A DNA stretch of 44,903 nt from a virus: the IMG/VR virus record IMGVR_UViG_3300046459_000406, positions 1 to 44,903 of that record; one strand, given 5' to 3'. Under the pieces are notes generated by a model. The model searched no databases. It was not told the origin of the DNA and worked only from the letters and a program-made list of their open reading frames with translations. The translations under genes were made by a program, and so were the position numbers. Shown here piece after piece: positions 1 to 44,903 of this stretch. Positions within the stretch are counted from its first letter, which is position 1. Every line of letters begins with the position of its first letter.

Positions 1-1
1 A

Positions 2-127
2 ATGCGGGATTTGAAAAATGATCCCGTGATGTACCAGGCCAATCGCGATGCGCGCGCGCGTGAAGCCGCCCCGACCAGCAACAACCCGATCTTCACGGGC
101 GGTGGGCTGATCTACGACGGCGTCAAA
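2..127. repeat. Direct terminal repeat, left copy
   Basis: These 126 bases are identical to 44778-44903. Base 1 (a) differs from base 44777 (g), which would be a silent GCA/GCG change in an Ala codon. The repeat lies inside the capsid gene, so it is best read as the overlap of a circular or circularly permuted assembly and not as a biological end. Confidence 0.95.
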
Positions 128-427
128 TATCTGGAGATGCCGGAAATCACCCAGCGCCTGCTGCTGGTCGGCGCCGGTTCGTCAACCGATGTCGAGCCGT
201 TCTTCATGATGGGCCAGGGTGCCATGGCCTATGCGATCGGCCAGATGCCACGCCCCACTCAGCTTGAGGATGCCGATTATGACTTCATTTCCGGAATGGG
301 GGTGGAAGCACAATTTGGGGTTGCCAAGATTGCGAAAGCCCCGATCAGTGTGGCCGGTGCTACGACTGGTAGTCTCGTAGATTGGGGAATGTGTACCGGT
401 TTTGTCGCAGCGCCAGCGTCATCCTAA
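2..427 (+). CDS. Major capsid protein, C-terminal part (N4-gp56/Phage_capsid_3-like)
   Basis: This is the C-terminal 141 residues of the coat protein that begins at 43989. Bases 2-127 are identical to 44778-44903, and the frame from 43989 enters this one exactly at the ATG at base 2, so that ATG is an internal Met and not a start. Joined across the junction the protein is 404 aa. The family call rests mainly on the N-terminal part (see 43989). This part ends in a Gly/Ala-rich segment typical of coat proteins that finish in a beta-rich P domain. A strong terminator follows 8 bases after the stop. The family is moderately sure; the capsid role is very likely from its position after portal and scaffold. 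Confidence 0.85.
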   Translation: MRDLKNDPVMYQANRDARAREAAPTSNNPIFTGGGLIYDGVKYLEMPEITQRLLLVGAGSSTDVEPFFMMGQGAMAYAIGQMPRPTQLEDADYDFISGMGVEAQFGVAKIAKAPISVAGATTGSLVDWGMCTGFVAAPASS

Positions 428-434
428 TTGCTGA

Positions 435-464
435 CCGGGGGCCTCACGGCCCCCGGTTTTTTTT
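435..464 (+). terminator. Rho-independent terminator after the capsid gene
   Basis: A perfect 9-bp stem (CCGGGGGCC / GGCCCCCGG) with loop TCAC is followed by eight T. It lies 8 bases after the capsid stop and would limit read-through from the packaging/head genes into the downstream morphogenesis genes. Confidence 0.9.
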
Positions 465-501
465 GTTGAAACTGCATAAGGCCATATCAGGAGAAAATCG
501 T

Positions 502-915
502 ATGGCAGTTACAACTCGTAAGGACTGGACCCAGCCGCAGGCTGGTGGTCAGGGTTTCGCTCGCACCAACAAGACATTCGGTCGCGTCGTGACGGTCACG
601 GCGGCCGACAACACGACCAACGTCGTTCTCGGTGCTTTCACCGTGCCGGCCGGTTTTGTCGTGCTCAGTGTGCTGGCGGTGTCAACCGTGCTTGGCGCCA
701 GCATGACGTACAATGTTGGCGATGCAGCCTCGGGCGCGCGCATTCTCAGTGCTGCCGCCGGATCCGCAGTGACGCCGGTCACGGCGCTTGTCTCGACTAC
801 TCTGCTGTACAAGTACACGGCAGAAACCGAGATACAAATCACGATAAATCTGCAGGGTACAGGACAGCCTGCCGGGACCATCGCTCTCTACCTCACCGGC
901 TTCATCGACAACTAG
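502..915 (+). CDS. Small putative head decoration or structural protein
   Basis: 137 aa, starting at ATG 502 behind a good ribosome site (AGGAGA, 8 bases upstream); the open frame extends further 5' but that part lacks a ribosome site. The N-terminus is polar (MAVTTRKDWTQ). The rest is rich in Val, Thr, Ala and Gly with alternating hydrophobic residues, as expected of a beta-sandwich, and ends in LTGFIDN. There are no Cys residues and no signal peptide. Lying directly after the capsid gene and its terminator, it could be a capsid decoration or stabilising protein, but I recognise no named family. The 213-aa product at 13702 has a similar beta-rich C-terminal style. Confidence 0.7.
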   Translation: MAVTTRKDWTQPQAGGQGFARTNKTFGRVVTVTAADNTTNVVLGAFTVPAGFVVLSVLAVSTVLGASMTYNVGDAASGARILSAAAGSAVTPVTALVSTTLLYKYTAETEIQITINLQGTGQPAGTIALYLTGFIDN

Positions 916-950
916 TTCGGCTCGCTGGTCCCTCAACTCAGCGACCGGAC

Positions 951-998
951 AGCCGCCGGTTTTGTCCCGCAATATCGACGCACGGGCAGCCGGCGGCT
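951..998 (+). terminator. Possible weak terminator or hairpin between small head genes
   Basis: Inverted repeat AGCCGCCGG (951-959) / CCGGCGGCT (990-998) with an inner CCCG/CGGG pairing (966-969 and 983-986). It is followed only by TGTTTA, so there is no proper U-tract. It may be an RNA processing or stability hairpin instead. Confidence 0.35.
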
Positions 999-1020
999 TG
1001 TTTATCAAACAGGAGAACCC

Positions 1021-1284
1021 ATGGCTAAAATCTCAGTGACCTATCATGCACCGAAAGGTGACGCCAAAGTCTGCGAAATGTACGGCCACACCTTCCATGA
1101 CGGCAAGGCCGAGCATCTCGATGATGATACCCCGGCCCAAAAGTCGGTTGTTGCTAAGCTCAGGGGCAACAAAGTCTTTGAGGTGTTGGGGGAAGGCGGC
1201 ACCGCATACGTCAAGCCGACCGCTGCCGAGCTCGCCGAAGCAAAGGCCGAAGCCAAAGCCGAGGCCAAGGAAGATAAGGAATGA
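1021..1284 (+). CDS. Small head-region protein, paralogue 1
   Basis: 87 aa; AGGAGA lies 7 bases before the ATG. The N-terminal 60 residues (MAKISVTYHAPKGDAKVCE... MYGHTF.DGKA ... LRGNKVFEV) are clearly paralogous to the next gene at 1383, which has the same VTY.APK.D.KVCE.YGHTF.DG.A and NKVFEV blocks. The C-terminus is a short Ala/Glu/Lys repeat (AEAKAEAKAEAKEDKE), predicted helical and charged. No named family is recognised. The position between capsid and connector genes suggests a minor head or head-completion protein; this is inference. Confidence 0.75.
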   Translation: MAKISVTYHAPKGDAKVCEMYGHTFHDGKAEHLDDDTPAQKSVVAKLRGNKVFEVLGEGGTAYVKPTAAELAEAKAEAKAEAKEDKE

Positions 1285-1344
1285 AAGGGTTGGCACCTAT
1301 ACCTGGTGGGTAGGTGTGAACCGGCGGCTCGCTTGTGCGTTTTC

Positions 1345-1369
1345 GCCCGCAAGCGGGCCGTTCGTTTTT
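1345..1369 (+). terminator. Possible terminator between the two paralogues
   Basis: GCCCGC-AA-GCGGGC hairpin (1345-1358) followed by CGTTCGTTTTT. The loop is only two bases and the T-run is displaced, so this is probably weak; it overlaps the leader of the next gene. Confidence 0.45.
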
Positions 1370-1382
1370 AATGGAGGTTGTG

Positions 1383-1745
1383 ATGCCGGTGAAAGTGTCG
1401 GTGACATATCGCGCGCCGAAAGACGACAGCAAGGTCTGTGAGATATATGGCCACACGTTCTTTGACGGTCACGCCGTCGAGATCGAAGACACACCAGAGA
1501 ACGAGTTCGCCATCGGCAAGCTGTCGCGCAACAAGGTTTTCGAGGTGGTGAAATCGGCGGCGGTCAAGGTCAAACATAGGCTGCAAGACAGAGTGCAAGC
1601 CCGGTTGCAGGCCGATCCCGAGCCCGAGCCAGAGCTTGAGCCAGAACCCGAACCAGAGCCAGAGCCAGAGCCTGAGCCTGAGCCTGAGCCGAAGCGCAAG
1701 ACAGCACCGGCCTCACACAAGCCAGCCAGGCGCGCTCATAAATGA
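1383..1745 (+). CDS. Small head-region protein, paralogue 2, with Glu-Pro repeat tail
   Basis: 120 aa, starting at ATG 1383 behind GGAGG (7 bases). The N-terminal domain is paralogous to the product of 1021. The C-terminal part differs: about 25 residues of alternating Glu-Pro (1618-1691) and then a basic end (KRKTAPASHKPARRAHK). An (EP)n rod would be stiff and extended, so the protein may hold a folded head-binding domain away from a positively charged tip. The DNA is a near-perfect GAGCC(A/T) hexamer repeat and therefore prone to length changes. It overlaps the next gene by ATGA. Function is unknown. Confidence 0.75.
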   Translation: MPVKVSVTYRAPKDDSKVCEIYGHTFFDGHAVEIEDTPENEFAIGKLSRNKVFEVVKSAAVKVKHRLQDRVQARLQADPEPEPELEPEPEPEPEPEPEPEPEPKRKTAPASHKPARRAHK

Positions 1746-2074
1746 AAACCCGCGCCGAGATCATCTTCAAGGTGTTGGCGATCTTGACCGGCGGCGATGT
1801 CGGCACCAATCCGTCGAACGAGGATGCTGCGGCGATCGACGGCTACATCGACGCCATGGTGGCTGAGTTGATGGCGGACGAGATCTACATCTCGGACCCC
1901 GACAGCATGAGCGAAGATATCTTCATCAATTTCTGCAAGCTGGTTGCCGACAGCGCGGCCGAGGAGTTCGGCGCCAGGTCGGATCCCAAGGCCTCGCAGT
2001 ACTGGCGCAACCGGATTCGCGCCATCACGCGGCCGCGACCGGGCTACGGGCCGCAGGAAATCGAATCCTTCTGA
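1742..2074 (+). CDS. Putative head-tail connector/adaptor protein
   Basis: 110 aa, translationally coupled to the gene before it (ATGA overlap). The sequence is acidic and mostly helical (MKTRAEIIFKVLAIL ... EDAAAIDGYIDAMVAEL ... FINFCKLVADSAAEEFG ... QYWRNRIRAITR). Size, helical character and position between coat and gp10-like genes fit a small head-completion adaptor such as the gp4/gp6-type connectors of short-tailed phages. No diagnostic motif is visible, so the assignment is positional. Confidence 0.65.
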   Translation: MKTRAEIIFKVLAILTGGDVGTNPSNEDAAAIDGYIDAMVAELMADEIYISDPDSMSEDIFINFCKLVADSAAEEFGARSDPKASQYWRNRIRAITRPRPGYGPQEIESF

Positions 2075-2184
2075 TGACGTGGCGAGATTTCGACAAGGAT
2101 TTTCTGATCAAGGCACTGGTCGTGCTGATCCTGCTGATCCTGTTTTTGCTGATCCCGTACTATGTGCTGGGCAGAGGAGTGTAG
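2074..2184 (+). CDS. Tiny single-pass membrane protein
   Basis: 36 aa, starting at an ATG that overlaps the preceding stop (TGATG). A short charged N-terminus (MTWRDFDKDF) is followed by one hydrophobic stretch rich in Leu, Ile and Val (about residues 11-31) and a short polar end (GRGV). It is coupled to its neighbours without gaps. It could be a small holin-like or accessory membrane protein, but the endolysin lies 20 kb away, so a lysis role is uncertain. Confidence 0.6.
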   Translation: MTWRDFDKDFLIKALVVLILLILFLLIPYYVLGRGV

Positions 2185-2187
2185 GTC

Positions 2188-2361
2188 ATGTCGATAGGTC
2201 TGCTGTTCTGGGTGCTGATGGTGTTGTGGTTTTTCAGTTGGCTCGGTACCACTTATTCACCGGGGCAATTCCCGTGGGCCATCCACGCATCGAACCTGTT
2301 GTTCTTTGTGCTGCTGTTCTTGCTCGGATGGCATGCGTTTGGATTTGTGATCCACGCTTAG
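2188..2361 (+). CDS. Small two-pass membrane protein
   Basis: 57 aa. Two hydrophobic segments (about residues 3-20 and 34-54) flank a short loop (TTYSPGQFPW) and the protein ends FGFVIHA. The start ATG 2188 has AGAGGAG about 8 bases upstream, inside the end of the previous gene. A two-helix hairpin of this size resembles small holins or inner-membrane accessory proteins. It sits only 6 bases before the next large gene. Function is unknown. Confidence 0.6.
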   Translation: MSIGLLFWVLMVLWFFSWLGTTYSPGQFPWAIHASNLLFFVLLFLLGWHAFGFVIHA

Positions 2362-2367
2362 TCGATC

Positions 2368-4119
2368 ATGCCCGAGCTCTGGGACCAACTAACTCAGCAA
2401 CCGGTTGCCGAGCCGCCGTCGCTGTGGCCAGGCGGCGATCGGGCGCCGCTGCGGATCACGGTCGGCGGGCCGACCATGAAGGACGGCGCGCAGGTGTCAT
2501 CCGGATCCAGTCTCGATCCGTTCAACCCGCCGCAAGTGCAGTATGTCGGCAAGCCGCTGGCGCGCACTCTGGAGAGCATGATCAGTGAGATTGGCCGCAA
2601 GGGTCAGGGCTTGTTTGGTCACCTGATGAATGCCGAGGCTGAGCGCACCGGACAGGTGCCGTCAGTATCGACGGACTACGATCCGAAGCAGGAAGCAATC
2701 AGTAATTTGACGCCATTGCTGGCGAACCTGTGGGGTGTCGGAGCCGCGTCGATACCGCGTGGTGCTGTCGGCGCTGTCGGCAGCAAAATGGTTCAGCCAA
2801 GCCCTGAAACGGCGGCGGCTGTTGAAGAATTGCTCGGGCGGTTTCCCACCACTACACCGGGACGCATTATCAATAGAACCAAGGCTGGCGGGTATTCGGT
2901 TAATTTGCCAACCGGTGATGTGCCGACATCAGGCTTGATGATGGGTAAGTATGCCAACGAGGATCCGCGCAACATTGTCACTAATTTCCCGCCCACGCGC
3001 GCCGAGGTGCAATCTCACGCCGATACCAACGCTGCGCAGTTTCGCAATCCCGATACTTATTACGGCACTTGGCACAACGCTGGTGAAGGCGGTGATAACA
3101 AAGTCTATTTCGATGTCTCGAAGCGATATGAGCCGGATGAAATCCGCGCGGCGACAAAGTACGGCGAGCGTACTGGTCAGAAGGCCGGCTATGATGTCGG
3201 CAAAGGGCAGAGTTTCCCGGTTGGTAATTGGGAGGAGTTTATCAATTCACCGGAATTTGCTGATCGCATGCGGCAGATGAACCTTGAAGGGCGTCGGTAT
3301 CTCGATCAATTCCCGGCCAAGGAATGGTGGGACGCTCATGGTTCTGCATTTGAGCGCGTCTATGGCGACAAGAACCTTCCGCAAATGTCGGGTTTCACTG
3401 CCACAGCGGCACCGAACACCGCACCGTATAAAAACTTGCAGGACATGTCGGAGTATATGCGCCGGCACCTGAGTGGCGAGCCGATTATTCAGCCAGACTG
3501 GCGAGTGCCGGCCGGCACCATGTCACGCAATGAGGGTTCAAAGATCGGCATGGAGGTTGGGCGCACCAACAATCTTCTCAAATCTGCGGCTGGTGATTAC
3601 GAGGCATTACGACTGAACAAGGTGCAGAACGAAGCGCGTGCCTTGATGGGCGATCCTGATGCGGTGGTGCTCGATCGGCATTGGGCGCGTCTGGCGGAAG
3701 ATCCGGCGCGCGGCATCTTTACCAATTCACAGGAAGGCGTGATATCCTCGACCAAGGGCGATTACGACAAGCTGCATAATGTTGTGCGCCCTGTCGCGCG
3801 CGAGGCCGGGCTTACGCCGCGTGATTTCAGCGCCAATGTCTGGACTGGAGTGCGCGAGCATTTGAAGAACAACAGTGAGTTGTTTGGTACGCCATTCCCG
3901 CGATCGACTTCGATTATTGGCGAGAGTAAATCGTATGCCGATATCTTTGAGGATGTGATCCGCGACAAGGCGGCACACATGGGGATCAGCACTGGCGAGT
4001 TGGAAAAACGGTTGCGGGCCGGCGACGCTCAGTTGTTATCGGGCATCATTGCCACGCCGGTTGGCGCAGCTATTTATGCTCACATGCAGAAGGCTCAGCA
4101 GCCTGACGGCGGGCTCTAA
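2368..4119 (+). CDS. Polyvalent-type virion protein, possibly ejected with the DNA
   Basis: 583 aa. The N-terminal 60 residues are Pro/Gly-rich and disordered. Around residues 230-280 there is a block (YYGTWHNAG ... VYFDVSKRYE ... KYGERTGQKAGYDV) like the domain in large 'polyvalent' phage and plasmid proteins, where it often reads GTW.D..TGK.Y.DVS. Around residues 415-440 the pattern K.Q.EAR.LMGDPDAVVLDRHWARL resembles the HhH/DUF7178-like motif (GD...V.DRW) seen in phage proteins. The last 25 residues are hydrophobic (LLSGIIATPVGAAIYAHM). Polyvalent proteins are typically delivered with DNA at infection, which fits a gene in the middle of the head/tail operon. The enzymatic role is unresolved. 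Confidence 0.7.
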   Translation: MPELWDQLTQQPVAEPPSLWPGGDRAPLRITVGGPTMKDGAQVSSGSSLDPFNPPQVQYVGKPLARTLESMISEIGRKGQGLFGHLMNAEAERTGQVPSVSTDYDPKQEAISNLTPLLANLWGVGAASIPRGAVGAVGSKMVQPSPETAAAVEELLGRFPTTTPGRIINRTKAGGYSVNLPTGDVPTSGLMMGKYANEDPRNIVTNFPPTRAEVQSHADTNAAQFRNPDTYYGTWHNAGEGGDNKVYFDVSKRYEPDEIRAATKYGERTGQKAGYDVGKGQSFPVGNWEEFINSPEFADRMRQMNLEGRRYLDQFPAKEWWDAHGSAFERVYGDKNLPQMSGFTATAAPNTAPYKNLQDMSEYMRRHLSGEPIIQPDWRVPAGTMSRNEGSKIGMEVGRTNNLLKSAAGDYEALRLNKVQNEARALMGDPDAVVLDRHWARLAEDPARGIFTNSQEGVISSTKGDYDKLHNVVRPVAREAGLTPRDFSANVWTGVREHLKNNSELFGTPFPRSTSIIGESKSYADIFEDVIRDKAAHMGISTGELEKRLRAGDAQLLSGIIATPVGAAIYAHMQKAQQPDGGL

Positions 4120-4261
4120 TCTCAGCCAGCTTGAACCGTCGATAACCACGCAGGGCTTCGTATTCCGCGCGCACAAAAGGGCCGAGGCCCAGGAAGCGCG
4201 ATATGTGCTCCATGTGCTCGTCACTCAGGTTTAACTCATAGAAATTCGAGCTGGTTTCCAT
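4070..4261 (-). CDS. Small inverted cargo (moron-like) gene
   Basis: 63 aa on the minus strand, starting at ATG 4261 with AAGGAG 10 bases upstream (a Met 24 bases further up has no usable spacing). The protein is soluble and charged (METSSNFYELNLSDEHMEHI ... FLGLGPFVRAEYEALRGYRRF) with a basic C-terminus (RARRQAAEPSACEHK). It faces against the morphogenesis operon, overlaps the 3' end of the 583-aa gene by 50 bp, and has a perfect AGGA-N4-TCCT palindrome (4279-4290) 18 bases upstream of its start. That arrangement is typical of a phage moron with its own repressor-controlled promoter. Function is unknown. Confidence 0.55.
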   Translation of the reverse strand: METSSNFYELNLSDEHMEHISRFLGLGPFVRAEYEALRGYRRFKLAEIRARRQAAEPSACEHK

Positions 4262-4278
4262 CCAGCAGACGCTCCTTA

Positions 4279-4290
4279 AGGACATCTCCT
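4279..4290. promoter_or_regulatory. Putative phage operator AGGACATCTCCT
   Basis: Perfect AGGA-N4-TCCT, identical over 12 bp to the site at 28273-28284 next to the repressor gene. It lies between the start of the inverted gene (4261) and the start of the gp10-like gene (4302), so it could control either. Confidence 0.6.
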
Positions 4291-4301
4291 AGCACATCGT
4301 C

Positions 4302-5750
4302 ATGCCCCCGATCAACATCCCGTTTCCGCTCTCCACCGCACCGGCCTCCTACGACCAGGAGGCATCTGGCCGCCTGGTCAATTGTTTCGCCGAGCCGCTC
4401 GGCAAGACGGTCGGCGCCACCAAGGGCTGGCCGACACCTCCCGTGGTATGGCGCAAGTCGCCGGGGATGAAGCAATTCGCCGCCTCGAGCAATCCGGGCT
4501 TTCGCGGCGGCATTCTGGTCGGCGGCACCCAGCTTTACACGGCCTGGAACGAGAAGGCGGCGATCTTCGATGCCGGCGGCGGCGAGACGGTGCTGAGCGG
4601 CGCGCTGTCGGGCACTGAAAAGGTGTTCTTCGCGCGCAACAACAAGACGCCGACGCCGGATGTGGTTTGCGTGGCGCCATCGAGCGGTGCGTTTGTGGTG
4701 ACCGGATCGGCCGTCAATTCGTATCCCGATATCAATGTCGGCGTGCCGAACAGTGTCGGCTTTCTCGATGGGTTTTTTATTTTCACCTACGGCAGCGGCA
4801 AGCTACAGGCCTCGGGGCTCAATGCCACCACCATCAACACATTGGATTTCACCACCGAGCAAGCTAAGACCGGCGGCCTCTTACGCGGTCTGCCGTACAA
4901 CGGTCAGTATTACGTCTGGGGGCCAAACCACGGCGCGGTCTACTCTGACACCGGACAGCCGACCGGTTTTCCGTTCACGCGCTCTTATGTGATCCAGCGC
5001 GGCTTGCTCGGCCGCTACGCGGTGGCCGGGCACGAGGACGGATTTGGTTCGGCGCTGATCTGGGTGGCCGACGACAAAAGCGTGGTGCAGGCCAACGGCA
5101 CGCCGAATCCGCTCAAGATTTCGACACCGGAGCTCGACCGCGAGATTGAAAATATTGCCGACAAGAACACGCTGGAGGCGAGTGTCTATATCGCCCAGGG
5201 CCATCCCAAATGGGTATTGTCGGCGCCGACCTTCACCTGGGAGTTCGACATCGGTTCGCAGAAGTGGAACGAGCGCCAGAGCTATCTGATCCCGCGATGG
5301 CGGGGCATTTCCGGCATCTCGGCATTCGGGCAGTGGATCACCGGCGACATCAAGGGCAATCGCCTGCTGGCGATTGACGAGGACCGGTTCAACGAGGTCA
5401 ACGATCCGCTGATCATGCTGATGGAGAGCGCGCCGGTGCTGAAATTTCCGAATCGCACCCGGGTGGCTCGAGCCGACTTCAATTTTGTCACGGGTGTCGG
5501 CGATGCAACTGGTCCCGATCCATCGGCGACCGAGCCGACGGTCGGCATTTCGTGGAGCAACGACGGCGGCTTTGTCTACGGCAACGAATTGATCCGCCGG
5601 CTCGGCCGGCAATCGGAGGCCGCGCGCGTCCTTGTCCTGAAAAGCGGCCAGACCAGCAACAACGGCCGGCGCTGGCGGATGCGCGTGTCGGGCGAGGTTC
5701 ACGTTGCCTTCCTCGGCGCCACGCAAGACACCGCATTGAACAACCACTGA
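4302..5750 (+). CDS. Packaged DNA stabilisation protein, P22 gp10-like (Phage_stabilise)
   Basis: 482 aa; P22 gp10 is about 470 aa. Recognisable features are the start (INIPFPLSTAPASYDQEASGRLVNCFAEPLG), an early KSPGMKQFA ... FRGGILVGG.LY block, repeated beta-propeller-like strands through the middle (LYTAWNEKAAIFDAGGG, VWGPNHGAVYSD) and a C-terminal RRWRMRVSGEVHVAFLGA segment. In P22 this protein closes the portal channel after packaging and forms the tail hub under gp4. The ribosome site before ATG 4302 is poor because the leader is occupied by the operator. It overlaps the next gene by one base. Confidence 0.85.
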   Translation: MPPINIPFPLSTAPASYDQEASGRLVNCFAEPLGKTVGATKGWPTPPVVWRKSPGMKQFAASSNPGFRGGILVGGTQLYTAWNEKAAIFDAGGGETVLSGALSGTEKVFFARNNKTPTPDVVCVAPSSGAFVVTGSAVNSYPDINVGVPNSVGFLDGFFIFTYGSGKLQASGLNATTINTLDFTTEQAKTGGLLRGLPYNGQYYVWGPNHGAVYSDTGQPTGFPFTRSYVIQRGLLGRYAVAGHEDGFGSALIWVADDKSVVQANGTPNPLKISTPELDREIENIADKNTLEASVYIAQGHPKWVLSAPTFTWEFDIGSQKWNERQSYLIPRWRGISGISAFGQWITGDIKGNRLLAIDEDRFNEVNDPLIMLMESAPVLKFPNRTRVARADFNFVTGVGDATGPDPSATEPTVGISWSNDGGFVYGNELIRRLGRQSEAARVLVLKSGQTSNNGRRWRMRVSGEVHVAFLGATQDTALNNH

Positions 5751-5947
5751 TGGCTACGCCACTCCCCCCACTTGATGTCCCTGTGGTTGATCTACAGAGC
5801 GGACTGATGACGCAGGCTTGGTACACATTCATGCAGGCGCATCAGAAGCTTTCGCAGTTGCCCGACGTGTCGACTGTTGCTCCAACAAACGGCCAAGTCC
5901 TTATTTTTAATTCCACCAGCAAGTTGTGGGTCCCCGGCGCAAACTAA
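5750..5947 (+). CDS. Small tail-region protein
   Basis: 65 aa, starting at ATG 5750, which overlaps the gp10-like stop (TGATG). It begins PLPPLDVPVVDLQSGLMTQAWYTFMQ, a pattern I associate with small virion-associated proteins placed between the tail hub and ejection genes in podoviruses, and ends in a beta segment (NGQVLIFNSTSKLWVPGAN) like the collar part of tail fibres. Translational coupling implies joint production with the hub protein. Exact role is unknown. Confidence 0.7.
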   Translation: MATPLPPLDVPVVDLQSGLMTQAWYTFMQAHQKLSQLPDVSTVAPTNGQVLIFNSTSKLWVPGAN

Positions 5948-5959
5948 TAGGAGGCTCCC

Positions 5960-6907
5960 ATCGGTTTATTCGATTTATTTTCTAACGATTCCGCCAATAA
6001 GGCGGCCGCGTTAGCCAACCAGGGCCTGCAGCAGGGCTACGGCCAGCTATCCGATCTGTACGGGCAGGGCCGCAACGCGATCACGTCGGGATACGACACC
6101 GGCCGCGGTGACGTGACATCCAACTATGGCGCAGGCCGCGACGCTCTGACGACCGGCTACAACAACGCCGACAATATTTGGTCAAACGTGATGACCAACT
6201 ACGACAATTTGTACAAAGGCGGTGCGAGTGCCTATGGCGATGTGTCTGGGGCAAACGGCGTCGAGGGGTTGCAGCGCGGCACTGACCTGTTCAAAAATTC
6301 CGGGCAATACGGTGTCTATGGATTTGCCAACGATCAGGCGCAGCAGGCGCTACAGCGCGCGCACGCGGCGGCCGGCAACGCGCTGTCGGGCAATGCCGAC
6401 ACCGACGCCATGAAATACGCCGCCGGCCTCGCCGGTCAGAACTGGGGCACATTCCAGCAGGGCCTGCTGCCGTATCTCAACAATTACGGCAGTGCGATCG
6501 GTACTGTCGGTGCCGGGCGAGCGAATAACGCTGCCGCCCTGGCCAGTGGCCTAAACGCTTCGTTTACTGGCCAAGGCAATGCGCTGGGAGCATTAGACAC
6601 CGGCCAGGCCGGTGCGCTCAATGCGTCCGACATGGCGCAAGGCAGCGCCGCCAATCAGACGCAGACCGGCATCGGCCAGAACCTCGCGGGTGCTGAACTG
6701 AACAACTACAAGGTCGGGGCCAATCAACTCAACGCACTGCTCGGTGTTGGCCAGCTGGCGTTGGGCATGCCGCCGACCAGTTTCGGTGCCATTGGCGGCG
6801 GGAGTAGCGGCGGCGGCAGTAGTACACCAATAGGTCAGACCGCGGGACAGCCGTTCAATTGGGGCAATACGCCGATCGCAAGCCTGTTCTCGGGATTTGG
6901 CAAGTAG
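5960..6907 (+). CDS. Ejection (DNA transfer) protein, probable ATC start
   Basis: 315 aa if read from ATC 5960. An in-frame stop at 5948 excludes a longer form. A strong AGGAGG lies 5 bases before the ATC, and the peptide that follows (xGLFDLFSNDSANKAAALAN) is the classical opening of this phage protein family, normally MGLFD. The next conventional start, GTG 6113, has no ribosome site and would remove 51 conserved-looking residues. The body is Gly/Ala/Asn/Gln-rich with short repeats (GYGQ, GYDTGRGD, NYGAGRD, GYNNAD) and a Gly/Ser tail, as in ejection proteins of the P22 gp7 kind that form part of the conduit through the envelope. The assignment is by composition, position and the N-terminus. 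Confidence 0.75.
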   Translation: MGLFDLFSNDSANKAAALANQGLQQGYGQLSDLYGQGRNAITSGYDTGRGDVTSNYGAGRDALTTGYNNADNIWSNVMTNYDNLYKGGASAYGDVSGANGVEGLQRGTDLFKNSGQYGVYGFANDQAQQALQRAHAAAGNALSGNADTDAMKYAAGLAGQNWGTFQQGLLPYLNNYGSAIGTVGAGRANNAAALASGLNASFTGQGNALGALDTGQAGALNASDMAQGSAANQTQTGIGQNLAGAELNNYKVGANQLNALLGVGQLALGMPPTSFGAIGGGSSGGGSSTPIGQTAGQPFNWGNTPIASLFSGFGK

Positions 6908-6916
6908 GCATAGCTC

Positions 6917-8479
6917 ATGGCCGACAACAACCTTGCGGCGTTGCTCGCCAACGCGGCGCAGACCAATGCCAATTTCGATTTTGGCTCGCTCAACAAGTCG
7001 TACTGGGAAGGGTTGGATCAGGCCTACAAGCAGAAGGAGCGTGACCTGTTCAAGGGCGGCGTGCCCATGAAGGGCAACGAAGTTGATTGGGACAAGGTGT
7101 CATCGGCGGCATTGCAGACCGGCGGCATTCCTGCGCTCGGCACATTGACCACGCTGCAGAAGGTCATGACCGACATGGGTATTAGGTCGGGCCTGCAGGG
7201 CATGGCCGGCAATGCTTTTCCTGCGCCTGGCCAGGAAGGCGCTCAGCCGCGTTCTGTTTCATCATCATTATCGAGTTCAGGCGCGCAGCCGACAGAACCG
7301 AAGGCGGTCGCTGCCAACGACCCCACCATGACGATATCGCCGCGTCAGGTCGCGGCGGCAAATGCACCGCAGCCGCCTCCACAGCAGGCGCAGTTACCGG
7401 CCCCGCCGTCGGTTCCGCCTTATGTGCCACGGCCGGTGCAGACCGTGCCGATCGCGCCGCAGCAAGCGCAGGGGCCGCCACAAATCCCAATGCCGCCACC
7501 GCGCCCGCCGATGTCGCAGGCGCCGGTCCAGCAGGCGCAGCCACAAGTCAATCCGATTGCCAACCCGCAGCCACCGGTTCCGCAACCGCCTATCCCGCAG
7601 CCGCAAGTCGGCGCGTTGTCGCCTGAGATCGAGGCCGGATTGCGTGCCTCGGGTCTGGTGCCGGCAGGCCGCAGTGTGGCCGACCATGTCGCGCTGCTCA
7701 GCCGCTATGGCCAATTGGCCCAGTCGACCGGCGTGCGCGATGCCGGCAAGACCTATCTCGATCGGCTCGACCAGATCGCCAAGTTCATTGCTGGCCGGCA
7801 GGGCGCCACGCCGATGCAGAATGATTATGAATTGTCGCGCCGGCAGGGCTTCCAGGGCACGTTCCAGGATTTTCAAAGTCAGCAGGAAGCGCAAAAATTA
7901 CGCTTCGCCGTCGATCAGGACACCATGAAGGAGGTCGGCACCCAGGCCGCACAGATGGTGCGGGTGCGTCCGCTGCTTGACGAGGCGTTGCGGCTGTCGG
8001 CCAAATCGGGATCCGGCTATGCCGGCACGTTGTTGCCGTACTGGTCGAAGGTGGTGTCGGCATTCGGCATCAATCCGGGCGAGGTTGCCACCAATACCGA
8101 AGCGCTGCGCTCGATTGCCCAGCAACTGGTGCCATTGGTACGCCAGCCTGGTGCCACGTCGAACTACGAGGCGCAACTCTATCTCGATGCCGTGATCAGT
8201 CCGGGTTTGAGCGAGCAGGCGCGGGTCAAGGTCGGCAACATGATTGTCAAACTGGTGGATCGATCGCTTGCGGTCGCCAAGGTTTATCGCGCCAATGCCG
8301 GTTCGCCCGATCTTTACGACAAGATCGGTGAGCTCGATAAAAACCCCATCTTCACGCCCGGCGAGAAGGCGTTTCTCACGGCGGCGGCCGAGCGCACCAG
8401 ATCGGCAAACGAGCGTCAGCCGACCGCGGCAGAGGTTGCCGCCGAGCTCGCCAAGCGTCAGGCCGCTGGACCGCGATAA
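6917..8479 (+). CDS. Ejection/internal virion protein with proline-rich linker
   Basis: 520 aa. The N-terminal 80 residues are helical (NLAALLANAAQTNANFDFGSLNKSYWEGLDQAY). Residues about 115-235 are a Pro/Gln-rich, probably unfolded linker, and the C-terminal 250 residues are helical (LLSRYGQLAQSTGVRDAG ... AVDQDTMKEVGTQAAQMV ... SIAQQLVPLVRQPGATSNYE). The last motif, describing a partner of ejection machinery, is common in podovirus internal proteins. It sits between two other ejection-type genes and overlaps the next by one base (TAATG). It probably corresponds to the second of the three P22 ejection proteins (gp7, gp20, gp16); which one is not clear. Confidence 0.7.
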   Translation: MADNNLAALLANAAQTNANFDFGSLNKSYWEGLDQAYKQKERDLFKGGVPMKGNEVDWDKVSSAALQTGGIPALGTLTTLQKVMTDMGIRSGLQGMAGNAFPAPGQEGAQPRSVSSSLSSSGAQPTEPKAVAANDPTMTISPRQVAAANAPQPPPQQAQLPAPPSVPPYVPRPVQTVPIAPQQAQGPPQIPMPPPRPPMSQAPVQQAQPQVNPIANPQPPVPQPPIPQPQVGALSPEIEAGLRASGLVPAGRSVADHVALLSRYGQLAQSTGVRDAGKTYLDRLDQIAKFIAGRQGATPMQNDYELSRRQGFQGTFQDFQSQQEAQKLRFAVDQDTMKEVGTQAAQMVRVRPLLDEALRLSAKSGSGYAGTLLPYWSKVVSAFGINPGEVATNTEALRSIAQQLVPLVRQPGATSNYEAQLYLDAVISPGLSEQARVKVGNMIVKLVDRSLAVAKVYRANAGSPDLYDKIGELDKNPIFTPGEKAFLTAAAERTRSANERQPTAAEVAAELAKRQAAGPR

Positions 8480-10428
8480 TGGTTGATCTCTCGCAATTGT
8501 CCGACAGCGATTTGCTGTCACTCGCCACCAAGCTGAAGGAGGCTGAAGCCAACACGCCGCGCGACCCGTTGGCGCTCAGCCAGGCGCAACTGCATGCCGC
8601 ATCCGGCGGCGTGTTGGAAGGGCTTCCGGTTGTCGGCCCCTATGTCAAGGAAGGCGCCGAGCGTCTTGGCGCCAAGTATGACGCTGCGACCGGCGCCGCG
8701 CCGTCCGAGGCCGATGCGCTGACCCAGCGCAAGTTGGCGACGGAAAAAGCGGACATTCAAAATCCTGGCGCCGCGCTGGCCGGCCGCACCATCGGCGGTG
8801 TTGCCGGGACTGCGCCGTTGGTCGCCGCAGCACCGGCTGCGTTCGGCGCCGGCACGGCTCCGTTGGTCCTGCGAACCGGCGCCTCGATGCTGTCTGGTGG
8901 AGCGCTGAGCGGCGCCGATGCCGCCGTCCGCAGTGGTGGCGATCCGGTGCAAACCGGGATCGGTGCTGGTGTCGGCGCCGTCGCCGGCCCAGTGGGCATG
9001 GGCGTGTCATCGCTGTACGGCAAGGCCGCTGCCGCCGTCGCCGATCGGCTGGGTGGGCTGACCAATCCCGGCGGTGCGCTGTCGGGGATCAGCAAGGCGG
9101 CACTGCGTTATGCCTCCGACGCGATTGGCGACCCCATCAAAATGGCGGCGCTGCAGGCTGAGATCAAACGGCTTGGTCCGCAGGCAACCTTGGCCGATGT
9201 CTCGCCGGAATGGTTCGGCGTGGCGCGCGGCGCCGCCAGCCGGCCGGGGATGCGCGACGACATCGTCAATCCGTTGCTGGCGCGCAACGACACCAAGAAC
9301 CAGCGGCTGGCGGCCGATCTCAATGCGCTCGGCCGGCCGATCGATCCAACACGGATTGAGGCTGAGATCCAGCAGGCCCAACAGGCGTTGTCACCGGACT
9401 ATGAACGGGTGATTGCCGGGGCACGAGCGGTTGATACGAGGCCGCTGGCCAACCGGCTCGATGTTTTGGCCACCAATGAACGCGGCCCAGCGCAACGTGC
9501 CGCACGGCAAATCAGGGACATGCTCGATGTGACTGGCTCGCCGGGCACGCTCGATCCGCATCCGCGTGTGCTGCTCAACACCCGGCAGGCGATTGACGGT
9601 ATTCTTAAAACCGAAACCGATCCGAATGCCGTCAGGGTGCTGTCGGCGGCTCGCCGTTATGTCGATGATCAACTGACCCGCGCTGCTCCCGGCATCAAGG
9701 ATGTCGATGCCTTTCATCAGGAACTGGCCCGCCAGCGCGAGGCGCTCAATATTGGTGGTACGGTTTTCGACACCGGCAAAACGGTATCGCGGCCGGCGGC
9801 GTTCGCCGAGGATTTTGTCCGCAGCGCCAATCCGGAGGGCACACTGGTCGGCCCATCCGCTGCACCATTCCGCCAGCAACAGGGTGCCCGCGCCGAAATG
9901 GACCGCATTGTTGGCACCAAAGCGAACGACCCGCTGGCGATGCAGAGCGCGGTGAAATCCGAAGGCGATTATCCTCGCGACAAATTGCGAACCATGTTTG
10001 GTGGTCGCGCAGACCAGGCGCTGAACGCAATCGATCGCGAGGCGCAATTTGCCCGCACTGGCGGCCGTATCACGGCCGGCTCCGATACGGCGGTGACCAA
10101 CCAGTTCGGCAATTTTCTCAACGAGGCGTCGAAGCCCCTGGAAATTCCCAAGGGCGTCACTGTTCTCGATCTCCTCGGCAAAGGCGCCGAGGCGGGTGCC
10201 CGCAAGTTGTTCGGTATCGATCCCGAGGCGAAAGCGCGACGATTCGCCGAGGAGCTCGGCAAGTTGTCGGTCGCGCAGGGCGCCGAGCGCGATGCCTACA
10301 TGCGTTCGCTGCTCGATCTGGTGAACAAGCGTGGCGTGCTGACGCCGATCGAAAACAACGCCAAAGAGGCGATGCGCGCGTTGATCATTTCGGCAGCGAG
10401 CAATCGCGCACCGTTTAAGGCGCCGTAA
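8479..10428 (+). CDS. Ejection/internal virion protein with glycine-zipper segments
   Basis: 649 aa. After a helical N-terminus (MVDLSQLSDSDLLSLATKL) there is a long Gly/Ala-rich hydrophobic region, about residues 94-180 (AALAGRTIGGVAGTAPLVAA, GIGAGVGAVAGPVGMGVSSL), typical of membrane-inserting ejection proteins. The remainder (about 200-649) is a soluble helical part with many Asp/Arg pairs. This is the last of three ejection-type genes and is followed by a clear terminator. The likely job is to enter the host envelope during DNA delivery. There is no transglycosylase motif that I can see. Confidence 0.7.
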   Translation: MVDLSQLSDSDLLSLATKLKEAEANTPRDPLALSQAQLHAASGGVLEGLPVVGPYVKEGAERLGAKYDAATGAAPSEADALTQRKLATEKADIQNPGAALAGRTIGGVAGTAPLVAAAPAAFGAGTAPLVLRTGASMLSGGALSGADAAVRSGGDPVQTGIGAGVGAVAGPVGMGVSSLYGKAAAAVADRLGGLTNPGGALSGISKAALRYASDAIGDPIKMAALQAEIKRLGPQATLADVSPEWFGVARGAASRPGMRDDIVNPLLARNDTKNQRLAADLNALGRPIDPTRIEAEIQQAQQALSPDYERVIAGARAVDTRPLANRLDVLATNERGPAQRAARQIRDMLDVTGSPGTLDPHPRVLLNTRQAIDGILKTETDPNAVRVLSAARRYVDDQLTRAAPGIKDVDAFHQELARQREALNIGGTVFDTGKTVSRPAAFAEDFVRSANPEGTLVGPSAAPFRQQQGARAEMDRIVGTKANDPLAMQSAVKSEGDYPRDKLRTMFGGRADQALNAIDREAQFARTGGRITAGSDTAVTNQFGNFLNEASKPLEIPKGVTVLDLLGKGAEAGARKLFGIDPEAKARRFAEELGKLSVAQGAERDAYMRSLLDLVNKRGVLTPIENNAKEAMRALIISAASNRAPFKAP

Positions 10429-10459
10429 CACAAACGCACACCAAGATTGCTTGACCTGA

Positions 10460-10480
10460 CCCGCCCCTCGGCGGGTTTTT
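10460..10480 (+). terminator. Rho-independent terminator before the tail fibre genes
   Basis: CCCGCC-CCTC-GGCGGG followed by five T and ATT. The same type of hairpin (CCCGCC-ATTC-GGCGGG) stands before the capsid gene at 43920; both are followed by ATTGG and then a late gene. Confidence 0.85.
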
Positions 10481-10494
10481 ATTGGAAACCACAC

Positions 10495-11541
10495 ATGTCC
10501 GGCACAATTCCAATTTCTATGACCCAACAATTTAATCCGCTCGGCCAGCCGCTGTCCGGCGGGAAGCTTTATGGGATACAAGCAGGCACTGTGTCGACGC
10601 CGCAAAACTTTTTTCAGGACCTTGGACTAACACTGCCGTGGCCGAACCCAATCACGCTCGATGTAGCAGGACGGGTGCCGCAAATTCTATGCGCTGATGG
10701 GGTAATTAAGATTCGCCTTACGGACTCGGCCGGCGTGGTGATGCTAAGCGCCGACAACATCATCGTTGTGGGCTCATCCACCGGCGGCGGCGGCGGTGGC
10801 GCCATCGACGCCACCACTATCTTACAAACCGGCGACATCAAGCCGCGTTACGGCACGGGCGGACATACCGGCTGGGTTCGCGCCAACACCAAGACCATCG
10901 GTTCAGCGATTTCCGGCGCCACCGAGCGCGCCAACGCCGATACCCAGGCATTGTTTCAGTATTTGTGGGCGACGGACGCCAACCTCGTCGTGATCGGCGG
11001 TCGTGGCAGCACCTCACTTGCCGACTGGAACGCCAACAAGCAGATGACGCTGCCCGACGGGCGCGGCGTGGTGCTGGCCGGCCTCGACGACATGGGTAAC
11101 ACCGCGGCTGGTAGGCTGAGCACATATTTTGGCGCCGGCACGGTGCTCGGCACGATTGGCGGCGCGCAATCCCACACGCTGTCGAGTACTGAGCAGGCGT
11201 CGATGTCCTTCAGCGCGAACACTGGTGGTGCGAGCGCCAATCACTCTCATACTTATAGCGGTACGACTGACGGAGAGAACGTCGGCCACACTCATGGTAC
11301 CAGTGTGGCTGTCGGCGCCAACACCGGGCCGCTGTCGGGTAGTGCCAACATTTATTTTGGCGGCAACACTGGTGCCAATACGGCTGGGGAAAGCAACAGC
11401 CACGTTCATACTTACGGCGGCACGACTTCCGGCTTCAGTAGTGACCACACCCACAGCGTCTCCGGTACGGCGGCTGGCGGCGGGCAACCGCACACCATCG
11501 TGCAGCCGACCATGGTTGTGACGATCTACATAAAACTATAG
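10495..11541 (+). CDS. Tail fibre/collar-domain protein with His-x-His repeats
   Basis: 348 aa, starting at ATG 10495 (GGAAA 9 bases upstream; an earlier in-frame ATG lies before the terminator and is unlikely). The N-terminal 100 residues are a beta-rich virion-binding domain (FNPLGQPLSGGKLYGIQAGT). A Gly6 linker leads to a phage tail collar domain (QMTLPDGRGVVLAGLDDMG, LGTIGGAQSHTLSSTEQ). The C-terminal 110 residues carry spaced HSHTY, HTHGT, HVHTY and HTHSV motifs; in T4 gp12 such HxH motifs bind a metal ion in the receptor-binding trimer. It is probably a short fibre or receptor-binding tip. Confidence 0.8.
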   Translation: MSGTIPISMTQQFNPLGQPLSGGKLYGIQAGTVSTPQNFFQDLGLTLPWPNPITLDVAGRVPQILCADGVIKIRLTDSAGVVMLSADNIIVVGSSTGGGGGGAIDATTILQTGDIKPRYGTGGHTGWVRANTKTIGSAISGATERANADTQALFQYLWATDANLVVIGGRGSTSLADWNANKQMTLPDGRGVVLAGLDDMGNTAAGRLSTYFGAGTVLGTIGGAQSHTLSSTEQASMSFSANTGGASANHSHTYSGTTDGENVGHTHGTSVAVGANTGPLSGSANIYFGGNTGANTAGESNSHVHTYGGTTSGFSSDHTHSVSGTAAGGGQPHTIVQPTMVVTIYIKL

Positions 11542-11552
11542 GCGAGCTCCTG

Positions 11553-11894
11553 ATGTACCAAATTACATTTCCGGTGCAGTCCAATCGCGCCAGCTGGTTG
11601 TTCGTCGGACAGGTGATGGACTTGGACAACGCACCGATCGATCTCACCAATTGCAGCATGGAGTTCCAGATTAGTGATCGGCAGGGCGGCACCCGGCTGC
11701 TGGCGTCAACCGGCAACGGCAAGATCACCTACGTCGATATCGGCACGTTCCGCTGGTTCTTCAGCCTCGCCGAAATGCGCGGACTCGAGGCCGGCACCTA
11801 CGACACCGGCATGACATTGACCAACGACGACGGCACGCAAACAATTCAGCTCAGCGTCGGGCCGCTTCCCATTGTCGACGGCGTGGTGCCATGA
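11553..11894 (+). CDS. Small beta-rich tail fibre-associated protein (BppU-like N-domain)
   Basis: 113 aa. It starts MYQITFPVQSNRASWLFVGQV and alternates hydrophobic and polar residues throughout, with DNAPIDLTNCSMEFQISD, FRWFFSLAEMRGLEAGTYD and LTNDDGTQTIQLSVGPLPIVDG. This is the pattern of the immunoglobulin-like domain at the N-terminus of baseplate upper proteins, often found alone in phage tail operons. It overlaps the next fibre gene by ATGA, so the two are probably made in step. It may be an adaptor between tail and fibre. Confidence 0.65.
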   Translation: MYQITFPVQSNRASWLFVGQVMDLDNAPIDLTNCSMEFQISDRQGGTRLLASTGNGKITYVDIGTFRWFFSLAEMRGLEAGTYDTGMTLTNDDGTQTIQLSVGPLPIVDGVVP

Positions 11895-13354
11895 CGGATC
11901 TGCCGGATGTCAAACTGAAGTGCCTGGTGTCATTTCCCGCCACCATCATCGATGGTGCCGGCATTGATGTGACCAGGCTGAACGGCAGTTTTAAATTCGA
12001 CCTTGCCTATGATGATTTTACACCGCCGCTGGCAACCATCTCCGATCCAACCCATACGGTGATGCTGGTCTGGAACACGGTGTCGCAGCAATACGGGCTG
12101 GCGCCGACCGCGCTGTTGCTCGGCGCCGGCAGCACATTCCCTAGCGGCACCATCCCAATCATGGATGGCACTGCGGCGACGGGTGTCGAGACGCTCTACT
12201 CTCGCGGCGATCACGTCCATCCGACCGATAGCTCGCGGGCGCCGATTGCATCACCAACCTTTACCGGCGACCCCAAGGCGCCGACACCGTCGCCGGGTGA
12301 CAACGATACCAGTATTGCGACCACAGCTTTTGTCACCGCAGCGGTTGCTGGTGGCGGCGCCGTGCCTGCTGCATTAACCAGGACCAACGACACCAACGTC
12401 ACCCTGACCCTGGGCGGCACGCCGGCAACAGCCCTGCTGCAGGCGTCCAGTATTACTGCCGGCTGGACCGGTACCTTAGCAACAGGGCGCGGTGGATGGG
12501 GGATTGATATCAGCGCTTCCAGTGGTGTGCCGATATTCACCACCGGGGCACCGACATTTACCGGTACCAACGGTACCGGCAATATTGTTCTCACCAGTAG
12601 TCCGACTTTTACTGGCGATCCAAAAGCGCCAACACCAACCGCCGGCGACAACGATACCAGCATCGCGACCACGGCGTTTGTCACAAGTGCAGTCAGCACC
12701 GGATTGAGCGGATCTGGTTTTGCGCCGCTCGCTGCGCCAATATTTACGGGAGATGCTCGTGCCGTCACTCCCACGGCAGGCGACAACGACACTTCGATTG
12801 CAACGACGGCGTTTGTCACCACTGCGGTTAGCAATGGCACCAGCGGATTAGCTCCACTGGCCTCGCCAATATTTACTGGAGACGCTCGCGCTGTCACTCC
12901 AACGGCCGGCGATAACGATACCAGTATTGCAACCACGGCGTTTGTCACCTCGGCACTGCCGGTTGCCGCTACTGCGGCTGAATATGTCAGCAACAGTGCA
13001 CCGACCAAGATGCTCACGCCCGGTGCGCCCTGGAGCGCCGCCACGCCCGTGGCGTTGAGTGGCACGTCGGTGACGCCGGATCTCAGCGCCGGCATCGACT
13101 TCACTTGGACGATGAGCTCGGCCACCTCGACACTGGTCAATCCGACCAGCCCGAAGCCAGGTCAGAAGGGCATGCTGTATCTAAAACAAGACGGCACCGG
13201 AGGCCGCATCATCACCACCTGGGGCAGTTCCTACAAATTCCCTGGTGGCGTTAAGCCGACACTGTCGACCGCGGCCAATGCGCTCGATGTGATCTCGTTT
13301 GCCGTCAAATCGTCGACCGAGGTCGAGTGCTTCTTCGCAGCCGGGATGGCGTAA
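11891..13354 (+). CDS. Tail fibre with four TSIATTAFV repeats
   Basis: 487 aa. Residues 1-145 (VKLKCLVSFPATIIDGAGID, FDLAYDDFTPP, HVHPTDSSRAP) are homologous to the N-terminus of the 913-aa fibre at 18914, so both probably use the same attachment point on the tail. The shaft holds four copies of FTGD..A.TP..GDNDTSIATTAFV at nucleotides about 12259-12345, 12607-12693, 12742-12828 and 12871-12954, a motif typical of trimeric fibre shafts. The C-terminal 120 residues (FTWTMSSATSTLVNPTSPKP, GRIITTWGSSYKFPGG) are a common phage fibre tip module. Confidence 0.8.
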   Translation: MTDLPDVKLKCLVSFPATIIDGAGIDVTRLNGSFKFDLAYDDFTPPLATISDPTHTVMLVWNTVSQQYGLAPTALLLGAGSTFPSGTIPIMDGTAATGVETLYSRGDHVHPTDSSRAPIASPTFTGDPKAPTPSPGDNDTSIATTAFVTAAVAGGGAVPAALTRTNDTNVTLTLGGTPATALLQASSITAGWTGTLATGRGGWGIDISASSGVPIFTTGAPTFTGTNGTGNIVLTSSPTFTGDPKAPTPTAGDNDTSIATTAFVTSAVSTGLSGSGFAPLAAPIFTGDARAVTPTAGDNDTSIATTAFVTTAVSNGTSGLAPLASPIFTGDARAVTPTAGDNDTSIATTAFVTSALPVAATAAEYVSNSAPTKMLTPGAPWSAATPVALSGTSVTPDLSAGIDFTWTMSSATSTLVNPTSPKPGQKGMLYLKQDGTGGRIITTWGSSYKFPGGVKPTLSTAANALDVISFAVKSSTEVECFFAAGMA

Positions 13355-13675
13355 ATGCTTCCCGGCCTGATGCCGGTACCGGCCATTCTTGCCATCGGCG
13401 GGCCTGTCAGCACTGGCAACGGCACGCCGATCGGTCTGCTGTTGTCATTGACTTGGGTGCCGCCGACCGGCGGCGGTGTGCCAGACGGTTCACCGATTGG
13501 TCTGCTTTTAGCATTGACGAAAAGCAGCGGCGGTGTGCCAGACGGCTCGTCGATCGGTCTGCTCTTGGCATTAACGAAAGGCAGCGGCGGCAGCATCGGT
13601 GGGGGCGGCAATCTGCTAACGGACGGCTCCGGGATCGTATTAACCGACGACACTGGCAACAACCTTACTACATAA
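13355..13675 (+). CDS. Repetitive small tail-region protein (IGLLLALT repeats)
   Basis: 106 aa, starting at the ATG immediately after the previous stop. Three near-identical units read PIGLLLSLT, PIGLLLALT and SIGLLLALT, each followed by a Gly-rich turn (GGVPDGS), and the C-terminus is GNLLTDGSGIVLTDDTGNNLTT. The nucleotide repeats are close to exact (13430-13580), a sign of recent tandem duplication. The hydrophobic units are too short to be membrane helices and more likely form stacked beta strands. No known family is recognised. Confidence 0.6.
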   Translation: MLPGLMPVPAILAIGGPVSTGNGTPIGLLLSLTWVPPTGGGVPDGSPIGLLLALTKSSGGVPDGSSIGLLLALTKGSGGSIGGGGNLLTDGSGIVLTDDTGNNLTT

Positions 13676-13701
13676 CGACGACACAGAAGGTCACACACAA
13701 C

Positions 13702-14343
13702 ATGGCAGACAATGTAACCATCACCCCAGGAACAGGCGCAACGGTTGCTGCCGATGAGTGTCCTGCTGCATCTGGTATTCTGGTTCAGCGCACCAAGACC
13801 ACATGGGGCCCTGACGGCACGGCGAACGATGTCGATGTCGCCACTGGCAAGCCGATGCCGGTGCAGTTGCGCGGCTCGGACGGCACAGACAGGTCGAACG
13901 CGCTGCCGGTCACCGCCACGCTAGCGGCAGAAACGACCAAGGTTATCGGAACCGTCAACGTCACGGCGGCCCAGGCGCCGTCCAACGGCCAAGCCACCAA
14001 GGCCAACAGCACACCGGTCGTGCCGGCGAGTGACTGGGTCTACAACACCGGTAAGTATGTCGCGGTGGCAGCGAGCCAGACCGACTCGGTTATCCAGGCG
14101 TCGGCTGGAGCGACCGGAGACTATCTCGATCATGTCGTGGTAGTCCCGGCCACGACAGCGGCTGGCGTGGTCACCATCAAGGACAATGCGACGGCGATCA
14201 TCTCATACCCCGGCGGCGGCACGACCGCACTTCTGACACTCACGCCATTCACGATCTATGTCGGCGCAGTATCCTCAAGCGGAGCCTGGAAGGTCACGAC
14301 CGGCGCAAACGTCTCGGTGCTCGCGGTTGGACGGTTCTCATGA
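13702..14343 (+). CDS. Beta-rich tail/virion protein
   Basis: 213 aa, starting at ATG 13702; a longer upstream extension in this frame only shadows the 106-aa gene. The first part (DECPAASGILVQRTKTTWGPDG, MPVQLRGSDG) is a small beta domain. The second part (TQTDSVIQASAGATGDYLDHVVVV ... NATAIISYPGG ... PFTIYVGAVSSSGAWKVTTG) is a pattern common in phage proteins of unknown role, beta-sandwich like. It is coupled to the next gene by ATGA. It is likely a tail-tip or decoration component; the family is not named. Confidence 0.65.
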   Translation: MADNVTITPGTGATVAADECPAASGILVQRTKTTWGPDGTANDVDVATGKPMPVQLRGSDGTDRSNALPVTATLAAETTKVIGTVNVTAAQAPSNGQATKANSTPVVPASDWVYNTGKYVAVAASQTDSVIQASAGATGDYLDHVVVVPATTAAGVVTIKDNATAIISYPGGGTTALLTLTPFTIYVGAVSSSGAWKVTTGANVSVLAVGRFS

Positions 14344-15002
14344 CACTGCCGTGGACTTCATGCCGCGTTGATAATGCGGCGGCGCATGTGGTAGGCGGCG
14401 GGGGCTCATCTGCCAGCGGCTGGGGCACCAACGGCTCATGGTTGAGTGTCACTACCACCACCGTCGCCAATGACACGGTGACCTCAAATAATACTACGGA
14501 TTTTGCCATAGCGCGCGGATCGCAAGCTCACTCCACTGGGAAGTATTACTTTGAAGTTCTGGTTGTAAGCGCGCCCAGTGCCGATGCCATGCACATCGGC
14601 TTGCTCGATGGCACCGCATCAGCCGGAGGCATGAATCAAACCAATGTTGTAAATGGCATCTGTACTTATTGCAATAACGGAACCGCACTTAGAGATGGTA
14701 GTTCGGGAACGGTTGGTCAGGCGGATGTAGGTTCTGCTGTTACCCTGTCCAACGGCACTATTTTAGGGATCGCTTTCGATGCAGACAATGGGTTTCATTA
14801 TCTGTCGAAGAACGGCACTTTTCTTTTGAGCGGGGACCCTAGCTCGGGTGCCACTGGGACCGGGCACATCGGAGTCTATTCGGGTTCGCCGAGCATGTAC
14901 CCGCGAATTAGTCTGTGGGGGCTTGTTAATGGTGTACTGCAATTAGTTACTGGCGCTGGTGCCCTTGCATATCTGCCCTCGGGCTATACGGCTTGGGGTT
15001 AA
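14340..15002 (+). CDS. SPRY-domain-like tail protein
   Basis: 220 aa. Residues about 60-180 show the SPRY/B30.2 pattern: GKYYFEVLVV, then MHIGLLDGT, ILGIAFDADNGFHYLSKNG and a DPSSG...GHIGVY block. SPRY domains are beta-sandwiches that bind peptides or glycans; in phages they occur in tail-associated proteins. It overlaps both neighbours (ATGA upstream, only 4 bases before the next ATG), inside the receptor-binding gene cluster, so a host-surface contact is plausible. I am fairly sure of the fold and unsure of the ligand. Confidence 0.65.
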   Translation: MTLPWTSCRVDNAAAHVVGGGGSSASGWGTNGSWLSVTTTTVANDTVTSNNTTDFAIARGSQAHSTGKYYFEVLVVSAPSADAMHIGLLDGTASAGGMNQTNVVNGICTYCNNGTALRDGSSGTVGQADVGSAVTLSNGTILGIAFDADNGFHYLSKNGTFLLSGDPSSGATGTGHIGVYSGSPSMYPRISLWGLVNGVLQLVTGAGALAYLPSGYTAWG

Positions 15003-15006
15003 TGTC

Positions 15007-16344
15007 ATGGCCGATGTCCCATTCGTAGACTTTGCTTTCCCAGCAACCGGTGCGTCAACCAATCGCACCATGCCGGATCGGCTGGCCGAAGAAAAGAACG
15101 TGCTTGATTACGGGGCTGATCCGTCATTAACAAACGATTCCACTGCAGCATTTCAAGCTGCCGTCGATGCCGCAATGGACTCCGGGTCTGGCGTGTTCGT
15201 TCCGATTGGCAATTACAAAGTTTCCGATAGTGGGTCAGGGTCAGCTATCTTACTTAATAGGGACGCAGATTTCGGCTTCTACATGAGGGGTGTTGGGGGG
15301 AGCGCCATCTATTCGAGTGACTGCCCCGGCTACATCATTGATCGCTCACTGGCGACACCGAATAACACGATTGGCCCAAGAGTATTTGAAAACCTCGCAT
15401 TCTCAAACAACACCGCAGCACCCAACAACACCGGAGGCGGTTTACGAGTTGGTTCAAGCACTGGTGTTGTTATTCGCAGTTGTAATTTTGGCGGCACCGG
15501 CACCGGGCTAACCACAGAGGATTCCCCTGGAAACTCATCACAAAACATAGTGATAGATACGTGCAACTTTGGTGGTTCCGGTCTTGCTTCTATCGGACTC
15601 GTACTTGGTGGCACTGGCTCAATGACCTGTTCTGATTTTAACGGAATCGGGCGTGCGGCGGTTATCTATGGGAAAGGCATTAGCCTGAACGCTAATCGCT
15701 GCGAGCGATGCGATACGGCCTTCCAGTTGGGCGTTGACGCAGAAGGTACCAATCGCGGGCTTCACGGGTTTTCTATGGTCGCCGAGGAAATGGAAGGCGT
15801 TGTCAACTTCGTAGACTTTATGGGCACGGTTACCGCGTTTTCCATCAGCGCGGTTGGTTGCCTCGGGCATGTGGCTCTCAATTCCGGTCTGGACGGATTT
15901 AACCAGCTGGGTCAGTACGGTTTTCGGATTAGACCCAACACTGCCTATTTTGGCGAGATTTCTTGCTCTGGCGGAAGCGAAACTTTCGACGTTGGTGTTA
16001 TTTATATGGAAGATTACGCAGACCCAAAACGGTCGTTCGTTACATTCTCGAATTGCAATCCAAGAGTGAGTGTTGGCGCTGGCGTTCCGTGGCGCATTCC
16101 TGCTGACTCAGCTTGGCCGCGCTTCATCGAGTGTCAGGGCATTGGCTCAGATACTGATGCCCCTTACGGCACGCGCTATGAATACGACGCCTTGCCTACC
16201 GGGGACGACGTTCGGGAGGGGGATGAATTTGATATCTCTGACGGCAACAGCAGCACAATCGGCGCTTCCGTGACAGCCGGTGGCGGGGCTAACCGCATTA
16301 AAGTTCGCTGGAACGGTACCAACTGGATTTGTCTACCCGGATGA
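15007..16344 (+). CDS. Tailspike 1, pectate-lyase-like beta-helix
   Basis: 445 aa, starting at ATG 15007. A short N-terminal motif (VPFVDFAFPATGASTNRTMPDRLAE) is shared with the next gene and probably attaches the protein to the tail. It is followed by the pectate lyase superfamily opening (NVLDYGADPSLTNDSTAAFQ) and then repeated short Asn/Gly-rich turns (IRSCNFGGTGTG, IDTCNFGGSGLAS) of a right-handed parallel beta-helix. Such spikes bind or cut host surface polysaccharide. Base composition is visibly more AT-rich than in the flanking morphogenesis genes, suggesting recent acquisition. Catalytic residues cannot be assigned. Confidence 0.75.
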   Translation: MADVPFVDFAFPATGASTNRTMPDRLAEEKNVLDYGADPSLTNDSTAAFQAAVDAAMDSGSGVFVPIGNYKVSDSGSGSAILLNRDADFGFYMRGVGGSAIYSSDCPGYIIDRSLATPNNTIGPRVFENLAFSNNTAAPNNTGGGLRVGSSTGVVIRSCNFGGTGTGLTTEDSPGNSSQNIVIDTCNFGGSGLASIGLVLGGTGSMTCSDFNGIGRAAVIYGKGISLNANRCERCDTAFQLGVDAEGTNRGLHGFSMVAEEMEGVVNFVDFMGTVTAFSISAVGCLGHVALNSGLDGFNQLGQYGFRIRPNTAYFGEISCSGGSETFDVGVIYMEDYADPKRSFVTFSNCNPRVSVGAGVPWRIPADSAWPRFIECQGIGSDTDAPYGTRYEYDALPTGDDVREGDEFDISDGNSSTIGASVTAGGGANRIKVRWNGTNWICLPG

Positions 16345-18839
16345 CCAACCCATTCACCTCATTTGCGTTTTCCGCAACAGGTGCCCCAGAAACCCGAACG
16401 ATGCCGGCTCGCCTGCTTGACGTGGTCAATGTCAAGGACTTTGGCGCAACTGGCGATGGTGTGACAGATGATTGGGACGCCATTATGTCGGCGCTCAGTT
16501 GGAACTGTATCACCGTAGAGATAGCAGAACACTTATACTCACCTGCTGTCCGCATTGCTTCGCTGGCCTGGGCTACCGGAACCGTCACTGTCACGGTTGT
16601 AGTTCCGCACGGCCTGACAACCGGGGACCAAGTACTACATCTAAACAGTTTTTCCACAGGCAATTCCAGCTTTGACGGTAGATTTACCGTAGCAGTCCTC
16701 GACTCCACAAGGTTCACTTACCCCCTCGCTGAGAACCCCGGTCCACCCGCAACTCCATGTGGATGCTTCCTCCCTGGGATCACGGGCGCAACGTGGTCAG
16801 CGAATGTTGTGACAGTTAATTTCGCCGCTCCGCACCGGATGATTAGCGGGCTCACAGTTACTGTGTCCGGATTTTCAGACGGGATGGATGGCAGTCGGGT
16901 TATTACCGTTACGTCCCCAACGCAGTTGACGTTTCCGTTCACCGGGTCTGGATCACCCACCGTTAATCCATTCGGCTGGGTTGGCCACGGTAACAAAATT
17001 GTAGTTACAGAGTGGCCTGGTATACCGGCGTTCTTTCCAGGATCATCAGTCTTTTCTTATTATTCGTCAGACTATTACCCGGTGTGCCACGCGGCCTATT
17101 TTGCAGCGCAATTGCAGGACGTAACTGGCACCACACTGACGTTCAACGGTAGCTTTTTCTGGCATGACATGCAGGTTGGCGACAGGATGCGCCTCTGGGT
17201 CAGGAGTGTTGGGAAAATCTATTTCCCTCCTGGGGAATATTACATCAGCAAACAAATAAAGCTGCCGTTGATGGGTGCCATCGGTATAATTTTCGGCGCT
17301 CCGGGCAGCTCCATTATACGCGGATCGTTTCCCAATTACCTTATGACCCACCCCTTATTCGGGGGCGGGCCGATTCGGATTGAGAATTTAGCCTTTGTCA
17401 ACGACGATGCGGCAGGCGGCGGCTTGCAGGCGGTATGCTCTTCCATGCGGATCAGCGGCTGTACGTTTACAGCCGGGGATGTCGGCCTGTCACTAGCACA
17501 AGAAGACTCTCGCAACGCAGTAGCTTTTGGAGCCGAAATTACAGGCTGTATGTTCTTCCCAGGCTCAGACGCCTCGGTGGGCATAGCGGATTCGTCTAAC
17601 AACAGTGAGATTAGCGGTAACTACTTTCATGGCCTCCCTACTGGGATTCGATCCCAGAACTTCTACCACAACACGGATGGAAATAGCTTTGTAGATTGTG
17701 GAATTGCAATCTTAGGAGGGATGACGCCGCAGGGTGTCCTTAGTTTTACGGTTACAGGCACATTTCGCGGCAACGTGTTTACCAATTGCGGCACCGCTAT
17801 ATACTGCGCTAACTTGAGTCAGTATAGCTTTGAGGGCAATTACATCGTAGGCGGGCCAGATTCAAATTACGGCCTTCACGTTGATGAGTTAGGTAATGCT
17901 CTGGTTAAGGGGCTGTACGCAACCGGCGAATTTTCTACGACAGCTATACAGCCGCAGTCTACGTCTACCCGCCCCCACATTGCCAACCATGTCGTCTTCC
18001 GGTCAGTGGGGGCAGAGAACTCTGGTAGTGGAGACGTTTGGGGCATAGGCGGCATCAACGGCACCCTGTCCATGGACAACTGCGACGTACTGCCGTTGTT
18101 CCTTTATGGCGGCCTCAATGGCAGGGCCGTAGATGGACTGTCCTACGATTCCGGCACAGGGATTGTCACTCTCACGACAGATTCCCGTCACTGGCTTTCT
18201 AGTGACTTTGTTATGGTAACGGGCGTAAAAGTAAGCGGATCAACGGACAATAGATACAACGGCATTCACACGCCGCTAGGCACGTCCTTCGACGAAGGCT
18301 CCTCTACTGTTACGTATCATGTAGGTGCAGCGCCAGGTACCGCAGACGCGGGCACGGGTGCTGCTGCCTCCGGAGCGGGTGGAGGGAAACAAACTCCAAT
18401 CAAAGCCATTGACTGGGACTCTGGCATCGTGACCGTAGAAACACTTGGGCCACACGGCATTCCAAAATACAGCCCAGTTCAAGTTCACGCTATCATTGGG
18501 GGGAACGAATCTAACGGATACACGGGTACTTTTCAGGCAACAGCAACCGACCTAACACACTTTACTTACGCAGTCGCTTCTGACCCCGGAACGGTGGACT
18601 CTCCGACCCTATCGCCCAGCGTGCCGTCGTTTCAGGTCTCCCCGTCTACCCTCTGCATACCGACAATATGCCTTAATGGTCTTTACAGGTTTTCTGTTGA
18701 GGGCATCTCGACGGGCAACATCACCGATGGACAGAAACTTGGCGGCGGGACTGCTGCCATTGGAGACATCGTAGAGGGCGGGGGAAGCCAGCACATTAGT
18801 GTTGCGTGGACCCAAAACGGCTGGATGCGCTGCGGATGA
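16341..18839 (+). CDS. Tailspike 2, beta-helix with barrel modules
   Basis: 832 aa; ATG 16341 overlaps the previous stop (ATGA). The N-terminus repeats the attachment motif of spike 1 (MTNPFTSFAFSATGAPETRT) and the pectate lyase opening (NVKDFGATGDGVTDDWDAIM). The helix core is interrupted early by two modules of about 65 residues (VTVTVVVPHGLTTGDQV; VVTVNFAAPHRMISGLTV) and followed by two more (GIVTLTTDSRHWLSSDFV; GIVTVETLGPHGIPKYSP). Each has the pH[GR]l.tg pattern of FCCH-like small barrels used as spacers in phage spikes. Lower G+C than the neighbours. It is probably a second receptor-binding or depolymerase spike. Confidence 0.75.
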   Translation: MTNPFTSFAFSATGAPETRTMPARLLDVVNVKDFGATGDGVTDDWDAIMSALSWNCITVEIAEHLYSPAVRIASLAWATGTVTVTVVVPHGLTTGDQVLHLNSFSTGNSSFDGRFTVAVLDSTRFTYPLAENPGPPATPCGCFLPGITGATWSANVVTVNFAAPHRMISGLTVTVSGFSDGMDGSRVITVTSPTQLTFPFTGSGSPTVNPFGWVGHGNKIVVTEWPGIPAFFPGSSVFSYYSSDYYPVCHAAYFAAQLQDVTGTTLTFNGSFFWHDMQVGDRMRLWVRSVGKIYFPPGEYYISKQIKLPLMGAIGIIFGAPGSSIIRGSFPNYLMTHPLFGGGPIRIENLAFVNDDAAGGGLQAVCSSMRISGCTFTAGDVGLSLAQEDSRNAVAFGAEITGCMFFPGSDASVGIADSSNNSEISGNYFHGLPTGIRSQNFYHNTDGNSFVDCGIAILGGMTPQGVLSFTVTGTFRGNVFTNCGTAIYCANLSQYSFEGNYIVGGPDSNYGLHVDELGNALVKGLYATGEFSTTAIQPQSTSTRPHIANHVVFRSVGAENSGSGDVWGIGGINGTLSMDNCDVLPLFLYGGLNGRAVDGLSYDSGTGIVTLTTDSRHWLSSDFVMVTGVKVSGSTDNRYNGIHTPLGTSFDEGSSTVTYHVGAAPGTADAGTGAAASGAGGGKQTPIKAIDWDSGIVTVETLGPHGIPKYSPVQVHAIIGGNESNGYTGTFQATATDLTHFTYAVASDPGTVDSPTLSPSVPSFQVSPSTLCIPTICLNGLYRFSVEGISTGNITDGQKLGGGTAAIGDIVEGGGSQHISVAWTQNGWMRCG

Positions 18840-18848
18840 GGTAACGGT

Positions 18849-18908
18849 ATGTACCTTCTTGATAACAGCAGCAACTTTCTGGTCCTCCTGCTGCGACTAT
18901 GGAGTTAG
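18849..18908 (+). CDS. Very short ORF between spike and fibre
   Basis: 19 aa (MYLLDNSSNFLVLLLRLWS). A GAGG lies 7 bases before the ATG and the frame fills the gap between two fibre genes almost exactly, ending 5 bases before the next start. It may be a genuine small hydrophobic peptide, a leader, or the remnant of a gene like the IGLLLALT protein at 13355. There is no independent support. Confidence 0.25.
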   Translation: MYLLDNSSNFLVLLLRLWS

Positions 18909-18913
18909 CTTAA

Positions 18914-21655
18914 ATGGCTCTCCTCCCCAAGGTCAAACTCAAAGCGATTGTGTCGTTCCCCAGCGCCATCCTCGATGGCGCCGGCATCGACGTGACCAGG
19001 ATCAACGGGGCGTTCCGGTTTGACCTGGCCTATGACGATTTCACGCCACCGGTTTCGGGCATTGCCGATCCGGCACACACCAATGCCTTGCTTTGGAACA
19101 GTGCCACCAATGCCTATGTGCTGGCCCCGGTCAGCGTCCTGGGCAGCGCCGGCACCGTGCCGGAAGCACCTTCGGATGGCGTGCAATATGGCAGGCAGAG
19201 CAACACCTGGACGCCGGTCTCGACTGGCTCGACGATACCGCCGGCGACCGTGCCTCCGCTTATGGACGGCGCCGCAGCGGTCGGGACCACGACGAAATAC
19301 GCCCGCGAGGACCACGTCCATCCGAGCGACACGTCGCGAGCTCCAACAGTTCACTCACACATTGCGGCCAACGTCACTGATTTCTCCGAGGCCGTCGATG
19401 ATCGCGTCGCCGGGTTGCTGGTTGCCGGATCGAACATCTCGCTGACCTATAACGATCCCGGCAATGCGTTGACCATTGCATCGACTGCGGCGGGCGTGAC
19501 GGACGGCGACAAAGGCGACATCACGGTCAGCGGTTCCGGAACAACATGGACGATTGACTCCAACACGGTGAGCAACGCCAAACTGGCGCAGATGCCGCTG
19601 TTCACCATCAAGGCCAACAACACCGGGTTTTCTGCGGTTCCGACTGACATCAATATCGCATCACTGACAACAAAGACACCGGCAGGTGCTGACTTTCTCT
19701 TGCTGTCGGACACCACGGCAAGCGGGGCGTTAAAGAAGACATTAATTTCCGCCTTGCCGGGAGGCACCAGCATCGGCGAAGCGCCGACTGACGGTGCGGT
19801 TTATTCGCGACAGGGCAGTTCAGCAAGTTGGGTAATTGCTGGCGGTTTTCCTGATGGCGACAAGGGTGACATCACAATCACCAGTTCCGGCACGGTGTGG
19901 ACGATTGATTCAAATGCCGTGACATTTGCCAAGATACAAGACATTGCGACCGACAGCCTGATTGGTCGCGACACGGCCGGGACCGGCGATCCCGAAAGCA
20001 TCACGCTGGGCGCATCGCTGTCGATGAGCGGGGCTCAGGTTTTGCAACGCGCAGCACTGACCGGCGATGTAACAGCAACGGTCGACAGCAACGCGACGAC
20101 GATTGCCAACGGTACGGTCACGCTCGCCAAGATGGCTAATCTCACGGCTCCGGTGTTCGTCGGTCGGACCACAGCAGGGGCCGGCGTCCCAGAGGCGCTT
20201 TCGCCGACGCAAGCGACGGCAATGCTGAATGTTTTTGCCTCGTCGCTGAAGGGCCTGGTGCCGTCGCCAGCCGGCGCGACCACAACATTCCTAAGAGCGG
20301 ATGGAACGTGGGCTGTATCTGACGATAGCACGAAGGTCGCCAAGGCTGGTGACACGATGACGGGGCCGCTTAATCAATCCAGTCCCGGGCATTGGGCGTT
20401 TCAGCCACCGGGGGCCGGTAGTTTCTATAGCAGCATAAGTACTCCAGACAGGTTTTTTGTCGGGACAGATCTTAGTGCTGACAGTTTCAGGATTTACAGC
20501 ACTGGCCCCGCCGCCAACGTACTTACAGTTGATGGGCTTACCGGAAGGGTGACTGTCGCAGTCGATCCCACCGCCGCGCTCGGCGTCGCCACCAAGCAGT
20601 ATGTCGATGCCGGTGATGTTGCTGGCTTGGCTGCGGCGGGAATGCAGATTAACGGCGGGATGGAGGTTAGCCAGGAGCTAGGTGCCGGGGGCCGGTCTAC
20701 GAATGGCTATATTTGCGATGGCTGGCGTTGTGGACTGAATGGGACAATGGCCTATGTTGCCGTTGCTGATGCCAATGGCGGCGGTGTCTTTCCGCTCTTT
20801 CCAAAGTACCGTTTGCTTGTTTCTATCACTACTGCACAAGCATCGCTTGGCGCTGGTGATTACACGCAAATCCAGCAATACATAGAAGGCTGGCGTTGCG
20901 AGCGACTTAATTGGGGTACAACAAACGCGCAGCCAATCACGATTGGGTTTTGGACTGCACACGCCAGGACGGGTGTTTACAGCGTTTTTGTTCACAATAG
21001 CGTAGATGATCGCTCCTATGTGACAACTTACACTCAAGCCGTTGCCAACATAGCTCAATATAACGTTGTCACCATTCCAGGCCCCACGGCGGGAAGCTGG
21101 GCAACCGATAATACGATTGGCTTAAAGGTAGGTTTCTCGTTTGGTTGCGGTGCTACCTTCACAGCGCCATCAGTCGGCAGTTGGCTATCTGGAAATTATA
21201 TAGCTGCGCCTGGACAGGTTAACGCCGTTGCGGCGACTTCAGATAACTTCCGCATCACAGGCGTCGTCGTTCTCCCCGGCGCACAAACAATCACCGCCGC
21301 GCAGTCGCCGCTGCTGATGCGGTCGTACGATCAGGAGTTGACGTTGTGCAAGAGGTATTATCAGAAAATAGTCAGGCCCCCGGGCACAGCGCATTCTAAC
21401 GGCACCATCCAATTATATTTTTGGTCCTTCCCGTTTCCGGTAGCAATGCGGTCAACCCCGACAGCCAGCCTTAGCGGACCTATTACTTTTAGTCACGCAA
21501 CAGGAAATGCCATAGCTAGTGTTATAAACACCAATTCATGCACAGCCGACGTGTGGAATGCAGTCGTAGATACTGGGGGCGTCATAACCACAGGTCTTGC
21601 ATTCGGCACGGCTGGTTCCAACACAAACGCAGCAATAGCTGACGCGAGGCTCTAA
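18914..21655 (+). CDS. Long tail fibre, shares N-terminal anchor with the 487-aa fibre
   Basis: 913 aa. Residues 1-145 (VKLKAIVSFPSAILDGAGID, FDLAYDDFTPP, DHVHPSDTSRAP) match the fibre at 11891. The shaft contains repeats of GD(K)GDIT[VI]..SGT.WTIDSN.V (19505, 19858) and Thr/Ala-rich modules, then the widespread ALGVATKQYVDAG motif (about 20578-20616). The last 330 residues (QINGGMEVSQELG, YICDGWRCGLNG, ITIGFWTAHARTGVYSVFVHN, ELTLCKRYYQKI) form a C-terminal module common in phage fibres and probably carbohydrate-binding. It ends one base into the next gene. Confidence 0.8.
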   Translation: MALLPKVKLKAIVSFPSAILDGAGIDVTRINGAFRFDLAYDDFTPPVSGIADPAHTNALLWNSATNAYVLAPVSVLGSAGTVPEAPSDGVQYGRQSNTWTPVSTGSTIPPATVPPLMDGAAAVGTTTKYAREDHVHPSDTSRAPTVHSHIAANVTDFSEAVDDRVAGLLVAGSNISLTYNDPGNALTIASTAAGVTDGDKGDITVSGSGTTWTIDSNTVSNAKLAQMPLFTIKANNTGFSAVPTDINIASLTTKTPAGADFLLLSDTTASGALKKTLISALPGGTSIGEAPTDGAVYSRQGSSASWVIAGGFPDGDKGDITITSSGTVWTIDSNAVTFAKIQDIATDSLIGRDTAGTGDPESITLGASLSMSGAQVLQRAALTGDVTATVDSNATTIANGTVTLAKMANLTAPVFVGRTTAGAGVPEALSPTQATAMLNVFASSLKGLVPSPAGATTTFLRADGTWAVSDDSTKVAKAGDTMTGPLNQSSPGHWAFQPPGAGSFYSSISTPDRFFVGTDLSADSFRIYSTGPAANVLTVDGLTGRVTVAVDPTAALGVATKQYVDAGDVAGLAAAGMQINGGMEVSQELGAGGRSTNGYICDGWRCGLNGTMAYVAVADANGGGVFPLFPKYRLLVSITTAQASLGAGDYTQIQQYIEGWRCERLNWGTTNAQPITIGFWTAHARTGVYSVFVHNSVDDRSYVTTYTQAVANIAQYNVVTIPGPTAGSWATDNTIGLKVGFSFGCGATFTAPSVGSWLSGNYIAAPGQVNAVAATSDNFRITGVVVLPGAQTITAAQSPLLMRSYDQELTLCKRYYQKIVRPPGTAHSNGTIQLYFWSFPFPVAMRSTPTASLSGPITFSHATGNAIASVINTNSCTADVWNAVVDTGGVITTGLAFGTAGSNTNAAIADARL

Positions 21656-21948
21656 TGTCAGACTATCAACTCACCGCAACCGACAGCGTCATCCGCACCG
21701 AGGACGGCGCTTGCATTCCCAACGATCCGGCCAACCGCGACCGCGCCGAGTATGAGAAATGGCTCGCCGATGGCGGCGTGCCTGATCCTTATGTGCCGCC
21801 CGAGCCGGTGCCGCCGACACCAACCAACGAACAAACAATAATCTACGACCACGAGAACCGCATCCGCGCGCTGGAGGGCCAGTCGCCGATGTCGATGGGA
21901 GACTTTATCGAAGCCAGCAATCCGGCGGCGCGCCCACCGCCGTCATGA
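21655..21948 (+). CDS. Small tail fibre-linked protein
   Basis: 97 aa, ATG overlapping the fibre stop (TAATG). The pattern Y.LT..DSVIRTEDGACIPNDPANRDRAEYEKWLADGGVPDPY followed by a Pro-rich stretch is a frequent phage motif, found either alone after a fibre gene or at fibre C-termini. The rest is a helical segment (EQTIIYDHENRIRALEG). It may be a fibre chaperone or fibre-bound protein. Coupled downstream by ATGA to the holin-like gene. Confidence 0.7.
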   Translation: MSDYQLTATDSVIRTEDGACIPNDPANRDRAEYEKWLADGGVPDPYVPPEPVPPTPTNEQTIIYDHENRIRALEGQSPMSMGDFIEASNPAARPPPS

Positions 21949-22214
21949 CCGAAACAGTCAAAGGATGGCTCAAAGAAAACTATTTTCTTGGCGGTCTGTT
22001 TGTCGGTCTGTTTTCCGTAATCGCCTATGCGGTGAGGCTGGAGGCCAGGGTGTCGATTTTGGAGGATCGCGGTAGTCCACATTTAGCCGAGATCAACAAC
22101 AGATTGACCGTAACTGAGAAAGAGACAGAGGCTAACAAGCTCAGCCTTCGACGGATTATCGATACGATGACAAAGGACTTGCATATCTCCCCATCGAGGA
22201 TCCCGCCGCCATGA
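21945..22214 (+). CDS. Holin-like membrane protein with coiled coil
   Basis: 89 aa. One transmembrane segment near the N-terminus (about residues 14-31, FLGGLFVGLFSVIAYAV), then a charged helical region with heptad character (LEARVSILEDRG ... INNRLTVTEKETEANKLSLRRIIDTM). It directly precedes and overlaps the endolysin gene (ATGA), which favours a holin or spanin-type role in lysis. A single membrane helix with a long soluble tail also fits a haemolysin-XhlA-type protein. No separate spanin genes are visible. Confidence 0.6.
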   Translation: MTETVKGWLKENYFLGGLFVGLFSVIAYAVRLEARVSILEDRGSPHLAEINNRLTVTEKETEANKLSLRRIIDTMTKDLHISPSRIPPP

Positions 22215-22777
22215 ACGAGGACCTGTCGCTATCGCGAGCCGGCGCGAATTTGGTCAAGCATTTCGAGTCGTGCCTGCATCCACGCGGTCCCGATCGCTTT
22301 CAGGCCTATCTTTGCCCGGCCGGTGTCTGGACGATCGGCTGGGGCACCACCACTGAGAACGGCCACAAGATCAAATCCGGCATGATCTGGTCACAGCGCC
22401 AATGCGATGCGGCGTTCCTCAACGACATGAAACATTTCGAAAATGATGTCAGGCGCCTGGTCAAGGTCGACCTGACGCAGTGGCAGTTCGATGCCTGCGT
22501 TTCCTTCACATATAACGTCGGGGCCGGTGCGTTCGGCGGCTCGACCCTGTTGAAGAAGATCAACGCCAAGGATTTCGAGGCTGCGGCACTGGAATTTCAC
22601 AAATGGAATAAGGGCGGCGGCAAGGTCTTGGCCGGACTGGTGCGCCGCCGCGCCAGCGAAAGCCTGCTGTTCCAGAATATTGCCGACAACAATTACGACG
22701 GCAAACCCGACAAGGTCATCGTGCCGCTCGGCGATGCAATGCCGCAGGATGTCGATGAACCGACCAGGGCGGCTTAA
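22211..22777 (+). CDS. Endolysin, glycoside hydrolase family 24 lysozyme
   Basis: 188 aa, ATGA-coupled to the holin-like gene. Cleaves the glycan strands of peptidoglycan. The family signature is present: Glu19 in VKHFES, Cys35 in AYLCPAGVW and Thr41 in TIGWGTT, i.e. the E-(D/C)-5-T catalytic triad in its Cys version, with an insertion of about 7 residues between Glu and Cys. Also typical are QWQFDACVSFTYNVGAGAF and GLVRRRASESLLF. No signal peptide or anchor is seen, so release through the holin is expected. The C-terminal 30 residues are a polar extension. Its stop overlaps that of the convergent gene. Confidence 0.9.
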   Translation: MNEDLSLSRAGANLVKHFESCLHPRGPDRFQAYLCPAGVWTIGWGTTTENGHKIKSGMIWSQRQCDAAFLNDMKHFENDVRRLVKVDLTQWQFDACVSFTYNVGAGAFGGSTLLKKINAKDFEAAALEFHKWNKGGGKVLAGLVRRRASESLLFQNIADNNYDGKPDKVIVPLGDAMPQDVDEPTRAA

Positions 22778-23409
22778 TTTCGCCTCCTGCGCCACCACGC
22801 CAACAGACCACCGGCTGCAATCACGAGGCCCGGCAGTCCTGCGCCTACGATGGGAGCGGGAACCCCTGCAAACACGAAACTACCGGCGGTAGTTGTGCAG
22901 CTACAGTCGCCGCCGCCGCCAATTTGAAATGCGCCATTTGGGGCCAGCGAGTTGCCGCTGAATCCAACACTGGTAGAGATATTATCAATTCCGTTGTTCG
23001 ACTGCGTTTGCTGAATGTTGAGGCCAAAGGCGTTATTGCCGAGATGGACTTCACCGTATAGGAAATTGCCATAGTTGCCGAAGTCATAGCTAAGGCCGTT
23101 AATGGTCAAGACCACGTCGATAACGGGGTTGGGTAGCGGAAAGCTTCCGCCGCCTTCGCCGATACATTCACAATTGCTGGCGAGGGTCCAAGTGACGGTA
23201 AATGGATCACCGACGATACTGGCACCGTGTGGGCCAAAATAGCCGCCTGCGTCAATACCGTAAGTCCCGCCGCTGACGCTTCTTCCACCTAGCGGGCCAA
23301 TGACGCCGCTGACGACATAAGTGAAGGCATCTGCATTTGCGGGCAGTGCACTGATAGCAGATAGCGCAAACGCTACGGCCGCACCGAAAAGTTTTGTTCT
23401 GATCGACAT
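22774..23409 (-). CDS. Exported PEP-CTERM-like cargo protein 1
   Basis: 211 aa. The start is placed at ATG 23409, which gives a clean signal peptide (MSIRTKLFGAAVAFALSAIS then ALPANA); a Met 10 codons earlier would bury it. The mature part is Gly-rich and beta-like with one CEC and one CSC pair. The C-terminus has the tripartite sorting layout: VPAPIVGAGLPGL, a hydrophobic stretch (VIAAGGLLAWW) and an Arg cluster (RRRRN). The same 13-residue motif ends the protein at 37074 with different codons. Such tails are cut by exosortase-type enzymes or anchor proteins in the envelope. AGGA-N4-TCCT sites lie 54-77 bases upstream. It is probably a lysogen- or infection-expressed envelope protein; the function is unknown. 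Confidence 0.75.
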   Translation of the reverse strand: MSIRTKLFGAAVAFALSAISALPANADAFTYVVSGVIGPLGGRSVSGGTYGIDAGGYFGPHGASIVGDPFTVTWTLASNCECIGEGGGSFPLPNPVIDVVLTINGLSYDFGNYGNFLYGEVHLGNNAFGLNIQQTQSNNGIDNISTSVGFSGNSLAPNGAFQIGGGGDCSCTTTAGSFVFAGVPAPIVGAGLPGLVIAAGGLLAWWRRRRN

Positions 23410-23462
23410 TCCCGACCCCTGTTTAAGTCCTTTAGCCACAGCTTCAGTCCTACAGGGTTTTA

Positions 23463-23486
23463 AGGAATTGTCCTAGGTGTATTCCT
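23463..23486. promoter_or_regulatory. Two tandem operator-like sites (AGGAATTGTCCT, AGGTGTATTCCT)
   Basis: The first (23463-23474) is a perfect AGGA-N4-TCCT palindrome; the second (23475-23486) abuts it and has one mismatch. They lie upstream of the exported protein gene starting at 23409 on the minus strand and next to the putative attP. Confidence 0.55.
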
Positions 23487-23497
23487 AACCGTAGAAC

Positions 23498-23680
23498 AGG
23501 TGAGGGATGGCCTGAAAATTATCGTTACGCATCAACAGTCCCGAAAATCCCTCACCCTGCATCAAACAATTGAAAACACACAACATTGGCACATCTCTTG
23601 ACCGCACCAGTTCAAAAATTAATCTAATAAAATCAAATACTTAAGTCTAGGTGAGGGAGCCTGGAAACAAAGGTGAGGGA
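23498..23680. other. Putative attP region with four GGTGAGGGA repeats
   Basis: AGGTGAGGGA occurs at 23498-23507, 23649-23658 and 23671-23680, and its complement TCCCTCACC at 23548-23556. The last two copies overlap the 3' end of the integrase gene. The 80 bases between copies 2 and 3 are strongly AT-rich. Repeated short sites flanking an AT-rich core beside an integrase gene are what arm-type integrase binding sites look like. The core cannot be pinpointed and no tRNA-like segment is seen. Confidence 0.5.
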
Positions 23681-24780
23681 GGTTTTGTTCGCGCATTGTT
23701 CGAAACCCGCTCGGCATTGCCAAGCAGATGTCCGGCCTCACGACCAAGCCGATCACGGTCCGCTGTGCGGGTGTAAATCTCGGCCATCTGGTCCGAGGTC
23801 CAGCCGAACAACGCTTTCAATTGCGTCGTGGTAGCGCCATTGGTTGCCGCTGTGGTCGCCGCGATCTTGCGGACCCCATGGGCTGAGCCTGCCACCCCCG
23901 CCGCCTTGCAAGCATCCCGAAATAGGTTACCAAAGCTCTCCTTGGTCAACGGCTGACCACGCTCGCCGGCAATAAAGGTGAGTTCACCGCAGGGGCCGGC
24001 CGCCAGCGTCGCCGCCAACACCGGCAGCACCGGAACCACCGCGACGACAGTCCCGCCACTCTTTTCGGTTTTAATGCGCCCCACGCCATTCCTGACGTGC
24101 GGGCGGCCATAACAAACCGCATCCCCCCGCCGCAGTCCGCTATAAAGCAGCACGTCCAGCCACACCCGTTGCCGGGTGCCAAGCGGCCAGCGTTGTTGAT
24201 AGGCATCAACATCAGCCTCGGTCCAGGCAATAAACCCGTCACCCTTCTTGCGCGGCGGATTGCCGACCCCCGCAGTCGGGTCAGTCTTGACGTGCCCCGC
24301 GTCCGCCGCCCAGCGAAACAACCCACGCATGGCGTCAAGGAAATTGCGCGCCTGCGACGGTGTCTTCGCCCGGCGCTCCTTACCGGCGACGATGGCCTTG
24401 CGGTCGATCTTGCTCGCCGCGGTATGGCCCGCCGAACCGATGACATGAACGAAAATGTTGTCGCGCTGCCGCCGGGTTGCCTCCGACAAGCCACTCCACA
24501 CCGTGGTCTCGCGATAGCGAGCCAGCAGCCAAGCCAAACTGCCGACCGATGGCCCATCTTTTTTAGCGCGGGCCGGCGCCCCAGCCAACGCCGCCTGATA
24601 CTCGGCGATGAACTCCGGTGTGCCAAACGCCGCGGTAAGCCGGGTTCGTGGCCCCTGACCAATACGGACATACCAGACCACCCGACCGTGCTGAGTGACC
24701 TGGCGGACCAGGTGCGGCAGTTGGGTGGTGGGACGTGGCATGGGATCGATCCTGATGGGAGAAGGCATAGGACTTATCAT
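23647..24780 (-). CDS. int: Tyrosine recombinase (integrase)
   Basis: 377 aa, start ATG 24780 behind GAGGAGG. Catalyses site-specific insertion and excision of the prophage. Catalytic residues are visible: Arg217 in YSGLRRGD, Lys240 in KTEKSGG, His301 and Arg304 in AHGVRK, Trp327 in LFGWTSD and the nucleophile Tyr336 in AEIYTRTAD. The N-terminal half carries a core-binding SAM-like domain (RRQRDNIFVHVIGSAGHTAA ... FLDAMRGLFRWAADAG). It is the last gene of the leftward early operon, coupled to the 64-aa gene by ATGA. The putative attP lies at its 3' end. The stop overlaps an arm-type repeat. Confidence 0.95.
   Translation of the reverse strand: MISPMPSPIRIDPMPRPTTQLPHLVRQVTQHGRVVWYVRIGQGPRTRLTAAFGTPEFIAEYQAALAGAPARAKKDGPSVGSLAWLLARYRETTVWSGLSEATRRQRDNIFVHVIGSAGHTAASKIDRKAIVAGKERRAKTPSQARNFLDAMRGLFRWAADAGHVKTDPTAGVGNPPRKKGDGFIAWTEADVDAYQQRWPLGTRQRVWLDVLLYSGLRRGDAVCYGRPHVRNGVGRIKTEKSGGTVVAVVPVLPVLAATLAAGPCGELTFIAGERGQPLTKESFGNLFRDACKAAGVAGSAHGVRKIAATTAATNGATTTQLKALFGWTSDQMAEIYTRTADRDRLGREAGHLLGNAERVSNNARTKPPSPLFPGSLT
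24769..24780. promoter_or_regulatory. Weak operator-like sequence at the integrase start
   Basis: AGGACTTATCAT matches AGGA-N4-TCCT with one mismatch but lies inside the first four codons of the integrase gene, so it may be coincidence. Confidence 0.2.
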
Positions 24781-24971
24781 AGGACCACCTCCTCGTCATC
24801 AGGGATTTCGGCCGGTATGGAGGGCGGCGAGGGCGCAATGCGGATCAGAATGACCGACTGTCCCGCCACCACGCGGACCTCGACCTCGGCGGCGCCGGCC
24901 TGCTTGGCGGCACGAATGGCGCGCGCCACATCAGCCTGGGTTATGGTTGCGGCGCGGCGGGACATACACAC
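24777..24971 (-). CDS. Small protein preceding integrase, candidate directionality factor
   Basis: 64 aa, ATGA-coupled to the integrase. The N-terminus MSRRAATITQADVARAIRAAKQAG is a helix followed by strands (EVEVRVVAGQSVILIRIAPS), a type of small protein I have often seen directly before integrases in rhizobial prophages and islands. Position and size suggest an excisionase-like or integrase accessory role, but there is no canonical winged-helix motif. The start could be Met 24971 or the Met two codons on. Function inferred from context only. Confidence 0.65.
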   Translation of the reverse strand: MCMSRRAATITQADVARAIRAAKQAGAAEVEVRVVAGQSVILIRIAPSPPSIPAEIPDDEEVVL

Positions 24972-24978
24972 ACCTGAA

Positions 24979-25491
24979 TTACTCCGTAGCCTTCCTGCGT
25001 GGCGTCAACGAAAACGCCCACTCCAAAATATTGAAGCTCGGCAGATCGTTCGACGTGCCTCGAGCAACCTTTTCAAGATGTCGCCAGGTCGGCTTGGACA
25101 ACGACTGCAGCGCCAACTGCTGCTGAATTGAATTGACCGAAAACCGTGCCTGTCCATCGATGGTCAAGTTGTTGATCTCGACAATGGCTGACTCATCGCC
25201 GCCACGATCGAGTTTGCGGCGGGCGCCATTCAGCCACCAGCTTGGCAGGCGATCGGCAATCTTCTGATCGGTGAGACGTTCAATACCAATGCCGGGCCTT
25301 ACTGTAACCCAAACCTGAGCGTGATCGCGTCTGAGAATAGTTCGGGCGTAACGCAAGTGATGGTCTTTTGGCCCAACCTTGTATTCTGTGGCCGCAGTGA
25401 TTTGCGCATAGGTCAGTTGCTGACCTTTGTCATGAGCGCGCAAATATTGCATGAGGCGATCGGTGATAACAGATCGTTCAAATAGAGCCAT
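24979..25491 (-). CDS. Hypothetical protein of the leftward early operon
   Basis: 170 aa. The N-terminal 70 residues look helical with a possible winged-helix layout (VITDRLMQYLRAHDKGQQLTYAQI ... YARTILRRDHAQVWVTV), which could bind nucleic acid. The rest is mixed, with SWWLNGARRKLDRGG and QQLALQSLSKPTWRHLE. A TATAAT (25505-25510, minus strand) lies 14 bases before the ATG, so besides read-through it might have its own promoter, giving a very short leader. No family recognised with confidence. Confidence 0.65.
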   Translation of the reverse strand: MALFERSVITDRLMQYLRAHDKGQQLTYAQITAATEYKVGPKDHHLRYARTILRRDHAQVWVTVRPGIGIERLTDQKIADRLPSWWLNGARRKLDRGGDESAIVEINNLTIDGQARFSVNSIQQQLALQSLSKPTWRHLEKVARGTSNDLPSFNILEWAFSLTPRRKATE

Positions 25492-25505
25492 TGGTCAAAT
25501 TCCGA

Positions 25506-25829
25506 TTATAGCGTTGCGTAGCGTTGCGGGGCGCCGCGCTGCCGGGCGACGAGGCGTGCTGCGGAGCGAAGCGTTGCGGCGCGTTGTGTAGCGATGCGTG
25601 GCGCGAAGTAGCGAGGCGTCGCGGCGCAATGGCAAATGACGTTGCGTGGCGTTGTGAAGCGCGGAGGAGCGGCGTGTCGTGGAGCGTGGCGTCGCGCGGT
25701 GGAGCGGAGCGCTGCGGTGCGGCGTAAAGCGAGACGTTGCGTTGTGTTGCGGTGCGGAGTGGTGAGTTGCAGTGCGATGCGCGGCGCAGTGCTGCGACGT
25801 GCTGCGACGAGGTGCGGAGCGGCGGTCAT
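25506..25829 (-). CDS. Possible repeat-encoded basic peptide
   Basis: 107 aa (Arg, Thr, Ala, Pro and His-rich; begins MTAAPHLVAARRSTAPR). ATG 25829 overlaps the stop of the 195-aa gene and has GGAGG 11 bases upstream, as in other coupled genes of this operon. But the DNA is a degenerate 5-bp repeat, and other frames on both strands are also open, so openness here is no proof of coding. Treat it as an alternative reading of the repeat. Confidence 0.25.
   Translation of the reverse strand: MTAAPHLVAARRSTAPRIALQLTTPHRNTTQRLALRRTAALRSTARRHAPRHAAPPRFTTPRNVICHCAATPRYFAPRIATQRAATLRSAARLVARQRGAPQRYATL
25511..25825. repeat. Degenerate pentanucleotide array (GCGNN)n
   Basis: About 63 consecutive 5-base units fill the gap between two leftward genes. 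From 25511 to about 25625 most units read GCGNN (for example GCGTT GCGTA GCGTT GCGGG). From about 25641 to 25825 the phase shifts and units read GNNGC. On the minus (transcribed) strand this is a GCNNC-type repeat. The last two bases of each unit vary freely, so it is not a recent exact microsatellite. No terminator, tRNA or protein family explains it. The 334 bases between the flanking genes hold nothing else obvious except TATAAT at 25505-25510. Confidence 0.9.
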
Positions 25830-26413
25830 AAATTAAAATCCTCCCATTCAAATTTTGTTACACGAAAGCGGCCATTAGTGCCGCCTTTCTCGGCACGAAA
25901 CCGGCCGATCCCAACAATTATTCCCATCGCTTTGGCGTGGGTCTCAAAGACCTCTCTTGTGATGATGTCATCAGTAATCAGATAAACAAACGTGGCATGA
26001 TATTTTGGGATCGATGGGAAGCGCCGTGTCACGCGCTTGCCTGATCCGCGGACACCATCGGCATTGGCCTGGATGGTCACCTTATCAGCGTCAGCCGGCT
26101 TGATTGCTTTGCCGTTCGCGATCGGTGCATCAGCTTCTGCAATCACACCTGACGTAAAAAAATTCTTATAGGTTGCACCCCGCCGGCCCTGAACCTTGAG
26201 GCCAAGTTTCTGTGCGGCGTTGTCGATGCACTGCTTCTGTGCCATGGCCGGAATGCACACAACACCCTCACTGTTGACCGTACATTTCTGGCGCCATGTA
26301 CGTTCGTCATAATCATCATGGCTTTCACGATCATGCATTTCAGCATCGTGTTTTGCACTTTGCGAATATGGCGAGCCAGGAATGTTTTCGATGAATACCT
26401 GCACACGTTTCAC
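25826..26413 (-). CDS. Conserved phage protein of unknown function
   Basis: 195 aa, GTG start at 26413 behind GGAGG (7 bases), 2 bases after the preceding stop. Recognisable phage-type blocks are SPYSQSAKHDAEMHDRESHDDYDERTWRQ (quoted only as start SPYSQS and end DDYDERTW), VVCIPAMAQKQCIDNAAQKLG, GSGKRVTRRFPSIP, DDIITREVFETHAKAMGIIVGIGRF and the final GTNGRFRV. I have met this set of motifs in small proteins of early regions of many proteobacterial phages, but no activity is known to me. Early operon position suggests a role in DNA metabolism or host takeover. Confidence 0.7.
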   Translation of the reverse strand: MKRVQVFIENIPGSPYSQSAKHDAEMHDRESHDDYDERTWRQKCTVNSEGVVCIPAMAQKQCIDNAAQKLGLKVQGRRGATYKNFFTSGVIAEADAPIANGKAIKPADADKVTIQANADGVRGSGKRVTRRFPSIPKYHATFVYLITDDIITREVFETHAKAMGIIVGIGRFRAEKGGTNGRFRVTKFEWEDFNL

Positions 26414-26415
26414 GT

Positions 26416-26595
26416 TTAATCCTCCCTTGTTATCTTGATGATATCGACATCAACGGTATCGCCGGCCAATTCGTCGGCAATGATGTTCCAATTTTCAGCC
26501 TCGTGACGGGCCTCGTCTTTGGACGCAGCCTCCACGGCAATAGTGAGAAAACGCACAACCTGTATCTCGACCGACCACCGTGGAAGCGCGCACAT
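26416..26595 (-). CDS. Small acidic early protein
   Basis: 59 aa, start ATG 26595 overlapping the upstream stop (TGATG). The sequence (MCALPRWSVEIQVVRFLTIA ... VEAASKDEARHEAENWNIIA ... DTVDVDIIKITRED) has a beta-alpha-beta look with a helix rich in Glu/Ala, resembling small single-domain phage proteins such as DpnD/PcfM-like ones. It is part of the gap-free leftward operon and its end carries the ribosome site of the next gene. Function is unknown. Confidence 0.65.
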   Translation of the reverse strand: MCALPRWSVEIQVVRFLTIAVEAASKDEARHEAENWNIIADELAGDTVDVDIIKITRED

Positions 26596-26942
26596 CAGCG
26601 TCGCTCCAGTCTGGCGACCAGATCCTCCAACTTTTTTGTCTCTTGCAGGCCGCTGTCGATGGCCTCGATGAAATTGGCGAATTTTTCCAAGGACGCTTTG
26701 TTCTCAAGGACCGCCATCAACTTCAGACTTTGCAGCCGGCTGATCAGGCTTTCGATCCGCTCCACCACCAGGCTCTCGACATTATTGGTGATGTCAGAGA
26801 TCTGGCCGATCAGGATATCCTTGCCGGCGCGAGAGACTGTTGGGGTTGGTTGAGTTGGCTTGGTCGTTTCACTCAATTGCTGATCCACGGATTTTCTCCA
26901 TTCGTTTTCCACGCTAGTCCACTCATCGTCGATGATCATCAA
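26595..26942 (-). CDS. Helical early protein
   Basis: 115 aa. Charged and helical; residues about 40-115 form likely coiled coil (DILIGQISDITNNVESLVVE, RIESLISRLQSLKLMAVLEN, SLEKFANFIEAIDSGLQETK). The middle has a Thr/Pro-rich linker (TTKPTQPTPTVS). Start ATG 26942 lacks a clear ribosome site and may rely on coupling to the 26-aa ORF before it; a TTG just upstream is an alternative. No family is recognised. Confidence 0.6.
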   Translation of the reverse strand: MMIIDDEWTSVENEWRKSVDQQLSETTKPTQPTPTVSRAGKDILIGQISDITNNVESLVVERIESLISRLQSLKLMAVLENKASLEKFANFIEAIDSGLQETKKLEDLVARLERR

Positions 26943-26952
26943 ATTGGCGGTA

Positions 26953-27033
26953 TCACCGCCGCCGGCAGCAGTACATCATCACTGAATGGCTCAGCTCGCT
27001 GAGCCAGGCGATGTTCGTTTCGATGTCAGTCAT
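26953..27033 (-). CDS. Tiny ORF with strong ribosome site
   Basis: 26 aa (MTDIETNIAWLSELSHSVMM then YCCRRR). AAGGAG lies 8 bases before the ATG, the best ribosome site of this operon. It stops 10 bases before the next start and may be a small protein or a leader that couples translation. Confidence 0.4.
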   Translation of the reverse strand: MTDIETNIAWLSELSHSVMMYCCRRR

Positions 27034-27036
27034 TGC

Positions 27037-27141
27037 TTAACTCCTTTTGATTGCGGGCTGGAGCAACGTCCCCATCACAGGGATCCTCGCTCCAGCCCTA
27101 ACGCCATGCGCGGCCAGCGACATGGCGTATCTGAATTTCAT
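27037..27141 (-). CDS. Tiny ORF coupled to the preceding early gene
   Basis: 34 aa (MKFRYAMSLAAHGVRAGARI then PVMGTLLQPAIKRS), with an ATGA overlap to the 94-aa gene and its stop inside the ribosome site of the 26-aa ORF. It contains a 10-bp inverted repeat (27055-27064 / 27089-27098). Evidence is only the operon-style overlaps. Confidence 0.4.
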   Translation of the reverse strand: MKFRYAMSLAAHGVRAGARIPVMGTLLQPAIKRS

Positions 27142-27422
27142 CGGACTGGCGGCACTACTGACGCCGGCAGCGCCACGTCCTCACCAAACGGCTCGGCGAG
27201 CTCGGCCTCGGCTTCGTCAATCAGATCCTTAGTGACATCCTCGGCGACACGCTGCGGCACGGCGCCGTAAGCGGAGGCAAAACAGATCCGATCGATCTGT
27301 ACGATGTTGTCGAACTCGCGGCTCTTGATGCGGCTGACAACCTGCGCACGGGTCAAAGCCGGATCGACAATGGCCTCCAGGCCATCATCACCGTAATCAC
27401 ACATGACGACGAAATATTCCAT
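27138..27422 (-). CDS. First gene of the leftward early operon
   Basis: 94 aa, start ATG 27422 with GGAGG 8 bases upstream; a Met 11 codons earlier would lie at the operator. Begins MEYFVVMCDYGDDGLEAIVD, then helix ALTRAQVVSRIKSRE and an acidic C-terminal part (DEAEAELAEPFGEDV). A clear promoter (27454-27483) with two operator sites lies just upstream, so this is the counterpart of the first PL-transcribed gene of lambda. No known family; the size and acidic nature would fit an inhibitor or regulator, which is speculation. Confidence 0.65.
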   Translation of the reverse strand: MEYFVVMCDYGDDGLEAIVDPALTRAQVVSRIKSREFDNIVQIDRICFASAYGAVPQRVAEDVTKDLIDEAEAELAEPFGEDVALPASVVPPVR

Positions 27423-27440
27423 GAGGCAGTCCTCCGAAAA

Positions 27441-27483
27441 AGGACACTTCCTCAATATAGGACTACTCCGAAAAAAGAGTCAA
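27441..27483 (-). promoter_or_regulatory. Leftward early promoter with two operators (PL/OL-like)
   Basis: On the minus strand TTGACT (27478-27483), an 18-bp spacer and TATATT (27454-27459). Operator CGGAGTAGTCCT (27459-27470, one mismatch) sits in the spacer, and perfect AGGAAGTGTCCT (27441-27452) covers the likely transcription start. Repressor bound at either would block transcription of the integrase operon. Confidence 0.7.
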
Positions 27484-27529
27484 ATATGCCGCGCCCAAAA
27501 TGTCTGGGGAAAATGTAACAAAGTGAAAT

Positions 27530-27541
27530 AGGAATTTACCT
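27530..27541. promoter_or_regulatory. Possible additional operator AGGAATTTACCT
   Basis: One mismatch to AGGA-N4-TCCT and nearly the same as the site at 28300-28311. It overlaps the end of the repressor gene, upstream of the leftward promoter. Confidence 0.35.
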
Positions 27542-28261
27542 ACGCGGGAACACAGCCACCACCAGATGGCAGACCGGCCATTCCGATTTCTTCAGGCTGT
27601 AGACCTTGTGGGGCTTATGCTGGCAGACCTTCCAGGCGCCGTCATTGGCCGACACCAGCTGCCGCACCAATACATTGGTATCGGGATCCGCTGACGACCG
27701 GAATAGACAGGCGTCACCATTCTTTGCCGGCAGATGCGGATGCACCTGGACAGTGGCGCCGTTCTTGACCTCTGGATCCATTGCATCGTCGATGACGATC
27801 AAGCCGTAGGCGTCGTCGACATGCAATAAAAAATTCGGCCGCAACATGCGGTCGATCGGTTTCACACTCATGACCATCGCTCCTCCAGCAACTTGAGTTG
27901 TTGCAAACACAGGGAGGTCTTGCGTCATTTCACTTATAGGAAAAAACCTTGGCGAGTCCAGCGGTATTTGCTTGCCGCCAGTCATAGAGATGGCAGATGG
28001 CGCCTGCGATTGCAGGCGATCTCCATTTTTGATGTAAGGACGTGATGTGAGCGGCGTCGACTTGCCGCGTAATTGATTTTCATCGATGCCGAGCAACTCG
28101 GCGAGCCTGATGCGCTCGCGTTCGTGCAATTCTTCCGGCACGCCTCTGCGCAAAAACTGCTGCAGATAGCTGGCGTTGCGGCCGATTTTGAGTGAGGCCT
28201 CGCTCATGCTGAGCCGCGCCTCTTCCAGTTGTTTTTTTATTAGTTCGCGCACGATGTCCAT
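27536..28261 (-). CDS. Phage repressor, HTH plus S24-like domain lacking the Ser/Lys dyad
   Basis: 241 aa. Residues about 15-40 (LSMSEASLKIGRNASYLQQF) are a helix-turn-helix DNA-binding domain. The C-terminal half (from about 115) has the LexA/CI fold pattern, including a possible cleavage dipeptide Ala125-Gly126 in QVAGG and VQVHPHLPAKNGD. In active S24 peptidases the motif is G-S-M-x-P and a later Lys; here the Ser position is Ala160 (IDDAMDP) and the Lys position is Arg200 (VLVRQL). Self-cleavage is therefore unlikely. It lies between two operator clusters, leftward, like lambda cI. Inferred to keep lysogeny and to bind AGGA-N4-TCCT. Confidence 0.85.
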   Translation of the reverse strand: MDIVRELIKKQLEEARLSMSEASLKIGRNASYLQQFLRRGVPEELHERERIRLAELLGIDENQLRGKSTPLTSRPYIKNGDRLQSQAPSAISMTGGKQIPLDSPRFFPISEMTQDLPVFATTQVAGGAMVMSVKPIDRMLRPNFLLHVDDAYGLIVIDDAMDPEVKNGATVQVHPHLPAKNGDACLFRSSADPDTNVLVRQLVSANDGAWKVCQHKPHKVYSLKKSEWPVCHLVVAVFPRR

Positions 28262-28272
28262 TCCTCTATCCT

Positions 28273-28333
28273 AGGACATCTCCTAACGCAATGGCACGAA
28301 GGAATTGACCTTGATTAAAACAGGACTTTTCCT
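28273..28333. promoter_or_regulatory. Three-site right operator (OR-like)
   Basis: AGGACATCTCCT (28273-28284), AGGAATTGACCT (28300-28311, one mismatch) and AGGACTTTTCCT (28322-28333) are spaced 27 and 22 bp apart, between the divergent repressor and Cro-like genes. The count and spacing mirror the three-site operators of lambdoid phages. Confidence 0.75.
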
Positions 28334-28339
28334 TAATGT
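28311..28339 (+). promoter_or_regulatory. Rightward early promoter (PR-like)
   Basis: TTGATT (28311-28316), 17-bp spacer, TAATGT (28334-28339). The third operator fills most of the spacer. The expected start (about 28346) is next to the ATG at 28348, so the first mRNA would be leaderless. Confidence 0.65.
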
Positions 28340-28347
28340 GGTGGATA

Positions 28348-28563
28348 ATGGACACCACACCCACAGCGGCACTGCTCGCCGACATCGAGAAATTCCTGAA
28401 AAAAACAGGAATGGCTCCAAGCGCGTTCGGCGGACAGGCAGTGGGCGACCCTAGTCTGATCAACAATCTGCGCGACGGCCGCGAACTTCGCTACCGGACC
28501 ACTCTCAAGGTCCGTGATTTTATGATCAATCACACGACCCATCGGCAGCGGCAGTCCGCTTAG
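28348..28563 (+). CDS. Cro-like HTH protein
   Basis: 71 aa from ATG 28348; an ATG at 28336 lies in the promoter -10 region and is less likely. The pattern ADIEKFLKKTGMAPSAFGGQ then AVGDPSLINNLRDGRELRYR and TLKVRDFMINH is a helix-turn-helix type widespread in alphaproteobacteria (FL..TGM.PS.FG..AVGDP.L...LR.GR). As the first gene of the rightward operon, divergent from the repressor and sharing its operators, it is the natural Cro counterpart that would switch off repressor synthesis. No ribosome site is visible, in line with leaderless translation. Confidence 0.75.
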   Translation: MDTTPTAALLADIEKFLKKTGMAPSAFGGQAVGDPSLINNLRDGRELRYRTTLKVRDFMINHTTHRQRQSA

Positions 28564-28601
28564 TCCCGGCGGCTGTTCCCCGAGTTTGGAGCGCTTCACC
28601 C

Positions 28602-29141
28602 ATGACAGCGCAATCGGATCGTTTTGCCCGGAGCTCTGCGGTTGCACCCCCTGTACCCGCGGATGCGGAGGGTGTCGCACTGTCCTCCCCGGTTCAGGGC
28701 GGCACCCGACGCACCCAACAACGGACCCCGGTCGAGCAGCGTCTCATTGAATTGCATGCTCTGCACGGCGCTGCCGAATTGTCATTCGCGGAGATTGCGT
28801 GGCGGTTGAACGACGAGTTCAACATGCAGATGAGCCGCAACGCGGTGATCGGCCGGGTTCACCGCATGCAGTTGCCGCCACGGGTCACATTCAAGCGCGG
28901 TGGCCGGCCGGTTAAAATCGCAGCCCCCAAAAAACCGCTGATCGTCAAGCAAAAACCCAAGCCAGCGGCGCTGGCACTACCGCGCAATCTGCCACTGCTG
29001 AAACTCAAGCAACACGACTGCCGCTACGCCACGGTCGGCGATGAGGCGCCATACCTGTTCTGCGCCCAGGCAACCGTTGAAAACAGTTCGTGGTGCGCCG
29101 TGCATTTCAAGGCCGTGCATAACGACGTGAGGTTGCTGTGA
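28602..29141 (+). CDS. GcrA-like regulator
   Basis: 179 aa. After a 40-residue disordered start, residues 43-94 give the GcrA DNA-binding domain (LSFAEIAWRLND ... MSRNAVIGRVHRMQLPPR). A basic linker follows, then the C-terminal module with Cys140, Cys154, Cys165 and His168 (DCRYATVGDEAPYLFCAQA, SSWCAVHF). In Caulobacter and relatives GcrA binds sigma-70 and stimulates promoters carrying methylated GANTC. A phage copy as the second rightward early gene could steer host RNA polymerase to phage promoters or disturb the cell cycle. The N-terminal tryptophan of classical GcrA is missing and the linker is longer, so function is inferred. Confidence 0.75.
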   Translation: MTAQSDRFARSSAVAPPVPADAEGVALSSPVQGGTRRTQQRTPVEQRLIELHALHGAAELSFAEIAWRLNDEFNMQMSRNAVIGRVHRMQLPPRVTFKRGGRPVKIAAPKKPLIVKQKPKPAALALPRNLPLLKLKQHDCRYATVGDEAPYLFCAQATVENSSWCAVHFKAVHNDVRLL

Positions 29142-29500
29142 AACTGCAGCCTTCTGAGCACCAGTTCCAGTCGGCGCTGTGCGAGCTGCTCGACGTGCAA
29201 GCCAAGCCCGATCTGGTCTGGTTCGCCATTCCCTCGGGCGGCCATCGCCACATCGCCGTCGCCAAAATGCTCAAGGCCGAGGGCGTCAAGCGCGGCATTC
29301 CCGATCTGGCGTTCCTACTGCCCCAAGGCAAAACCGCGTGGCTCGAGCTCAAGGTCAAGAGCGGCCGGCTGTCGCCATTCCAGAAGGCGTTTCGCGACCA
29401 GGCGCAGACGCTCGGCCACCAGTGGGGCATCGCCAAGGACATGAACGAAGCGCTGGTGTTCCTGAGTTGGATCGATGCGTTGAAGAGGTCGGTACGATGA
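29138..29500 (+). CDS. VRR-NUC domain nuclease
   Basis: 120 aa; GTG start at 29138 overlaps the stop of the GcrA-like gene. The whole protein is a VRR-NUC fold: IPSGGHRHIAVAKMLKAEGV, then KRGIPDLAFLLPQGKTAWLE with Asp56, Glu70 and Lys72 (the PD-ExK catalytic set) and SPFQKAFRDQAQTLGH. Phage members are probably structure-specific DNA nucleases used in recombination or junction processing; alone they have the size expected of a stand-alone enzyme. Coupled to the RecB-like gene by overlap, suggesting joint use. Confidence 0.85.
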   Translation: MKLQPSEHQFQSALCELLDVQAKPDLVWFAIPSGGHRHIAVAKMLKAEGVKRGIPDLAFLLPQGKTAWLELKVKSGRLSPFQKAFRDQAQTLGHQWGIAKDMNEALVFLSWIDALKRSVR

Positions 29501-30231
29501 TCGCAAACTACATCCGCCACTCGCCGTCCGCACTCAACCTATTTGCCGCCAGTCCCGCTATGTTTGTTCTCGAAAGGGTGCTGATGATCAAGCAGCCGGT
29601 CGGTGTGCCGGCACACCGCGGCGTCGGTGTCGAGGATGGCGTGACGTTCGGCCTGCTCAACCCCGAGGCGCCGCTCAAGGACTGCATCGAAGTCGCACAA
29701 CTCAAGTATGACACGCTCACTGCACTCTCAACCGACGACCGGCGCCAGAAATACCGCGACAATATTTCCGACATGGTGGCCATGGCGCTGGAGGAATTGC
29801 GCCCCTACGGCGTCCCGTCGCACACCCAGGGCCTGGTCGAGTGGAAGCCGGAAGGCCTGACGCTGCCGATCATCGGGATCTATGACTATCATTGGCAGGA
29901 TCACAACATCACCACTGATTTGAAGACGACGGAAAGGATGCCGTCCGCCATCAAGATCAACCACGCCAAGCAGGTTGCGCTCTATGTGACATCGAACAAC
30001 GCCGCGGCAAGAATTACTTATGCCACGCCGAAAAAATGCGTGACCTACAACGTCGAAAACACCGACGCCCACCGAGCGGCACTGCACCAGATTGCGCTCA
30101 AGGTCGAAAAGTTTCTGGCGCTGTCGAATGACCCGCAATTCTTCATCGACATCACCGTGCCAGACCTGGATTCATTTTATTGGACAGCGCCGGCCGCGCG
30201 ACAATTGGCTTACGAGCATTGGCACATCTGA
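29497..30231 (+). CDS. RecB/Cas4-like PD-(D/E)XK exonuclease
   Basis: 244 aa, ATG 29497 overlapping the previous stop. The N-terminus (IRHSPSALNLFAASPAMFVLE) and RGVGVEDGV (Glu46) are typical of the PDDEXK_1 family, with the catalytic motif II/III at GIYDYHWQD (Asp130) and TTDLKTTERMP (Asp141, Lys143). A final YEHWHI segment follows. There is no Cys cluster of the Cas4 iron-sulfur type, so it is closer to phage RecB-like exonucleases that resect DNA ends. Lies in a block with VRR-NUC, SSB-like and primase-helicase genes: a replication/recombination module. Confidence 0.8.
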   Translation: MIANYIRHSPSALNLFAASPAMFVLERVLMIKQPVGVPAHRGVGVEDGVTFGLLNPEAPLKDCIEVAQLKYDTLTALSTDDRRQKYRDNISDMVAMALEELRPYGVPSHTQGLVEWKPEGLTLPIIGIYDYHWQDHNITTDLKTTERMPSAIKINHAKQVALYVTSNNAAARITYATPKKCVTYNVENTDAHRAALHQIALKVEKFLALSNDPQFFIDITVPDLDSFYWTAPAARQLAYEHWHI

Positions 30232-30294
30232 AATTTCCCGACACCGGGAATGGCGCGCTGCGAGCCGATCGCAGCCTTGTAGTGGAGAAAAATC

Positions 30295-31041
30295 ATGGGT
30301 GTTCTTGGCTTCAACACGGCACCGAAAGTGTTCGCCGATTTTCTGCCGTTCGTTAAATATCACGCGCCGGCCGGGCGGATGTTCCGGGTTGATCGGGAGC
30401 AGGTTGGCGGGGCATTCGAAAACAACGAAGTCGACATCACCAACATCTTCAAGGCGCAGTTCGATTTCGAGAACCTCGAGGTGGGCTGGCTGAAGTTTGC
30501 CGCCGGCCAGGCGCCCAGCCTGGTGCTGGTGCCGTTCGGCAGTCTGTTTCCACCGGAGCCGATGCCGCCCAACTCGCACAAAGAGGGCGCGCGGTGGATG
30601 CTCAAATTGTCGAAGGAGTGCGCTGACGGCACCCCGACCATTCGCGAAATTGCCGGCAACGCCAGTTCGATGATGGCGGGTGTTGATGCAGTGATGGCGG
30701 ACTATCTGGCGGAAAAAGACAAGCACGCCGGCCTGCTGCCGGTGGTGACGCTGGTCAAGACCATGCCGGTCAAGACCGGAACTGCCGAGCGCGCCTCGAC
30801 CAACTACCAGCCGGTGTTCCAGATTGTCGACTGGAAACCGCGCGGCGATCTGGTGTTTGTGCCCAAAGCCGGTGCTGTAGCGAACACCGCGCGCAGTACA
30901 GCGCCGGCCGGGAGCGGTGGTGTCCCCAACGCCGCCACCGCTCCCACCACCGGCTCGACGCGGGCTACAGCGCCGGTCGCACCTGTACCGCAAGCACCTG
31001 CTCCCAAGCAGACGGTCGCTGCCGACGATGATTTCGGCTGA
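30295..31041 (+). CDS. SSB-like single-stranded DNA-binding protein
   Basis: 248 aa; GTGGAGA lies 8 bases before the ATG. The body (FLPFVKYHAPAGRMFRVDRE, VDITNIFKAQFDFENLEVGW, TNYQPVFQIVDWKPRGD) matches a family common in alphaproteobacterial phages placed between exonuclease and helicase genes. The C-terminus is a Pro/Ala/Thr-rich flexible linker of about 50 residues ending in the acidic tip DDDFG, the hallmark of SSB proteins that recruit partners. No classical OB motif can be assigned by eye, so the function rests on architecture and context. Confidence 0.7.
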   Translation: MGVLGFNTAPKVFADFLPFVKYHAPAGRMFRVDREQVGGAFENNEVDITNIFKAQFDFENLEVGWLKFAAGQAPSLVLVPFGSLFPPEPMPPNSHKEGARWMLKLSKECADGTPTIREIAGNASSMMAGVDAVMADYLAEKDKHAGLLPVVTLVKTMPVKTGTAERASTNYQPVFQIVDWKPRGDLVFVPKAGAVANTARSTAPAGSGGVPNAATAPTTGSTRATAPVAPVPQAPAPKQTVAADDDFG

Positions 31042-31055
31042 TTACAAGAGTTGGT

Positions 31056-33221
31056 ATGACAGAGAAGCCCGCCGAGCATGTGCATGTGCTGTTTGAACCT
31101 GACGCTGGCGCCATGCGCGAGCATCTCGAGCACCTGTTCGGCGGCTTCCTCGACGGCTTTCATGACGGCCTGATTGAACTGGCCTGGACCGATGTCACAC
31201 CCAATGCCGACGGCCGCTACGCGCTGCGCCACGCCAGCCTGTTCGGCACCGACCAAATCGATGCCCTGATCGCCGAGGCGGTCAAGCTCAACCGGCAGAC
31301 CATGTGCAACGTCTACGTCGGCGCAGGCTTGCGCAAGCCAAAGACCTGGCCCAACGCGCGGGCTTCCGCCGCCGATGTGCTGGCGCTGACTTGTGCCTAT
31401 GCCGATCTCGACGACCAGGGCGTGGCGTCAGTGGCGCGGAAACGCTGGGGCGCCACCGCGCCGACCAAGATCGTCATCACCGGGCGCGAGCCATATCTCC
31501 GCGCCCAGCTGTGGTGGCGGTTGGACGAGCCGATCACCGACCAGAAACAATCCGAAACATTGCTGAAGGGCATTGCCGCCGGCATGGCTGGCGATACCAC
31601 GGTATCGGATCCGCCGCGGGTGATGCGGCTGGCCGGCAGTATTGCCTGGCCGATGAAGCCCGACAGGAAGCGGCCCGAGATCACCTCGATCGCGCACATC
31701 AAGGAAGAAGGCCAGCCGATCTATACCATCGAGCATCTACGCCGCACTTTCCCGTTTGCTGTGGCGCCGATCGAAGGTGTTGTGACACCTGATATCGATG
31801 GCATTCACCACGCCACAACGGTGCTCGGCCTCGAGGGCAAGGTCGACGACGGCCGCGAGCGCTACATGCTTAAAACGGCTAACGCCGTCCTGATCGAGTT
31901 GATTGGCACCACCGGCATAGCGCCGACCGCGCAGGAACTGTTTGATGCCTCATGGGATCAATATCAACGGGGAACCGACTTTACCAAGCCCGGCCGCGGC
32001 GCCGATGAGTATGCCGCCAAGTGTGTCCATACCGTCAAACGCTTTCTTGACGGCAAGATCCGCGGTTGCGAGACGATCAACGTGGTGCAGGCGCTGTATC
32101 GCCAGCGGGCGCAAGCGCGCGGCAACATTCCCCATAATCCCACCGCTGAGTTTGCTGCAGCCGAAACGAAGGCCAAGATCGATTTCGCGTTGTTTGAATT
32201 TCTCGACATTGATCAAATCATGGCAATGCCCAATCCAACTTGGCTGATCGATGAATTGATCAACGAACAGTCGTTGGGGTTTATTTTCGGCCCGCCCGGC
32301 AGTCTAAAGACATTCATTGCGCTGGATGTGGTGCTGTCGATTGCCGCCAAGCGAGTGGAATGGTGGGGGCGGACGATCAATCAGTATGGCGCAGTGATCT
32401 ATCTGTGTCGCGAAGGCACCCGCAGCCTCAAATTCAGGATCAAGGCATGGGAACTGCACCGGCAGACGCCGGTTGACGGCATTCCGTTTTACCTGATCGA
32501 GAAAACCATCAACTTTATGAAGGCCGAAGATATCGGCATCCTGCTGGCGACATTGCAGACCATTGCCACCAAGGCCGACAAGCCGATCGTCGCCGTGGTG
32601 GTGGATACGGTGAGTCGGGTGTTACCAGGGGCCAAGGAGAACTTGCAGGAGGACATGAGCCTGTTTGTCGGCGCCTGCGAGGCGGTGCAACAACGGTTTA
32701 ACTGCGTGGTCATTGGTGTGCACCATACCAATTATGCCGGTGGCTTTCGCGGCTCGACGGTGATCCCCGGCGCTGGCGACTTCCTGGTCAAAACCCAACG
32801 TGAACCCGGCGCCATGACTGGATCGATCACGATACAGAAGGTCAAGGACGGCGAAGATGGCAAGGAACTGCCGTTTCAGGTCGTGAAGGTGCCACTTGGC
32901 GATATTGTCGGCCGGTCGTCATTGGTGGTCGATCTCACCGATCAGCCACCGAAAAAGCAAGGTTCAACCATCTGGCCCGACATGAATGTCTGCCGCCAAA
33001 TCCTGGCAGCCATCGATGAACAGTGGTGGGCCGGCAAGCCATGGTGCTTCGCCAAGAATACGTCACGCGCTGCGGTCACAAACATCGTGAAACGATGGCA
33101 AGTCAAACGCGAGGTGGCAAAGGATATCTTGGATACCTGGAACGCCAACGGCGTCATCGCCGAGCAAGTCTATGACCCCAAAAATCACCTCATCGGATAC
33201 CGAAAATTGATCGACATTTAA
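31056..33221 (+). CDS. Primase-helicase (RepA/AAA_25-type ATPase)
   Basis: 721 aa. The N-terminal 230 residues resemble the archaeo-eukaryotic primase region of phage and plasmid replication proteins (ALTCAYADLDDQGVASVARK, LRAQLWWRLDEPITD, PPRVMRLAGSIAWP). The ATPase domain starts about residue 395: Walker A GFIFGPPGSLKTF (about 411-420), Walker B IVAVVVDTVSR (about 510) and a sensor-like HHTNYAGGFRGSTVIPGAGD. This is the RecA-fold helicase type of RepA. The C-terminal part (WQVKREVAKDILDTWNANGV) could be a winged helix. It would unwind and prime phage DNA; an iteron cluster starts 12 bases after the stop. Confidence 0.85.
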   Translation: MTEKPAEHVHVLFEPDAGAMREHLEHLFGGFLDGFHDGLIELAWTDVTPNADGRYALRHASLFGTDQIDALIAEAVKLNRQTMCNVYVGAGLRKPKTWPNARASAADVLALTCAYADLDDQGVASVARKRWGATAPTKIVITGREPYLRAQLWWRLDEPITDQKQSETLLKGIAAGMAGDTTVSDPPRVMRLAGSIAWPMKPDRKRPEITSIAHIKEEGQPIYTIEHLRRTFPFAVAPIEGVVTPDIDGIHHATTVLGLEGKVDDGRERYMLKTANAVLIELIGTTGIAPTAQELFDASWDQYQRGTDFTKPGRGADEYAAKCVHTVKRFLDGKIRGCETINVVQALYRQRAQARGNIPHNPTAEFAAAETKAKIDFALFEFLDIDQIMAMPNPTWLIDELINEQSLGFIFGPPGSLKTFIALDVVLSIAAKRVEWWGRTINQYGAVIYLCREGTRSLKFRIKAWELHRQTPVDGIPFYLIEKTINFMKAEDIGILLATLQTIATKADKPIVAVVVDTVSRVLPGAKENLQEDMSLFVGACEAVQQRFNCVVIGVHHTNYAGGFRGSTVIPGAGDFLVKTQREPGAMTGSITIQKVKDGEDGKELPFQVVKVPLGDIVGRSSLVVDLTDQPPKKQGSTIWPDMNVCRQILAAIDEQWWAGKPWCFAKNTSRAAVTNIVKRWQVKREVAKDILDTWNANGVIAEQVYDPKNHLIGYRKLIDI

Positions 33222-33233
33222 GACGGCAAAATT

Positions 33234-33363
33234 GGCGAAAGTGAACTTTCGCCACGCGGAAGTAAATCTGTAAGTCATTGATGTTACAAGCGAAAGTGAA
33301 ATGCGAAAGTGGCGAGAGTAACGTGTGTAAGTTATTGAAATCATTGAGGCCAATGGCGAAAGT
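33234..33363. other. Iteron cluster, candidate replication origin
   Basis: Six copies of (G)GCGAAAGT: 33234-33242, 33245-33253 (inverted), 33290-33297, 33303-33310, 33311-33319 (GGCGAGAGT) and 33355-33363. Interleaved is GTAAGTCATTGA (33270-33281) and GTAAGTTATTGA (33327-33338). The stretch is AT-richer than its surroundings and lies just after the primase-helicase gene. Confidence 0.6.
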
Positions 33364-33369
33364 AAACCC

Positions 33370-33413
33370 CCTCTCCCTACGGGAGAGGTTAGCGTTGAGC
33401 GCTAACCTCTCCC
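33370..33413. terminator. Overlapping hairpins after the replication module
   Basis: CCTCTCCC-TAC-GGGAGAGG (33370-33388) competes with a 14-bp perfect stem GGGAGAGGTTAGCG (33381-33394) / CGCTAACCTCTCCC (33400-33413), loop TTGAG. No T-tract follows. It may end transcription with Rho help, protect RNA, or be a cruciform next to the origin. Confidence 0.45.
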
Positions 33414-33444
33414 CGGGAGGGGATCGATCAGAGGGTGGTACACG

Positions 33445-33852
33445 ATGAATTGGACGACCAAAATGTCAGAGGTGGCTCCCGAGATGCTGGCGGGTTATGG
33501 CGTCATGGAACTTCATGTCGCGTATTTTGCTCCAGTCAATTTCCCTGGACGTGGACCAGCAGTCACACTCGGTATTCCAGAATGCGAATTGTTGGTGGTC
33601 CTGCTCCGCTCCGATGGCGAACCATTGGTGTTCCTCAATCGCCCGCAAACTAATTTCAAAATCGAAGACTGGATCAAAAGCGCCTGTAGGCAAGCAATCG
33701 ATCATCACGCCGTGATCAGCTTCAATTGCGATACCCTCGAACAACTGAAACAAGCCGTTGCGCTGGCACAAAACCTGTTGCCGCAATACGAACGGGTCGC
33801 CTTGGAACGAATGAAAAACCCAGAAACTCGATCCAAGATGGGCTTGTCGTAA
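33445..33852 (+). CDS. Hypothetical protein
   Basis: 135 aa; GAGGGTGG precedes the ATG. Mixed alpha/beta sequence (YGVMELHVAYFAPVNFPGRG, CELLVVLLRSDGEPLVFLNR, SFNCDTLEQLKQAVALAQNL) with a charged helical end. It begins the second block of rightward genes after the origin and hairpins, 1 base before the next gene's start. No family recognised. Confidence 0.6.
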   Translation: MNWTTKMSEVAPEMLAGYGVMELHVAYFAPVNFPGRGPAVTLGIPECELLVVLLRSDGEPLVFLNRPQTNFKIEDWIKSACRQAIDHHAVISFNCDTLEQLKQAVALAQNLLPQYERVALERMKNPETRSKMGLS

Positions 33853-33853
33853 T

Positions 33854-34435
33854 ATGCCCAAACGTGACAACAGCCACGGCACCTACATCGCCGCGCAGGC
33901 GTCCATCGATGTCGCCGATCAGGTGGCAATGGAGATGGAACTCAAATGGGGTTGCGGGAGATTGCGCTTGCTGGTGCCCGCGGAACTCACTGAACGGTTC
34001 GATCGCCAGAGATATCTATTCAATCAATCGATCTGGCACGGCGATCTGGAGATGATCCGCCGCGAGGCGACAAGAATGTGCGCGGCCTGGCGTAAGCTCG
34101 ATCAGGCGGCGACCGAGGCTGGCGCCAAACCATTATCGCCCCAAGTCTGGGAACTCACCCTCGCCGATGGTACGGTCGCCGCGATCGTGCCCGACAACGC
34201 CCACGCCCACGCGGTGATCGCCCAAGGTCGCAAGCTCGCGGTCTATACGCTGGACGAGATCGGTCGCATGCTGGACGACTATCGTGCCGTCACGTCAGCC
34301 AAGCTGACGTTCCCAGGCGCCGAGGTCACCGCGGTGCGGCGCCCGATCGGCGATCCGCTCGACGCCATTGTCGATACCCATCCCCATCTCGATGCCCCGA
34401 TGAACGACGAGATGCCCGCATTCGGAGGCGCATGA
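33854..34435 (+). CDS. Conserved hypothetical phage protein
   Basis: 193 aa. The block MELKWGCGRLRLLVPAELTE then FDRQRYLFNQSIWHGDLEMI and RMCAAWRKLDQAATEAG, followed by VWELTLADGTVAAIVPDN and YTLDEIGRMLDDY, is a pattern I associate with a conserved protein of rhizobial phages and prophages. No enzymatic motif is visible. The Trp/Cys-containing WGCGRL motif and helical layout would fit a DNA- or protein-binding role. ATGA overlap with the next gene. Confidence 0.65.
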   Translation: MPKRDNSHGTYIAAQASIDVADQVAMEMELKWGCGRLRLLVPAELTERFDRQRYLFNQSIWHGDLEMIRREATRMCAAWRKLDQAATEAGAKPLSPQVWELTLADGTVAAIVPDNAHAHAVIAQGRKLAVYTLDEIGRMLDDYRAVTSAKLTFPGAEVTAVRRPIGDPLDAIVDTHPHLDAPMNDEMPAFGGA

Positions 34436-34437
34436 TC

Positions 34438-34959
34438 ATGGCCAAGCGCAAGGCAATGGCGCGGCGTGAAGCCTCGGGTAAGATCAGGCGCCCACCAGCA
34501 TTGCCTTCGTCGCTGGAGGTGGTGCGCTTGCGCGATGCAGCGCTCGCCGGAATGCGCGATGCAGTGTGGGGTTCAGCACTCGGTTGGCTGTTCCTGTGCG
34601 GCAAGATCAACGCTTCCGAGTTCGCCGCCGGGCGCAACTGGTTGATGTTGGCAACTGACTACGCCCAAGCCTGCCAAAGCCCGCGGCCACCAGGTTCAGC
34701 CGTGCTCGATGCTATGGGCGGAACATCGCCCGATCCCGATAGCCTCGCAGGCCTCAGAGAGGCGCGCCGCGAAGCGCTGGCGGTCGAGAATTACATGGAG
34801 GCTTTACTGTGCCTCAAACGCTATCCGTCAGCCGTCCTGACTGCGGTGCAATCGTGCTGCGAGCAATCATCGGTGCCCGGTGGATTGATCGAGCTCAAGT
34901 GCCTGAAAATAGGATTGGGCGCGTTGGTCGAGTGTGATCGGTTGGGGAGGCGAAGGTGA
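34438..34959 (+). CDS. Hypothetical helical protein
   Basis: 173 aa from ATG 34438, which has GGAGG at 9 bases; an ATG at 34432 overlapping the previous stop has too short a spacing. The start is basic (MAKRKAMARREASGKIRRPP), followed by helices (VVRLRDAALAGMRDAVWGSA, FAAGRNWLMLATDYAQAC, EALAVENYMEALLCLKRYPS). Contains five Cys. I see this type next to the WGCGRL protein in related phages; a role in packaging (small terminase) or regulation is possible but unproven. Confidence 0.6.
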   Translation: MAKRKAMARREASGKIRRPPALPSSLEVVRLRDAALAGMRDAVWGSALGWLFLCGKINASEFAAGRNWLMLATDYAQACQSPRPPGSAVLDAMGGTSPDPDSLAGLREARREALAVENYMEALLCLKRYPSAVLTAVQSCCEQSSVPGGLIELKCLKIGLGALVECDRLGRRR

Positions 34960-34963
34960 CTAA

Positions 34964-35170
34964 ATGAAATGCGAAATCGTTTGTCAGGCAGTCCTAACTA
35001 ATCCACACGCCGCCGTCAGTGATATGCGCGGCTGCATTCAATGCAACACGCATCAGATGATGGACTTTGCGCCGTATCACTACGAAGGCCAACTCTGCCC
35101 AGTCGGCCGGGTCGAACAGGCCGTCGAAGAGGGACTGGCGAAGATCGCCGCAGCGTTGGAACGAGCTTAG
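34964..35170 (+). CDS. Small hypothetical protein with a CxxC pair
   Basis: 68 aa, 4 bases after the preceding stop. The sequence MKCEIVCQAVLTNPHAAVSD then MRGCIQCNTHQMMDF has C-x2-C and further Cys/His residues that could bind zinc. The C-terminus is a short amphipathic helix (VEQAVEEGLAKIAAALERA). Its stop codon overlaps an operator-like site, and a terminator stands 60 bases further on. Function is unknown. Confidence 0.55.
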   Translation: MKCEIVCQAVLTNPHAAVSDMRGCIQCNTHQMMDFAPYHYEGQLCPVGRVEQAVEEGLAKIAAALERA

Positions 35171-35180
35171 GAGATGTCTC
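35169..35180. promoter_or_regulatory. Operator-like site AGGAGATGTCTC
   Basis: Its complement, GAGACATCTCCT, shares the ten bases GACATCTCCT with the perfect sites at 4279 and 28273 (two mismatches in the outer half-site). It sits upstream of the gene at 35286. Confidence 0.4.
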
Positions 35181-35230
35181 ATTTACATTCGCGCGCAAAT
35201 CAGATTCAATGTCCGATAGGCAGTGTGAAG

Positions 35231-35256
35231 AAATCCGCAGAAATGCGGATTTTTTT
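35231..35256 (+). terminator. Rho-independent terminator
   Basis: ATCCGCA-GAAA-TGCGGAT (35233-35250) followed by six T, with A-T pairs extending the stem. It ends the block that started after the origin, or attenuates transcription from the operator site at 35169. Confidence 0.85.
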
Positions 35257-35285
35257 ATGAGATGTCCTGTGCTAACAATATTGAT

Positions 35286-35654
35286 ATGCCGTGGGCAAAA
35301 GGACAATCAGGTAATCTTCGCGGTCGCGCGATCGAGCGTCCGTTCACAAATATTCTGAACGACGAGATCGCGCGCGCTGGTGATGATTACGAAGCGCTGC
35401 GCAAGATCGCGCGCAATCTGATCAAGCAGGCGCAACGCAACACATTGCAGGCATTGCCGGCGATTACAGCGATCGCCGATCGATTGGATGGCAAACCAAT
35501 GCAGCAAACCACGCTGACGATGGTGAAGCGCGATGCCAGCGATTGGACGAGACAGGAATTGATGGAGTTTCTGCAGAACGCTTCGCACCAGGTTGAGGAG
35601 CGTGAGCGTGAAGCCAAGCTGATCGAAGCGAAGCCCGTTGAGGAAAAGTCCTAG
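35286..35654 (+). CDS. DUF5681-like protein, possibly small terminase-related
   Basis: 122 aa from ATG 35286, which gives the family-like start MPWAKGQSGNLRGRAIERPF; an ATG 8 codons earlier directly follows the terminator. Continues as helices (YEALRKIARNLIKQAQRNTL, AITAIADRLDGKPMQQTT) and an acidic/basic tail. The KGQSGN.(R)GR motif followed by a DGKP element is the DUF5681 pattern, found in proteins next to phage terminases and thought to be DNA-binding. The large terminase here lies 2.6 kb further on, so a small-terminase function is plausible but unproven. Its last codons form an AGGA-N4-TCCT site. Confidence 0.65.
   Translation: MPWAKGQSGNLRGRAIERPFTNILNDEIARAGDDYEALRKIARNLIKQAQRNTLQALPAITAIADRLDGKPMQQTTLTMVKRDASDWTRQELMEFLQNASHQVEEREREAKLIEAKPVEEKS
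35641..35652. promoter_or_regulatory. Operator-like site AGGAAAAGTCCT
   Basis: Perfect AGGA-N4-TCCT at the end of the DUF5681-like gene, upstream of the poorly coding stretch 35655-36128. Because it overlaps codons it may be chance. Confidence 0.4.
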
Positions 35655-35686
35655 TCACCTGTCAACTGGTATGTTACCAGGCGAGA

Positions 35687-35869
35687 ATGGTGAGAAAGTC
35701 CAGCAATATCAACGCACTGCGCTTGACGGTGTTGGATTTGGCAACCTGCTGGCAACGAATCAACCTCGCGATGCAGTCGGCAGCGTCAGGCGGCGCTGTC
35801 ACCTCGGCGCGCGGTGGGCTCACAGCTTGGTTGCTGCACCGCGCGCCTTGGGTGCGCGCGCGTCATTGA
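35687..35869 (+). CDS. Doubtful small ORF
   Basis: 60 aa (MVRKSSNINALRLTVLDLAT ... VTSARGGLTAWLLHRAP then WVRARH). Codon third positions look reasonable but there is no convincing ribosome site, and a longer frame overlaps it. Kept because otherwise 474 bases (35655-36128) would be without a gene. Confidence 0.25.
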   Translation: MVRKSSNINALRLTVLDLATCWQRINLAMQSAASGGAVTSARGGLTAWLLHRAPWVRARH

Positions 35870-35892
35870 AATTATTTAATAATTTCAATGAC
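35862..35892. repeat. Perfect 31-bp AT-rich palindrome
   Basis: 15-bp arms around a single central T (35877): GTCATTGAAATTATT / AATAATTTCAATGAC. It is preceded by GCGCGC-CTTGGGT-GCGCGC (35841-35859). In the rest of the stretch to 36128 I see only short palindromes (CCCCCGGGGG near 35923, GCCTCA-TT-TGAGGC near 36008) and no gene. Confidence 0.85.
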
Positions 35893-36128
35893 ATGCATGG
35901 TCACCCTCCGGTTTCTTCGACCCCCCGGGGGTATGTCCCCTTTTTTTAGGGAACCCATATCGGCCTGAGATGGGACCCAGAACACCCGCGCTCCTTTCCG
36001 CAAAGGCCTCATTTGAGGCATACTGCGTCGGTGGCGCGTTTTTACCTCAATGGGCTATCTGACAGCCTCGATGTGATTTTAACGCACCAGCGCCAAGCTC
36101 TGTGGCTTTGGCACATGTTGGGTGAGTT

Positions 36129-36947
36129 ATGAACGAGCTTGCACTGACGTTTGAGTTTGAGGGGTACCAGGCCCGCATTATTCTGCGTGATGGTGAACCC
36201 TGGTGGGTGTTGGCTGATGTTTGTGCGGTGCTGGAAATTGCGAACCCGCGCGATGTGGCAGCGCGGCTAGATGATGATGAAAAGGGTGTCGGCAATACCG
36301 ACACCCCTGGCGGTCCGCAGGAAATGCTGATTGTTTCCGAGCCCGGCCTTTACAAAATATTACAGACCAGTCGCAAGCCCGAGGCCAAGCGGTTTGATCG
36401 AAAGGTGCGGCATGAGGTGTTGCCTGAAATCAGGCGAACCGGAATGTACCGGGGCGTGCTGCCGACATTGGACGAGATGAATGCTTTATTTAATCAAAGC
36501 TTGGTGCCGCTCACCCGCGAGTTGGCTGATGTGAAGTTGGTTGTGAGTAATGTACAAAAAAATGTCACGTTTTTAACGAGACGTGTTGATGACATTGTTC
36601 CGCGGCGTGATTTTTCAAAAGAAGCGCGCACGCAATTTCGATGTGTTGCTCAAACTAAATACGACAACGACTGTCCTTGCTGCCGCGAGGTTAAGCTCAA
36701 TGAAACCGAAACTCATTTGGATCATTTTGTTGGGCGCGAACTAAACGGTCCCGAGCACGGATGGATTGTCTGCCGCAGATGCAATTTGCGTTTGCGCGAT
36801 GATGAATTTAAGAACAGCCGCCGCCATCATTTTCAAGTGTTTCAGGATTATCGGCGTCAAATGTTTGCCCAAGGTCACGACAGCAATCGGCGCAAGGGTT
36901 CGCGCACGGTGTTCCAGAAAAAACAAGGCGAGTTGTTTAATAAGTAA
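36129..36947 (+). CDS. Bro-N domain protein fused to an HNH-like zinc domain
   Basis: 272 aa. Residues 1-110 are a Bro-N domain (ALTFEFEGYQARIILRDGEP, PWWVLADVCAVLEIANPRDV, VSEPGLYKILQTSRKPEAKR, FDRKVRHEVLPEIRRTG), the DNA-binding part of many phage antirepressors. A helical linker follows (about 112-160). The C-terminal part has Cys182, Cys184 or 185, Cys215 and Cys218 (CPCCREV; GWIVCRRCN) around HLDHF (Asp198, His199), the layout of an HNH nuclease or a zinc domain. Antirepressors usually end in KilA-C or ANT domains, so this pairing is less usual. G+C is lower than in neighbours. It may antagonise the repressor or cut DNA. Confidence 0.75.
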   Translation: MNELALTFEFEGYQARIILRDGEPWWVLADVCAVLEIANPRDVAARLDDDEKGVGNTDTPGGPQEMLIVSEPGLYKILQTSRKPEAKRFDRKVRHEVLPEIRRTGMYRGVLPTLDEMNALFNQSLVPLTRELADVKLVVSNVQKNVTFLTRRVDDIVPRRDFSKEARTQFRCVAQTKYDNDCPCCREVKLNETETHLDHFVGRELNGPEHGWIVCRRCNLRLRDDEFKNSRRHHFQVFQDYRRQMFAQGHDSNRRKGSRTVFQKKQGELFNK

Positions 36948-36987
36948 ATTCTGAAGGAAAACCCCTCAACCGCCGCGTTATTTTCCT

Positions 36988-36999
36988 AGGAACATTCCT
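36988..36999. promoter_or_regulatory. Operator site AGGAACATTCCT before cargo gene 2
   Basis: Perfect AGGA-N4-TCCT, 75 bases before the ATG at 37074. A TACGAT (-10-like, 37010-37015) follows at a distance that would place the operator between -35 and -10. Confidence 0.6.
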
Positions 37000-37025
37000 A
37001 CGGCCCTGCTACGATTTTACCGCAC

Positions 37026-37046
37026 AACCGCGCGTCCCGCGCGGTT
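37026..37046 (+). promoter_or_regulatory. 5' leader hairpin of cargo gene 2
   Basis: AACCGCGCG-TCC-CGCGCGGTT, a perfect 9-bp stem, lies in the leader 28 bases before the start codon. It is too far from any T-run for a terminator, so an RNA-stability element is the likelier reading. Confidence 0.5.
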
Positions 37047-37073
37047 TGGTGCGACAACCAACGGAGACTGTTC

Positions 37074-37847
37074 ATGAAACGTCTAGTGATAGCGGCAATT
37101 CTTTGCATTGCCGCAACGTCGGCCAACGCCGACGTTATACTTGGCGGCCAGACTTGGACCGGCGCAGGCAGCGAGACCATCAACTTGGTGACCGGCGCAG
37201 TCGGCAACCAGCCAAACGATGCGCCTTGTCTGATCTGCGGCGCTAACCAGCCGCAACAACCCGCTGGCTTTGGCTACAATGACTTCAGCAGCGGCGGCAA
37301 CATCACTTCGATCACCGCCTTTAGCGATCAGGGCAACGGCGGTCGCAATACGTTGCTCGACAACACGTTCAACAACACTTTGACCGGCGGCTATCAGATC
37401 GGCGACGGCTCGCTGTTCAAAGCATTCTTGCTGGCGCACGGCGACACCAACGCCGATCTCGCCTTCAATATCGGCGTCGATGTCAACGACACCAGTCAGG
37501 CGCAGACATTGAACAGTTTCTTCCTTCTGGATCTGACCACGCACACGGTGCTGGCGTCGTATCTGTGCATCGTTAGCTGCACCGTGCCGTCGCTCCACAA
37601 CGGCACCGGCTTTCCCGACTACACGCTGACCGGGTTCTCGCTCAACGGTGTCAATCCAGGCGACGAGATCATCTTTGCCGCCCACATGACCGGGCTGAAC
37701 GATGGCCCCGACAGCTTCTTCCTTGAGCCTGCTGCCGCCGCTGTCCCCGCTCCGATCGTTGGTGCCGGCTTGCCTGGCTTGCTGGGCGGCTTGTTCGCCC
37801 TGGCCGGTCTGGCTTGGCGGCGGCGATCAAGTTTCAGCATCCGCTGA
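37074..37847 (+). CDS. Exported PEP-CTERM-like cargo protein 2
   Basis: 257 aa; CGGAGA lies 8 bases before the ATG. The signal peptide is clear (MKRLVIAAILCIAATSANAD). The mature part is rich in Asn, Asp, Gly and Thr (FGYNDFSSGGNITSITAFSD, FNIGVDVNDTSQAQTLNSFF) and holds a CLIC and a CIVSC pair. The C-terminus is VPAPIVGAGLPGL, a hydrophobic segment (LGGLFALAGLAW) and RRRSSFSIR. The 13-residue motif is identical to that of the protein at 22774, although the DNA differs and the rest of the proteins are unrelated by eye. An operator and promoter-like site stand upstream, so it is probably an independent cargo transcript. Envelope-anchored function, unknown. Confidence 0.75.
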   Translation: MKRLVIAAILCIAATSANADVILGGQTWTGAGSETINLVTGAVGNQPNDAPCLICGANQPQQPAGFGYNDFSSGGNITSITAFSDQGNGGRNTLLDNTFNNTLTGGYQIGDGSLFKAFLLAHGDTNADLAFNIGVDVNDTSQAQTLNSFFLLDLTTHTVLASYLCIVSCTVPSLHNGTGFPDYTLTGFSLNGVNPGDEIIFAAHMTGLNDGPDSFFLEPAAAAVPAPIVGAGLPGLLGGLFALAGLAWRRRSSFSIR

Positions 37848-37894
37848 AAGTGGCGCCGGCCCAACGCCGGCACGTTTCCTCTTGAAGCGTTCCT

Positions 37895-38251
37895 TCACCT
37901 TGAGCCCGTCCAATCCTTGCGGTGGCACGGTGCCGGCGGGCTTTTTTCTATCGCGGCGCGGACCATGACCATGATCCTCATCGCGAGGTTTGGCTGTCCG
38001 TCATCGGCGTCGGCATAGTCTTCGACCGTCTCGTTGAGTTCGATGAGTGCTGCGCGCAGCCGTTCGATCTCGTCGCATAGTTCCTGATTGGTTTGGGCAA
38101 TGAGCTGCCAGGCGTTTGCGGCGGATCGCCGCCATTCGACCTCGGCGCGCAGCCGCTCGATCTCGTCGGCGGCCTCGATAGCTAAGTCGTCAGTGGGTTC
38201 CTGTCCTTTGGTGACGCTGTGGCGCAGCCGCCCGATTAGATCAGTCGACAT
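37895..38251 (-). CDS. Coiled-coil protein, inverted cargo gene
   Basis: 118 aa; GGGGAGG lies 5-6 bases before ATG 38251. The start MSTDLIGRLRHSVTKGQEPT then AIEAADEIERLRAEVEWRR and CDEIERLRAALIELNETVED is a widely found phage pattern with repeated DEIERLRA helices forming a coiled coil. It faces the opposite way to the terminase gene; the 50 bp between them hold one operator-like site (38288-38299) and a possible leftward promoter (TTGCAT, 17 bp, AAAGAT). It may be a lysogen-expressed gene. Exact function unknown. Confidence 0.7.
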   Translation of the reverse strand: MSTDLIGRLRHSVTKGQEPTDDLAIEAADEIERLRAEVEWRRSAANAWQLIAQTNQELCDEIERLRAALIELNETVEDYADADDGQPNLAMRIMVMVRAAIEKSPPAPCHRKDWTGSR

Positions 38252-38287
38252 GTTACCTCCCCTGTTGGGCTGGGTCCCATCTTTTTA

Positions 38288-38299
38288 CGGAAAAGTCCT
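38288..38299. promoter_or_regulatory. Operator-like site CGGAAAAGTCCT
   Basis: One mismatch to AGGA-N4-TCCT, 2 bases before the terminase ATG and 37 bases before the divergent gene's start. In the leftward direction it lies in the spacer of TTGCAT-17-AAAGAT. Confidence 0.5.
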
Positions 38300-38301
38300 A
38301 A

Positions 38302-39804
38302 ATGCAAGTGACGCAGGCCCGTGACCAGCGTGACCAGAACGACTGGTCGCCCAAGGCGGTCGACGCCGTCAAGGTCGCGGCGGAACTGATCCGGCGCAAG
38401 GACAGCGCTGTGCATCTGATTGATTTCACGGAATATACGTTTCCACGTTATCGCACCGCACCGCACCATCGGCTGATCGCCGAGCAGTTGGAACGTGTGG
38501 AAAAGGGCGAGATCGATCGGTTGATGTTGCTGGTGCCGCCGCGGCACGGCAAGTCGGAGCTGGCGAGCCACCGTTTCCCGGCGTGGTTTCTGGGGAGACA
38601 ACCGGACAAGCAGTTCATCTCGGTGTCGGCGACCGAGAGCCTCGCCACCGATTTCGGCCGGGCGGTGAGAAACACCATCGGATCGAACGAATACAAATGC
38701 ATTTTCGAGACCACGACGCTGGCTGAAGATAGTCAAGCAAGAGGCAAGTGGCATACATCTGCGGGAGGAATTTACTACGCGCTCGGAATCGGCGGCGCCA
38801 TCCTCGGGCGCGGCGGCGACGTGATCCTGATCGACGATCCGTATGCATCGATGGCCGACGCCATGTCGGAACTCACGCGGAAAAATGTCTGGGACTGGTA
38901 TACCGGCACGGCCTACAACCGGCTGATGCCGGGCGGCAGAATAATAATTATCAATCATCGGATGCACGAGGACGATTTGTGCGGGCAGTTGCTGGCGCAG
39001 CAGAATGCTGGCGGCGACAAGTTTACGGTGGTCGAATTGCCAGCCATCAAGGACGATGGCACCGCATTGTGGGACGACGCCTATCCGATCGAGACCCTGG
39101 AACGGATCCGGCGAAACACCCAGCCCAGGTTCTGGTCAAGCTTGTATATGCAGAACCCGACGCCCGACGAGGGCGACTATTTCAAATTGGATTGGTTGAA
39201 GCCCTATGATCTGCCTCCTGATCGCCAGACCATGCGGGTGTACGGCGGTAGTGACTATGCGGTCACCGACAGCGGCGGCGATTATACGGTTCATGCGGTG
39301 GTTGGCATTGATCCCGACGCCAGAATGTTTCTGCTCGACGTGTGGCGGAAGCAGGCTGCCTCCGACCAGTGGGTCGAGGCGTTCTGCGACTTGGTGAAAA
39401 AGTGGAAGCCGTTGGGTTGGGCCGAGGAGCAGGGACAAATTAAAAGTGGTGTCGGTCCCTGGCTCGAGAGACGACAAAGGCAACGCGAGGCATATTGCTA
39501 TCGCGAGCAGTTCCCGACCCGCGGCGATAAAGCGATCAGAGCTCAATCGATAAGAGGCCGCATGGCGCTCGAGGGTCTCTACGTCCCCGAACACGCCAAA
39601 TGGTATCCGGCATTCCGCTCGGAGTTGTTGAGCTTCCCCGCCGGCAAGCATGACGATCAGGTCGATGCGATCGGGCTTGTAGGACAGTTGCTTGACAGAA
39701 TGTCGGCCGGGATCCGGGCGAAGAAGCCCGACGCGCCGATCCAGTTGTCTGGCTACCGGGCGATGCGCGCGGTGGCGGGGGTGGATGAGTTTAAGACTTA
39801 TTGA
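38302..39804 (+). CDS. Terminase large subunit
   Basis: 500 aa. Packages DNA into the prohead: ATPase motor plus nuclease. ATPase motifs are Walker A LLVPPRHGKSE (about 76-86) and Walker B DVILIDDP (about 173-180), with a coupling-like IIIINHRMHEDD (about 214-225). The nuclease domain starts with VYGGSDYAVTDSGGDY (Asp318) and ends with GKHDDQVDAIG (about 451-461), a typical RNase H-fold metal site. Length and motif order fit the Terminase_6 group. The ribosome site is weak. It opens the rightward late cluster. Confidence 0.95.
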   Translation: MQVTQARDQRDQNDWSPKAVDAVKVAAELIRRKDSAVHLIDFTEYTFPRYRTAPHHRLIAEQLERVEKGEIDRLMLLVPPRHGKSELASHRFPAWFLGRQPDKQFISVSATESLATDFGRAVRNTIGSNEYKCIFETTTLAEDSQARGKWHTSAGGIYYALGIGGAILGRGGDVILIDDPYASMADAMSELTRKNVWDWYTGTAYNRLMPGGRIIIINHRMHEDDLCGQLLAQQNAGGDKFTVVELPAIKDDGTALWDDAYPIETLERIRRNTQPRFWSSLYMQNPTPDEGDYFKLDWLKPYDLPPDRQTMRVYGGSDYAVTDSGGDYTVHAVVGIDPDARMFLLDVWRKQAASDQWVEAFCDLVKKWKPLGWAEEQGQIKSGVGPWLERRQRQREAYCYREQFPTRGDKAIRAQSIRGRMALEGLYVPEHAKWYPAFRSELLSFPAGKHDDQVDAIGLVGQLLDRMSAGIRAKKPDAPIQLSGYRAMRAVAGVDEFKTY

Positions 39805-39812
39805 AGGTGATC

Positions 39813-40178
39813 ATGCGCGCACTCATGCTGCTCGGCCTGCTGCTGCTGACCGGCGACGCGATGGCGCAGGGCATCGGCACGCCGACCAAGCGCGCCTGGA
39901 TCACCGAGTTCACCACCACGCGGGTCGAGGCGGCGGCCAACATCGCGACCTTGCCGAGCCTGCACAAGCAGCCGGCGGTGGATCTGCGGGACGGCCTGGT
40001 CAAGTATTTCCAGGCCACCAATCCGACCACCCGTTATGTCCGCATCATGTGCGAGGTGCAGTGCGCCATCTCCTCGACCGGACCGGCCTCGGTCGACGAC
40101 ATCGTGCTGCCGCTCTTGCATCCGGAATATTTCCTGGTTGCCGGCGTGCAGACCATTTCGGTGATTTTGGCACCATGA
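39813..40178 (+). CDS. Small exported protein, paralogue A
   Basis: 121 aa, start ATG 39813 with AAGG 6 bases upstream. A signal peptide (MRALMLLGLLLLTGDAMAQG) precedes a mature domain of about 100 residues with two Cys (RIMCEVQCAISSTG) and LPLLHPEYFLVAG. The next gene encodes a clear paralogue. Secreted proteins inside the packaging cluster are unusual; two conserved Cys suggest a periplasmic disulfide. They could be virion-associated or act on the envelope. The strongest paralogy is in the C-terminal half. Confidence 0.7.
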   Translation: MRALMLLGLLLLTGDAMAQGIGTPTKRAWITEFTTTRVEAAANIATLPSLHKQPAVDLRDGLVKYFQATNPTTRYVRIMCEVQCAISSTGPASVDDIVLPLLHPEYFLVAGVQTISVILAP

Positions 40179-40186
40179 GGACGATG

Positions 40187-40537
40187 ATGCGCACACTGAT
40201 GCTGTTGGGGCTGTTGCTGATCCCGGGTTCGGCCGAGGCGGCGATGGCGCGGGTCTGGATTGCCGAGTTTGTCACCGCCGCGCCGCAGGCGGCGGCGCCG
40301 ATGGCAAAACTGCCGGCGGTGGTGGTGCAGCCGACCCTGGACATTTCGGTGACGCGCGCAACCTCGTTGCCGTTTTCTTCGCAGACCAAATACATCCGGG
40401 TGATTTGCGAGGTGAACTGTGTGATTAAGAATGGCGGCACCGTCAGCCAGAACGACGTGATGCTGCCGGCGTTGCGGCCGGAATATTTCGGGGTGCCGCC
40501 GGGCTCGACCATCTCGGTGACGGCGGTGCCGCCGTGA
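40187..40537 (+). CDS. Small exported protein, paralogue B
   Basis: 116 aa from ATG 40187 (GAGG 6 bases upstream); ATGs at 40175 and 40184 are alternatives, the first overlapping the previous stop. Signal peptide MRTLMLLGLLLIPGSAEAAM closely matches paralogue A. The mature part shares VRI/VRVICEVNC, the VS..DV/DI.LPxL.PEYF.V motif and the final ISVTA. The two genes are adjacent, so they arose by tandem duplication and have since diverged. Function is unknown. Confidence 0.7.
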   Translation: MRTLMLLGLLLIPGSAEAAMARVWIAEFVTAAPQAAAPMAKLPAVVVQPTLDISVTRATSLPFSSQTKYIRVICEVNCVIKNGGTVSQNDVMLPALRPEYFGVPPGSTISVTAVPP

Positions 40538-40647
40538 CGCAAACACCGACACCGACACCCACCGCGGTGCCGCCGGTCAGCACGGTACCGTTCAGCCGGC
40601 GCGACTATGGCTGGGTCAACGGCAAGCCGGCAGGAAAGGGGCGATAA
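40534..40647 (+). CDS. Tiny Pro/Thr-rich protein before the portal cluster
   Basis: 37 aa, GTG start at 40534 overlapping the previous stop (GTGA), ending one base into the next gene (TAATG). Repeats TPTPTPT and then a basic segment (FSRRDYGWVNGKPAGKGR). The overlaps on both sides make it a credible gene; the RRDYGWVNG element I have seen in small proteins of similar phages. Confidence 0.55.
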   Translation: MTQTPTPTPTAVPPVSTVPFSRRDYGWVNGKPAGKGR

Positions 40648-40874
40648 TGGAATTGCACGGGGACACCTTCGAATATCTCAAGCCGACTGACGAGCAGAAA
40701 GAAACGATGACGCAGGCACGCGCGTTATCGAAGGAATACGCCGAAGACATCGCGTCGTTACTGCCGGATGGTGCCGATAAGACTTACATTATCCGAAAAA
40801 TTCGTGAGACTGTGATGTGGATCAACGTCGCTATCACTCGCGAGGACGACGGCTCGCCGCGGATCGAAATCTAA
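40647..40874 (+). CDS. Acb2-like protein, candidate anti-CBASS nucleotide sponge
   Basis: 75 aa. The fold pattern matches the small helical family that includes Acb2 (DUF7681-type): an N-terminal F.YLKPTDEQ segment with Tyr10, a helix TMTQARALSKEYAEDIASLL, then the turn PDGADK and a final helix TYIIRKIRETVMWINVAITR. Acb2 proteins form hexamers that bind cyclic di- and trinucleotides and so blunt CBASS immunity. The family is common near phage structural genes, as here between exported paralogues and portal. Binding residues cannot be checked by eye, and many members have not been tested, so the function is a prediction. Confidence 0.6.
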   Translation: MELHGDTFEYLKPTDEQKETMTQARALSKEYAEDIASLLPDGADKTYIIRKIRETVMWINVAITREDDGSPRIEI

Positions 40875-40883
40875 CAACACACC

Positions 40884-42929
40884 ATGGCAAATGCTGCCTA
40901 CACCGCTGCAACTTCGCAGCGGGGCGGCAGCTATGGCGACAACGACAAGCGACCCGACGACGATGACGACGATACCGGCATCGCGTTTTTGCGGAGGCAG
41001 TATCAGGACTTTGCCGCGGCCAAGTACGCCGAGGGCGAGGAGATGCTGGAGGCGCGGCACTACTATCACGGCGACCAGTGGACCAAGGAAGAGATCCGGG
41101 TGCTGCGCAATCGCAAGCAGCCGGTGGTCACCTCAAACCGCATCGTCCGCAAGATCGACGCCGTGGTCGGACTGGTCGAGCGGCTGCGGCAGGATCCCAA
41201 GGCCTTCGCCCGCACGCCGCGGCACGATCAAGGCGCCGAAGTAGCGACGGCGGTCTTGCGCTTTTGTTTGGACAGCAACGACTGGGCGTCGAAGAGCTCG
41301 CGGATCGCCAGAGGCGCCGCGATCGATGGCCTGGCCGGCATCGAATACGATCTGGTGCCGGGCGATACCGGCGACCCCAGTTTGGAAATGCACATCGTTT
41401 ACGGCGACGGCTTCTTCTACGACCCGACAAGCTACGACGAGGGTTTCACCGACTGCCGGTTCATGGGCGTCGCCAAGTGGTGCTCGAAAGACCAGGCCAA
41501 AGAGATCGCGCCTGAGAAGGCAGAAGAGATCGAGGATCTCGCCGAATCGGGCGGCGACATGGTCAACGTCGCCGAGTTCGACAAGGAGAAGAACTGGTTC
41601 AACCGCTCTTCTAAAAAAGTAAGAATGATCGACCACTGGTACATCAAGGACGGCAAGTGGCGCTGGTGCCTGTATGCCGGCGACGTGATGCTGATGCGCG
41701 GTGTCAGTCCGTTTGTCGACGAGAAAGGCAAGACCTTTCCGCGCTACCGGATGTTTAGCGCCTACGTCGACCACGACGGCGATCGCTACGGCCCGATCCG
41801 CAATCTGAAATCGCCGCAGGACGAGATCAACCATCGGCGTTCCAAGTCGTTGCATCTGTTGAATTCACGCAAGGTGATCAGCGAAAAAGGCGCGGTCGAC
41901 GACATCGAGGTGTCGCGCCGCGAGTGGGCCAAGGCCGACGGCTGGGTTGAGGTCAATCCCGGCCTGAAAATGGAGCCCGACACCACCACGCTCAACGATT
42001 TCAAGGGCCAGCTCGAACTGTTGCAGGAGGCCAAGAACGAGATCGAGAATTTCGGCCCCAATCCGGCGCTGATCGGGCAGGGGTTGGAGGACAGTTCGGG
42101 CCGTGCCATCCAACTTTTGCAGCAAGCCGGCATCGCCGAGCTCGGGCCGTATCTGACGGCGTTCAAGAACTGGAAAATCAGGGTCTATCGCGATTGCTGG
42201 AACATCGTACAGCGGCACTGGAAGCAGGAGCGCTGGATCCGCGTCACCGACGACCAGAATGTCGCGCAATTCTTCCAGGCCAACAAATTGCAGATCGATC
42301 AGTTCGGCCGGCCGATGATTGTCAACGATCTCGGCAGCTTAGATGTCGATATCATCATCGACGAGGGCCCCGACACCGTGAACCTGCAGAGCGATGCGAT
42401 GCAGGTGCTGCAGTCGCTCGGTCCGCAGTTCCTGCAGCAGTTCCCGGAGATCGCCATCACGCTCGCACCGCTTCCCGCTTCAGTCAAAAAGCCGATGATC
42501 GACAAGATCCAGATGCAGATGAACAAGCCGCCGCCGCCGGATCCGAAGATGCTGGCGATCCAGGCCAAGGCGCAGGGCGACGCCCAGGAACGGCAGCAGG
42601 ACGCCATGCTGGAGCAGCAAAAGGCCCAGCGCGAAATGGCGCAAGCCCAACAGGATGCCGTGCTGAAGCAGCAGGCGGCCGATCGCGATTTCGCCAACCA
42701 AGTGCGTCAGCAGCAATTCGACGAGCAGGCGCGGCAGCGCGAGGCGCAGCACGACGCCATGCTGCAGCGTATGGCGGCACAGAACGAGGCGATGATCGAG
42801 CGCATGAAGGCCTCTGCCGAGATCGCCATCGCCCACATTCAAGCACAGGCGAAGATGCAGATCGCCGCCGACGCCCATGAACAACAGATGGCGCAGGCCG
42901 AAGAGAGCGCCGCGACCGGCATCGAGTAA
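40884..42929 (+). CDS. Portal protein, P22-like
   Basis: 681 aa; P22 gp1 is 725. The dodecameric ring at the packaging vertex. Typical blocks are FAAAKYAEGEEMLEARHYYHGDQW, RKQPVVTSNRIVRKIDAVVGLVERLRQDPKAF (quoted as NRIVRKID and VERLRQDP), YGDGFFYDPTSYDEGFTDCR, YGPIRNLKSPQDEINHRRSK and the stem/wing LIGQGLEDSSGRAIQLLQQAG. From about residue 555 to the end it is Gln/Ala/Glu-rich and helical (ERQQDAMLEQQKAQREMAQA), like the long barrel of P22 portal. Acidic stretch DDDDDD near the N-terminus. Confidence 0.85.
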   Translation: MANAAYTAATSQRGGSYGDNDKRPDDDDDDTGIAFLRRQYQDFAAAKYAEGEEMLEARHYYHGDQWTKEEIRVLRNRKQPVVTSNRIVRKIDAVVGLVERLRQDPKAFARTPRHDQGAEVATAVLRFCLDSNDWASKSSRIARGAAIDGLAGIEYDLVPGDTGDPSLEMHIVYGDGFFYDPTSYDEGFTDCRFMGVAKWCSKDQAKEIAPEKAEEIEDLAESGGDMVNVAEFDKEKNWFNRSSKKVRMIDHWYIKDGKWRWCLYAGDVMLMRGVSPFVDEKGKTFPRYRMFSAYVDHDGDRYGPIRNLKSPQDEINHRRSKSLHLLNSRKVISEKGAVDDIEVSRREWAKADGWVEVNPGLKMEPDTTTLNDFKGQLELLQEAKNEIENFGPNPALIGQGLEDSSGRAIQLLQQAGIAELGPYLTAFKNWKIRVYRDCWNIVQRHWKQERWIRVTDDQNVAQFFQANKLQIDQFGRPMIVNDLGSLDVDIIIDEGPDTVNLQSDAMQVLQSLGPQFLQQFPEIAITLAPLPASVKKPMIDKIQMQMNKPPPPDPKMLAIQAKAQGDAQERQQDAMLEQQKAQREMAQAQQDAVLKQQAADRDFANQVRQQQFDEQARQREAQHDAMLQRMAAQNEAMIERMKASAEIAIAHIQAQAKMQIAADAHEQQMAQAEESAATGIE

Positions 42930-43050
42930 CGAGTTCGGACGAGCCGCCGAAACAGGCTCGACGCTTGGCCCAAGCGACAACAGGGCAACGCACGCCTGAA
43001 GCGACAGATGGCAGCGCACCGCAGCGACACGCGGAACATGAGGATGACCC

Positions 43051-43893
43051 ATGGCTGAACGAGACGACGTCACAGAACTGTCTGAAGACTCATTGTTCGA
43101 CAACGCGATTGATCCGCCAGCAGCAGAACCGGCGCCACCAGCGGCACCGGAGCCGGTCGAGAAACCGCAAGTCGAACAGGCCAAGCCGGAACCTGAAGCG
43201 AAACCGTTAGCGGCCGACGACAAGTCGAAGGTCGATGACGATGCTCACATGGTGCCGTCATGGCGGCTCAAGGAGATCACGGAGGAGCGGCGCGCGGCGC
43301 AAGCCGAGCGTGATGCCTTCAAGCAACAACGCGATCAACTGGCGTTTGAACAGCAGGAATTCCGGCGGCGCCTGGCGCAACTGGAAAAACCTGCCGAGCA
43401 ACCGCAAGAGCCCGATCCGTTGCTCAATCCCCGCGAGTATCGCGAGTTCATGGAGCGGCGCTTCGAGGAGCGTCTGGTCAACGAACGCCGCGAGATGAGT
43501 TTGCAGAGCGCGAAGCGGACCTACAAGGAAGAGTTCGACCAGGCTTACGAGGCTGCACAAAAGTTTGTCGATCCCGCATTGCGGGCTCGCATGCAGCACT
43601 CGTCGGACCCTGGCGAAACTCTGATCGGCTGGTTCCGCGAGCTCAAGATCCGCGCCGAGGTCGGCAACGATCCTGCCGCTTATCGCAAAAAGGTCGGTGA
43701 CGAGATGCTCAAGGACCCCGAGTTTCGCAAGCGGGCGATGGAAGCCTGGCGAACCGAAGCGCAGGGCAATCAGTCTGGTGAACGCCCCATGTTGGCTCCC
43801 TCGCTGAACGGCATCAGCCGTTCGGCCGCTGCACTGCGCGCGTCGCAAGCGGACTTGTCCGACGACGCGCTCTGGGACTCAACCCTGACCTGA
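43051..43893 (+). CDS. Scaffolding protein
   Basis: 280 aa between portal and coat. The N-terminal 60 residues are acidic and Pro-rich (AIDPPAAEPAPPAAPEPVEK), followed by long charged coiled-coil helices (RLKEITEERRAAQAERDAFK, FEQQEFRRRLAQLEKPAEQP, EYREFMERRFEERLVNERRE) and a helical C-terminal part (ELKIRAEVGND ... EMLKDPEFRKRAM). This composition and position fit a P22-like internal scaffold (303 aa in P22), which would guide prohead assembly and then leave. No protease is seen. GAGGATGACCC precedes the ATG. Confidence 0.8.
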   Translation: MAERDDVTELSEDSLFDNAIDPPAAEPAPPAAPEPVEKPQVEQAKPEPEAKPLAADDKSKVDDDAHMVPSWRLKEITEERRAAQAERDAFKQQRDQLAFEQQEFRRRLAQLEKPAEQPQEPDPLLNPREYREFMERRFEERLVNERREMSLQSAKRTYKEEFDQAYEAAQKFVDPALRARMQHSSDPGETLIGWFRELKIRAEVGNDPAAYRKKVGDEMLKDPEFRKRAMEAWRTEAQGNQSGERPMLAPSLNGISRSAAALRASQADLSDDALWDSTLT

Positions 43894-43919
43894 TCGCGCC
43901 ACCACGTTCCCGATAATCG

Positions 43920-43941
43920 CCCGCCATTCGGCGGGTTTTTT
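43920..43941 (+). terminator. Rho-independent terminator between scaffold and capsid
   Basis: CCCGCC-ATTC-GGCGGG followed by six T. Very similar to the terminator at 10460. Partial termination or attenuation here would set the scaffold-to-coat ratio, unless the coat gene has its own promoter in the 47 bases that follow. Confidence 0.85.
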
Positions 43942-43988
43942 ATTGGCCGTGAGCGCTGTCCAGGTCTTTCACATGAAAGGCGCGGCCC

Positions 43989-44903
43989 ATGGCCCTCACG
44001 GCAAATCATGTCAACAATGAAGTCATCAAGTTCCGCAAGGACGCGGCGTTTGATTTTCTCCGAGCCTCACGGTTCGACCCCTACATGGGATCGGACAGCA
44101 CTTATCCGATCGTCCGACTGAAGGATCTCGCTGCCGACGGCAAAGAGATCAACATACCGCTCGTCACCCAACTCACGGGCGCGGGTGTTGGTGCCGGCAC
44201 CTTGCGCGGCAACGAAGAGCAAATCGACAGCTACGGCTTTCCGATCTGGGCCGATTGGGCCCGCAACGCGGTGGCCAACAACCGCGCCGTCAACAAGGAG
44301 AGTTCATTCTCCGTCAGGTCGACGGCCCGCAGTTTGCTGTCGGGCTGGTCACGGCGCATCGTGCGTGACGACCTGATCGATGCGCTGCTGTCAATCCCGA
44401 CCGCAACCATCCAGGCCAATCGCCTGACTGCGCCGGGTAATCGCGTCAACGGCCTGAAATGGTCGGCGGCGCAAATGGTCGACAAGAACAATTGGCTGAC
44501 AGCCAATTACGACCGGGTGTTGTTCGGTGCCGTGATCAGCAACCACTACACGGTGGCAACCGGAGCGGTGGCGACGTTCACTGCGGCTGCGTCAGCATGT
44601 GATACCATCGCAGACAAGATGACGGCGGCGATCGGCTCTTACCTCAAGCAGATCGCGATGCAGACCGGCGTTTCGGCATCCAACCCGGGCGTTTATAACG
44701 GCCGGCCGAAAATCAACCCGTTCCAGATCAAGGGCACCGATCAGGAATGGTATGTTTGCTTCCTGGGCTCGCGCGCGATGCGGGATTTGAAAAATGATCC
44801 CGTGATGTACCAGGCCAATCGCGATGCGCGCGCGCGTGAAGCCGCCCCGACCAGCAACAACCCGATCTTCACGGGCGGTGGGCTGATCTACGACGGCGTC
44901 AAA
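43989..44903 (+). CDS. Major capsid protein, N-terminal part (N4-gp56/Phage_capsid_3-like)
   Basis: The first 305 codons of a 404-aa coat protein continued at bases 128-427. Begins MALTANHVNNEVIKFRKDAA. The family cues are DPYMGSD, EINIPLVTQLTGAGVGAGTL, RGNEEQIDSYGF and SSFSVRSTARSLLSGWSRR; the L.GNEE.. motif is typical of the N4 gp56 group. The part repeated at the left end begins at codon 264 (ATG 44778). AAAGG lies about 11 bases before the start. The preceding terminator suggests a separate promoter or attenuation. Confidence 0.85.
   Translation, partial: MALTANHVNNEVIKFRKDAAFDFLRASRFDPYMGSDSTYPIVRLKDLAADGKEINIPLVTQLTGAGVGAGTLRGNEEQIDSYGFPIWADWARNAVANNRAVNKESSFSVRSTARSLLSGWSRRIVRDDLIDALLSIPTATIQANRLTAPGNRVNGLKWSAAQMVDKNNWLTANYDRVLFGAVISNHYTVATGAVATFTAAASACDTIADKMTAAIGSYLKQIAMQTGVSASNPGVYNGRPKINPFQIKGTDQEWYVCFLGSRAMRDLKNDPVMYQANRDARAREAAPTSNNPIFTGGGLIYDGVK
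44778..44903. repeat. Direct terminal repeat, right copy
   Basis: Identical to bases 2-127; see the left copy. The unique circle would be about 44777 bp. Confidence 0.95.

What the first reader, a model, noticed from the sequence alone, without database searches (positions are those of the whole stretch)
25511..25825. 315-bp degenerate pentanucleotide array inside the early operon
About 63 units of GCGNN (shifting to GNNGC after about 25641) fill the space between two leftward genes. Positions within the unit are unequal: GC(G) is kept and the other bases vary. Because 5 is not a multiple of 3, several frames are open, so it might encode a frameshift-tolerant Arg/Thr/Ala-rich peptide (ATG 25829 is coupled to the upstream stop), or act as DNA or RNA structure. 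I know no described feature of this kind in phages.
Basis: seen in the sequence. Interest (0 to 1): 0.8.

Follow-up and report, generated by a model that had tools for sequence, protein, structure and literature searches.

The report
Phage RNA-guide array (VIPR-type system)
The odd five-letter repeat is best read as a set of guide RNAs sitting next to a small CRISPR-related (RAMP) protein gene in a prophage-like genome; read with the recently published 'skip every third base' code, two of its guides point at genes of related, competing phages.

Summary
The array is real: window 25509-25821 (minus strand), period-5 autocorrelation 0.56 against 0.30±0.03 in shuffles, and unique in the window. 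It is most likely not a peptide gene. It reads as two or three VIPR guide RNAs (vrRNAs), a kind described in a 2026 preprint (PMC13142463).

The upstream neighbour (25826-26413, minus) is a RAMP protein. Its model matches only CRISPR effector chains among the 50 listed PDB hits, and its relatives hit PHROG 4652, the family of the reference Vipr of phage SUSP1. All 25 virus contigs found through this gene or its downstream neighbour carry C-D-C-NN arrays (98 arrays, 3,005 units). None were found in the other phage contigs scanned.

Read by the published rule (NN pairs, one base skipped), guide 1 matches 25/28 bases in a gene of a VIPR-less sister phage, and guide 2 matches 26/28 in the DUF5681 gene upstream of terL in related phages. 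None of about 10,000 unit shuffles per guide reached these scores. The skipped base is the wobble position, and the phage's own genome matches at most 20/28.

The 'phase shift' near 25641 is a short separator between guides. Differences from SUSP1: a C-rich scaffold, a repeat-unit handle and an unrelated accessory gene. Expression, binding and effect on phages are inferred.

The parts
25826..26413 (-). Vipr: single-RRM RAMP protein, 195 aa, GTG start, glycine-rich loop GIGRFRAEKGGTNGRF near the C-terminus
   Evidence: AlphaFold2 model from 14 homologues: mean pLDDT 84, pTM 0.78. Foldseek against PDB: all 50 listed hits are CRISPR effector chains (Cas7-family RAMPs where named), best E 9e-6. 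phrog_4652 hit: window E 4e-4, relatives down to 9e-9, SUSP1 Vipr 8e-96.
25752..25821 (-). vrRNA1 guide, 14 units; NN = TC AC GT AG GT AG TG CG AT AC AA AC TC AC
   Evidence: 25/28 match with 1-nt skip to a small gene in sister phage L105:10021+; best in the window's own genome 20/28; 0 of 10,278 shuffles reach 25
25737..25751 (-). vrRNA1 handle, three units CGCAA CACAA CGCAA, followed by CGT
   Evidence: the target match ends exactly here; the same ending recurs in relatives
25727..25736 (-). two units (CGTCT CGCTT) between vrRNA1 handle and vrRNA2 guide that do not match the target; probable leader or processing boundary
   Evidence: inferred from the limits of the target match
25657..25726 (-). 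vrRNA2 guide, 14 units; NN = GC AC AG TC TC CG GA CA TC GA GC TC CG TT
   Evidence: 26/28 match with 1-nt skip to the DUF5681 gene just upstream of terL in L025, L048 and L053, weaker in about 30 further related contigs; 0 of 9,713 shuffles reach 26
25642..25656 (-). vrRNA2 handle, CACAA CGCCA CGCAA
   Evidence: the target match ends here
25629..25641 (-). separator CGTCATTTGCCAT (the 'phase shift'), between vrRNA2 and vrRNA3
   Evidence: similar T-rich separators follow CGCAA handles in L149, L013, L140 and L008
25509..25628 (-). vrRNA3 (possibly two short guides), 24 units, ending CGCAA CGCTA CGCAA CGCTA; likely guide 25529-25598
   Evidence: period-5 array; no target found in the sequences held
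24979..25491 (-). candidate vap (accessory) gene, 170 aa, directly downstream of the vipr-proximal array in relatives
   Evidence: conserved in 15 loci at 45-55% identity to the window protein; same order in relatives; no match in Pfam, PHROGs, NCBIfam or PADLOC and none to SUSP1 vap1
24967..26443 (.). whole VIPR cassette, absent from the sister phage (empty site between homologous flanks)
   Evidence: L105 9887 aligns to window 24966 and L105 9937 aligns to window 26444

Best explanation
The region is a phage-encoded VIPR system. A small RAMP protein (Vipr, 25826-26413) is followed on the same strand by an array of two or three vrRNAs and an accessory gene (vap, 24979-25491). Each vrRNA is about 14 pentanucleotide units C-D-C-N-N followed by a three-unit handle (CGCAA-CGCNN-CGCAA). 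By analogy with SUSP1, Vipr subunits hold the fixed three bases of each unit and expose the two free bases. The free bases together pair with double-stranded DNA in the pattern NNxNNx..., the unpaired base falling on codon wobble positions. The prophage would use this to silence genes of competing related phages: guide 2 the DUF5681 gene before terL, guide 1 a small gene of a sister phage that lacks the cassette. Its own copy differs enough to escape. Shown here: array, RAMP fold, family link, genomic association, code and targets, empty site in the sister. Inferred: transcription and processing, RNP formation, repression as the outcome, the role of vap.
For: (1) Array statistics. (2) Neighbouring protein is a RAMP: model pLDDT 84, 91 PDB matches at E<=1e-3 with all 50 listed from CRISPR effector complexes; viral library hits include a protein named 'Cas system-associated RAMP superfamily'. 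(3) Same PHROG as SUSP1 Vipr: SUSP1 8e-96, our family 9e-9 to 4e-4; hhalign to SUSP1 Vipr E 5e-4. (4) All 25 contigs carry arrays: 98 arrays, 3,005 units, position 1 C 96%, position 2 G 77/T 12/A 10%, position 3 C 95%, positions 4-5 free; no arrays in the scanned loci without the system. (5) Arrays lie on the vipr strand, as in SUSP1. (6) Skip rule: in 2.4 Mb of related phage DNA the best array score is 22 with skip 1, 17/16/16 with skips 0/2/3, at most 19 in 14 whole-set shuffles; the window array alone scores 22 against at most 18 in 1,737 shuffles. (7) Guide 1 25/28 and guide 2 26/28, p<1e-4 each against unit shuffles; the two rank first among 1,700 14-unit stretches. (8) Skipped base is the wobble position of the target gene for window guides 1 and 2 and for L014 to vap, L133 to vipr, L020 to terL and L147 to a long terminase-like gene. 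(9) Matches of both window guides end at the CGCAA handle. (10) Sister phage lacks the cassette and is the best guide-1 target.
Against: No expression or binding data. The fixed part is C-D-C, not G-G-Y as in SUSP1, and the structured 3' tail described there is not evident. The window's Vipr alone hits the PHROG only weakly (4e-4), and sequence similarity to SUSP1 Vipr is limited to about 60 residues around the glycine-rich loop. The accessory gene is unrelated to SUSP1 vap1. No perfect 28/28 target exists in IMG/VR for guide 2, and no target was found for vrRNA3. The test set was chosen around relatives of the window phage and the 14-unit limits were set after seeing the matches; the shuffles control for composition but not for all coding-sequence structure.
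Confidence: 0.93

Rival explanations
1. The array encodes a frameshift-tolerant Arg/Thr/Ala-rich peptide (ATG 25829, translationally coupled to the vipr stop).
For: A 107-aa frame is open from ATG 25829, overlapping the stop of the upstream gene.
Against: C-D-C-N-N cannot contain a sense stop in any frame, so openness carries no information. Arrays contain separators and phase shifts, lie also upstream of vipr and after vap, and some are on the opposite strand. NN content is replaced between relatives whose genes are 84-90% identical.
Confidence: 0.02
2. A degenerate microsatellite or mutational relic with no function.
For: Short period and degenerate units.
Against: Two scaffold positions are 95-96% kept while NN is free over 3,005 units, which slippage followed by random decay would not give. 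Strict association with one protein family, position-specific handles, and skip-1 matches to rival genes in wobble phase.
Confidence: 0.02
3. A DNA-level element: an array of protein-binding sites (for example for vap or Vipr as DNA-binding proteins), or a replication/partition site.
For: Half-helical-turn period and G+C-rich fixed positions; repeated arrays near the genes in relatives.
Against: Would not predict conserved handles, strand consistency with vipr, free NN pairs, or gapped matches to genes of other phages.
Confidence: 0.02
4. A Vipr-like RNP that uses the same code for a different outcome, such as target cleavage, RNA targeting, or regulation of the phage's own homologous gene beside the cassette.
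For: vap function unknown; guide 1 matches the window's own homologous gene 20/28, the best self match; both window guides carry the sequence of the strand antisense to the target gene, so they could also pair with mRNA.
Against: No nuclease family found for vap; the self match has 8 mismatches against 3 in the sister; the published system represses by DNA binding from either strand (PMC13142463).
Confidence: 0.15

Closest known systems
VIPR, type II, of Escherichia phage SUSP1 and a Pseudomonas fulva prophage (PMC13142463)
   Same: Phage/prophage setting; one small RAMP protein of the same PHROG (4652); pentanucleotide arrays on the vipr strand with three fixed and two free bases; roughly 85-100-nt units of 9-16 repeats plus a 3' part; several vrRNAs per locus; 1-nt-skip matches with wobble positions skipped; targets in related phages and in other VIPR systems; an accessory gene beside vipr.
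   Different: Fixed bases are C-D-C (usually CGC), not GGY; the 3' part looks like repeat-unit handles (CGCAA-CGCNN-CGCAA) plus a short T-rich separator rather than a pseudoknotted tail; the accessory gene is unrelated to vap1; a vrRNA array lies between vipr and vap.
Class 1 CRISPR effector RAMPs (Cas7: Csm3, Cmr4, type VII Cas7)
   Same: Predicted fold with glycine-rich loop; presumed backbone of an RNA-guided complex.
   Different: No CRISPR repeats/spacers or cas genes were noticed around the locus; guide information is non-contiguous.
CRISPR arrays and other guide-RNA systems (omega RNAs, bridge RNAs)
   Same: Programmable RNA next to its protein gene.
   Different: Those guides pair contiguously; here the information lies in gapped dinucleotides.

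Membership tests
VIPR | Vipr: small (~20 kDa) single-RRM RAMP protein with glycine-rich loop | tested here: met
   195 aa; RAMP fold; glycine-rich loop conserved in 14 homologues
VIPR | Homology of the protein to the reference Vipr (SUSP1) | tested here: met
   Same PHROG 4652: SUSP1 8e-96, relatives 9e-9 to 1e-6, window protein 4e-4; hhalign E 5e-4, 59 columns
VIPR | vrRNA of tandem pentanucleotides with fixed GGY (or related consensus) and hypervariable NN | tested here: met
   C-D-C-NN over 3,005 units; literal GGY is not met; the preprint allows 'a related consensus' but its supplement could not be read
VIPR | 9-16 units per vrRNA followed by an invariant 3' tail | tested here: inconclusive
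   14 units + 3-unit handle for guides 1 and 2; recurring separators in relatives; no structured tail identified, no RNA data
VIPR | 1-nt-skip targeting, skipped base at wobble position | tested here: met
   (computational only)
VIPR | Targets in competing phages or other VIPR systems | tested here: met
   Window guides to sister/related phages; L014 to a vap gene, L133 to a vipr gene
VIPR | Accessory vap gene of a known vap family | tested here: inconclusive
   Conserved neighbour in 15 loci; no match to SUSP1 vap1; vap2-6 sequences not available
VIPR | vrRNA is expressed, binds Vipr, represses target | not testable with these tools
   needs sRNA-seq, pull-down, reporter assay
CRISPR-Cas | CRISPR repeat-spacer array and cas operon | tested here: not met
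   Array units are 5 bp with only 2 free bases; none of the flanking proteins scanned matched a Cas family

The most novel reading that the evidence does not exclude
This is a separate VIPR lineage with its own scaffold code (C-D-C instead of G-G-Y), handles built from repeat units instead of a folded tail, and an undescribed accessory protein. It is carried as a cassette by some sister phages and not others, and aims at siblings that lack it.
Probability: 0.5. Interest if true: 0.82.

Novelty: new variant of a known kind. Interest (0 to 1): 0.74.

Why it matters
VIPR is reported as a relative, possibly an ancestor, of CRISPR effectors that reads DNA through a gapped code. This locus and its 24 relatives give independent computational support for that code in a lineage with a different scaffold. 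They also show a sharply resolved case, with a cassette-carrying phage, a cassette-free sister with the empty site, and a guide that fits the sister better than the carrier. Anatomical limits (14 units plus a 3-unit handle) can be read from target matches alone, and the changed scaffold bases make it testable how RAMP subunits recognise the fixed part of the repeat.

Tried and rejected
Peptide reading: rejected (stop-free by construction). Rfam: nothing relevant in the array or separators. Pfam, NCBIfam, PADLOC: no family for Vipr or vap. Genome-contig scans with the protein and with the profile found no relative, so no host was identified. Phage collection: only a weak hit in LESphi2 for Vipr and none for vap. 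Exact 28-base gapped pattern of guide 2 in IMG/VR: no perfect hit. Apparent strong target hits from L021:7812, L016:10656 and L149:9624 were discarded: these are wrong-phase readings of arrays, dominated by repeated GC/CG pairs. Using other base pairs of the unit as a control was uninformative, because the fixed C/G bases match low-complexity DNA. First AlphaFold job with 5 sequences was too poor (pLDDT 60) and was repeated with 14. A general enrichment of near matches inside the first 300 kb was not seen beyond the top few hits.

Full report
OBSERVATION. The period-5 array is real. Autocorrelation at lag 5 is 0.56 over 25509-25827, against 0.30 ± 0.03 in dinucleotide shuffles (z = 9), with peaks at multiples of 5 and no comparable stretch elsewhere in the window. 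On the minus strand, which is the coding strand of both neighbours, the unit is C-D-C-N-N. There are 37 units (25821-25637), a phase break formed by a 13-nt separator (25641-25629), then 24 units (25628-25509).

THE PEPTIDE READING. In a C-D-C-N-N string no triplet in any sense frame can be TAA, TAG or TGA. Simulation gives 0 sense stops and 13.8 antisense stops per 300 bp; the window shows 0 and 8.

THE NEIGHBOUR. A literature search for pentanucleotide repeats in phages returned PMC13142463 (read). It describes VIPR: a small phage RAMP protein (Vipr) with vrRNAs made of 9-16 YNNGG repeats. Their NN pairs recognise DNA with one skipped base per step. The gene directly upstream of our array (25826-26413, 195 aa) has no Pfam, NCBIfam or PADLOC family. 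It ends in a RAMP-like glycine-rich loop. With 14 homologues AlphaFold gives pLDDT 84 and pTM 0.78. Foldseek against the PDB returns CRISPR effector chains (Csm, Cmr, type VII, Cas7-11) for all 50 listed matches, best E 9e-6. In the viral library one of three significant hits is named a Cas-associated RAMP protein. SUSP1's Vipr (ALH47069, identified here from its position between GGTNN arrays) hits phrog_4652 at 8e-96. Our family hits the same PHROG at 9e-9 to 1e-6, the window protein at 4e-4. Direct profile comparison gives E 5e-4 over 59 columns. The family link is therefore supported by sequence and by fold.

RELATIVES. Scans of IMG/VR with the Vipr profile and with the downstream 170-aa protein gave 24 further contigs. 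All carry arrays of the same kind on the vipr strand, with single opposite-strand arrays in L019 and L138: 98 arrays and 3,005 units including the window. Base frequencies are C 96%; G 77, T 12, A 10%; C 95%; then two free positions. Arrays sit before vipr, between vipr and the 170-aa gene, and after that gene. No array was detected in the terminase-related contigs or other loci without the system. Between pairs with vipr 84-90% identical at the DNA level the NN content shares only runs of 2-4 units; one other pair (L021/L128) shares a 20-unit run, showing recent common descent of one guide set.

ANATOMY. Guides end in units CGCAA-CGCNN-CGCAA, often followed by CGT or by a T-rich separator such as CGATTCATTTATGGCATTTC in L149; the window's counterpart is CGTCATTTGCCAT (25641-25629). 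The window holds vrRNA1 (guide 25821-25752, handle 25751-25737), vrRNA2 (guide 25726-25657, handle 25656-25642) and vrRNA3 (25628-25509, perhaps two short guides).

TARGETS. The NN string of every array was compared with related phage DNA, skipping 0, 1, 2 or 3 bases between pairs. Within 2.4 Mb the best score was 22 for skip 1 and 17, 16 and 16 for the other skips; 14 shuffles of the whole set gave at most 19. The top hit is the window's own array: 22 against at most 18 in 1,737 shuffles, and 13, 12 and 13 with other skips. Guide 2 matches 26 of 28 bases on the antisense strand of the DUF5681 gene (PF18932) just before terL in L025, L048 and L053, and less well in about 30 further related contigs. 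The two mismatched pairs are matched in other members of the same target gene (L033, L056). Guide 1 matches 25 of 28 in a small gene of L105. The next best hit is the same gene in L153 (22), and the window's own copy is at 20. None of 10,278 and 9,713 shuffles reached these values. Both matches stop exactly at the handle. In both, and in L014 to vap, L133 to vipr, L020 to terL and L147 to a long terminase-like gene, the skipped base is the third codon position of the target gene. This is the pattern the preprint reports for SUSP1.

SELF AND SISTER. L105 belongs to a sister phage (about 72-97% identical over many segments, mostly 83-92% near the locus). It lacks the cassette: its sequence passes from the equivalent of window 24966 to that of 26444 within 50 bp. 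The gene targeted by guide 1 is the one bordering the empty site. The window phage carries a diverged copy (8 mismatches against 3), which would spare it.

MECHANISM. Most likely the array RNA is transcribed leftward with vipr, cut into vrRNAs, coated by Vipr subunits (one per unit, by analogy with Cas7), and used to bind and silence target genes of related phages in a lysogen. Transcription, processing, stoichiometry, repression and the role of the 170-aa protein are inferred, not shown. The position between integrase and an S24/CI-like repressor fits expression in a prophage but does not prove it.

RELATION TO KNOWN SYSTEMS. It works like VIPR and meets most of the tested defining features; the 3' tail and the vap family are inconclusive. 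It departs in the fixed bases (C-D-C against G-G-Y), the handle (repeat units against a folded tail) and the accessory gene (no similarity to vap1). The preprint names seven types and allows related consensus sequences, but its supplement could not be read here, so this variant may already be among them. I rate it a new variant of a known kind, with that caveat.

Noticed in passing
L218 (OQ594955.1, Pseudomonas phage LESphi2) 638-1692: LESphi2 carries a Vipr (phrog_4652, 9e-66), a vap1-like gene (phrog_5926, 4e-31) and GGCNN arrays upstream: a VIPR locus in a phage of P. aeruginosa LESB58, annotated as hypothetical.
   Followed up: partly
window 22774-23439 (-) and 37074-37847 (+): Two putative exported proteins with C-terminal PAPIVGAGLPGL...WRRR motifs resembling a PEP/VPxP-CTERM sorting signal, unusual in a phage genome and similar to each other at the C-terminus.
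   Followed up: no
window 28602-29141 (+): GcrA cell-cycle regulator homologue (PF07750, E 1e-12) next to the repressor; suggests an alphaproteobacterial host.
   Followed up: no
L133:3677-3761 against L133:3591-3624: A guide matching the conserved glycine-rich-loop codons of vipr itself, including its own (24/28): either aimed at rival VIPRs or self-regulation.
   Followed up: partly
L016:10001-10585: vipr gene interrupted by one TAA stop while arrays and the accessory gene remain.
   Followed up: no
L008:9025-9987: Nearly 1 kb of guide arrays upstream of vipr (174 units) with T-rich separators, the largest set seen.
   Followed up: partly
window 13470-13590: 57-bp tandem repeat, 2.1 copies.
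   Followed up: no
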